This document shows positions 1 to 39,753 of a stretch of DNA of 39,753 nucleotides, piece by piece. How positions within the stretch are numbered: position 1 is the stretch's first letter; each line of letters opens with the position of its first letter. Both the position numbers and the translations under genes were made by a program. The stretch is from NCBI GenBank assembly GCA_020845895.1, contig JADLEX010000115.1, positions 1 through 39,753 on the forward strand. Direction: 5' to 3'. This DNA comes from Deltaproteobacteria bacterium (GTDB lineage Bacteria > Lernaellota > Lernaellaia > JACKCT01). The notes beneath the pieces are model-generated. The model did no database searches, was not told the origin of the DNA, and saw only the letters and a program-made list of their open reading frames with translations.

Positions 1-212
1 GACGTCGTGGTCGTGGTGCCGGCGTCGTCGTCGAGATCGTCGTTCAGGGAATCGTCGTCGGGCGTTGCGTCGTCATCCGACTTCGCATCGCCCGCCGAAT
101 CGGACGACGAGCAGTCGCAGGCGGGGAGGAGCAGGAGAAAAATGGCGAGGAGAACGCAGGGGGCGAACCCTTTGTTTTTCCTCGAATCGAATGTTTTCTG
201 AATCGATTTCAT
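1..212 (-). CDS. Poly-Asp lipoprotein, N-terminal part (runs off the left edge)
   Basis: The minus strand opens with ATG at 210-212 and stays open to the window edge, so only about 70 residues are visible. They begin with a basic stretch (MKSIQKTFDSRKNKG), a hydrophobic segment and a lipobox ending LLPAC, which predicts a lipidated envelope protein. After the cysteine comes a Ser/Asp-rich linker with DDD and DDDS clusters, as in at least five other lipoproteins of this window. An AAAGG lies about 11 bases upstream of the ATG. The functional domain is outside the window, so no function can be given. Confidence 0.72.
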   Translation of the reverse strand, partial: MKSIQKTFDSRKNKGFAPCVLLAIFLLLLPACDCSSSDSAGDAKSDDDATPDDDSLNDDLDDDAGTTTTT

Positions 213-490
213 TCGACGAAGCGCCTTTTATCGAATCATGTCGAGCGCGTCACCGGCGAAACTCTTCACAGGGTGACACAAACAAACGGGAGCCGTCAAC
301 AAAGATCTTTGTGAATTTGAGGAGGAAGGGAAGACGAGGTATCGACGCGTAAAAACCACCGAACCCTCGCGATTCATCCCGGTCGGGGCAGAGACTATTT
401 GCCGAACGCCTGACGCACGACATCACGGCACTTTTTCGGAAAACGAATGCATCGGAACAAGCGAATCGCTCATGCGCCGCGTGGAAAATC
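213..490. other. Intergenic region with a perfect 14-bp palindrome
   Basis: No credible gene lies between the two minus-strand genes here. The only clear structure is the perfect palindrome ACAAAGATCTTTGT at 299-312, about 90 bases upstream of the lipoprotein start on the minus strand. It could be an operator. I see no good promoter or terminator. Confidence 0.4.
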
Positions 491-1819
491 TCATTCAGGC
501 CGAGGCGGGGAAAGCTGGGCGCGCTGGAGCGCTTCCGTCTTTTCTTTTTGCTCGCGAACGCACCGCTCGCCAAGCCGAATACGCTCGGCCACCAGTCCCA
601 GGTGGATGATCGTCAGCACGCCGAGCGGGTAGATGAGGTGGATCCACACTGACCACCGCGCGAGCATGACATGCGCCCCGACGATCACTCCCAGTCCGAG
701 CGCGGGACCGACCATCACCGTGGTCACGGGGGGCAGATGGGGAACGCACAGCGCGAGGATGAGCGCGATGGCGACCATCATCGCGACCTCGAACGCGCGC
801 ACGAACTCGTCGCGCCACAAAAAAGAATTTTCGAGCGCGTTCGCCACGGCGGTCGCGTGCAACGCGACGCCCGGAAGGTAGGGGTCGTACATCGTGCGGA
901 AGATGTCGTCCGACGAACGGCCGCTGACGCCCACGAGTACCGCGGCGTCTTTCGCGAAATTCTCGGGCAGTCCGCGCGTCACGATGTCGTTGAAATTCAC
1001 CGATTCGAACACCCCGAGGGGACCATACTGCGAGAGCCACAGATAACCGGTCGGATCGGGATGCAACGGCTGGCCGCCGAGATACGGTCCCGAGTACCAC
1101 GAGCCGCCCTCCGAACGCAGAACCAGCGAATTGGAGTCGAGATAGGTGCGCACCACGGCCAAGCTGAACGGGAACCAGTAAGCGGACTCGTGCCACATCG
1201 CGGCCGGGACTTTGCGCGGATGGCCGTCGGGGTCGGTAACGACGCTGAAGAATCCGAGCGCCGACGCGGCGCGGAGAATCTCGCGGTCCGGCGACAGCGC
1301 CAGCGCCGGGAGATCTTCGGCGATGAATGCCTGCGCCTCCGGATCGCGCGTCGCATCGAGCAGACGCCGTCGGCCCATCGACTCGCCAAGCGCGAGGCGC
1401 GAATCACGGAAGTCGAGTCGCCAGTTGAATCCGATCACCACCCGCCCGCACGAGCGCATCGCATCGGCGAGAAGCGCCCGACTCGCGTCGCCGCCGGCGG
1501 CCTCGGGAGAGAAATAGATGTCGAGACCGATCGCCCTCGCCCCCTGATCGCAGAGCTGCCGGATCACGCCGGCGAGCTCGGTGCGCATGCGATCGTCCAT
1601 GCCGTAACGCACGCGGCTGACGTCGTCGATCAACACCAACCGCACCGGCGCGACAGGGCTGCGTGGACCGCGCAGCAGAAGGCGTTGATCGACGAGACGC
1701 ATCTCGTAGAGTTCCAGAAAGTCGGGGGCGTAGAAATAGACGATGAGCGTCGCGAACAGGATCGTCACGGCGATTCCGAGGGAGCGACGGATCGTCAGGC
1801 GGTCGCGCGTTTTTCGCAT
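491..1819 (-). CDS. CHASE2 sensory domain membrane protein without an output domain
   Basis: The 442-residue protein has an N-terminal membrane segment (about 12-30), a large extracytoplasmic CHASE2-type domain (about 35-330) and three hydrophobic segments near 345-415. CHASE2 cues seen include VRLVLIDDVSR, ARAIGLDIYFS and AVLVGVSGRSSDDIF. In the CHASE2 family the three C-terminal membrane helices normally lead into an adenylate/guanylate cyclase, kinase or GGDEF domain. Here the protein stops after a short charged helix of about 30 residues (EQKEKTEALQRAQ). It may signal through a partner or be a stand-alone sensor. No strong Shine-Dalgarno precedes the ATG at 1817-1819. It is transcribed away from dnaA. 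Confidence 0.8.
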   Translation of the reverse strand: MRKTRDRLTIRRSLGIAVTILFATLIVYFYAPDFLELYEMRLVDQRLLLRGPRSPVAPVRLVLIDDVSRVRYGMDDRMRTELAGVIRQLCDQGARAIGLDIYFSPEAAGGDASRALLADAMRSCGRVVIGFNWRLDFRDSRLALGESMGRRRLLDATRDPEAQAFIAEDLPALALSPDREILRAASALGFFSVVTDPDGHPRKVPAAMWHESAYWFPFSLAVVRTYLDSNSLVLRSEGGSWYSGPYLGGQPLHPDPTGYLWLSQYGPLGVFESVNFNDIVTRGLPENFAKDAAVLVGVSGRSSDDIFRTMYDPYLPGVALHATAVANALENSFLWRDEFVRAFEVAMMVAIALILALCVPHLPPVTTVMVGPALGLGVIVGAHVMLARWSVWIHLIYPLGVLTIIHLGLVAERIRLGERCVREQKEKTEALQRAQLSPPRPE

Positions 1820-2252
1820 GGAGGCGGATCATAGCACGGCGTCGAAGTCGCACAACATCCTCGCGCGCCCGGCTCGAAAACGACGCTTCCGGCCGCCGCC
1901 TCGCATGGGTCCGATTGTTGAAAAAAAAGCGCGGGCAAAAAATTTCCACGGAAAAGTTCGCGACGCGAAACGTCGCCGCGCGCGCGGCGTTTTCCATCGC
2001 CGCTAAATCACACGGAAAATTCCGAGTACCCCGGCCGCGCCGACGAAAAAAACGAGCCGTTTTTGAACGACATCGTGTGAGCAAACTCACTTTATTCTGG
2101 CCGAGCGGACCCTTGCCCACGGACTCCCCATCGGCCGGCCGCGACGGGTCCGGGTGACAAATTTTCGGGGCTTTTTGCTGGCTTAGACGTGGGCGTGGCG
2201 CTTGTGCGGCGAGGGGTGTGACGACGAGGTGTCGGCGAGGCGAAAAAGTCGC

Positions 2253-2280
2253 TTGCAATCGGTTTTGGCTTATGTATACT
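2253..2280 (+). promoter_or_regulatory. Sigma-70-type promoter of dnaA
   Basis: TTGCAA at 2253-2258 and TATACT at 2275-2280 are separated by 16 bases, close to consensus. Transcription would start near 2287, leaving a leader of about 235 bases before the dnaA ATG. Confidence 0.6.
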
Positions 2281-2360
2281 CGCCCGGACACTGAGCAACG
2301 CGTTCCACGAAGCACCTGTCCGACGATCCGAATTCCTCTGAGGGGGGGAAGGCCGATTCT

Positions 2361-2446
2361 TGTGGACAGGATTCGACTGAATTGAAATTTTCATCGTGAT
2401 TTCAATGATTTGGCAAAAGACGCGCCTGTGGAATGTCTGTGGATCT
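2361..2446 (+). promoter_or_regulatory. Cluster of DnaA-box-like motifs
   Basis: TGTGGACAG (2361-2369), TGTGGAATG (2427-2435) and TGTGGATCT (2438-2446) match the DnaA-box complement TGTGGATAA at 7, 6 and 7 of 9 positions. All lie in the same orientation inside the dnaA leader. They could serve origin function or dnaA autoregulation. Confidence 0.4.
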
Positions 2447-2459
2447 TTGCGACGGGGGC

Positions 2460-2505
2460 AATCGGGGGCAAATCCCGATTGATGAGTTATCTTAGCTAAT
2501 GATAA
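2460..2505 (+). promoter_or_regulatory. Hairpin and AT-rich imperfect palindrome in the dnaA leader
   Basis: AATCGGG at 2460-2466 pairs perfectly with CCCGATT at 2474-2480 around a 7-base loop. It is followed at 2487-2505 by an imperfect palindrome centred on TTAGCTAA and flanked by TTATC and GATAA. Both sit just before the AAGGAG at 2511-2516, so they could affect translation of dnaA or assist unwinding. Confidence 0.4.
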
Positions 2506-2521
2506 TTCGCAAGGAGCTGCG

Positions 2522-3901
2522 ATGAGCCCCGATTGGACGCGGGTGAAAGACGTTCTGGCCGAACGCATCGATGCCCGGGATTTCACCGCCTGGATCGAGC
2601 CGCTGGTTGTGGATAAACAGGGTGGCGATCACCTTCGGCTCCTCGCCCCGAACAAGTTCGTCTCCGATTGGTTTCAGGAGCACTACGCCGGTTTCGTCCA
2701 CGAAATCCTCTTCGAGCTGACCAGCCGAAAGGTGCGCCTCGAAGTCGAAGTGGACGAGGCGCTCAAGGCCCGGCAAATGTCATTCGGCCGGCCTTTTCTC
2801 GGCGATCCCCAGGTCGCGCCGGCGCCGCTGCCCGAAAAGGTGCTCAAGAAGCCCGCGCGGACGCATTTCGTCTCCGACCACATCCAGCTCAATCCTAAAT
2901 ACACCTTCAGCCGCTTCATCGTCGGGCCGAGCAACCAGTTCGCCCACGCGGCGGCGCACTCCGTGGCACGTAAGCCGGGGGCCGCCTTCAACCCTCTCTT
3001 CTTTTACGGCGGCACGGGACTCGGCAAGACGCACCTGCTCCACGCTATCGGCCACTACCTGCAGGCGGCCGACAAGCCGACACCGGTGGTGCTGATGACC
3101 TCGGAGCGTTTCACCAACGAGTTGATCGAGGCGATCCGGGGCCAAAAGCTCAACGCGTTCCGCAAGAAATTCCGCCAGACGACGGCCCTGCTGATCGACG
3201 ACATCCAGTTCCTGTCGGGCAAGGAACGCACGCAGGAAGAGTTTTTCCACACCTTCAACGAGCTTTACGAGAGCGGCGCGCAGATCGTGCTGACCTCGGA
3301 TCGCCCGCCGAACCAGATGGACCGCCTGGACGACCGGCTGCGTTCGCGGTTCGGCTGGGGGCTCATCGCCGACATCCAGCCCGCTGAACTCGAAACACGG
3401 ATTGCGATCCTTCGTGAACTGGCCAAGGACAGCAACACGGATTTGCCCGAGGACACGGCAATGTTCCTGGCGGAGCATTTCCAGATCAACATTCGCGAAC
3501 TCGAAGGCGCCTTCATCCGCGTGTCGGCCTATGCCTCGCTCAACGGGGTGCCGATCAGCGTGGACATGTCGCGGCGCGTGCTCAAGAGCGTAATCGGCGA
3601 CGTGGAGAGCCCGATCGCCCTGTCCGAGATCCACCGCGAGGTTTGCGATTACTTCAAGATCAAGATGGGCGACCTCGAGGGCAAGCGCAAGATGCGCAAC
3701 GTGGCCCTACCCCGTCAGATCGCCGGATACTTGGCCCGCGAGCTCACCGATGCGAGCTTTCCGGAGATCGGCCGGTCGCTGGGCGGACGGGACCATACGA
3801 CGATCATGCATGCCCACCGCAAGATCGCCGAGGTCCGGCGCAAGGACTCGGGGCTGGACCGTTCCATCGCCGAAATCGCCCGGAGGTTGAAAAAACTGTA
3901 A
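2522..3901 (+). CDS. dnaA: Chromosomal replication initiator protein DnaA
   Basis: DnaA binds DnaA boxes at the origin and, with ATP, melts the duplex to load the helicase. The 459-residue protein has the full layout: domain I (about 1-75), a short linker, the AAA+ domain III and the DNA-binding domain IV. Walker A is GGTGLGKT at 163-170. Walker B is ALLIDDI at 222-228. The DnaA signature GGRDHTT lies at 421-427. Length is normal for the family. AAGGAG at 2511-2516 fits the ATG at 2522. The usual partner dnaN does not follow; a lipoprotein gene does. Confidence 0.98.
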   Translation: MSPDWTRVKDVLAERIDARDFTAWIEPLVVDKQGGDHLRLLAPNKFVSDWFQEHYAGFVHEILFELTSRKVRLEVEVDEALKARQMSFGRPFLGDPQVAPAPLPEKVLKKPARTHFVSDHIQLNPKYTFSRFIVGPSNQFAHAAAHSVARKPGAAFNPLFFYGGTGLGKTHLLHAIGHYLQAADKPTPVVLMTSERFTNELIEAIRGQKLNAFRKKFRQTTALLIDDIQFLSGKERTQEEFFHTFNELYESGAQIVLTSDRPPNQMDRLDDRLRSRFGWGLIADIQPAELETRIAILRELAKDSNTDLPEDTAMFLAEHFQINIRELEGAFIRVSAYASLNGVPISVDMSRRVLKSVIGDVESPIALSEIHREVCDYFKIKMGDLEGKRKMRNVALPRQIAGYLARELTDASFPEIGRSLGGRDHTTIMHAHRKIAEVRRKDSGLDRSIAEIARRLKKL

Positions 3902-3925
3902 TCTTTATCACCAAACTGTGCGTAG

Positions 3926-3944
3926 GGGCTTTCGCACAAAGCCC
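3926..3944 (+). terminator. Short hairpin after dnaA
   Basis: GGGCTTT (3926-3932) and AAAGCCC (3938-3944) form a perfect 7-bp stem with a 5-base loop, 25 bases after the dnaA stop. There is no T-run, so termination is uncertain. The stem directly abuts the -35 element of the next gene. Confidence 0.4.
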
Positions 3945-3973
3945 TTGACCCCGAAATAACGCGGTGCTATTGA
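3945..3973 (+). promoter_or_regulatory. Promoter of the small lipoprotein gene
   Basis: TTGACC at 3945-3950 and TATTGA at 3968-3973 are separated by 17 bases, upstream of the gene starting at 4065. The same TTGAC-N17-TATTGA arrangement occurs on the minus strand at 27530-27558. Confidence 0.5.
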
Positions 3974-4064
3974 TCCCCGCTAGATTCTGGTCTGGACGGG
4001 TCTGGTTATTGTCCTCCGGCTCGCGAGTCGGGGGCAAGACGTCAAACACTACGGAGGGTACGAG

Positions 4065-4388
4065 ATGAAGTTCGAACGTTTCATGTTCCTGGCCCTGATT
4101 GCCTCGTTGGTCCTGTCGATGGGCCTCGTGGTCGCTTGCGGCGACGATGACGACGACGACGACGACGACACCGCGGACGACGACTCCGACGACGACGCCG
4201 ACGACGACTCCGGCAGCGGCTGCGAAGAAGCCCTCGGCGACAACGTCGAGATGTGCTTCGAGGAAATCACGACCGCCGATGTCTGCGCTCAGGAAGATGC
4301 GGACTGCTGGGTCGCCTGCTTTGAGGCTTCCGAAGAGTGCGGTGACTGGAACGACTGCCTCGTGGCCGACTGCGGCTACGCCGCGTAA
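4065..4388 (+). CDS. Small Cys-rich poly-Asp lipoprotein
   Basis: The 107-residue protein starts with a signal peptide and a lipobox ending VVAC. The lipidated cysteine would be followed by Gly and nine Asp, then further Asp clusters. The C-terminal 55 residues hold seven cysteines, including ECGDWNDCLVADCG, which suggests a small disulfide-bonded domain. GGAGGG at 4053-4058 supports the ATG. It has its own promoter and a strong terminator. The Cys-rich part resembles in style the lipoprotein at 30190-30645 (ECDDW...DCLADAY), but I recognise no named family. Confidence 0.8.
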   Translation: MKFERFMFLALIASLVLSMGLVVACGDDDDDDDDDTADDDSDDDADDDSGSGCEEALGDNVEMCFEEITTADVCAQEDADCWVACFEASEECGDWNDCLVADCGYAA

Positions 4389-4410
4389 TTTCCGATCAAA
4401 CGGAAAACTC

Positions 4411-4440
4411 GAAACCCCGTCGCTTCGGCGACGGGGTTTC
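4411..4440. terminator. Strong bidirectional intrinsic terminator
   Basis: A 13-bp perfect stem (4411-4423 with 4428-4440) encloses a TTCG tetraloop. The plus side ends in TTTCTCTTT and the minus side in A/T-rich sequence. It lies between the convergent lipoprotein gene and hemL and can serve both. Confidence 0.9.
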
Positions 4441-4469
4441 TCTTTGGCGGTGGATAGGGGCGATCGGGC

Positions 4470-5753
4470 TCAAGCCACGGCGCGGAACGCCTCGGCCGCG
4501 ACCGCCACTGTCTGGTCGATATCCTCGTCCGAATGGGCCGCGCTGATGAAAGCCGCCTCGAACTGCGACGGCGGCCAGTACACGCCCGCGTCGAGCAAGG
4601 CGTGGAACCATCGCCCGAACCGGGCGGTATCGGACCCCTTGGCGCCGGTGAGATCGGTAACGGGTCCAGCCTGAAAGAAGACCGTCAGCATCGATCCCAC
4701 CCGGTTGACGCAAGCCGGCACTCCGGCCGCGCGCGCGGCCTCGACCAGTCCCGCCTCGAGCCGGCCGCCCAGGTGCGCCAGTTTGTCGTAAACGGGCTGG
4801 TCGAGGTGCGTGAGCATGGCGATGCCCGCGGCCATGGCGACGGGATTCCCCGAGAGAGTCCCCGCCTGATAAACCGGCCCCAGCGGGCTGACGTGATCCA
4901 TGATGCGCGCGCTCGCTCCGTAGGCCCCCACCGGCATGCCGCCGCCGATCACCTTGCCCATCGTCGTGATGTCGGGCATCACCGCGTAGAGCGCCTGCGC
5001 GCCGCCCGACGACACCCGAAAGCCGGTCATGACTTCGTCGAAAATCAGCAGGATGCCCTCGGCGTCGCACAGGCGGCGCAGCCCTTCGAGAAACCCCTCG
5101 CGCGGGCGCACGACGCCCATATTGCCCACCACGGGCTCCAGGATGACTGCGGCGATCTGCCCCGCGTTCTCCCTCGCGATGGCGCGCACGGCGTCGAGAT
5201 CGTTGTACGGGGCGGTCAGGGTGTCACGCGCGACGCCCTCGGTGATGCCCGCCGAGTCGGGCACGCCGAACGTGAGCGCGCCGGAACCCGCCGCGATCAG
5301 AAACGCGTCGCCGTGCCCGTGGTAGCAGCCTTCGAACTTGAGGATCTTCGCCCGCCCGGTCACGCCCCGCGCCACGCGGATCGCCGACATGGTCGCCTCG
5401 GTCCCCGAGTTCACGAATCGCACCTTCTCGACCGACGGCACGCGCTCCCGCACGAGCCGCGCCAGTACCGCCTCACTGCGTCCCGAAGTGCCGAAGCTGG
5501 TGCCGAGCTTCGCCTGTTCGATAATCGCGTTCACCACGGGCGGGAACGAATGGCCGAGGATGTGCGGCCCCCACGAGCCGACGTAGTCGATGTAGGCGTT
5601 GCCGTCCTCGTCGCGCATGCGCGACCCCGAGCCCTCGCGCATGAAGACCGGTGTGCCGCCCACGGACTTGAAGGCTCGCACGGGCGAGTTCACGCCGCCG
5701 ACGAGCAGGTCGCGGGCTTCGCTGAACAGGGCTTGAGACGTTTGGCGATTCAT
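4470..5753 (-). CDS. hemL: Glutamate-1-semialdehyde 2,1-aminomutase
   Basis: HemL is a PLP enzyme that converts glutamate-1-semialdehyde to 5-aminolevulinate in the C5 route of tetrapyrrole synthesis. The 427-residue protein has the family opening (FSEARDLLVGGVNSPVRAF), the VNSGTEATMSAIRVARG motif and the PLP lysine in TTMGKVIGGG at K267. Length is standard. A GGGGGA precedes the ATG at 5751-5753. It is divergent from psd with only about 56 bases between. The terminator at 4411-4440 ends it. Confidence 0.97.
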   Translation of the reverse strand: MNRQTSQALFSEARDLLVGGVNSPVRAFKSVGGTPVFMREGSGSRMRDEDGNAYIDYVGSWGPHILGHSFPPVVNAIIEQAKLGTSFGTSGRSEAVLARLVRERVPSVEKVRFVNSGTEATMSAIRVARGVTGRAKILKFEGCYHGHGDAFLIAAGSGALTFGVPDSAGITEGVARDTLTAPYNDLDAVRAIARENAGQIAAVILEPVVGNMGVVRPREGFLEGLRRLCDAEGILLIFDEVMTGFRVSSGGAQALYAVMPDITTMGKVIGGGMPVGAYGASARIMDHVSPLGPVYQAGTLSGNPVAMAAGIAMLTHLDQPVYDKLAHLGGRLEAGLVEAARAAGVPACVNRVGSMLTVFFQAGPVTDLTGAKGSDTARFGRWFHALLDAGVYWPPSQFEAAFISAAHSDEDIDQTVAVAAEAFRAVA

Positions 5754-5809
5754 GGAATGGTCCCCCGCGCGCGATTCGTTCGCGACGCCGACGCCGATCG
5801 CGTCGAAGC

Positions 5810-6877
5810 GTGTCTTTAGCAGGAATGCCGACTTTGCATCAACACGACATGGACGTGAATAAGACCAAAATTCCCGAAAAGCCCGGCTGGCACGGCGAGC
5901 ACGTGGAGCGCGCCACCGGCGAGATCGGGCTCGAGCCGATCATGGGCGACGCGTGGATCCGCCGCCTTTATGAGGACCTGCCCGGTGTGAGCCGGGGCGC
6001 GTTGATGGCGCTCACCTCGCGTCTCGTGAGCCGCGTGCTGGCCTACCTCGCGTTCGACGCACCCTTCACGCGAACCGACGCCGCGGGGTTCGCCGAGCAA
6101 AACGGCATCGATCTCGCCGAGGCGATCCAGCCGCCGGGTGGTTTTCGCACGCGCCGCGACGTCTTCCTGCGAAAACTCGACTATGAGCGCGTCCGTCCGG
6201 TGTCCGGGCGCGAGGACGCCGCCGTTTGCCTCGCCGATGCGAAGCTCATTTGCGGCGAACTGGGCGAGGGCACGCGGCTGCCGGTGAAAAATCGCTGGTT
6301 CGATCTCGAAACGCTCGTGGGCCGGTCAAGCGTGGCGCGCGAATTCGCCGGCGGCACGTTCGCGGTCTTTCGGCTCGCCCCGCCCGACTACCACTGGTTC
6401 CACGCGCCGGTCTCCGGGCTCGTGCGCGAGAGCTACCCGCTCGCGGGGCGTTACTTCAGCGTCAACCCCCGGGCGATCCGCGCGCTGCCCCACGTGTTGT
6501 CGGACAACGCGCGCGCGGTCGCGATCATCGACACCGACATCGAGGGCGGCACGGGGATCGGGCTCGTCGCCGTGATCCCCGTCGCGGCGCAGGTGATCGG
6601 AAAAATCGTCTGGGCGTCGAGCGAGCGCGGCTACGACGAGCCCAAGGTGGTCGCGCCGGGTCTTTTCGTTCAACGAGGCCGACCGATGGGCTTTTTCGCG
6701 CCGGGCAGTTCCACCGTGGTCGCGCTGTTTCAGCCCGGCCGCATCCTGAGCGACAGCGACCTCACCGCCCTCATGGCGCGGGACGACGTGCCGACGCTCT
6801 ACACCGAGGATGTCTTCGGCCGGCGCGCCGCCGAGGTCGCCGTGCGCGTCAATGAGAGTTTCGCGACGAGGATGTGA
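5810..6877 (+). CDS. psd: Phosphatidylserine decarboxylase proenzyme, large type
   Basis: Psd decarboxylates phosphatidylserine to phosphatidylethanolamine at the membrane, using a pyruvoyl group made by self-cleavage. The 355-residue protein carries FRLAPPDYHWFH (Asp/His needed for self-processing), YFSVNP and the C-terminal processing segment PGSSTVVALF. The usual LGST or GGST reads GSST here (G299-S300-S301-T302), so the cleaved bond is G299-S300 or S300-S301. The frame opens with GTG at 5810. ATG at 5825 or 5849 are alternatives, and none has a strong Shine-Dalgarno. The length matches the larger proenzyme subtype, not the E. coli form of about 320 residues. Confidence 0.88.
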   Translation: MSLAGMPTLHQHDMDVNKTKIPEKPGWHGEHVERATGEIGLEPIMGDAWIRRLYEDLPGVSRGALMALTSRLVSRVLAYLAFDAPFTRTDAAGFAEQNGIDLAEAIQPPGGFRTRRDVFLRKLDYERVRPVSGREDAAVCLADAKLICGELGEGTRLPVKNRWFDLETLVGRSSVAREFAGGTFAVFRLAPPDYHWFHAPVSGLVRESYPLAGRYFSVNPRAIRALPHVLSDNARAVAIIDTDIEGGTGIGLVAVIPVAAQVIGKIVWASSERGYDEPKVVAPGLFVQRGRPMGFFAPGSSTVVALFQPGRILSDSDLTALMARDDVPTLYTEDVFGRRAAEVAVRVNESFATRM

Positions 6878-6907
6878 AGCGCGGCGCGCGACAACTTACC
6901 CCCAAGC

Positions 6908-7207
6908 TCATCGCGCGATCCGCAGTTCCTTGGCGATGCCCTCGGCGAGCCACAACCGAATCAGGGTTTGATAGGGGATGGATTTGAGCGTGGCGATTTT
7001 CCGCAGGGCGATGATCTGCGCCTCGTCGAGCTTCACGGACACGTTTTTCAGCCGGCGCTTTCGCTCGCCTTTGAGAATCTGATCGCGAAGCTCCTCGTCG
7101 AGGGCAAACTCGACCGGTCGCTCCTCCAGTTCGCCGAGCACGCCGTGGCGGTCATAAAACGCGGCGGGGTCCGCAATCCGTTCGTTTTTCGTCTTCGCGC
7201 TCGCCAT
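6908..7207 (-). CDS. brnA: BrnA/CopG-type antitoxin
   Basis: The 99-residue protein has a disordered N-terminal half that would wrap the toxin (ADPAAFYDRHG, ELEERPVEF). Its C-terminal half reads NVSVKLDEAQIIALRKIA followed by a second helix (PYQTLIRLWLAEGIA), the ribbon-helix-helix layout of CopG/BrnA antitoxins. It lies three bases after the toxin gene, with an AAGGGG inside the end of that gene. Toxin-first order is typical of BrnTA. The antitoxin would neutralise BrnT and autorepress the pair. Confidence 0.82.
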   Translation of the reverse strand: MASAKTKNERIADPAAFYDRHGVLGELEERPVEFALDEELRDQILKGERKRRLKNVSVKLDEAQIIALRKIATLKSIPYQTLIRLWLAEGIAKELRIAR

Positions 7208-7210
7208 GGC

Positions 7211-7507
7211 CTACCCCTTCCCGTGACGCTCGTAATAGCGCCGTTCCGCCCGCCCCATGTCCCAACCCGTGATGACGCGGATGAGGCCGCGTTCACGCTC
7301 CTCGAACACGATGACCAGCAGGCGGCCGGCATGTGTGCTTCCGAAGGCGGCATAATGACCCTTCTTCGTCTTCCGCACCAACGGAGAACGGGCCAGGACC
7401 TGCTCAGCCTCTTCGGGTTCGATCCCGTGGCCCAGCGCGAGGTGGAGTTCGTTTCCGTCGTCCCATTCGAAGTCTCGAATGCGCAAGCCGCCTCCGATAA
7501 TGGTCAT
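7211..7507 (-). CDS. brnT: BrnT family ribonuclease toxin
   Basis: BrnT toxins are small RelE-fold ribonucleases that halt translation. The protein shows the family signatures RDFEWDDGNELH, HGIEPEEAEQVL, GRLLVIVFEER and the C-terminal RVITGWDMGRAERRYYERH. The frame opens with ATG at 7505-7507, but a good promoter ends at 7508, so the transcript would begin at or after that ATG. A TTG at 7484-7486, preceded by GGAGG, would give a protein starting RIRDFEWD, which matches the usual family start. I favour the TTG. It forms an operon with the antitoxin. Confidence 0.85.
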   Translation of the reverse strand: MTIIGGGLRIRDFEWDDGNELHLALGHGIEPEEAEQVLARSPLVRKTKKGHYAAFGSTHAGRLLVIVFEERERGLIRVITGWDMGRAERRYYERHGKG

Positions 7508-7536
7508 ACATTAGAGGACAAATGCCACGACGTCAA
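7508..7536 (-). promoter_or_regulatory. Promoter of the brnTA operon
   Basis: On the minus strand TTGACG (7536-7531) and TAATGT (7513-7508) are 17 bases apart. The -10 element touches the first ATG of the toxin frame, which argues for a downstream start codon. Confidence 0.6.
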
Positions 7537-7603
7537 ACCGTTCGCACGGTCCGGCCCGATTGGCCGCCCCTTCCCCGCCCCGCGGATCCCTCGCCGATCC
7601 GAC

Positions 7604-8716
7604 CTACTTCGCGTCTCGAACGCACCGCACCCGGATGGGGTTCAAGACTTCTTTCGAATCCCGCAGGATCGTCGCATCGCGGAAGTGGATCGTCCAAGCT
7701 TGCGTGGTGACCGGCGTCGTCTCCGTGGCGCTCCAGAATTGTTCGCACGAGCCTCTCAGATCCGCCGGCCAATAGCACCCCAATGCCTGCCCCCCGTACC
7801 CGTCGCATCCTTGCCAGCACTCCGGGGGGTTGCAGGACTCGGAGTCGGTGCATTCGTCCGTGATGAGACACGAGCCGCCCGTCATGGTCGCCTCGCAGAT
7901 GGTGATCAACGAGCGCAGTTCCGAGATCGTGGGAAGCCGCCATCCTTCCGAAAGACTCTCGCAGTGGTCCTGCGCCTCTTCCCACCCGGTCTCCTCCCCG
8001 CTCGGCTCGACCTCCCACGTGAGGTCCGTATTCTCGTCCGTCCACGTTCCATCGTCCGTGTCGTCGTCCGTCACTTCGCCCCAACGAACGCACCACGTAT
8101 TCCGGTCGTAAGATTCGGCCATCGGATGGATGCCGGCATCGTTGAATTCCACCTGCCAGAAGCTTCGGATCTCCGAGTCATCCTCCACCTCGGTGGAAGA
8201 CCAGACTTCGCCAAACGGAAACCAACTGTACAGGTCGCAGTAACCGCCCTCGCTGCCGGGGCCTTCGTTGGGAAACATTTTGCAGGCCTCGCAGTCGTCC
8301 ATCGTCCAGCAGTCGCTCTCGGCGCAGTCATCCGTCACGCCGCACGAGCCCCCGGTTTCCGCGGCGGGGCAACCGCGGATGATCGATCGAAGCTCCGAGA
8401 TCGTGGGAAGCCGCCAGTCGTCGTACCCATCGAATTCGAGATCGGCGCAAAACGCCTCGGCCTGGTCGTGCTTCTTCTTGAAGATCGGTGTGTCGCGGTA
8501 GAGCATCAGTTCGTATCCGGAATCGTCGTCGTCCGTGCTGTCGTCGTCATCGTCGTCGTCGCCTGTGTCGTCGTCGTCATCGACTGGGACTCCGGAGTCG
8601 TCATCGTCGTCGCCCCCGAAGGACGCGCGATCGTCGTCGTCGTCGCCGCAGCCCGCGACGATCGCCGTGAGAATCGAAACCAGCGCCAGCATCGCAACCA
8701 AGGTGCGGGAAAGCAT
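7604..8716 (-). CDS. Lipoprotein with two DUF1566 (Lcl C-terminal) domains
   Basis: The 370-residue protein has a signal peptide with lipobox IVAGC, then Gly, five Asp and further Asp clusters up to about residue 66. Two tandem domains follow. The first holds AEAFCADLEFDGYDDWRLP and TISELRSII and ends at WCVRWGE. The second holds AQDHCESL, GWRLPTISELRSLI and ends VRCVRD. This is the DUF1566 pattern found in surface proteins of deltaproteobacteria and others. Many cysteines are present. The biochemical role is unknown; surface binding is plausible. The hydrophilic linker may extend the domains from the outer membrane. Confidence 0.85.
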   Translation of the reverse strand: MLSRTLVAMLALVSILTAIVAGCGDDDDDRASFGGDDDDDSGVPVDDDDDTGDDDDDDDSTDDDDSGYELMLYRDTPIFKKKHDQAEAFCADLEFDGYDDWRLPTISELRSIIRGCPAAETGGSCGVTDDCAESDCWTMDDCEACKMFPNEGPGSEGGYCDLYSWFPFGEVWSSTEVEDDSEIRSFWQVEFNDAGIHPMAESYDRNTWCVRWGEVTDDDTDDGTWTDENTDLTWEVEPSGEETGWEEAQDHCESLSEGWRLPTISELRSLITICEATMTGGSCLITDECTDSESCNPPECWQGCDGYGGQALGCYWPADLRGSCEQFWSATETTPVTTQAWTIHFRDATILRDSKEVLNPIRVRCVRDAK

Positions 8717-9005
8717 TCCGAATTCCTTCGTGAAGAGTTCGTCGGATTACTGAGAAAAATCCGGGATCTACGGCCAGAAATTGCCGTGAAAACCATTACA
8801 ATATTTCAGGCCCCCGTCAAGTCGGTGCGTGACCTGGCAGACGTCGAAAATGACCAGGGCGAGGAACTGCACTTCGACCGCTTTCCGCCGATGGGCGAAC
8901 GTTTGGGAGGTTGGCGTCTGAACGATCGTTCAACGCGGCCCTTCCCTTGCGCGGCGCGATTGCGTACAAACAATCGTTTCGCAATTCGCGCCGAAGGGCT
9001 TCGCC
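8717..9005. promoter_or_regulatory. Divergent intergenic region with palindrome
   Basis: The region serves two divergent genes. It holds the perfect palindrome TGAACGATCGTTCA at 8919-8932, a plausible operator. On the minus strand TTGACG at 8820-8815 is followed after 16 bases by TAATGG, a weak promoter candidate for the DUF1566 lipoprotein. Confidence 0.4.
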
Positions 9006-12000
9006 ATGAATCGCAAAAGTGTTCGCCGGGTCGTGTGGGGAGTGTGCGCGCTCGTCCTGATCGCATCGCCGGGTTTCGCGCTCGACCTCGTGTCGCAGGA
9101 CCCGCGTTTCGAGACCTTCGTGATTGGAGTCGAGGAGCCCGTCACGCTCGTCTTCGACGCATCGCTTGCGCCCGCATCCGTGACCACGGACAGCGTGTTT
9201 CTGACGCGCGTCGATGACGCCAGCGTCGTCGCGACGAGCGTCGCCGTGGGGACGACGAACATCGCGGACGACACAGTGGTGCTGACGCCGGACGACGACC
9301 TGCGTTTCGGAGTGCGTTACCGGCTCACGGTGACCGGCGACGTGGAGGACACGGGCGCGAACGCGTTTTCGGGCGGTTACCCGTTCGGGCGCGAGTTCGT
9401 GCCCAACGTGCCGCGCGACCTGGATGTTCCGATCTGCGCACCCAACGATTTCAACTGCCTGATCTCGCTCACCGCGCCGTTTGTCGGATTCGATCCCACG
9501 GACCCCGAGGGCACGAACCCGAACAAGATCTACACGATCCCCGGCGTATCGGCGACCGAGGCGTGGAAGTGGGCCACGGGCCGGCCGGACGTGGTGATCG
9601 CGGTCATCGACGACGGCATGTCCACCTACGGCGACCCCGATCTGCGCGACCGGTTCTGGATCAACACGGGCGAAACCCCCGAGCCGCGCATCGGCGACGC
9701 GCCGTGCGGTGTGTACGACTGCAACGACGACGGCCGCGTGTCGGCGTCCGACTGGGCGCTGGACAACCGCGTGCTCGCCGAGTCGGGTGCGGACCCGGTG
9801 GATGTGTCGCACCTGCTCGCTGCGTTTTCGGACGGCGTGGACGACGACGGCAACGGTTTCACCGACGACATCTCGGGCTGGGACTTTTTCCGCGACGTCA
9901 ACGAGGTGCTGGGCGTGGACGAATTCCCCGAGGGCACGCACGGCGATGGCGCGGACAACATCGTCGGCACGCCCGAAAACGGCAGCGGTTCGCTGATCGG
10001 CTTCTGCCCGAACTGCACCTTCCTGCCGCTGCGCACTTCGGACGCGGTGATGGTGGATTACAACCTGGTGGGGGCGGCGGCGGATTACGCGCTCGCGACC
10101 GGCGTGGTGAAGGTCATCAGCATCGCCATGGGCGCGATGAACTACAATGCGGCCGCGCATCAGGCGATCATCGACGCGGCCGACGCGGGCATCCTGACCG
10201 TCGCGCCCGGCGGCGACCTTCTGGGCTTCCAGAATATGTGGCCCGGCGCGGGCGAGGATGTGCTGAACGTTAAAGCACTATTCCCATTTGCGCCGATCGA
10301 AATTCTCGGGCCGATCTCGGTGGAGCTCGCCGCGTTCACCGAATCGTACTGCACCAATTACGGCGCGCACACGCACATCTCGATGCCCGCCGGTCACATC
10401 TGCACGTCGGAAGCGACGGCGAACGTGTCGGGCAGCGCGGCGCTCATCATTTCGCGGGCGCGCGACATCGGCATCGAGCTGTCGGCGAACGAGGTGAAGC
10501 AGATCATCATCATGAGCGCCGACGACATCTACGAGCGGTGCATTTCGCTGGTCGAGGGCCCGTCGGGCGGCGGGGTGTGCCGTCACGGGTGGGACGAGCA
10601 CTTCGGGTATGGGCGCCTGAACCTCAAGAAGGCGTTCGACATGCTCGGCTACCCGGAAGAGAGCACGCCGCCGATGATCCCGCCGGTCGCGCGCATCCGC
10701 AAGCCGATCTGGTGGACGGTGCAGGACCCCGAGACGCAGCCCGCGGTGACGGTCGAGGCGCAGATGAGCGCCCGGACTGCCGAGTACCGCTGGGAGATCC
10801 AGGGCGCGGCGGGGCATCAGCCCTACAACCGCGATTTCGTGGTGCTCGCGTCGGGCACAGAGACCGACGAGGTAGACGGCCCGATCGCCACGGTGGACGT
10901 GTCGTCGCTGATGAAAAAGGCCGAGTGGTCGCGCCCGCCCGAGGATGAAAACGACAAGACGATTACGATCCGCCTGCAGGTGTTTTACGACAAAGCGGGT
11001 AAAACGGTGATGGGCGAGGACCGCAAGTCGATCCAGCTCCACGCCGACCGCGATCCCGAGACCGGCATCATGGACAATTTCCCGATCGCGCTCGGCGCGT
11101 CGGTCGAGTCGAGCCCGCGCGTGGTGGATCTCGACGGCGATCCCGACGGTCGCATGGAGATCGTCTTCGCGACGTCGATGGGAACGGTCGAGGCGTTCAA
11201 GGTCGACGGCAACACCGGTGAATGGGCCGAAGCGCCGGGCTTCCCCGTGGACATTTCGGGCGACGGTTCATTCTTCGCCGACGGCATTCTCGGCGCGGTG
11301 GCGATCGGCGATCTGCTGGGGGACGGCCTGCCCAAGATCGTCGCGGCCACGCTGGGTGGGCGCGTCTACGCCATTCACCACGACGGCAACCTGAACCCCG
11401 ACGGACCGATCGTCGAAGGCTTCCCCGTCGAGGTTGATCCCAACGAAAACGCCGACAGCTTCGATTTCGGTCACGGCAACGCGATCGTCGCGTCGCCCGC
11501 CCTCGCGGACCTGGACCTCGACGGCGCGCTCGAGATCGTGATCGGTAGCTACGACCAGAAGGCGTATGCATGGAGCCCGTTCGACGGCGACACCGACGGC
11601 GAGGCGGACCGGCTACCCGGCTGGCCCGTGCTGCTCTCGTCGCTGCCCGGCGTCGTGCCCGCGAACAAGGTGTGCGGCGACGCGCTGCCCGCGCAGGTGC
11701 TGGGCAGCCCGGCGGTCGCGATTCTCGATCCCGACAACGCAAACGCCGACATCGCCGAGCACCCGGCGGTCGTGATCCCGACGTCCGAGGTCTGCTCCGA
11801 ATTCGACCTGCTGCCCACGAGCCGCATGTACGCGGTGTATTGGAACGGCACCGAAAACGCCGACGGACCCTTCCTGCCCGGCTGGCCGGCCGAGTTGTAT
11901 ATGCCGCTCGGCGACGCCATCCCGATTCCGCCGCTCACGACCGGCGCGAACAACTCGCCCGCGATCTGGATCGACGACGAGGGCATCGCGAACATCAGCG

Positions 12001-13052
12001 CCGGCGGATTCCTGTGGTTCCCCGCCATGGTGAAATACGATGGCGTGCACGCGAACGCGAACACGTTCATCGCCACCGACCGCCTGAACGTCACGACGGC
12101 CAGCAACGGCACGTTCGCGCGGTTTGGACTCGACGAGAAGATGCACTTCTTCCTGCCCACGGTGGGCCTGCTGAACATCATCGACAAGTTCCTGAAGCTC
12201 GAAAGCTGGAACATCGTCGGCTTCGATCTGGAAAGCGCCGACGTGGCCGTGCAGGTCTTCCGCGAGCGATGGGAAGACGTTCAGATCTTCGTGAACCCGA
12301 TCGTGGCCGACATCTCCGGCGACAACCTCCCCGAGGTCATCGCGGGCTCGGGCGGCTACAACCTGCGCGCGTACGACATCAACCGCGAGCAGCCCGAGGG
12401 CTGGCCCAAGCCCATCCACAACTGGGCGATCGCGTCGGTCGCCGTCGGCGATCTCGACCGCGACGACCATCTGGAAGTCGTGCTGCCCACGCACGAGGGC
12501 AACCTCTTCGCGTGGAACACGCGCGGCCGCGAATGCAAAAACGACCGCGCAAATTCGGACTGGTGGACGTTCCGCCACGACGAGCGCAACACCGGCGCGT
12601 ATCACACCGACACGCGCGCGCCGCGCATGGTCACCGATCTCGTGGTGGAGGATTTGGGCGGCGGCGAGTTCCGCCTCACCTTCGCCGCGCCGGGCGACGA
12701 CGGCGGCTGCGGCAAGGTCGAGGGGTACGACGTGCGTTATTCGACGAGCGCCGACGCGAACCTGAACGAACGCACGACATTCCTCAACGCCTCCGCGGCG
12801 ACGATGTCATCGGGCGACCCGGCGATGGGCGGGCAGAAGCAGACGCTCGTCGTGAGTGCGCCGGACGCGCAGGCGTTTTCGATCCGCGCCTTCGACGACG
12901 CGGGGCAGGCGAGTTGGCCGAGCGGCGTCGCCTATCCGCAGTCGGGCGGGGACGACGACCTCGATGGCGATCCCGACACGGCCGACGACGATGACGACGA
13001 TGCGTCAGCACCTTCAGGCGACGACGATGACGACGACGGGTGCGGGTGCTGA
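9006..13052 (+). CDS. Secreted S8 (subtilisin)-like protein with FG-GAP-type repeats and poly-Asp/Cys tail
   Basis: The 1348-residue protein starts with a signal peptide ending near FALDL, then an Ig-like domain (about 30-130). An S8 domain spans about 175-550, with candidate residues D202 (AVIDDG), H312 (EGTHGDG) and S468 (CTSEATANVSGSAALI). The motifs differ from HGTHVAG and GTSMAAP, and no oxyanion Asn is seen (APGGD). An EF-hand-like loop (D238 to D249) is inserted. FG-GAP/VCBS-like repeats such as VVDLDGDPDG, IGDLLGDGLPK and LADLDLDGALE cover about 690-1190. An Fn3-like domain and Asp-rich tail ending GDDDDDDGCGC follow. A GAAGGG 7 bases before the ATG supports the start. Activity is uncertain. 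Confidence 0.85.
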   Translation: MNRKSVRRVVWGVCALVLIASPGFALDLVSQDPRFETFVIGVEEPVTLVFDASLAPASVTTDSVFLTRVDDASVVATSVAVGTTNIADDTVVLTPDDDLRFGVRYRLTVTGDVEDTGANAFSGGYPFGREFVPNVPRDLDVPICAPNDFNCLISLTAPFVGFDPTDPEGTNPNKIYTIPGVSATEAWKWATGRPDVVIAVIDDGMSTYGDPDLRDRFWINTGETPEPRIGDAPCGVYDCNDDGRVSASDWALDNRVLAESGADPVDVSHLLAAFSDGVDDDGNGFTDDISGWDFFRDVNEVLGVDEFPEGTHGDGADNIVGTPENGSGSLIGFCPNCTFLPLRTSDAVMVDYNLVGAAADYALATGVVKVISIAMGAMNYNAAAHQAIIDAADAGILTVAPGGDLLGFQNMWPGAGEDVLNVKALFPFAPIEILGPISVELAAFTESYCTNYGAHTHISMPAGHICTSEATANVSGSAALIISRARDIGIELSANEVKQIIIMSADDIYERCISLVEGPSGGGVCRHGWDEHFGYGRLNLKKAFDMLGYPEESTPPMIPPVARIRKPIWWTVQDPETQPAVTVEAQMSARTAEYRWEIQGAAGHQPYNRDFVVLASGTETDEVDGPIATVDVSSLMKKAEWSRPPEDENDKTITIRLQVFYDKAGKTVMGEDRKSIQLHADRDPETGIMDNFPIALGASVESSPRVVDLDGDPDGRMEIVFATSMGTVEAFKVDGNTGEWAEAPGFPVDISGDGSFFADGILGAVAIGDLLGDGLPKIVAATLGGRVYAIHHDGNLNPDGPIVEGFPVEVDPNENADSFDFGHGNAIVASPALADLDLDGALEIVIGSYDQKAYAWSPFDGDTDGEADRLPGWPVLLSSLPGVVPANKVCGDALPAQVLGSPAVAILDPDNANADIAEHPAVVIPTSEVCSEFDLLPTSRMYAVYWNGTENADGPFLPGWPAELYMPLGDAIPIPPLTTGANNSPAIWIDDEGIANISAGGFLWFPAMVKYDGVHANANTFIATDRLNVTTASNGTFARFGLDEKMHFFLPTVGLLNIIDKFLKLESWNIVGFDLESADVAVQVFRERWEDVQIFVNPIVADISGDNLPEVIAGSGGYNLRAYDINREQPEGWPKPIHNWAIASVAVGDLDRDDHLEVVLPTHEGNLFAWNTRGRECKNDRANSDWWTFRHDERNTGAYHTDTRAPRMVTDLVVEDLGGGEFRLTFAAPGDDGGCGKVEGYDVRYSTSADANLNERTTFLNASAATMSSGDPAMGGQKQTLVVSAPDAQAFSIRAFDDAGQASWPSGVAYPQSGGDDDLDGDPDTADDDDDDASAPSGDDDDDDGCGC

Positions 13053-13066
13053 TCCCTTAACTCAAA

Positions 13067-13091
13067 CCCTCTCCAGCCGTGCGGGAGAGGG
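13067..13091. repeat. Hairpin-forming intergenic element
   Basis: CCCTCTCC (13067-13074) pairs with GGAGAGGG (13084-13091) around a 9-base loop, 15 bases after the S8-like gene. No T-run follows. Such sequences are often dispersed repeats. It may act as a 3-prime end for the convergent genes. Confidence 0.4.
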
Positions 13092-13149
13092 GAGCCCAAG
13101 CGGAGCGAGGGCGAGGTGAGGTTCGGTTCGAAAGACCAACGACCGCTCC

Positions 13150-14130
13150 TCACCTCCGCGTGCGCGGCATGTTCCACGCCTTGCGCTTCTCCCACAGCGT
13201 CTTGGTAGTTATACCGAGGTACTGCGCGAGTTCCTTCTCCGTGTGCTGGTCCTGGAACCGCGTGATGAAGTCCTTGGTGTAGTCGGTGATCGACAGCTTC
13301 TTGTCGAGCGCCTCCTGACGGAAGCGATTGCGTCGCTCGTAGCCGCGCCGTTCGAGGAAAATCGGCAAGTCCGCACCGACGATCTCCGCGCCCTCTTCCA
13401 TGAGCACGATGGTCTGCTCGAAGACGTTTTCGAGCTCGCGCACGTTTCCCGGCCAGTCGTAATTCATGAGCATCCCCAGCGCCTCGGCGGAGATGCCGGC
13501 CACGCGTTTGTCGAGTCGCGCCGCGAACTTTTCGATGAAGTGTTTCGACAACACGGGGAGATCGTCGAGCCGATCGCGCAGGGGCGGAATCTGGATGTGG
13601 ACGACGTTGAGCCGGTAGTGCAGGTCTTCGCGGAAACGACCCTCGTTCACCTCCGTGCCGAGGTCCTTGTTGGTCGCCGCGACGATGCGGATGTCGAGCT
13701 TGATCGGCCGGCGGTCGCCGACCTTCATGATCTCCTCTTCCTGAATCGCGCGCAGCAGCTTGACCTGCATTTCGAGGGGCAACTCGCCGACCTCGTCCAA
13801 AAACACGGTGCCGCCCTGGGCCTTTTCGAACAAACCTTCCTGGGTGGAGACCGCGCCGGTATAAGCGCCTTTGACGTGGCCGAACAGTTCGGCTTCCAGC
13901 AGGTTTTCGGGGATCGCGCCGCAATTCACCACGATCATCGGGCGACCGGCGCGCGGGCTCAGGGCGTGGATCGCCTTGGCGAACAATTCCTTGCCGGTCC
14001 CGGATTCGCCGGTCAGCAGTACGGTGCTTTTGTACGGCGCGACCTTCTTGATCACCGTCAGAACGCGGGCGAGTTCCTTGCTGCGCCCAACGATGTTGGC
14101 GACGAGATCGACGGTCTCGGGCTCGGTCAT
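13150..14130 (-). CDS. Sigma-54-dependent transcriptional activator without receiver domain
   Basis: The 326-residue protein is a bacterial enhancer-binding protein: an AAA+ domain that remodels RNA polymerase-sigma54, followed by a DNA-binding helix-turn-helix. Walker A is GESGTGKE at 41-48. The sigma-54 contact loop is GAYTGA at 88-93 (a Phe-to-Tyr variant of GAFTGA). Walker B is TVFLDEV, with D112 and E113. The C-terminus holds [20 protein letters not shown], a Fis-like helix. Only about 10 residues precede the AAA+ domain, so no phosphorylation or ligand input is visible. The ATG at 14128-14130 has GGAGG upstream; longer starts lack this. Confidence 0.93.
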
Positions 14131-14465
14131 GCTCGGCCTCCGTGCGCCACGTTTTGGATGAACCTCGGTTTTAGTATTACAATTTTTCTGACAAGACACA
14201 ACCCGAGGCACTCGGATGCATGACGAATTTTCGTGAGGTCCGACGGGCGCGCTCGCCCCGAAGACCCCGGAGACGCAAACGGCCATACGTGTAACATATT
14301 GATTATCATGAGATTTTTTGACCAGCGGTGCGCGGGCGGGTCAGCGGAAGCGCGTCGCGCCGCGATGACGAAATTTTTAGACTGTTCGCAACACCCGGAT
14401 CGGACGTATAATTCGGGCCTCCTTCAAGGATGTTTACCGCCCGCGACCGGGCAAAGGAGGGTTCC
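14131..14465. other. Divergent intergenic region
   Basis: There is no gene in these 335 bases. On the minus strand TTGTGT (14201-14196) and TAATAC (14179-14174), 16 bases apart, form a weak promoter candidate for the activator. On the plus strand lies the promoter of the next lipoprotein. I see no sigma-54 element. Confidence 0.4.
14385..14412 (+). promoter_or_regulatory. Promoter of the lipoprotein at 14466
   Basis: TTCGCA at 14385-14390 and a perfect -10 element TATAAT at 14407-14412 are separated by 16 bases. The leader to the ATG is about 47 bases. Confidence 0.6.
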
Positions 14466-15551
14466 ATGAAGGATCGACTTTTCGAACTCGTGATGGTGGT
14501 CATGATCGCCGCGGCGACCTTCGCAATGACGGCGTGCGGCGGCGCTGATGACGACGATGACGACGACGATGACGACAGCGGTTACGGCGACGACGACGGC
14601 GGTTCCGACTGGCGCGACGCCGTGCCCGACCCGGCGAGTCTGGCGCTGGCGCTTCCCGGCGAGGACAACGTACCCGAGAAAGCGCCGGGGGAGCTGGCCA
14701 CGCTCTACCACGCCACCGTGGACTACACCCGCGAGGTGAACGCCCACATCATGTATTACCTGTCGTCGATCGACGAAATCACCAGCTATCCGCCGACCGA
14801 AGAAACGAGTGACGCGGCCACGTGGGGCCCGTGGATCGAGGACGGACTGTCGCCCGTCGAGATGCAGTTCGTGATCGAGCGCGTGTCGGACGAACACTAT
14901 TCGTATCGTCTCGACTGGCGTCCGAAAACCGGCGGCGATTGGGTGACGGTGTGGACCGGCGAGGTCGAGACGTCGGTCGAGACCGAGCGGCGCGGCGTCG
15001 GCCAATTCACGATCGACTTCACGGCCGCGTGGGAGCTCGACCCGACGATCAACGAGCGCGGCACGATCGAGGTCGATTACGACACGCTCACCGACGGACG
15101 GCTCATCACGATCTCGGCGATCGAGTTCTGCGGCGACGAGAACGACGCCGACAATGACAGCGTGCCATGCCCGACGAACGCGGTGTACGAATACCACAAC
15201 CGGGCCGACAACTCGGGTTATTTCGAATTCGACTACTGGGACGACGTGCACTACAACGAATACGCTGGCGCCGAGTACGCGGCGTACGAGCACGTGTGGT
15301 TCAATACCCGGTGGGAAAGTGACGGCACGGGCCGCAGCGACGTCATCATCACCGACGGCGACATCCCGAATATCGTCGAGGACGAATACCAACTCGTGTC
15401 GTACACCGGCTCCGAGTGCTGGGCGTCGGACTTTTTGCGCGGCTACTACATCGAGGAGGCGAACTTCGACCCGGCGTATTCATACGTCGTGCTGGAGGAG
15501 GGCGACGACACGATGTGCGCGTTCGAGGCCGATCCGCCCGACGTCGATTAA
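14466..15551 (+). CDS. Poly-Asp lipoprotein of unknown function
   Basis: The protein of about 361 residues has a signal peptide with lipobox AMTAC, then GGA and a run of about ten Asp, SGYGDDDGG and a globular domain. The body is acidic, rich in Tyr, Trp and beta-type segments (VEMQFVIERVSDEHYSYRLDW-like stretches), and ends in Asp. I recognise no family. AAGGAGG is placed correctly for the ATG at 14466; an upstream in-frame ATG at 14430 lacks a Shine-Dalgarno. The gene stands alone, with its own promoter and a strong terminator. Confidence 0.8.
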   Translation: MKDRLFELVMVVMIAAATFAMTACGGADDDDDDDDDDSGYGDDDGGSDWRDAVPDPASLALALPGEDNVPEKAPGELATLYHATVDYTREVNAHIMYYLSSIDEITSYPPTEETSDAATWGPWIEDGLSPVEMQFVIERVSDEHYSYRLDWRPKTGGDWVTVWTGEVETSVETERRGVGQFTIDFTAAWELDPTINERGTIEVDYDTLTDGRLITISAIEFCGDENDADNDSVPCPTNAVYEYHNRADNSGYFEFDYWDDVHYNEYAGAEYAAYEHVWFNTRWESDGTGRSDVIITDGDIPNIVEDEYQLVSYTGSECWASDFLRGYYIEEANFDPAYSYVVLEEGDDTMCAFEADPPDVD

Positions 15552-15567
15552 TTTCCCCCGGACGTTC

Positions 15568-15603
15568 AAACGGCCCGCGCCCCAGTGGACGCGGGCCGTT
15601 TTC
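15568..15603. terminator. Bidirectional intrinsic terminator
   Basis: A perfect 12-bp stem (15568-15579 with 15590-15601) carries a 10-base loop. It has T-rich sequence on the plus side and A-rich starting bases that give a T-run on the minus strand. It lies between the convergent lipoprotein and CDF genes. Confidence 0.88.
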
Positions 15604-15607
15604 CATT

Positions 15608-16687
15608 TCACGTGTCGCCGCGGGGCTCGAACTGAAATACCGCGTGCGCGATCGAGAATTCATCCGCGACGAAGTGACGCAACCGGTGCGCGAGTTCGCT
15701 CTGCTCGGCGAGCGGCAGGTCGCGCGCGAGTTCCACATAGGCTGTCATCGCGTGCATGCCCGAGGTGATGGTCCACACGTGAACATCGTCAACGAGGGCG
15801 ATCTCGGCGAACTGGTCGCGGATACGCGAGGTGACTACGGCGGTCTTCACGTTGCGAGGCGATTCTTCCAGCAGGATGCGCACGGAATCGCGCGTGAGCC
15901 CCCACGCCCAGATCAAGATCACCACGCAGATCAGCACCGACAGCACGGGATCGATCCACAACCAACCGGTCCAGCGGATCATCAACGCGCCGCCGACGAT
16001 GGCGACGGACGAGAGCGTGTCGCCGACCATGTGCAGAAACGCTGAGCGGAAATTCAGGTCGTCGTGTCCGGCGCCCGACAGTACAAACGCGGTCACGATG
16101 TTGACGACGAGGCCGAAGATCGCCACGACCAACATCTGACCCGCGAGGATGGGCTGTGGCGACATGAGCCGCTCCCAGGCTTCACGCGCGATGAAGAACG
16201 TGATGGCCGCGAGGGTGATCGCGTTGAAAAGTGCCGCCAGGACCTCGACGCGGTAGAGCCCGAAGCTGCGCTCGGGCGTGGTCGGCCGCGACGCGACGGC
16301 GATGGCGACGAGGCTGAGACCAAGGGCAAATGCGTGCGTGAACATGTGCCCGGCGTCGGAGATCAGCGCCAGGCTGCCCGTCCAGATGCCGCCGACGATC
16401 TCGACGGCCATGGTCGTCGCCGTGATCGCGACCGCGATGCGCAGGCGGCGCTTCTCTTCCGGGCGGTGCGTCACGCCGTGGGAGTGGCCGTGGTGGTCGT
16501 GATCGTGCCCATGCTCATGGTCGTGATCGTCGTCATGTTCGTGCCCATGCTCATGCCCGTGATCGTCGTCATGTTCGTGGTCGTGCTCGTGATCGTGCCC
16601 TTGGCCATGCTCGTTATCGTCGTGGCCGTGACCGCGATGTCCGCCCCCGGCGCGCAACGCGTCGAGCGGTTTGTGTTCATGTCGCAT
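15608..16687 (-). CDS. Cation diffusion facilitator (CDF) metal exporter, His-rich N-terminus
   Basis: CDF proteins export divalent metals such as zinc, cobalt or nickel from the cytoplasm in exchange for protons. The 359-residue protein begins with a His/Asp-rich stretch (about 20-72) that may bind metal, followed by six membrane segments and a C-terminal cytoplasmic domain. The transport site shows HMVGD (H219, D223) in the fifth helix. In the second helix it shows DAGHMFTH, which gives H114 and H118 where HxxxD is usual. AGGAGG at 16700-16695 overlaps the stop codon of the upstream metal sensor, so the two are translationally coupled. Confidence 0.93.
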   Translation of the reverse strand: MRHEHKPLDALRAGGGHRGHGHDDNEHGQGHDHEHDHEHDDDHGHEHGHEHDDDHDHEHGHDHDHHGHSHGVTHRPEEKRRLRIAVAITATTMAVEIVGGIWTGSLALISDAGHMFTHAFALGLSLVAIAVASRPTTPERSFGLYRVEVLAALFNAITLAAITFFIAREAWERLMSPQPILAGQMLVVAIFGLVVNIVTAFVLSGAGHDDLNFRSAFLHMVGDTLSSVAIVGGALMIRWTGWLWIDPVLSVLICVVILIWAWGLTRDSVRILLEESPRNVKTAVVTSRIRDQFAEIALVDDVHVWTITSGMHAMTAYVELARDLPLAEQSELAHRLRHFVADEFSIAHAVFQFEPRGDT

Positions 16688-16698
16688 TCGGGTTCCTC

Positions 16699-16974
16699 CT
16701 AACGCAATACGAGCCGCAGCGTGTCCTTCAACTCGGAGAGGGCGTGTTTCGTGCGTCCGTCCTTCACGGCGTCGATGATGCAGTGCTCCAGGTGATCTTC
16801 GAGCAATTCCTTGCGCGCGGCCTCCATCGCCTTCATCACGGCGGCCATCTGCTGGAGCAGATCGGCGCAGGGCCGATCCTCGTCCACCATGCGACGGATC
16901 GATTCGACATGCCCCGCGATGCGCGCGAGACGCTTCGCGACCGAATCACGTTTTTTGTGTTGAGAGTGGCCCAT
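16699..16974 (-). CDS. CsoR/RcnR-family metal-sensing repressor
   Basis: The 91-residue all-helical protein belongs to the CsoR/RcnR/FrmR family (DUF156): KRLARIAGHVESIRRMV opens the family core. Candidate metal ligands are H3, C36 (RPCADLL), H61 and C65 (DHLEHC). Copper CsoR proteins use Cys-His-Cys and E. coli RcnR uses His-Cys-His-His. The His-Cys-His-Cys set seen here is like the nickel sensor InrS, so nickel or cobalt sensing is the leading inference. It is the first gene of an operon with the CDF exporter. AGGAGG precedes the ATG, inside a perfect inverted repeat. Confidence 0.93.
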   Translation of the reverse strand: MGHSQHKKRDSVAKRLARIAGHVESIRRMVDEDRPCADLLQQMAAVMKAMEAARKELLEDHLEHCIIDAVKDGRTKHALSELKDTLRLVLR

Positions 16975-16978
16975 ATCC

Positions 16979-16997
16979 TATCCTCCTGGAGAGGATA
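16979..16997. promoter_or_regulatory. Operator of the metal sensor-exporter operon
   Basis: TATCCTC (16979-16985) and GAGGATA (16991-16997) form a perfect 7-bp inverted repeat with a 5-base spacer. The element covers the sensor's Shine-Dalgarno. G/C tracts flanked by AT are typical of CsoR/RcnR operators, so this is the likely autoregulatory site. Confidence 0.65.
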
Positions 16998-17082
16998 ATA
17001 GCAGGTACGGGATTTCGCGCAAGTGAGCTGAAATCGGTGAAGGTCGTGAAGTGTCGTTGTTCCGTTCGGCGTCTATTCCGCC

Positions 17083-17191
17083 CCTGTCATCCCGAGCGGA
17101 GCGAAGCGGAGTCGAGGGATCCCCCAAGTCTTCAACCCTGAAGGGATTCCTCCACTCCGTTCGCTACGCTCATTCCGGTCGGAATGACAGG
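17083..17191. repeat. Intergenic palindromic repeat element with CCTGTCAT termini
   Basis: The 109-bp element begins CCTGTCATCCCGAG and ends GGAATGACAGG, so its first 8 bases are the exact complement of its last 8. It contains the internal pattern GAGCGGAGCGAAGCGGAGTC. Elements of this style are dispersed in many bacterial genomes between genes. It carries no coding capacity. Confidence 0.6.
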
Positions 17192-17240
17192 CGATCCCGT
17201 CGCGGTTCGCCACCAACCATACCCGGTCCGCGGAAGAACC

Positions 17241-17975
17241 CTACGGTTGCTGTAGAAACGCCGTCACATCACCGGCGAGGCGCATCATCGCCTTTTCGAA
17301 CGCGGCGTGCTCGGCGCGGCGCACCGTCTCGTAGGAATTGGCGTCGGACGACGTGGTGCGCGTCAGGTAGTCCTCGGTGAACACACCCGACCAGACCACA
17401 ACGCCGGTGCGCACGTGCAGTACCACGGCCTCGACCGCGCAGTAGGAGCGTGACTCATCGGCCGCGAATTTTTTTTGGCTCGTGTAGGTCCAGTTGGCGC
17501 TGCGGTAGATGAGCAGGAGTTCGGACTGGAACCGCGCCGCGGCCTCGCGCAGCAGCGGGATCGACATGTCGCGGGGAACCAGCATCGACGGCATCATGCG
17601 CGCGTCGGACACGCGTGGCGCTGTTTTGAGCGCAGTGAGGAACCGTTCGGTCCACTGGCGGTCGAGCGCCGCCATTTCCTCGGACCAGTATCCGTACTCG
17701 GGCCGCTGCTGGAATTTCACCACCGAAATCCGTGCGCTTTCTGGCAACGTGATGGTGGAGCCCAGAATCGCCGCGATATCCTCGCCGGAGATCACCGCCT
17801 TGTCGCTCGCAAACAGCGACGTCGTCAGATCCAGGCCGCCGCGATAGTCCTGCTCCGCGGCGACGTTACGCGTTTCGGCCTCCTTGCGCGGCATGGACGC
17901 GCACGCGCTGACAAACGCGGTGGACGCCAGCGCAAACACGATCACGCAGATCCAAAGAACGCGACGACGCGGCAT
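17241..17975 (-). CDS. Envelope lipoprotein of unknown function
   Basis: The 244-residue protein has a signal peptide with lipobox FVSAC at about residue 25. The rest is a soluble alpha/beta domain (EYGYWSEEMAALDRQWTERF, FQSELLLIYRSANWTYTSQKKF, AVVLHVRTGVVVWSGVF). The alternation of a stress-like ARISVVKF strand and a late VVLHVRTG strand recalls small periplasmic assembly lipoproteins, but I cannot name a family. Unlike its neighbours it has no poly-Asp linker. GGGGGA lies 4 bases before the ATG. It starts 21 bases after the ceramidase-like gene, so it shares that operon. Confidence 0.8.
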   Translation of the reverse strand: MPRRRVLWICVIVFALASTAFVSACASMPRKEAETRNVAAEQDYRGGLDLTTSLFASDKAVISGEDIAAILGSTITLPESARISVVKFQQRPEYGYWSEEMAALDRQWTERFLTALKTAPRVSDARMMPSMLVPRDMSIPLLREAAARFQSELLLIYRSANWTYTSQKKFAADESRSYCAVEAVVLHVRTGVVVWSGVFTEDYLTRTTSSDANSYETVRRAEHAAFEKAMMRLAGDVTAFLQQP

Positions 17976-17996
17976 GAAATCCCCCGATATCGGTGT

Positions 17997-19520
17997 TTAT
18001 TGCAGGATCGCCCGCACGGCCGACGCGTAAATCTGCTCCGTATCCAGCGAGAAGTCGAGATCTTCCTCGTAGTGATCGGGGTGCCCCATCGGGTGACGGT
18101 CCGCGGCGGGAACCATGTAACCGATCGCGTCGCCGCACAGACCCAGGTGCATGAGGATCGGGGCGGGCGAGAGGTGCGCGAAGCCGTCCATCGCGGGAAA
18201 CGCGGTCTCACCCCACTCCTCGCCGAAGTCCACGACGCTCGCCTCGCGACCCACCATCGTTTCGGGAAACGTCTCGCCCGGCGACGAGATCAGCGCGACC
18301 GCCCCCACGCGCACCAGCGCGAGCCGCTCGTCGGCGCAGCCCAGCGGCCCGCAAAACGCCCGGTCGCCCCGCACCACGTCGTCCCAGTCGTATTCCACGA
18401 GCCCGGCGACGAACGCGGCCATCATGATCGGATTGCGCACGGGGATCTTCAGCGGCTCGACACGCACCGAAAAATCCGGATTCGCGTCGTCACCCGCCGT
18501 CTCGATCGCGTCGGCGGCGATGTCCGCGATCACGTAGCCCAAGCTTCGCGCCTTGTCCCAGCCGGGTTCCTGCAAATACACCGGCTCGCCGCCGTCCAGA
18601 ACGGGGTCGCCGTCCTCGTCGCGCGCGGGCACGGCGACACCCGTCGGCGTGGACAGGCCGCCCACCGCGCCGGTGGCGTAAACCACGCCGCCGCCGAGCC
18701 GCGATTCGAGCCGCGTGCGCGCCCAGCGCGGAAAGTCCGCCGTCACCATGTTCTGGCCGATCATCACCTCGGGGTGAGAGTGCCAGTTCAGCAGCGTGGC
18801 GACGGTGTCGCCGGTCTCGCCGACAAACGACGCCACGGACAGTGTCGACACGGTCACGTCGGGCTCGCGGATGTCGGCGATCAGCGTGGGTTCGTTCGAG
18901 CCGGGTTCGTTCACCTCGGCGCTCGCCGCGCGCATCGTCACCGGCTCGAGGCGCGACCACGTGTCGATGACGAGCTGCTCCACCGTGTCCTGAATGAAAC
19001 GCATGTAGGTCGGCGACACACCACTGTCGAGCAGATTGGGGCCATAGACGCCGACGAGGTCGGGCGCTTCGTGCGTGTGCGTGGACGCGATGAGCACGTG
19101 ATCGGGATCGAGGCCGAATTCGCCGAGCGCGCCCTGGATGTCGCGGATGCGCGAGAGCGTGAATCCTGTGACATCGAGGGCGACATACACCACGTGCTCG
19201 CGGCCCTTCGCGATGGCGATCGCCCGCGCCTCGAGATCGTCGTGAACGCCCTCGCCCGCGCGCGCCGGCCAGATGCCGCCCAAATACACGGGCTCGGGAT
19301 GATTGGCGCTATTGGGAGAAATGATCGCCGCGCCCGCCGCCGCGTAAAGCCGCCCGTCGTCGGGGGGCCAGATGCCGTTCAGGTCGGGTGCGTCGTCGTC
19401 ATCGGGCGAGACGGCGTCGTGTGCGCCGCCGCCCGCGTCATCAACGTCGTTCTCGTCAAACGCGCAGGCGGAAGCGAAGACCACAAGCAGAACCAGCAGT
19501 ATTGTCCGCATTCGGTTCAC
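17997..19520 (-). CDS. Neutral/alkaline ceramidase-like lipoprotein
   Basis: Neutral ceramidases are zinc amidases that split ceramide into sphingosine and fatty acid. The 507-residue protein has a lipobox FASAC, a linker with DENDVDD and PDDDDAPD, and then the family core. The core contains AAAGAAIISP near the start, YLGGIW, STHTHEAPD (metal histidines), LNWHSHPEV and ISSPGETFPE. The C-terminal Ig-like domain of some ceramidases is not evident. The substrate could be another amide lipid. The start is GTG at 19520, which overlaps the lpdA stop (GTGA), or ATG at 19511. Either is translationally coupled to lpdA. Confidence 0.82.
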   Translation of the reverse strand: MNRMRTILLVLLVVFASACAFDENDVDDAGGGAHDAVSPDDDDAPDLNGIWPPDDGRLYAAAGAAIISPNSANHPEPVYLGGIWPARAGEGVHDDLEARAIAIAKGREHVVYVALDVTGFTLSRIRDIQGALGEFGLDPDHVLIASTHTHEAPDLVGVYGPNLLDSGVSPTYMRFIQDTVEQLVIDTWSRLEPVTMRAASAEVNEPGSNEPTLIADIREPDVTVSTLSVASFVGETGDTVATLLNWHSHPEVMIGQNMVTADFPRWARTRLESRLGGGVVYATGAVGGLSTPTGVAVPARDEDGDPVLDGGEPVYLQEPGWDKARSLGYVIADIAADAIETAGDDANPDFSVRVEPLKIPVRNPIMMAAFVAGLVEYDWDDVVRGDRAFCGPLGCADERLALVRVGAVALISSPGETFPETMVGREASVVDFGEEWGETAFPAMDGFAHLSPAPILMHLGLCGDAIGYMVPAADRHPMGHPDHYEEDLDFSLDTEQIYASAVRAILQ

Positions 19521-20941
19521 TTCTTGGAAATATGAATCGGCGCGCCGGCGGCGACCTCGGCGGCTTCCATCACGGCTTCCGAGAGCGTCGGGTGCGGGTG
19601 GATCGTCGCCATCAGGTCTTCCAGCGTCGCGCCCATCTCGATCGCCAGCGCGACCTCGGCGATGAGTTCCGACGCATGCGGCCCGACAATCCCCGCGCCC
19701 AGGATTAGCCCGCTCGCTTTGTCGGCGATGATTTTCGCAAATCCATCCGAGGCGCCCATCGTGCGCGCGCGGCCGAGCGCGGTGAGCGGGAAACGCCCGA
19801 CGGCGATCTCGCGCCCGTTCGCCTTCGCTTCAGCCTCTGTCATGCCAGCGGTCGCGATTTCGGGATTCGTGTACACCACGGCGGGCACGGCCCGGTTGTC
19901 GTAGGCCGACGGGAGCCCGGCGATCACCTCCGCCGCGACCTTGCCCTGGCGGCTCGCCTTGTGCGCGAGCATCGGCCCCGGCGTGACGTCGCCGATCGCG
20001 AAGATGTGCGGGACCGACGTGCGGCAACACTCGTCGATCGCGATCAGGCCCCGCTCGTCCAGAGCGACACCCGCAACGTCGAGCCCGAGGTCCTCGGTGT
20101 TAGGCCGCCGCCCGACCGCCACGAAGACCTGCTCGAACGCGCGTTTTTCGACCTTGCCGCCGGTCTCGATCTCGGCGGTGAAACCCGTCTTCGTTTTTTT
20201 CAGCGCGACGACCTTGGAGGCGAGCAGCACGGCTTCGAAGGTCTTTTGCGCGCTTTTCGCCACGACGCGGGCGAGATCCGCCTCGGTGCCGGGCAGCAGG
20301 TTCGGCGTGAGTTCGACGACCGTGACCTTCGACCCGAGCCCCGCGTAAACGAATCCGAGTTCGAGACCGATATAGCCGCCGCCGACGACGAGCAGTGTCC
20401 TGGGCACCTTGGGAATGGCGAGCGCGTCCGCCGCCTGCCAGACCGGCAAGCCTTCGGCGAAGACCGGCACAACCGGGCGCGAGCCCGTGGCGATGACGCA
20501 TTGGTCGAAATCGATCGCCGAAACTTCGGGCGACGAGTCGTCGTCGCCGGTGATCTTGATCGACGTGGCGCTCGCGAAACTCGCGCGGCCGTGAACGATC
20601 TCGACGCCCCGCGCCTTGAGCAGCGCGCGCACGCCGTTTGTGAGCCCGTCAATTACCGAAGCGCTATGACGTCGCAGCGCCACGTGGTCGATCGTCATGC
20701 CGGTGAATTTCACGCCGAACGCCGCGGCCTCGCGCGCCGCTTCGGCCACTTCGACGGCGTGGATGAGCGTCTTGGACGGGATGCACCCCTCGATCAGGCA
20801 CACGCCGCCGGGGCGCTCGCGCAGCTCGACGAGCGCGACCTCTTTGCCCAGATCCGCCGCGCGCAGCGCCGCGACGTATCCCCCCGGGCCCGCGCCGATG
20901 ACGGCGACCTGCGTCTTTTCGCGAATGCTACCGACGACCAT
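19517..20941 (-). CDS. lpdA: Dihydrolipoyl dehydrogenase
   Basis: This FAD enzyme reoxidises dihydrolipoamide, passing electrons to NAD, as the E3 part of 2-oxoacid dehydrogenase or glycine cleavage complexes. The 474-residue protein has the FAD motif GAGPGG (16-21), the redox pair C48/C53 in GGVCLIEGC, an NAD-binding VVGGGYIGLE motif, the second FAD motif IFAIGDVT and the C-terminal HPHPTLSE that supplies the active-site His/Glu. GGAG precedes the ATG at 20939-20941. It heads an operon with two envelope lipoproteins; no E1 or E2 gene is nearby. Confidence 0.96.
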   Translation of the reverse strand: MVVGSIREKTQVAVIGAGPGGYVAALRAADLGKEVALVELRERPGGVCLIEGCIPSKTLIHAVEVAEAAREAAAFGVKFTGMTIDHVALRRHSASVIDGLTNGVRALLKARGVEIVHGRASFASATSIKITGDDDSSPEVSAIDFDQCVIATGSRPVVPVFAEGLPVWQAADALAIPKVPRTLLVVGGGYIGLELGFVYAGLGSKVTVVELTPNLLPGTEADLARVVAKSAQKTFEAVLLASKVVALKKTKTGFTAEIETGGKVEKRAFEQVFVAVGRRPNTEDLGLDVAGVALDERGLIAIDECCRTSVPHIFAIGDVTPGPMLAHKASRQGKVAAEVIAGLPSAYDNRAVPAVVYTNPEIATAGMTEAEAKANGREIAVGRFPLTALGRARTMGASDGFAKIIADKASGLILGAGIVGPHASELIAEVALAIEMGATLEDLMATIHPHPTLSEAVMEAAEVAAGAPIHISKK

Positions 20942-21075
20942 GCGCACTCCGCCGCTTGTGGGAAGCGCGCATTGTAGGGGGGCCGCGATGCGCGGGCAAG
21001 TTTGAGCGACCCTGTTCCATTTCGCTGGGCGGGAATAGACTGTTGGAAATCTCACGATCGAGAAGGGGCTGGGCC

Positions 21076-21996
21076 ATGCGTTACGCTTCGTGGTGGGCGA
21101 TGTTGGCGGCGATGCTGTTGGCGAGTGCCTCGGTCGTGGCCTGCGGCTGCGGCGACGATGACGACGACTCCGGGGGCGGCAACGAGGACGACGACGCGGA
21201 TGATGATGACGATGACGCCGATGACGACGCCGACGACGATCTCGATGACGACGACGAGTGCCTGAACACCGAGACGGATCTCGACTACGACTGCAACGGC
21301 ACGACCGACGAGTGCGAATCGTTCACCTACGACGCCGACGGCAATATGCTCACCGACACCAACGACATCGGCTGCGACGGACCGAACGCGGGAGACACGT
21401 GCTACGCCTACGTCTACGACGCGCAGGGCAACAACACCGCGCGAGCGCGCGACGACGACTGCGACGGCACGGACGACGTGTGTTACGAGATGACTTACGA
21501 CGCGAACGGCAACGAGATCACGTATCAGTACGACACCGACTGCGACGGCACGGTTGAATATTGCGCCGAGTCGGTTTTTGACGCACAGAATCGGGAGATC
21601 AGTTACACCAGCGACACGGATTGCGACGGCACGGACGACGAGTGCGGCGTATTCACCTACAACGCCGAGGGCTTGCGGGACGAGATGCGCGCCGACGAGG
21701 GCTGCGACGGGTCCGACGACCGGTGCTACACGTCGACCTGGGACGAGAACGGCAATGAGATCGCCTACGACAGCGACGACGGCTGCGACGGCACCGTGGA
21801 CGACTGCTCGACGACGACCTACAACGAGGACAATCATCCCATTTCGTACACAGTCGATGTGTTCTGCAACGGACCGAGCGTCGAGGACTGGTGCGGCGTC
21901 ATGGTTTGGGACGACGATCTGCAGATGTCGAGCGCGATGGACTTCGGCTGCGACGGCACCGACGACCTGTGTTTCGAGAGCACGTGGGAATGCTAA
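21076..21996 (+). CDS. Lipoprotein made of Cys/Asp-Gly repeats
   Basis: The 306-residue protein has a lipobox SVVAC, then GCG, five Asp, GGG and a long Asp linker. From about residue 70 to the end it consists of units of about 30 residues. Each pairs a Cys-Asp-Gly turn (for example DTDCDGTDDEC) with a Tyr/Asp-Gly-Asn hairpin (for example FTYDANGNEITY). Nine C-[DN]-G...C turns are visible. The second half of each unit resembles the YD/RHS-type repeat and the first half a calcium-binding Asp loop. It probably forms a long disulfide-stabilised stalk or fibre on the surface. AAGGGG supports the ATG; longer starts are unlikely. Confidence 0.82.
   Translation: MRYASWWAMLAAMLLASASVVACGCGDDDDDSGGGNEDDDADDDDDDADDDADDDLDDDDECLNTETDLDYDCNGTTDECESFTYDADGNMLTDTNDIGCDGPNAGDTCYAYVYDAQGNNTARARDDDCDGTDDVCYEMTYDANGNEITYQYDTDCDGTVEYCAESVFDAQNREISYTSDTDCDGTDDECGVFTYNAEGLRDEMRADEGCDGSDDRCYTSTWDENGNEIAYDSDDGCDGTVDDCSTTTYNEDNHPISYTVDVFCNGPSVEDWCGVMVWDDDLQMSSAMDFGCDGTDDLCFESTWEC
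21280..21990 (+). repeat. In-gene tandem repeats coding for Cys-Asp-Gly units
   Basis: Degenerate units of about 70-100 bases recur, each containing TGCGACGG or a close variant, and code for the C-D-G turns of the repeat lipoprotein. Confidence 0.7.
21960..21994 (+). repeat. 35-bp exact duplication, copy 1
   Basis: The last 34 coding bases of the repeat lipoprotein, plus one base before them, recur without mismatch at 23289-23323. Confidence 0.92.
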
Positions 21997-22044
21997 GAGA
22001 TTCCGCCCCGGCCAGGCCGCGCATCATCATTCCGCGAGGTTGCC

Positions 22045-23202
22045 ATGAGTCGTTGGAGTCGCGCGCGAATCGTCCTTTCCGTGGTCTTTGGCTGCCTGAT
22101 CCTCGCCTCCGTGCTCGCGGTCTGGTGGAGCGCGCCGTGGGTACGCCGACCACCGATCAGCCACGAGGACGCGGAAGCGACGCTCGAGGAATACACCAAG
22201 ATCGTCGATCGCATGGCCGCGCTCCCCGGCGAGGACCACGCAGCGCTGGAAGCGCTATTCGCGCGATGGAAGGATCGTCTCGAGTCGTCCCAAACGCCGC
22301 TGCGCGACGAAACCGCGTGTCCGATGCTGCCGGATGATTTTGGACCCGCGACCGCGCCGTTTCTGGCCGACGCACGAACACTGTCGGAAGAGATGGCGAC
22401 CATCGTCGATGACGGTCTTGCGCTGCGCCAACTCGCCGGACCGGAGGACGACATTCTCGATTTCACACCGCTCCGCGAGTCGATGCGTTGGGAGGGTGCG
22501 CTGGCGATCCTCGACGCGCGCGCGGGCGACAGCGCCGCCGCCGCTCGGCGAATCGAACGCCTCGGACGCATCTCCGAGGGCGTCGTTGGCGCGCCGGTGC
22601 TCATTCACGTGCTCATGGCTGCGGCCATGGACGGCATCGCCGACTTGGCCGTGCTTTCCGCCGCACCGCGCCTCGGCGCCGGGAAGTTGACGGCCATCGT
22701 CGAAGGCCGCCGCGCACGAACACGATACGACGATGCCTTCCGCGAAAGCGTCGCGATCGAGGCCGTGTGGATGAGCCGTAGTTTGCCGACCGACTTTTCG
22801 TCGATGCGAATGCTCGACAGGGAGGCCGATTCGATTCACGACCATCTGATGTCAATGTTGTTCGCGACCGGTCCGCGCCGGACGGCAATTCGCGAGCGCG
22901 ACGTTTATCTGTACATCACGCGGGACTATCTCTCGCACCTCGATGAGGACACGCTCTCCGACACCGATCCATTGAAACGATTGCGAGACCGGGGAGTGCG
23001 ATCCGTCGTCGCAGAGATGGGGTGGCCGAATATGCCCACGCTGCGTGCGAAGCTGCGGGAGATGCAGAAGCGCTTCGACGCCGTCACGGCGTTTCTGGAG
23101 CGCGTCGCCGCGAGCGGAATCGGCGGCCTTGGAGCGAGCACGTTCCCTTACAACGAAAAGTACGAGATCTGGACGGACGGGCAGTCGGTGTGCCTGAAGT
23201 GA
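22045..23202 (+). CDS. Membrane-anchored helical protein of unknown function
   Basis: The 385-residue protein has a short basic N-terminus and one membrane segment (about 10-29). A mostly helical extracytoplasmic domain rich in Ala, Arg and acidic residues follows (EDAEATLEEYTKIVDRMAAL, ALAILDARAGDSAAAARRIE). It ends with a small beta-type tail (YNEKYEIWTDGQSVCLK). I recognise no family. A GAGG lies 5 bases before the ATG. It follows the repeat lipoprotein by 48 bases and may be cotranscribed with it. Confidence 0.72.
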   Translation: MSRWSRARIVLSVVFGCLILASVLAVWWSAPWVRRPPISHEDAEATLEEYTKIVDRMAALPGEDHAALEALFARWKDRLESSQTPLRDETACPMLPDDFGPATAPFLADARTLSEEMATIVDDGLALRQLAGPEDDILDFTPLRESMRWEGALAILDARAGDSAAAARRIERLGRISEGVVGAPVLIHVLMAAAMDGIADLAVLSAAPRLGAGKLTAIVEGRRARTRYDDAFRESVAIEAVWMSRSLPTDFSSMRMLDREADSIHDHLMSMLFATGPRRTAIRERDVYLYITRDYLSHLDEDTLSDTDPLKRLRDRGVRSVVAEMGWPNMPTLRAKLREMQKRFDAVTAFLERVAASGIGGLGASTFPYNEKYEIWTDGQSVCLK

Positions 23203-23203
23203 C

Positions 23204-23325
23204 GACCGGGCAAACGCGACGGACGGCACACACGACGTGTGCTACGAGGGACCTACGACTCGAGCGTCAACGGAGTCGCCTACCGCATCGACGACCTGTG
23301 TTTCGAGAGCACGTGGGAATGCTGA
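23204..23325 (+). pseudogene. Decayed 3-prime fragment of the repeat lipoprotein
   Basis: Directly after the membrane-anchored gene the sequence still codes for one repeat unit: TDGTHDVCYE in one frame, then, after a 2-base shift at 23249-23250, TYDSSVNGVAY and DDLCFESTWEC followed by a stop. The last 35 coding bases are identical to the end of the gene at 21076-21996. It is a truncated, frameshifted copy without a start. Its last bases supply the ATG of the GH43-like gene. Confidence 0.75.
23289..23323 (+). repeat. 35-bp exact duplication, copy 2
   Basis: It is identical to 21960-21994. The ATG of the following GH43-like gene (23319-23321) lies inside it, out of frame with the lipoprotein reading. 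Confidence 0.92.
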
Positions 23326-24452
23326 AAGGCGCTCTATTCCTGATCGCGGTTTTTTGCGGGTCGGTCGCCATGGCCGCACCCGCCTACGGACCGGTGATCG
23401 ATCTGCCCGGCGCGGCGAGCGCCGCGGACCCCTGCCTGATCCGCGTCAGCGACACGTACTACCTATATCCCACGCACACCGGGCGCACCGTCGAGTGCTG
23501 GAGCTCGACCGATCTGGTGAATTGGACGTACGAGGGCGTGGTCTGGGGACCGGCGCCGGACGGCGCGTGGAATGACAACATGGTGTGGGCGCCCGAGGTC
23601 TTCATCGACGGGGACGACTATTATCTCTACTACACCGCCAACGACAAAATCGGCGTCGCGATCGGCGACGGCCCCACCGGACCCTTTGTCGATGTTTACG
23701 ACGAGCCCTTCCTCGGCGGCGACCGATGGGAGTTTCTCGGCTATACGATCGACGGCCACGTGTTCCGCGACGACGACCAAAAACTGTATCTGTACGGCAC
23801 GGGGTACAATCCGCTGAGCATTCTCCGCGTGTGGGAGCTCGACGACCCGATCACACCGACCACTCAGGAAGGAACGCCGGTGTTGGGGCCCGAGGTGCTC
23901 GGCTGGGAGTTCGTCGTGCTCGAGGCGCCCTGGATGATCAAACACGACGGCACGTATTACCTGATGTACTCGGGCAACCGCGCCGACACAAACGCCTATG
24001 CGATCGGCTACGCCACGGCGACGAGTCCGTTGGGGCCGTTCACCAAATACGACGGCAACCCGATTCTCGCCGCCGACACCGACGCGGGGTTCTACGGCCC
24101 CGGCCACCATTCCGTGGTGCGCACGCCCGATGAACGCATGGTCATGGCCTATCACACGAAGATCGCGCCCACGACGGGCTGGGACCGGCTGGTGCGTCTC
24201 AATGAGATCGCATTCAACGGCGACGGCAGCCTGTGTGTGGTGCTCGACGAATCCTGTCCCGACCTGACGACCGACGACGATGCCGTGGATGACGACACGG
24301 ATGACGACGACGTTTTGGACGACGACACGTTCGATGACGATGCGTCTGACGATGATGCGGGCGACGACACGGTCGACGACGATCTACAGGCGTCGGACGA
24401 CGACGATGCGTCGAGCGGCGACGACGACGATGATGACGGGTGCGGGACCTGA
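23319..24452 (+). CDS. Secreted GH43-like glycoside hydrolase with poly-Asp/Cys tail
   Basis: The 377-residue protein has a signal peptide (cleavage near MAAPAYG) and a five-bladed-propeller domain of the GH43 type, which usually removes arabinose or xylose residues from polysaccharides. Candidate catalytic residues are D37 (ADPCLI, base), D145 (IDGHVF, pKa modulator) and E202 (LEAPWM, acid). GPGHHSVV supplies the central His. After residue 315 an Asp-rich tail of about 60 residues ends SGDDDDDDGCGT, nearly the same as the S8-like protein at 9006-13052. The ATG at 23319 sits within a duplicated fragment of another gene and has only a weak Shine-Dalgarno. Confidence 0.87.
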   Translation: MLKGALFLIAVFCGSVAMAAPAYGPVIDLPGAASAADPCLIRVSDTYYLYPTHTGRTVECWSSTDLVNWTYEGVVWGPAPDGAWNDNMVWAPEVFIDGDDYYLYYTANDKIGVAIGDGPTGPFVDVYDEPFLGGDRWEFLGYTIDGHVFRDDDQKLYLYGTGYNPLSILRVWELDDPITPTTQEGTPVLGPEVLGWEFVVLEAPWMIKHDGTYYLMYSGNRADTNAYAIGYATATSPLGPFTKYDGNPILAADTDAGFYGPGHHSVVRTPDERMVMAYHTKIAPTTGWDRLVRLNEIAFNGDGSLCVVLDESCPDLTTDDDAVDDDTDDDDVLDDDTFDDDASDDDAGDDTVDDDLQASDDDDASSGDDDDDDGCGT

Positions 24453-24520
24453 CGAATCTTCGTCGGCGCTTCCGGATATCGGCGATTTTTCCGACGGTCG
24501 CGGCCCATGAGCGACGTCAT

Positions 24521-24548
24521 TTGACATCGCGCCGATCGGACTTACGTT
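24521..24548 (+). promoter_or_regulatory. Candidate promoter of the pirin gene
   Basis: A perfect -35 element TTGACA (24521-24526) is followed after 16 bases by TACGTT (24543-24548), a weak -10 element. Confidence 0.45.
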
Positions 24549-24563
24549 GTGCGTGCGGACGAT

Positions 24564-24593
24564 CCGCCCCGGTTGTGGGGCGGCTCATTTTTT
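24564..24593 (+). terminator. Intrinsic terminator or leader attenuator
   Basis: CCGCCCC (24564-24570) pairs with GGGGCGG (24577-24583), then CTCATTTTTT. It follows the GH43-like gene but also lies between the pirin promoter and the pirin ATG at 24632. It may therefore act as an attenuator or simply end upstream transcription. Confidence 0.65.
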
Positions 24594-24631
24594 CCCGACG
24601 AAACACTCCACCGAAACGCAAGGAGCCGACG

Positions 24632-25330
24632 ATGATCCGCATCCGCAAATCCGACGAGCGGGGCCGTGGCGACCACGGCTGGCTCAAGTCGAAGTTCAGC
24701 TTTTCGTTCGCGAGCTACTACGATCCCGAGCACATGAATTTCCGCGACCTGCGCGTCATCAACGAGGACCTCGTCGCGCCGGACAGCGGATTCCCCATGC
24801 ACCCGCACCGCGACATGGAGATTATCACGTACATCGTGAGCGGCGAGCTCGAACACCGCGACAGCATGGGCAACGGCGAGGTGATCCGCCGCGGCGAGGT
24901 GCAGCGCATGAGCGCGGGCACCGGCATTACGCACAGCGAGTTCAACCCGACGTCTGACCGGACGACGCACCTGTTGCAGATCTGGATCACGCCCGACCGC
25001 GCGGGCCACACGCCGAGCTACGAGCAGACGCTGTTTCCCGACGAAGACAAACACGATCGCCTGCGTCTGGTGGCCTCGCCCGACGGCGCGGAAGGTTCCG
25101 TGACGATCCATCAGGACACGCGGCTTTTCGCGTCGCTGCTCGGTGCGGGGCGCGAACTCACGCACAACCTCGCGCCCGGCCGTCACGCGTGGGTTCAGCT
25201 CATCAAGGGCACGCTCGACGTGAACGGCACGCGCCTCGACGCGGGCGACGCCGCGGCGGTGAGCGCCGAAACTTCGCTCACGCTGCGCGCGGACGCCGAC
25301 GCGGAGTTGTTGCTGTTCGATCTGCGGTAG
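24632..25330 (+). CDS. Pirin family protein (YhhW-like)
   Basis: Pirins are bicupin metalloproteins; some, including E. coli YhhW, show quercetin 2,3-dioxygenase activity. The 232-residue protein has the N-terminal cupin metal ligands H57 and H59 (MHPHRDMEI), H101 and E103 (GTGITHSEFN), at the same numbers as reported for YhhW. Length is typical. AAGGAG at 24620-24625 fits the ATG at 24632; longer in-frame starts lack support. It stands alone, convergent with the next gene. The cellular substrate is unknown. Confidence 0.94.
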   Translation: MIRIRKSDERGRGDHGWLKSKFSFSFASYYDPEHMNFRDLRVINEDLVAPDSGFPMHPHRDMEIITYIVSGELEHRDSMGNGEVIRRGEVQRMSAGTGITHSEFNPTSDRTTHLLQIWITPDRAGHTPSYEQTLFPDEDKHDRLRLVASPDGAEGSVTIHQDTRLFASLLGAGRELTHNLAPGRHAWVQLIKGTLDVNGTRLDAGDAAAVSAETSLTLRADADAELLLFDLR

Positions 25331-25395
25331 GGTGAACCATCCACGACGGCAACCGGGTGCGGTCGCGTCGCTCGCAGCCGCAACCCGACCCCTCG

Positions 25396-26262
25396 CTATC
25401 GACGGACTTCCGAACCCGTCGCACGCACCTTTTCAATTTCGGCCCGGATCTTGAGATACCTGTTCACGTACGTACAACAAGGGTCCTTGTCGTCCGCGGT
25501 CGGGCAATACGCGGAATTCAAGTCTTCGAGAAATCCGCTAACCGAGAGGTCCCCATTGATTGGGTCTTCGCACAGAACGGTCTCCTGGTGATCCACGCAG
25601 ACGCTCAGCGCGACCGTCGCCAGATCGCGACACAGATCTTGTACGAGCGTCCGCTCCTCCTCGATGAGAGGAATGAGACCGGGTTGCCGCAATGTATATT
25701 GGTCGATGAAGCGCATGGATTTGGAGAACGTCCGCGTGATGTAGCCGTGCTCCGACGCCAGCAGGTGAGCGCGTCCTTCCTTCCCTTCCTCGCGCAGCCG
25801 GGCTCGCTCCTGATCCATTCGACGCAGGACATCGGATGCCAAGGATTCGGACTGCCGAAACTGGGCCGACTTCTCCGCCGCGAATCGCTCTCGGACGACC
25901 CGCGATCCTGACCAAAACGCACCGATCAGGCACAGGCTGACCGCAATGACGAACCAGGGACTCTTGAAAATCACGCGGGGAAGGCGCCCGGCGGCGATCT
26001 GCGTCAGCTTCTGATCGCTTTCGTTGACGGACTCCTCTTTGATCCGCTTTTCCGTCAATTCCACCCAGTGGCGATACATGGCGGTGATCTGCGCCGCCAG
26101 CACCAGCATTGTGACCGCGACGGCGAAACTCGATGCGACGAACGGACCTTCCAGTTTCAGCACTTTCGTCGAAAAGGGAAAGAGTCCGATGGCGATGACG
26201 AACAGGCAGAAAAAGAAGTTCGACAATGCCTTGGCCCAGTTGCGAAATTCAAACGGTGTCAT
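25396..26262 (-). CDS. Membrane protein of unknown function, lower GC
   Basis: The 288-residue protein has hydrophobic segments at about 10-32, 40-62 and 103-122. A coiled, charged stretch follows (about 125-165, ERFAAEKSAQ and RRMDQERARLREEGKEGR), then a C-terminal region with several cysteines (CVDHQETVLC, DPCCTY). I recognise no family. It starts 12 bases after the secreted protein upstream, so the two form an operon. Base composition is clearly less GC-rich than the flanking genes, and fewer third positions are G or C. This suggests a separate origin. Confidence 0.72.
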   Translation of the reverse strand: MTPFEFRNWAKALSNFFFCLFVIAIGLFPFSTKVLKLEGPFVASSFAVAVTMLVLAAQITAMYRHWVELTEKRIKEESVNESDQKLTQIAAGRLPRVIFKSPWFVIAVSLCLIGAFWSGSRVVRERFAAEKSAQFRQSESLASDVLRRMDQERARLREEGKEGRAHLLASEHGYITRTFSKSMRFIDQYTLRQPGLIPLIEEERTLVQDLCRDLATVALSVCVDHQETVLCEDPINGDLSVSGFLEDLNSAYCPTADDKDPCCTYVNRYLKIRAEIEKVRATGSEVRR

Positions 26263-26274
26263 CCCGCCCTCCTG

Positions 26275-27489
26275 TCATGGATTGGCGCTTTTGTTGATTT
26301 CTCTCATCGCCTTTTCGACGAACTCTTCCAGGTCGACCGACTCCTGACTCGGTCGGCCTCGATATTGCGGGTCGGCGTTCAACTCACGCATGTAGGACTC
26401 CATGTCGCGCGATCCCCCGTAATCGTGCGCGGGCGGTTCGGGCGCAGGCCGGTCAGGCTTGGGAGGTCGCTTTCGATCCGCAACCGGCCGCGATTTCTGC
26501 GGAACCAGCACCTCGAGCACTTCCTTCAGCGAGCCCAGTTTCTCCAAGTTTTCCGGATTTGATTCGATCCAATTCCGAATCCACTCGAGATCTTCCTGAA
26601 GGCGTTTCATTCGTTGTCCAGCTTCCTGCAGAATCGCGTCCGCCTGCGGCGTTTCCAGAACAACCGGGACCCGATCGTTCGACGATGGGACATTCACGTT
26701 CGCGATTTCCTGTTTCAGATTATCCAGCGCCTTAACGGCTTCCTCCCGCCGCGTTTGTTTCACACGGAGCAGGTCGTGGTCCTGCCATTTCTTCATGTCG
26801 ATCAGTTCGGTTCCGCGGCGCTGGCCAAAGGTTGAGCTCAGTTGGTCGGCGATTTTCCCGACATCGCCTCGTCGGGAATCGTTCGGATTCGTCGCGGTGA
26901 ATGCCTTCTGCCGTTCAGCCCAGAGCTTCAGGAACAGAAAGAATCGCCCGCAATCCGGCAGATTCGGGTCGAAATCGCAGATGCGAATGGCGTCATCGAT
27001 CCGATCGGCAAACTCTTCGACCGGCATTTCGGTCGAACGGTTCTCAATTTCGCGAAGGATGTGCGTCAGAATCGCGTGGCTCAGAATCCGCACGGCGTTT
27101 TCGCTGGACACCGCTTCGTCGCGTCGCTCGAACGATGCCGGTGGGGCGAGAAACCAAGTTTGGATCTGTCCGCTGACATCTCGGACATCCAAGCGTACGA
27201 TGGCGCGGTTGAGAAAACTCGTCCGCTGCAACTGCCTGTAGGAGATTTCGCCATTCGCCGGATCTCGACCCGTCGCCACGGACCTGTCGTCCAGTACGGG
27301 CAGGATTCGAATGAATTCGTCGTGAATCTGCAAGGTGGCTAGGAAGCTGCCCGCAGGCTGCTCGTCTCCGCTCTTCATGGTCACGCGAACGAGGATTTGA
27401 CCGGACTCTCCTTTCGCTTCCGCAACGGACGGATAGAGCGCCGCAAGGATGAAGAGAGAAATGAATCCCATTCTCCACAATAGCCTCAC
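26275..27489 (-). CDS. Secreted protein of unknown function, lower GC
   Basis: The 404-residue protein has a signal peptide ending AEAKG, a beta-type N-terminal domain (GQILVRVTMKSGDEQPAG), a helical middle (EEFADRIDDAIRI, long coiled stretch near 240-330) and a Pro-rich stretch (about 340-360). A charged C-terminus follows. The start is GTG at 27487-27489 with AGGGGCG upstream. It is the first gene of a two-gene operon with its own promoter. I recognise no family. The local GC is close to 50% in places, well below the rest of the window. Confidence 0.7.
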   Translation of the reverse strand: MRLLWRMGFISLFILAALYPSVAEAKGESGQILVRVTMKSGDEQPAGSFLATLQIHDEFIRILPVLDDRSVATGRDPANGEISYRQLQRTSFLNRAIVRLDVRDVSGQIQTWFLAPPASFERRDEAVSSENAVRILSHAILTHILREIENRSTEMPVEEFADRIDDAIRICDFDPNLPDCGRFFLFLKLWAERQKAFTATNPNDSRRGDVGKIADQLSSTFGQRRGTELIDMKKWQDHDLLRVKQTRREEAVKALDNLKQEIANVNVPSSNDRVPVVLETPQADAILQEAGQRMKRLQEDLEWIRNWIESNPENLEKLGSLKEVLEVLVPQKSRPVADRKRPPKPDRPAPEPPAHDYGGSRDMESYMRELNADPQYRGRPSQESVDLEEFVEKAMREINKSANP

Positions 27490-27529
27490 GGCTCGCCCCT
27501 AAATAAAGGTTTTTCGCTACGTTAATAGA

Positions 27530-27558
27530 TCAATAGGCAGGGAGCGATCGCCTGTCAA
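27530..27558 (-). promoter_or_regulatory. Promoter of the lower-GC operon
   Basis: On the minus strand a perfect TTGACA (27558-27553) and TATTGA (27535-27530) are 17 bases apart, about 40 bases before the GTG start. Confidence 0.6.
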
Positions 27559-27560
27559 AT

Positions 27561-27595
27561 AACAATATTGTTCTCCTAATCAGGTTGTTAACCTT
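27561..27595. promoter_or_regulatory. Two inverted repeats upstream of the lower-GC operon
   Basis: AACAATATTGTT at 27561-27572 is a perfect 12-bp palindrome directly upstream of the -35 element. AGGTT-GTT-AACCT follows at about 27583-27595. Either could be a regulator binding site. Confidence 0.45.
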
Positions 27596-27649
27596 ATAGT
27601 GTATTCTAAATCATGCAAAGATTTCGAGTTCAACTTCTGAGGTGGCCCG

Positions 27650-29137
27650 TCAGAACCCGAACCCCACCAGCGGCCACCACCACTTCGCGACGCAGGCGAA
27701 GACGATGAGGCTCAGGACGGCCATCGCGCCGCCCATGCGCATGAAGTCCTTCACGGTGAGGTAGCCCGAGCCGTAGATGATGGCGGTGGCCGGCGTGCCC
27801 ATAGGCAGGATGTAGGACAGGCCCGACGGCAGCGCGACGGCGAACGTGATGACCTCGTAGGGGATACCGTATTTAGGCGCTAGGCTGATGCCCACCGGCA
27901 TGACGACCGACACGACGGCCGCGTTGCTGATGACCTCGGTGAGCGCGAGCGAAAGAAAGCCGATCAGCACGATCAGCGCGAGCGGCGGCATGTCGATGCG
28001 GCCGATGGTGCGCGACACGACCCATTCCGCCGCGCCGGACGAGGAGAGCGCGTGGCCGAGCGCGATCGCGCCGCCGTACATGAGGATGATGCCCCAATTT
28101 ACGCCCGACTCGACCGCCTCCCACTTCGTGAGGCGGAAGATGAACAGCGCGGCGACGGCGCCGAGCGCGGTGGTGGCGAGTTCGACGCGTTTGTAGAGGA
28201 AGACCCAGCATAGGATCGTGAGAATCGTGACGACGGCGATGCCGACCTCGCGGCGCGAAATCGGTCCGCGCGCCGCGCGCATCTCGTGCAGCCGGCTCCG
28301 CGCGGTGGCGAGATCCACGGATTCCTCCGGATACGCATAACGCAGCATCAGCAACGCGGCGACGAGCAGGATCAGCACCAGAGGCAGCGAGGCGGTCAGC
28401 CAACGCAGGAAACTGATCGACACGCCCGTGTTGGCGGTGAGGATGCCGACCGCGAGCGGATTGCGCGCGCCGCCCAGATACGTGGCGACGCCACCGATGA
28501 CGCATCCCCAGGCGAGCGCGAAGAAGAAGCTCTTGGCGAACTCGCTCTTGCCTTCTTTCAGCCCCAGCGCGCGCACGAGCGTCATGACGATGGGAAAGGC
28601 CATCGCGGCGACGGCGTGCTCGCTCATCCAGAAACTGGCGAAGGCGCAAAACAGCATGATGACCGTGCGCAGGCGGCGGGACGATTGCGCCGCGTGCTCG
28701 AACACGAAACACGTGATGCGCTCGGACAGGCCGCACTCGACCAGCACCGCGGAGAGCACGAACGCGCCGAGGATGAAGAACACAGCCTTGTTGCCGAACA
28801 GGGCGAAAGCGTCCTCACCCTTCATCACGCCGAGCAGTGGCAGCAGCAGAATCGCGAGCATCGACGTGATGTGCAGCGGGATGACGTTCGAAATCCACAA
28901 CAGGGCGCACAGCGTGAAAATGCCGACGGTGCGCTGGGCTTCGACGGAGAGGCCGTCCGGCGCGGGGCCGAACGCGACAAGCGCGCCGATCGCGAAAAAC
29001 ACCGCGACGATCGCGTAATGCCAACGCACCGCGAAGGGCGTCTTGAGCGCCTCCGCGGACTCGCTCGGCCACGCGTCGACCGGATGCGCGGATTGCGGCG
29101 GCAATGCGGACGGAGTGTCGGACATGGGGCGCATCAT
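27650..29137 (-). CDS. DASS (SLC13-type) anion:sodium symporter
   Basis: These transporters take up dicarboxylates, sulfate or similar anions with sodium. The 495-residue protein has a hydrophilic N-terminus of about 40 residues and then about 11-12 membrane segments. Family cues are the second SNT-type motif in EVISNAAVVSVVMPVG and the PMGTPATAIIYG motif near the end. The first SNT-type site reads MSEHAVAAMAFP. Start could be 29137 or the in-frame ATG at 29125; neither has a good Shine-Dalgarno. The substrate cannot be told from sequence. It is divergent from the EamA gene. Confidence 0.9.
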   Translation of the reverse strand: MMRPMSDTPSALPPQSAHPVDAWPSESAEALKTPFAVRWHYAIVAVFFAIGALVAFGPAPDGLSVEAQRTVGIFTLCALLWISNVIPLHITSMLAILLLPLLGVMKGEDAFALFGNKAVFFILGAFVLSAVLVECGLSERITCFVFEHAAQSSRRLRTVIMLFCAFASFWMSEHAVAAMAFPIVMTLVRALGLKEGKSEFAKSFFFALAWGCVIGGVATYLGGARNPLAVGILTANTGVSISFLRWLTASLPLVLILLVAALLMLRYAYPEESVDLATARSRLHEMRAARGPISRREVGIAVVTILTILCWVFLYKRVELATTALGAVAALFIFRLTKWEAVESGVNWGIILMYGGAIALGHALSSSGAAEWVVSRTIGRIDMPPLALIVLIGFLSLALTEVISNAAVVSVVMPVGISLAPKYGIPYEVITFAVALPSGLSYILPMGTPATAIIYGSGYLTVKDFMRMGGAMAVLSLIVFACVAKWWWPLVGFGF

Positions 29138-29258
29138 CGCCGCGCGCCGCTCGGCCGGTCAACCCCACTGCGGCGATGGGATATGAGGGATCAGGGGGCG
29201 TTTTGGCGCCCGCGTCGCGGCCTTGACCCGTCTCGGTCGCCATCGCCAAGATCCGGCG

Positions 29259-30152
29259 ATGCGCGCACGCGTTCCACTCGATCCAGTCGGCCTCGACCGC
29301 GCGGCGATTCCCATCGCCGTCGTCGCGATTTCCTTCGCGGCGATCTTTTTCCGCCTGGCCGCGCCGACCCCTCCCGCCGTGGCCTCGGGCTGGCGGCTCG
29401 CCGTTGCGGCGCTTGTCCTCGCGCCGTGGTGGGTTCGCCCGTTTGCGCGTGACGCGCGTTTCCGCCGTTGCGCCCTCGTCGCCGGGGCGTTCTACGGCCT
29501 TCATTTCGGTACGTGGGTCGCGTCGCTTGGCCTCACCAGCGTCGCGGCGTCGGTCACGCTGGTCACGACCACCCCGCTCCTGCTCGCCGCGCACAGTCTC
29601 GTCACCGGTCACGACCGACCGCGTGGGCGTGTGTGGGTCGCACTCGCCATCGGCGCGGCGGGGATTGCGATCATGTCCACCGGATATGCCGACGCGCCGC
29701 CCGGCACGCTTCTCGGCAACGCGCTCGCGTTCGCCGGTGCCATCGCCATGGCGGGCTTTCTGACCACGGCCCGGGGTGCGGGCGCCGATCTCGACGCGCG
29801 GGCCTTCACCGGCGCGGCGGCGGCCGTGGGGGCGGCGCTGCTGTTGGGATTCGCCATTGTTCGCGGTGACGTGCTCGTGCCGCCCTCGCGCGCGGCGGCG
29901 GGCTTCATCGTTCTCGCGGCGCTGATTCCCCAACTCATCGGCCATACGCTGCTGGTGCGTGCGCTGCGCGACGCGACACCGCTCGTCGTCTCGATGGCGG
30001 TCGTCGGCGAGCCCGCGGGGGCGACGCTGCTGGCGTGGTGGTGGCTCGGCGAGGGCGTCGGCGCGGTCGTGGGCGCCGGTTGTGCCATCACCTTGTTCGC
30101 GGTTATTCTGACTTCCGTTTCGAAGAACGCGGACGAAACGGCGCGGATCTGA
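29259..30152 (+). CDS. EamA-family (DMT superfamily) transporter
   Basis: The protein of about 297 residues has ten predicted membrane segments in two EamA halves, the layout of small-molecule exporters and metabolite permeases. Seen are AAIFFRLAAPTPPAVASGWRL in the first half, GLTSVAASVTLVTTTPLL, and in the second half GHTLLVRALRDATPLVVSM and GEPAGATLLAWWWLGE, which are classic EamA repeats. The ATG at 29259 is the likeliest start; an upstream TTG is in frame. The substrate is unknown. The Cys-rich lipoprotein gene follows after 37 bases. Confidence 0.9.
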   Translation: MRARVPLDPVGLDRAAIPIAVVAISFAAIFFRLAAPTPPAVASGWRLAVAALVLAPWWVRPFARDARFRRCALVAGAFYGLHFGTWVASLGLTSVAASVTLVTTTPLLLAAHSLVTGHDRPRGRVWVALAIGAAGIAIMSTGYADAPPGTLLGNALAFAGAIAMAGFLTTARGAGADLDARAFTGAAAAVGAALLLGFAIVRGDVLVPPSRAAAGFIVLAALIPQLIGHTLLVRALRDATPLVVSMAVVGEPAGATLLAWWWLGEGVGAVVGAGCAITLFAVILTSVSKNADETARI

Positions 30153-30189
30153 CCGGCGGATTTCACCGGTCGCTGATGAGGGAGACACC

Positions 30190-30645
30190 ATGCGGCTTTT
30201 GCGTTTGACCTTGATCGCGACTGCGCTGCTCTTCGCGGCGAATATCGCCTGCGACGTGCTCGAAGGCGGCGGGGGGAGCAGTGGCGGAACGAAGATCGTG
30301 AAGGAAGAGGCCGACACCGGCTGCGGCGTCGTTTGGGCCGAGTGCGAATACGACCACCACGCGGGTGTGCCCGACGATTCGTGCGCCGACCTGACCGGAT
30401 TCGCCGCCCTCGGCTGCATCGACGGCCAGGTCGCCGAATCTTTTACGCAAACCGCCGCGTGCGGCCGCGCGGGCGAGTGCGATGACTGGAAAGCCGCGTA
30501 CTACGACTGCCTCGCCGACGCTTACGCCGCCCGCGCCGCGTGCGACGCCACGGCGACCGACGTCGCTTCGTATGAAACGTGCGCCGACGCCGCGACGCCG
30601 GCGATCGATTCGTGCACCGCGTCCGAATCCGAGACGCTCATCTGA
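30190..30645 (+). CDS. Small Cys-rich lipoprotein
   Basis: The 151-residue protein has a signal peptide with lipobox ANIAC, a Gly/Ser linker and a helical domain with many cysteines (GCGVVWAEC, ALGCIDG, AACGRAGECDDW, YYDCLADAY, RAACDAT, YETCAD, IDSC). The Cys spacing suggests helical hairpins held by disulfides. There is no poly-Asp linker. GAGGGAG precedes the ATG. It shares the ECxDW...DCL pattern with the lipoprotein at 4065-4388, so the two may be distant relatives. Function is unknown. Confidence 0.8.
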   Translation: MRLLRLTLIATALLFAANIACDVLEGGGGSSGGTKIVKEEADTGCGVVWAECEYDHHAGVPDDSCADLTGFAALGCIDGQVAESFTQTAACGRAGECDDWKAAYYDCLADAYAARAACDATATDVASYETCADAATPAIDSCTASESETLI

Positions 30646-30653
30646 ACGCAACC

Positions 30654-31394
30654 GTGAGCGCGCCCGTCGTCATCCCCGTCCCGGGCTTCGTGTCCTGGGC
30701 TTACATCCTCGTCGGCGAGACACTCGCGCTCGTCGATCCCGGTTCGCCGTGGATCGTGCGCGAAGCCGAGCGAGTGGCGCGCGAACAGCTCGGTCCGGAC
30801 GCGCCGCCCTTCACGCGCCTGTTCGCCACGCACTGGCACATCGACCACGTCGGCGGCATGCGCTACGCGGCGAAGCGCTGGAACGCGAAGGTGATCGTCT
30901 CCGAACGCATCGCCTATCACCTGCGCGAAGGACAGCGCATCGTGTTTCCGGCGTGGCCGCGATTTTGGGGCATGGTCACGAACCGCCACGACATGGATTT
31001 TCAGAAACCCGTATCGTGGTCCGGCCTCGTCGAGATGGAACGCGTAGGGCTGCCCGGCAGCAAAGGGTCGAGCTGGAAGGGGCGCGTCGACGAGTACCTG
31101 CCGGACGGTGTCGCCCTGCCCGGCCACGGCGACTGGACGCTCCTCGAAACACCGGGGCACACAAACGACTCCGTGAGCTTTTGGCACGCGGGCGAGGAGG
31201 CGGTGATCTGCGGCGACAATATTTTGGGCGGGCGCGACCGTCTGTTCGTCAATCGCTTCTTGTGGAGCGACGAACACGCCGAGGCGTCGATCGCACGGCT
31301 TCAGCAGTTCGACGTGCGACGCCTGCTGCCGGGGCACGGCAAACTGCACGAAGGCGCGAATCTGCTGCGCGGTCTCGTCGTCACGCCGCGCTAA
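30654..31394 (+). CDS. MBL-fold metallo-hydrolase (glyoxalase II-like)
   Basis: The protein of about 246 residues has the metallo-beta-lactamase-fold metal site: HWHIDH near residue 60, the third His in TPGHTND, Asp in ICGDN and the last His in LPGHGK. Such enzymes hydrolyse thioesters, lactones and other substrates, and this one cannot be assigned further. The start is uncertain. GTG at 30654 just clears the lipoprotein stop; an upstream in-frame GTG at 30579 would overlap that gene. It overlaps the convergent pyruvate-kinase-like gene by 14 bases. Confidence 0.88.
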   Translation: MSAPVVIPVPGFVSWAYILVGETLALVDPGSPWIVREAERVAREQLGPDAPPFTRLFATHWHIDHVGGMRYAAKRWNAKVIVSERIAYHLREGQRIVFPAWPRFWGMVTNRHDMDFQKPVSWSGLVEMERVGLPGSKGSSWKGRVDEYLPDGVALPGHGDWTLLETPGHTNDSVSFWHAGEEAVICGDNILGGRDRLFVNRFLWSDEHAEASIARLQQFDVRRLLPGHGKLHEGANLLRGLVVTPR

Positions 31395-33273
31395 AGTCGC
31401 TCACGTCCAGCGGTCCGAGCAGCGGGCTTTTCTTGTGCTGGTGGCCTTCCATGCGGTGCAGGATCTCCCCCGCCATGCGGATCGTCTCCAGAATGTGCGG
31501 CCCCTTGCCCAGCAGCACGCACTCCGCGCGCCCGCTCATCGCCGTGTCGGTGATCTCGGCGCGCGACGGCAGGCCCGACTTCGCGAGGTTTTCCAGCACC
31601 TGCGTCGCCCAGATGACCGGCACGTGGGCGGCCTCGCTGATCCACAGGATCTCCTCCTGGGCCTCCGCGAGGAATTCGAACCCGCACTCCACCGCGAGAT
31701 CTCCTCGTGCGATCATCACGCCCACCGACGGGCTGCTCATGGCCTGAAGCAGGATGGCGGTGAGCCGCTCGAGCGCCTGGCGCGTCTCGATTTTCGCCAC
31801 GACGCCCAGATGCGCGCCGCCGAGCCGCGAAAGTTCCCTCTGAAGATCGGCCACGTCGCCGGGGCCCGAGACGAAGGAGAGGGCGACGATGTCCGCGAGC
31901 GCGACGACCGTGCTCAGATCCTCGGTGTCGCGCGCGGTCAGCCCTTTTACGTGCAGCATGCTGTCGGGGAAATTGATGCCCTTGTCGGCGCGTAGCTTCA
32001 CGCCGCCGGGCGCGGCGCGCGTGACGCGAAGCCGCAATTCGCCGGCTTCGATGTGCTCGATCGTTGCGGCGATCTTGCCGTCGTCGAGCAGGACGCGCTC
32101 GCCGATCTTCACGTCGGCGAAGACTTCGGGCAGCGTGCACGGAATTTGCGCAGGCGAGATCTCGCGCCCGCGATCGAGCGAAAAGCGCGCCGGACGACCG
32201 ATGCGATCCGGGCCGGTCACCACGAGCGTGTCGCCCTCGCCGAGGATGACCGCCTGTTCCAGCGACGGCAGCGGGCCGATCACGCCGCCGGGGTCGTCTT
32301 CGGCACCGACTTTCTTCAGCACGAGACCGGGGGCCATGTAGCCCGTGCGTTTGCTTTCCAGCACGAACCCGCGTCCCTCGGCGGCGACGACCCGCAGCGT
32401 ACGTTTGCGACGGCGCAGATCGGAGAGCACGAGGTCGTCGCCCACGGCCAACGTCGCGAGCCAGGCGCCGGACACCGGCACGACAACACCCGGAACATCC
32501 TCGGGGTTCTCCGCGGGGGTGAGACGCAGCAACGCGGATTCGATCACGATGCCGCGCTCGTTGCGCCGCGGTTGCCACTTGAGCACGGCGGGGCCGGGCT
32601 CGATGGCGCCGGTGCGCAGCTTGGGTCCGGCGAGGTCCATGAGGACCTTGCATGGGCGACCGAGCGCGCTCGCGGCTTCGCGGACGTTCGCGGCCATGCG
32701 TGCCCAGACGTCGGCGTTATCGTGTGCGCAGTTGATGCGCGCGCAGTCCATCCCCGATTCGATCAGCGCGCGCACGAGAGCCGGATCTTCCGCAGCCTCG
32801 GTCGGAAGCGTGACCATGATGCGCGCGGCGCGGTCCTCACGAGCTGGACCGAGGAGCGCGTCCGCGTGGTCCGCGATCATCCGAGCGCCATCTTCGAGCG
32901 TGATCGGGGGCAGGAAAGGCTCGGGTTGCTTCCACTCGCGGCCCGCGGCCTGATGCAGTAGACGCAGCACGGCGGTGAGATTCGAAAACACGTGCGACTC
33001 GCTGCGTCCGAGCGATGAGAGGCCGAGCGCGGCAAGGCGCCGCTGCAAGGCGCGGATGTCGTGACGACGCAAGGCGATGTAGTGAAGCAGGTTCTTCGCG
33101 CCCGCTTCGAATGCCTCGCTCACGCGCGACACCATCGGCCGGAACTGCGCTTCGAATCCCAGGATGTCGTCGCGCAAGGCGACGAGTTCCTCGATCAGCG
33201 CTCCCAGATCGTCCGGAGCGTCAGCCGGTCGGTCGGACGTCGATTCACCCGAATGATTGTGGATGGCACGCAT
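31381..33273 (-). CDS. Pyruvate kinase-like protein, C-terminal domain missing
   Basis: The protein of about 630 residues has an N-terminal helical extension of roughly 150 residues, then a pyruvate kinase barrel. Barrel motifs are GMDCARINCAHD, MDLAGPKLRTG, VVAKIETRQALERL (catalytic Lys), MIARGDLAVE and ATQVLENLAKSGLPSRAE. The B domain between them is enlarged. The regulatory C-terminal domain of typical pyruvate kinase (about 120 residues) is missing. The family is known as large pyruvate kinase-like proteins in several bacteria; the true reaction is unproven. The ATG at 33271-33273 follows AAG and a run of nine G (minus strand) that would act as Shine-Dalgarno. Confidence 0.85.
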   Translation of the reverse strand: MRAIHNHSGESTSDRPADAPDDLGALIEELVALRDDILGFEAQFRPMVSRVSEAFEAGAKNLLHYIALRRHDIRALQRRLAALGLSSLGRSESHVFSNLTAVLRLLHQAAGREWKQPEPFLPPITLEDGARMIADHADALLGPAREDRAARIMVTLPTEAAEDPALVRALIESGMDCARINCAHDNADVWARMAANVREAASALGRPCKVLMDLAGPKLRTGAIEPGPAVLKWQPRRNERGIVIESALLRLTPAENPEDVPGVVVPVSGAWLATLAVGDDLVLSDLRRRKRTLRVVAAEGRGFVLESKRTGYMAPGLVLKKVGAEDDPGGVIGPLPSLEQAVILGEGDTLVVTGPDRIGRPARFSLDRGREISPAQIPCTLPEVFADVKIGERVLLDDGKIAATIEHIEAGELRLRVTRAAPGGVKLRADKGINFPDSMLHVKGLTARDTEDLSTVVALADIVALSFVSGPGDVADLQRELSRLGGAHLGVVAKIETRQALERLTAILLQAMSSPSVGVMIARGDLAVECGFEFLAEAQEEILWISEAAHVPVIWATQVLENLAKSGLPSRAEITDTAMSGRAECVLLGKGPHILETIRMAGEILHRMEGHQHKKSPLLGPLDVSDFSAA

Positions 33274-33276
33274 CTT

Positions 33277-33285
33277 CCCCCCCCC
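33277..33285 (-). promoter_or_regulatory. G9 homopolymer at the ribosome binding site of the pyruvate-kinase-like gene
   Basis: Nine consecutive G on the minus strand end 3 bases before the ATG. Runs of this length slip easily and would change Shine-Dalgarno spacing. Confidence 0.5.
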
Positions 33286-33519
33286 GAGATCCGCAGTGCG
33301 ACGGAATGATACCGGACGATTTGAAGGCGTGGCCAGCACAAAACGGTGCGTTACGAGGATGTCGCTACGATGTCGCGCGTGCGTCACGTAATTGTCAAAT
33401 TTCCTTTGCGCACGATGACCGCGACGGGTTGGCGGATTGGTATCAATTATCACCATGGGTGCCGCGTGTGCTGGACGATCCGCGAATTCGACGTTACATC
33501 GAATCGTAACGGAGGGCGA

Positions 33520-34053
33520 ATGAGCGTCGCGAAGAATCTGGCGGCCATCGAACTCGCGGATGCGAACGGCGTGCGGCGGCGACTCGGCGACTTCTGGGCG
33601 GATCGCCCGGCGGTCGTCGCGTTCGTGCGCCACTTTGGGTGACTGTTCTGCCGCGAGCAAGTCACGCAGTTGCGTGATTCGTTGGACGAGATCGAAAGAC
33701 GCGGCGCGACGCTGGTCGTCATCGGCAGCGGCAAACCGCATCATGCGAAGTGGTTCGCCGAGGACCTGAACTACGACGGCCCGATTCTCGCCGATCCGGA
33801 TCTGGTCACGTATCGCGCGGCGAAACTGCGGCGCGGATACTTCTCCCTGCTGTCCCCGGCCACGATCGCGGCGGCCATGCGCGCGTTTCGCGGGGGATTT
33901 CGCCAGACGCGCACGCGCGGCGACCCGTGGCAGAACGGCGGCATCTTCGTGTTTGCGCCGGGCGACCGCATCCTCTTCGAGCAACGCAGCGCGGTCGCGG
34001 GCGACCACGCGCGCGTTGGCGAGATCCTCGCGGCGCTCGAACGGGCCCGCTGA
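33520..34053 (+). CDS. Peroxiredoxin-like selenoprotein (UGA = selenocysteine at residue 41)
   Basis: The frame starts at ATG 33520 with GGAGG at 33511-33515 and would give 177 residues if the TGA at 33640-33642 is read through. Upstream is VVAFVRHFG, downstream LFCREQVTQLRD. In AhpC/TSA-like redox proteins (peroxiredoxin-like, SelL-related) this segment reads RHFGCxFCREQ, so the UGA falls exactly on the first redox cysteine and makes a U-x-x-C motif. The downstream part continues as a thioredoxin fold (GATLVVIGSGKPHHAKWF, ILADPDLVTY, GGIFVFAPGDRILFE). The alternative is a nonsense mutation, but the position and hairpin favour selenocysteine. Confidence 0.85.
33640..33677 (+). promoter_or_regulatory. 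Putative bacterial SECIS element
   Basis: Starting at the UGA, a hairpin with stem TCACGC (33662-33667) and GCGTGA (33672-33677) closes the loop AGTT, 25 bases after the UGA. Bacterial SECIS elements lie directly after the UGA, with a small apical loop that carries G-U. This one fits in position and loop content. Confidence 0.65.
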
Positions 34054-34107
34054 AGGGCGCCGGATTACACAGGACATTGATCGACGCGATTTGTCGTCAT
34101 TTCGCTG

Positions 34108-34136
34108 TTGACGTCCGATTCGTGAAGTGATAGCAA
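34108..34136 (+). promoter_or_regulatory. Candidate promoter of the Trypco2-like/chitosanase/trypsin cluster
   Basis: TTGACG at 34108-34113 and TAGCAA at 34131-34136 are separated by 17 bases, in an AT-rich 230-base gap before the first cluster gene. The -10 match is weak. Confidence 0.4.
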
Positions 34137-34285
34137 TTTCCATATTCCATTGTGTGTTTGAATTTTATTTCACGTTGAGCTGATCGGCGTTGCGGCCTCG
34201 AGCCGCCGCGCGATCGCGCGTGACGATGCCCGAAAACGACTCTTGGCGCCGGCCATTGCGGCGCATGACTAAAAGGAGATGAAAG

Positions 34286-34609
34286 ATGGCCGATGTGATG
34301 GATCATCTGGTTGCCGCCAATCTGCCCGACATGATCAAGAACCTCGGGCTCGCGGTCGCGAAGGCCAACCACGAGATGTCGAAGTCCGCCGATCCGGACG
34401 CGAAGACCGTGTACGCGATCGAGAAAGCCGAGATCGAGCTCGCGGTGACCTTTTCGTTCAGCCGCGACCAACAAATCGGCGGACAGATCGGCGGCAGCGT
34501 CTTCGCCTTCGCCGTGAACGCCTCGTACAAAGCGACCTTTGGTTTCCGCGAAGAGGCTTCGAGCAAGATCAAGCTCGTGCTCTCGGCCAAGCCCGTGAAC
34601 AACGACTGA
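34286..34609 (+). CDS. Trypco2-like small cytoplasmic protein A
   Basis: The 107-residue protein has no signal peptide. An N-terminal helix (HLVAANLPDMIKNLGLAVAKA) is followed by a beta-rich core: VYAIEKAEIELAVTFSFS, a Gly-rich turn (IGGQIGGSV) and a final strand IKLVLSAKP. This is the layout of the trypsin-co-occurring domain 2 (Trypco2) family, found beside trypsin-like proteases in bacterial conflict clusters. A trypsin-like gene lies 2 kb downstream. Assignment is by pattern recall, not a profile search. AAGGAG at 34273-34278 supports the ATG. It is the first gene of the cluster. Confidence 0.7.
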   Translation: MADVMDHLVAANLPDMIKNLGLAVAKANHEMSKSADPDAKTVYAIEKAEIELAVTFSFSRDQQIGGQIGGSVFAFAVNASYKATFGFREEASSKIKLVLSAKPVNND

Positions 34610-34646
34610 CGCCACGCGCGGCGTCGTCAAACTTGCGGGAGGACTT

Positions 34647-35300
34647 ATGGCCGACGAGACGAAATCGCCGGATGCGACGACCCTCGACGAGGTGCTCGTC
34701 GCGTTTCAGAAGACCATGGCGCGCGTGGGCAAACGCATGCGCGCGGCCCTGTATTCCGACACCGAGTTGTTGCGTGCGTCGCGTTCGCTTTACGCGATCG
34801 ACGGGATGAACGTGACGCTTCATCTGCGCACCGAACCCGCGGCGGACGCCGCCTCGCGGGACAAGGTGCGCGTCGTTTTCGCGGACAATCCGGGGGACGC
34901 GAACCTCACGGTGGACTTCCGCGTCGAAAGCCGCGCCGTGCAGGAGCTCACCGAGGCGCGGCTCGTCCTCGCGTCATACGGCGCTCGGTTCGACCGCCCC
35001 GCGACGCACGACCTCGTCGCCGTGGCGCTGGAGCCCGACGGCTCGCCCATCGCCGACGTCGCCGTGCATGTACACGTCACGGCCGTCGGCAAGACCGTTG
35101 AATCGGCGGTGTTCGAGACGCGCACCGATGCGACGGGGCGCCTGTGGATCGAAATCGACGCGGCGGCGCGGGCGATGACCTTCAATCACAAACCCGCCGA
35201 TTCGCCCCTCGCGGTCGCCGCGGAGTGGTTGATCCACGCGGAGATGCCGTCGCGCGCCCTCGTGTCCGAGCACGTGCGCGTGCCCGGCGGATCGACGTGA
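34647..35300 (+). CDS. Trypco2-core-like protein B with Ig-like C-terminal domain
   Basis: The 217-residue protein has no signal peptide. Residues 10-60 give a helix (DEVLVAFQKTMARVGKRMRAAL) and then SLYAIDGMNVTLHL, matching the helix plus YxI-strand start of its two neighbours. The rest contains VRVVFADNPG, a strand set, and from about residue 115 an Ig-like or carboxypeptidase-regulatory-like domain (DLVAVALEPDGSPIADVAVHVHV, TDATGRLWIEID). Its function is unknown. GGGAGG lies 4-5 bases before the ATG. The next gene follows after 11 bases, so they are one transcript. Confidence 0.72.
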   Translation: MADETKSPDATTLDEVLVAFQKTMARVGKRMRAALYSDTELLRASRSLYAIDGMNVTLHLRTEPAADAASRDKVRVVFADNPGDANLTVDFRVESRAVQELTEARLVLASYGARFDRPATHDLVAVALEPDGSPIADVAVHVHVTAVGKTVESAVFETRTDATGRLWIEIDAAARAMTFNHKPADSPLAVAAEWLIHAEMPSRALVSEHVRVPGGST

Positions 35301-35311
35301 GGTGACAACCG

Positions 35312-35602
35312 ATGGCTGAAGAACAAAAGGAAGAACAGCTCGTCACGCTGCTGGAGCAGGTCGTCGGCGCCGCGGCGACATCGGCGCGCTCGCTGCGTCT
35401 CGCCATGGCCGACCGCACGGCTTGGCCCGATTACGTCTATCACATCCAGAAATTCACGATCAAAGTCCAGGTCGCGCTGGCGTTCAAGGAAAAAAAGCTC
35501 TTCGGATTGCTGGGCACGCAAAAGGAAGGCGCGACGAACAGCAGCGTGGAATTCGAGATGGTGGCCGTACCGATCCCCGAACTCCCCGAGCCCAATCCGT
35601 GA
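35312..35602 (+). CDS. Trypco2-like small cytoplasmic protein C
   Basis: The 96-residue protein has no signal peptide. It has an N-terminal helix (EEQLVTLLEQVVGAAATSARSLRLAM), then YVYHIQKFTIKVQVALAFKEK, a Gly turn (LFGLLG) and a last strand VEFEMVAVPIPELPE. The order is the same as in protein A at 34286-34609, with the core YxIxKxxIxVxV. It is shorter than typical Trypco2 proteins at the C-terminus. A GAGGTG precedes the ATG. The chitosanase-like gene follows after 68 bases. Confidence 0.7.
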   Translation: MAEEQKEEQLVTLLEQVVGAAATSARSLRLAMADRTAWPDYVYHIQKFTIKVQVALAFKEKKLFGLLGTQKEGATNSSVEFEMVAVPIPELPEPNP

Positions 35603-35670
35603 GGGCCGCGCGTGCGAAAAAACCGATCGGCGGCGCCGCAAAGGTCGCGACGCCCGCGAAGGAGTCCGCC

Positions 35671-36609
35671 ATGAGTCTCACCGACACGCAGAAGAAAACC
35701 GCGCAGGCGATCGTGAACATCTTCGAAACCGGCAAGCCCGTGGGCGATTACGGCAACGTTACGCTCATGGCCGGCGACAGCGGGCATCTGACCTATGGCC
35801 GTTCGCAGACCACGCTCGCGAGCGGAAATCTTTATTTGCTCATCAAGGACTACTGTGGCGCGGCCGGCGCGGCGCTGGCGGGCGAACTCGCGCCGTATCT
35901 CGACCGGCTGGAGCGAGCCGATCTCTCGCTCGATCACGACGCGAATCTTCGGTCGGCCCTGCGCCGCGCGGGGGACGACCCCGTGATGCGCGACGTGCAG
36001 GACCGTTTCTTCGACCGCGTGTACTTCGCGCCCAGCCAGGCGGCGTGCGCGGCGCTGGGCGTCGCGACCGCGTTGGGCGCTGCGGTGGTGTACGACAGCC
36101 ACATCCATGGCTCGTGGGGCCGGATGCGCGACCGCACCAACGAGCAGGTCGGCGCGTGCGCCTCCGTCGGCGAAAAGGCGTGGATCGAGGGCTACGTGAA
36201 GGTGCGAAAATCGTGGCTCTTGAATCACTCCAACACGCTGCTGCGCAAGACGGTCTACCGGATGGACGTGTTCATCCGACTCTTCGGCGAGAAGAACTGG
36301 GACCTCAAGTTACCGCTCCACGTGCGCGGCATCCGCATCGACGAAGACGCGATCGACGGCGCCGAGCCCGCGCGCGTGACCGCGACCGACGCGCCACCAC
36401 CGCGATTGCTGTCGCTGAAAAGTCCCGCGCTGACCGGGCCCGACGTGAAGGCGCTGCAATCGGCGCTCATCGCGGCCGGGGCGACGATCTCCGCGGACGG
36501 CGTGTTCGGACCCAACACCGACAAGGCCGTGCGCGACTTTCAGCGCTCGAAGGGCCTCGTGGTCGACGGCATCGTCGGCCCAACAACGCGGACGTATTTG
36601 GGGATGTGA
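35671..36609 (+). CDS. Chitosanase (GH46)-like protein with peptidoglycan-binding domain, no signal peptide
   Basis: GH46 chitosanases share the lysozyme fold and cut beta-1,4-linked glucosamine chains. The 312-residue protein opens directly with the catalytic region: E19 in IFETGKPVGDYG and D36 in AGDSGHLTYGRSQT are the likely acid and base, in the GH46 spacing. Residues about 245-312 form a PG_binding_1 domain (LKSPALTGPDVKALQSAL, ADGVFGPNTDKAVRDFQ). No signal peptide is present, so export must use lysis, a contractile injector or another route, or the target is internal. AAGGAG at 35659-35664 supports the ATG. It lies in the Trypco2-like cluster. Confidence 0.87.
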   Translation: MSLTDTQKKTAQAIVNIFETGKPVGDYGNVTLMAGDSGHLTYGRSQTTLASGNLYLLIKDYCGAAGAALAGELAPYLDRLERADLSLDHDANLRSALRRAGDDPVMRDVQDRFFDRVYFAPSQAACAALGVATALGAAVVYDSHIHGSWGRMRDRTNEQVGACASVGEKAWIEGYVKVRKSWLLNHSNTLLRKTVYRMDVFIRLFGEKNWDLKLPLHVRGIRIDEDAIDGAEPARVTATDAPPPRLLSLKSPALTGPDVKALQSALIAAGATISADGVFGPNTDKAVRDFQRSKGLVVDGIVGPTTRTYLGM

Positions 36610-36622
36610 GGAGCCTCATGCG

Positions 36623-36650
36623 GCACGGTCCCGTCTCGGCGGGGTCGTGC
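36623..36650 (+). terminator. Hairpin between the chitosanase-like and trypsin-like genes
   Basis: An 11-bp stem with two wobble pairs (36623-36633 with 36640-36650) encloses a 6-base loop, 13 bases after the stop. No T-run follows, so it may stabilise RNA ends more than terminate. Confidence 0.4.
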
Positions 36651-36688
36651 GGCGCCACGAATGAGAATCGGCACGACCGCCCTCGGTC

Positions 36689-37558
36689 GTGAAAAAGTGC
36701 AAACAGGCGGAGGCGCCGTTGTTTCGCTGTCCGAAATCTCACCGCGTTTCAGCCTTGGCCGGCGTCCTCGTATGGCTCCTGTGCGTCCATGTGGCCTTCG
36801 CCCCTGCGGCGTCGCCCGTGCCCGTGAACGGTGCGGACGCCGGCCCACCGACCGACCCCACCGACATGGCCGCGATGCTCGCCGATCCGCTGGAGGACGT
36901 CGTGGCCGTCGGCGGAATATACGGCTGGCATTGCTCGGGCGTCCTTGTTCATCGCAGGGCTGTTCTCACTGCGCGACATTGCCTGCCCGCCAAGGAAGTC
37001 TTCATCGGCGAAAATGTGCTGGAACACGGCGTCGTGATCCCGGTTGTCGAAGGGCGGACGCCCGGCGCGGCGGGCCCCGATATCGCGCTCCTCGTCCTGG
37101 AACGCGACGCGCCGACGCCGCCGAGAAAACGGTTGAAACCGGAACGGGGCTTCACGCCGATCGGAATCGTGCGTTTCGCGGGGTTCGGCGCCCGCGAACC
37201 CACCGGCCGGTTCGGGTACGGCGTGAAGCATTTCACCGACGCCCCCATGTCGGGGTGGAATTGCGACCCCGGACGCGCGGCGCTGTTCGGGTGCGACCCC
37301 GATAACGAATTCGTCTCCATCGCGGGTCTCGGGCGCGACACGTGCAGCGGCGATTCGGGCGGTCCCGCGTTGCTCGCGACCATTGACCCGTCCACCGGCC
37401 GAAACGCCTGGATCCTCATCGGCATCGTCTCCCGCGCGGTCGCCTCGTCCACGAGCGTTTGCGGCTACGGCGGCGTGTACGTGCGCACGGATATCCATGA
37501 ACCCTGGCTCAGAGAGCAAATTCGGGAAATCTCAACACAACGGAGGGTAGAACCATGA
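36689..37558 (+). CDS. Secreted trypsin-like serine protease (S1 family)
   Basis: The protein of about 289 residues has a hydrophobic segment at 21-40 that acts as signal peptide or anchor, a linker, and then an S1 fold. The triad is H97 (LTARHC), D131 (GPDIALLVL) and S223 (TCSGDSGGP). D217, six residues before the serine, occupies the pocket position that gives trypsin-like cleavage after Lys or Arg. The usual activation cut site is not obvious; the mature part begins near VVAVGGIYG. The start is probably GTG at 36689, without a clear Shine-Dalgarno. Its stop overlaps the ATG of the coiled-coil gene (ATGA), so the two are coupled. Confidence 0.88.
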   Translation: MKKCKQAEAPLFRCPKSHRVSALAGVLVWLLCVHVAFAPAASPVPVNGADAGPPTDPTDMAAMLADPLEDVVAVGGIYGWHCSGVLVHRRAVLTARHCLPAKEVFIGENVLEHGVVIPVVEGRTPGAAGPDIALLVLERDAPTPPRKRLKPERGFTPIGIVRFAGFGAREPTGRFGYGVKHFTDAPMSGWNCDPGRAALFGCDPDNEFVSIAGLGRDTCSGDSGGPALLATIDPSTGRNAWILIGIVSRAVASSTSVCGYGGVYVRTDIHEPWLREQIREISTQRRVEP

Positions 37559-38376
37559 AACGAATCGCGGCGTGGATCATGGCGTTGGTGATGGCGACGG
37601 CAAGCATTCCGGCCACTCCCTTGATGGGATTCGCCCAAGAACTAGATGCGGAAAATACACCGGCAGAGAAAGCCGCCGAGGCCGCCGAGGCCGCCGAGGC
37701 CGCGAAAACTGCCGCCGAGGCCGCCGAGGCCGCGAAAACTGCCGCGACGAAAGCCGCCGAGGCCGCCGAGGCCGCCGAGGCCGCGAAAACTGCCGCCGAG
37801 GCCGCCGAGGCCGCGAAAACTGCCGCCGAGGCCGCCGAGGCCGCGAAGACTGCCGCGACGAAAGCCGCCGAGGCCGCCGAGGCCGCCGAGGCCGCGAAGA
37901 CTGCCGCGACGAAAGCCGCCGAGGCCGCCGAGTACGCGGCGCAGGCGCTGTCGCATCAGGCGAAAGCCGACGACGCTGTGGCGAAACTCTTGGCCAATGA
38001 TGCGGAAGACTTTTGGCAGGAGTGGCTCGAAAAGCCCGCCGAAAACGACGAAACGGCGAAAATGAAAATGGATGAGGTTGAGAAATGGGCCACGGAAGCG
38101 GAAAACGCGAGCATCGATGCGAACACGTTCGCAGCAATGGCAAATCGATGGGCAACCGGATCACCCCCCCCCCTCCGAAAGCGACCAATCTGCCGCGAAG
38201 GCAGCGAAGGCCGCGATGGTGACGAAGGAATTTGCGTCTTCGGCGCGCCGGCATGCCGAACGGGCGAAACAACCGCCGCGCGCCACGGGAAGCCACATTC
38301 GGCCCGGCAAAAACAGTCAGCGATTGCTGCTGCTGCCGGACGGCATGCCGCCGACGAAGACGACCTGCGTTTTTGA
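37555..38376 (+). CDS. Secreted Ala-rich coiled-coil protein, 5-prime part, frame broken at C10
   Basis: The frame starts at ATG 37555 with GGAGGG 7 bases upstream. It gives a signal peptide (about 1-27, ending GFAQE), then about 90 residues of AAEAAEAAEAAKTAA-type repeats predicted as a long helix or coiled coil. A charged helical part follows (AEDFWQEWLEKPAENDETAK). At a run of ten C (38164-38173) the frame turns into a low-complexity Arg/Gly-rich tail ending at 38376. The tail after the run is probably not real. With nine C the protein would continue in the frame that stays open to the window end. The gene overlaps the protease stop by 4 bases. Confidence 0.75.
   Translation: MKRIAAWIMALVMATASIPATPLMGFAQELDAENTPAEKAAEAAEAAEAAKTAAEAAEAAKTAATKAAEAAEAAEAAKTAAEAAEAAKTAAEAAEAAKTAATKAAEAAEAAEAAKTAATKAAEAAEYAAQALSHQAKADDAVAKLLANDAEDFWQEWLEKPAENDETAKMKMDEVEKWATEAENASIDANTFAAMANRWATGSPPPLRKRPICREGSEGRDGDEGICVFGAPACRTGETTAARHGKPHSARQKQSAIAAAAGRHAADEDDLRF
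37672..37932 (+). repeat. In-gene tandem repeats coding for the Ala-rich helix
   Basis: Units built from GCCGCCGAGGCC and GCGAAAACT or GCGAAGACT blocks are repeated with little divergence across about 260 bases. They encode EAAEAAKTAA-type blocks. Near-identity of units suggests recent expansion, so length may vary among strains. Confidence 0.85.
38164..38173 (+). other. C10 homopolymer that splits one gene into two frames
   Basis: Ten C occur in a row. Upstream the coding frame is that of the ATG at 37555. Downstream the frame lying one base further on stays open to the window end. One C fewer would join them as SPPPSESDQS. Confidence 0.75.
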
Positions 38377-39753
38377 CGCGACGGACGGGTCCGGGTCGTC
38401 CAGCGCGAGTTGGGATCCGTACGCGTCGGAAGGCATGGGGCGCATGATCAACCTGCCGGGCACCGACTATCTTCTGTCCTGCTCGTCGGAATCCGCTCGT
38501 GCGGCGAACGACCCCGGTGTCAATTTCGCATGGAAATACTCCGGAGTCGTCACCAAGGCCGGCGACTCAGGATTATTTGGCAAATTGTTAGAGGGTTGGA
38601 AATCGGATGCCGGCAAGCAAAGGGACACCGCTCTCCCCGTATTTTTCATCATCTTTGCCGAACCGGACGGCGATGCGAAAACAGGGGACAAGAAAAAGGA
38701 GAAGGACAAAGATGGCCAAATGGCGGTCGCGAACGTAGACGAACGGAATAACGCTTCGGGTCGTCATGCCGAGTGCAAAACTCAAGATGACTTTATGCCG
38801 GGCAAAAAATGCCACGCCTTCGCCGGCCAACCGGTTTCGCTTCCGACCATCGACGCGACGATCAAGGGGCTTTCATCGGCCACCGCCGGACCGAAGATGC
38901 GTCCGTCACAACGGGCGCTGTCTCCGCAGGGATTCGGCGAGCAGGCGGCCGACGATTTCTTTCAGGCGGTCGCGGAGGTCATGGTGGAGCGCGCGAAATC
39001 CAAGGGGACCAGGCTCCTGCAAAACGAAATCCGCGAGGTGTTTTGCGAGGAACTCTTCATCGACCTCACGGGCGACAAGCCGAAGATCGGCCCCAAGACG
39101 GACGACGGCCGCGCGTTCCCCATTTTCCCCACCACGTGTGAGGCGGTGCGTTCGGCGAGCGTGAACGACCTGGCGGGATTCGGACGGCAACTCCAAAGCA
39201 CGATCGTGGACGACCTGATGCTCACCGGCGCGCGACTGATGATGCTGCGATTGCGCGACAACGAATCCTTCGCCTCAATCCCGACCGAGTTCGACCAGGT
39301 TGTCGTGGAACTGCTGCAATCCCTGACAGCGCAGGCGCGAAACGGCGGTCTAGATGCGGACAAGCTCAGCCAAACCGTATTCGTGAAATTGAGCGCAATG
39401 CTTCAGGACCCAGACCTTTACACGCCGGTGTTGAAGAGCATGGCCGCACGGAGTCGTACGATACAATCCCTCCAGCGATCGCTGACCGAGAATACAAATG
39501 GCGTTCAATGGGGCACCCTATCCAAGGAGTGTGGCGAGATTAAAGACTCGATTAACAAAGTGAAACCAGAAGAATTGACGAAGAAGATAACGTCGCAGTT
39601 TTATGCGATTCAGGGGGCCGTCAGTGACTACAAAAAGGCCAAATTGGGAAATCCCAATCCCCAAGGCGGCGAAAACCTGGAAAACACACTGGCGCGCTTG
39701 GTCGAGGCAGTTAAATCGGATGGAATTCTGGACGAAATCCAGAAATTGGACGC
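38174..39753 (+). CDS. Continuation of the coiled-coil protein in the shifted frame (runs off the right edge)
   Basis: From the C10 run to the window end one frame has no stop for about 526 codons. It first continues the Ala/Lys helix (SAAKAAKAAMVTKEFASSARR). It then gives a globular part with RLLLLPDGMPPTKTTCVFD, LPGTDYLLSCSSES and TALPVFFIIFAEPDGD, a Lys-rich linker (GDKKKEKDKDGQ), and a helical C-terminal part (DDFFQAVAEVMVERAKSKG, LTKKITSQFYAIQGAV). I recognise no family. Its own possible start is ATG 38216 behind GAAGG, but the continuity of the helix argues for one gene. GC falls towards the right edge. Confidence 0.72.

Follow-up and report, generated by a model that had tools for sequence, protein, structure and literature searches.

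The locus raises the question whether a TGA within the frame of a peroxiredoxin-like protein is a selenocysteine (Sec) codon or the trace of a damaged gene. The frame lies in the window, by which we mean the whole stretch of 39,753 nucleotides that was analysed, and its features are collected in Table 1.

An in-frame UGA predicted to encode selenocysteine

As the first-pass annotation had described, the TGA is the sole internal stop of the frame and stands in the context RHFG-U-LFCREQ, which gives a UxxC motif. GC3 is 0.85 upstream and 0.84 downstream of the UGA, as expected if both sides belong to one reading frame. A mechanical listing of open reading frames breaks the gene into two wrong fragments (33346-33642 and 33670-34053), the kind of splitting by gene callers that had been foreseen. 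We conclude that the gene almost certainly encodes a selenoprotein with a predicted Sec at residue 41, the computed support for this assignment coming from the reading frame, the SECIS element, the Sec machinery, the protein family and the fold. It is not unheard of: the gene adds to the UxxC peroxiredoxin-like (Prx-like) selenoproteins, which were recognised by the time of the Sargasso Sea survey, if not earlier (PMC1088965).

Table 1. Positions of the selenoprotein gene and its elements in the window.
Feature	Position	Strand	Remarks
SelL-related UxxC selenoprotein gene	33520..34053	+	177 residues, Sec at 41; terminal stop TGA 34051-34053
Shine-Dalgarno-like GGAGG	33511..33515	+	From sequence; 4 nt ahead of ATG 33520
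In-frame UGA read as Sec41 (predicted)	33640..33642	+	Codon 41; N-terminus of helix 42-53, thioredoxin-fold active site
TGC, Cys44, presumed resolving Cys of U-x-x-C	33649..33651	+	Invariant in alignment A2 and in all 107 aligned rows
Bacterial SECIS hairpin within the CDS, stem AGTCACGC / GCGTGATT, loop AGTT 33668-33671	33660..33679	+	Fold, published model, covariation, loop Leu codon

Gene neighbours within the window gave no functional lead. The upstream ORF at 33015-33509 was rejected as a possible operon partner, as its GC3 is 0.48 and it matches no family. A 920-aa frame at 31381-34143 (-) overlaps the selenoprotein gene, and naive start calling would carry this frame through it. Since its family match, to a pyruvate-kinase barrel, is confined to residues 664-878 (about 31510-32154), the overlap probably arises from mechanical extension of the N-terminus. 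Further downstream, the frame at 35422-36609 (+) encodes a GH46 (chitosanase-family) domain and, at its C-terminus, a peptidoglycan-binding domain.

A SECIS hairpin downstream of the UGA

The published model of bacterial SECIS (bSECIS) elements specifies a loop of 3-9 nt, a stem of 4-16 bp, a G within the first two loop positions, a spacing of 16-37 nt from the UGA and a minimum free energy (MFE) of -7.5 kcal/mol or lower (PMC13188914). The window hairpin satisfies all of these rules. Its stem is 8 bp long, its 4-nt loop AGUU starts 25 nt past the UGA, the spacing that had been given for the proposed SECIS, and its fold energy is -10.6 kcal/mol (33658-33681), or -9.9 kcal/mol for the 20-nt hairpin alone. 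To estimate how often such a hairpin arises by chance, the protein was kept fixed and synonymous codons were redrawn from local usage in 3000 draws. An equally stable hairpin appeared in 34 of the 3000 redraws and the -7.5 threshold was passed in 47. The chance of the hairpin is about 1% when judged from this gene alone and far lower given the family evidence. When the 67 nt that follow the UGA were folded freely, another pairing was preferred and stability was unexceptional (z -0.98), and an Rfam scan of the window returned no match; the SECIS signal is a local and an evolutionary one.

Conservation of codon 41 and of the SECIS element

Homologues were collected from relatives, GTDB contigs, 379 genomes of a single phylum (with a Myxococcales locus as the entry point) and extra regions. 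Among the 107 that were aligned, 80 have TGA at the Sec site, 26 have a Cys codon and one distant protein has ACG; these counts, like those of hairpins and loop codons below, carry no single P value because the sequences are related. The UGA is thus flanked by coding homology on both sides and replaced by Cys in some homologues. The earlier statement that relatives have Cys at this place holds for distant relatives, whereas close relatives mostly have TGA. The second Cys (Cys44) is kept throughout (107/107), and the aligned stretch is free of further stops in 79 of the 80 TGA homologues, which occur in Myxococcota, Binatia, Krumholzibacteriota and others. On the tree, parsimony gives 8 changes between Sec and Cys, at least 5 of them forced by well-supported branches. 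The genome of the window also holds a distant Cys-containing paralogue of the family (L040, C46:29451-29834, -).

A SECIS loop at the position found in the window (class A) is present in 63 of the 80 TGA genes, with the loop AGTT in 59. In the remaining 17 a different hairpin lies closer to the UGA; its loop is mostly of the AGGTC type, at a distance of about 16 nt. Two SECIS positions therefore occur in one family (L089, L096, L111 and L116 are examples to set against the window), which suggests that the element was relocated between the AGUU position at 25 nt and the AGGUC-type position at about 16 nt in the course of evolution.

Covariation was analysed on 35 distinct class-A sequences with a 7-bp stem and 500 shuffles. 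Stem cells were paired in 96.3% of cases compared to 86.6% in the shuffles, cells altered on both sides of the stem numbered 24 compared to 6.1, and the covariation score was 0.407 compared to 0.212, a value as high being reached in 0/500 shuffles. The signal was lost in slid versions of the stem. Covariation and doubly changed cells indicate that compensatory base changes preserve the class-A stem, as in GTCGCGC/GCGCGAC, GTCACGC/GCGTGAC, GTGGTGC/GCACCAC and GTCGCCC/GGGCGAC. A Leu codon contributes part of the loop. It reads TTG in 58/58 class-A genes, while TTG makes up 7.3% of Leu codons elsewhere in the same genes; in Cys homologues with Leu at this codon it is TTG in 0/21. A hairpin following the bSECIS rules was found in 73/80 TGA genes versus 4/26 Cys genes.

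These data bear directly on the possibility of a pseudogene or a sequencing error, in which the TGA would be a nonsense mutation or a misread TGC or TGT: the codon is one base away from either and the assembly is a draft of 171 contigs, but 79 other genes of many genomes have TGA at this codon with the frame otherwise open, and the hairpins of the TGA genes covary, so that this explanation is barely credible for the window and, judged by TGA conservation, is already refuted at the level of the family. Because the same TGA recurs in these 79 homologues from independent genomes, a sequencing error at 33640-33642 can for practical purposes be excluded.

The selenocysteine machinery

The first-pass annotation had made its reading depend on the presence of selB and tRNA-Sec. 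Both were found in the genome (draft assembly, 99.5% complete), together with selA and selD. SelA was detected with an E-value of 7e-171, SelB with 2e-92 (a 691-aa frame) and SelD with 3e-110, and the tRNA-Sec has the anticodon UCA and scores 75 bits. The proposal of a likely selenoprotein is in this way supported by the SECIS element, the machinery and the TGA codon in 80/107 homologues. The selD gene (L018, C17:65379-66293, -) has a UGA at the known Sec site of SelD (GAG-U-ACK) and is a selenoprotein gene in its own right.

A second tRNA of this genome (L010:1500-1592, -, on C124) combines the Cys anticodon GCA with a long variable arm and scores 48 bits against the Rfam tRNA-Sec threshold of 47. 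Its neighbours are 3HCDH and GH79 genes rather than a CysRS gene, and an ordinary tRNA-Cys is present besides on C60 (L165). The GCA tRNA may be a Cys tRNA that resembles tRNA-Sec, or it may have decayed. Its score just above the threshold could be taken to mean that the UGA is read otherwise, either as Trp in a changed code or as Cys inserted by a tRNA at the Sec codon, and other bacteria are known to insert Cys at Sec positions (PMC8762117). However, the anticodon of the long-arm tRNA is GCA and not UCA, the tRNA that does carry UCA is the 75-bit tRNA-Sec, SelA and SelB are both present, and the window gene itself terminates with TGA. We regard such a reading as very improbable. Insertion of Sec by SelB at the UGA of the window is strongly supported: SelB with Sec-tRNA(UCA) would bind the hairpin with the AGUU loop a short distance 3' of the UGA, and selenocysteine would be inserted at codon 41 rather than translation being terminated.

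In the 379-genome set, a TGA-interrupted homologue was present in 88 genomes and SelB in 207. SelB scored over the cut-off in 72 of the 88 TGA genomes and SelA was found in 14 of the other 16, so that 86 of the 88 have either. Both were absent in these searches from the remaining two (G256 and G422), whose assemblies are possibly incomplete. SelB was also found in 7 of the 12 genomes with Cys homologues only, indicating that Cys at this site does not simply equal loss of the Sec trait.

Protein family and fold

The peroxiredoxin-like, SelL-related character that had been proposed was borne out by profile searches. The best Pfam match of the protein is PF13911 (AhpC-TSA_2, PRXL2-like; 63.9 bits, E 2e-17, gathering score 27), followed by PF00578 (42.5 bits). 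The NCBIfam model NF040769 (SelL-related redox protein), whose name already relates the family to SelL, gave 127.1 bits for the full protein, a small margin over its cut-off of 120, and 118.1 bits, slightly below that cut-off, in a six-frame search of the genome. The AlphaFold model (pLDDT 97.1) places residue 41 immediately ahead of helix 42-53. Human prostamide/prostaglandin F (PGF) synthase (PRXL2B, 9us9 / 9usa) is the best PDB match by sequence (E 4e-8) and by fold (TM 0.80/0.86), and Bcp/PrxQ-type and AhpE peroxiredoxins come next. In alignment A2, Arg37 and residue 41 are invariant together with Cys44, and His38 and Gly40 almost so. These results support a single-domain thioredoxin-fold enzyme of the SelL-related / PRXL2 (AhpC-TSA_2) branch.

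Compared to known systems, the window protein shares with human PRXL2B the fold and an active-site pair two residues apart (C44/C47 in human), but the human protein has CxxC without Sec and is 24% identical in the fold alignment. NF040769 matches the window protein over its whole length, although the score is marginal and the window branch consists mainly of Sec forms and frequently carries a fused short-chain dehydrogenase (SDR). In animals, SelL carries UxxU with a diselenide bond. The window protein resembles eukaryotic SelL as a Prx-like selenoprotein, but it has UxxC, with an invariant Cys44, in place of the UxxU that forms the diselenide. SelL itself has been described as a Prx-like protein of prokaryotes and eukaryotes (PMC2398784). 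The published selenoprotein entry 'AhpC/TSA family protein, pfam13911 / cd02970' belongs to the same Pfam family, PF13911, but has the motif UxxS (PMC9312934, PMC13188914) instead of UxxC. The published Prx-like entry (UxxC, UxxU) agrees in its UxxC motif, its Prx-like fold and its long-known occurrence in bacteria, but, compared by description only, it is listed under PF00578 while the window protein is nearer to PF13911. Sec-peroxiredoxins (TxxU) have the peroxidatic motif PxxxTxxU (PMC13188914), unlike the RHFGUxxC found here. In the part of the literature covered, no paper was found on PF13911/NF040769 proteins with UxxC or on their fusion to an SDR.

Predicted activity

The window protein is most likely a Sec-based thiol-dependent reductase. 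By analogy with UxxC thioredoxin-fold enzymes in general, from which both the Se-S cycle and the electron donor are inferred, the selenolate of Sec41 would attack an oxidised substrate, Cys44 would close an Se-S bond, and thioredoxin or a similar donor would then reduce this bond. The substrate may be a hydroperoxide or lipid endoperoxide, a proposal that we consider evenly balanced. Human prostamide/PGF synthase reduces the endoperoxide PGH2. The PGF-synthase-like fold, the SDR fusions and the gene neighbours in relatives provide the hint of a lipid peroxide.

Alternatively, the selenoprotein could be a general thiol-disulfide oxidoreductase and not a peroxide or endoperoxide reductase. The UxxC geometry is thioredoxin-like, and thiol:disulfide oxidoreductase is the usual description of UxxC Prx-like bacterial selenoproteins in the literature (PMC9312934, PMC1088965). 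However, the closest fold is that of human prostamide/PGF synthase, some homologues have catalase-peroxidase, GST, CMAS or photolyase genes as neighbours, and SDR fusions are frequent. A general oxidoreductase is a serious alternative, to which we give somewhat less than an even chance.

SDR fusions in relatives

Many homologues carry an SDR (PF00106) fused in one frame. Such frames of about 510 aa with a Sec domain and an SDR were seen in L044, L054, L063, L082 and about 15 other loci; in L054:499-2025 (-), for instance, the SelL-related Sec domain is fused in frame to the SDR. L045 instead has the SDR as a gene of its own, abutting upstream. CMAS lipid methyltransferase genes lie near the homologues in L047, L049, L145 and L157. 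L147 and L149 have photolyase genes, L147 a GST in addition, and L144 a catalase-peroxidase-type gene (PF00141). None of these SDR, CMAS, photolyase, PF00141 and GST genes adjoins the window gene, which makes their hint of a lipid peroxide an indirect one. An SDR partner is absent from the window locus, and the best match to the L045 SDR in the same genome is only 37% identical.

The SDR-fused Sec subfamily is the most interesting by-product of the analysis. The large, mostly-Sec PRXL2/SelL-like subfamily that is widespread in Myxococcota and neighbouring phyla, and that often carries an SDR, might act as an NAD(P)H-linked lipid peroxide/endoperoxide reductase, a tentative suggestion that we think rather unlikely to be correct. 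Because standard gene calling stops at TGA, a mostly-Sec enzyme subfamily of environmental bacteria is easily missed or mis-annotated. The physiological role of PRXL2/SelL proteins is poorly known, and the SDR fusions and the SDR neighbour offer a testable pathway partner and an enzymatic handle on them. If the suggestion is true, this mostly-Sec subfamily would be a bacterial equivalent of prostaglandin F synthase that relies on selenium.
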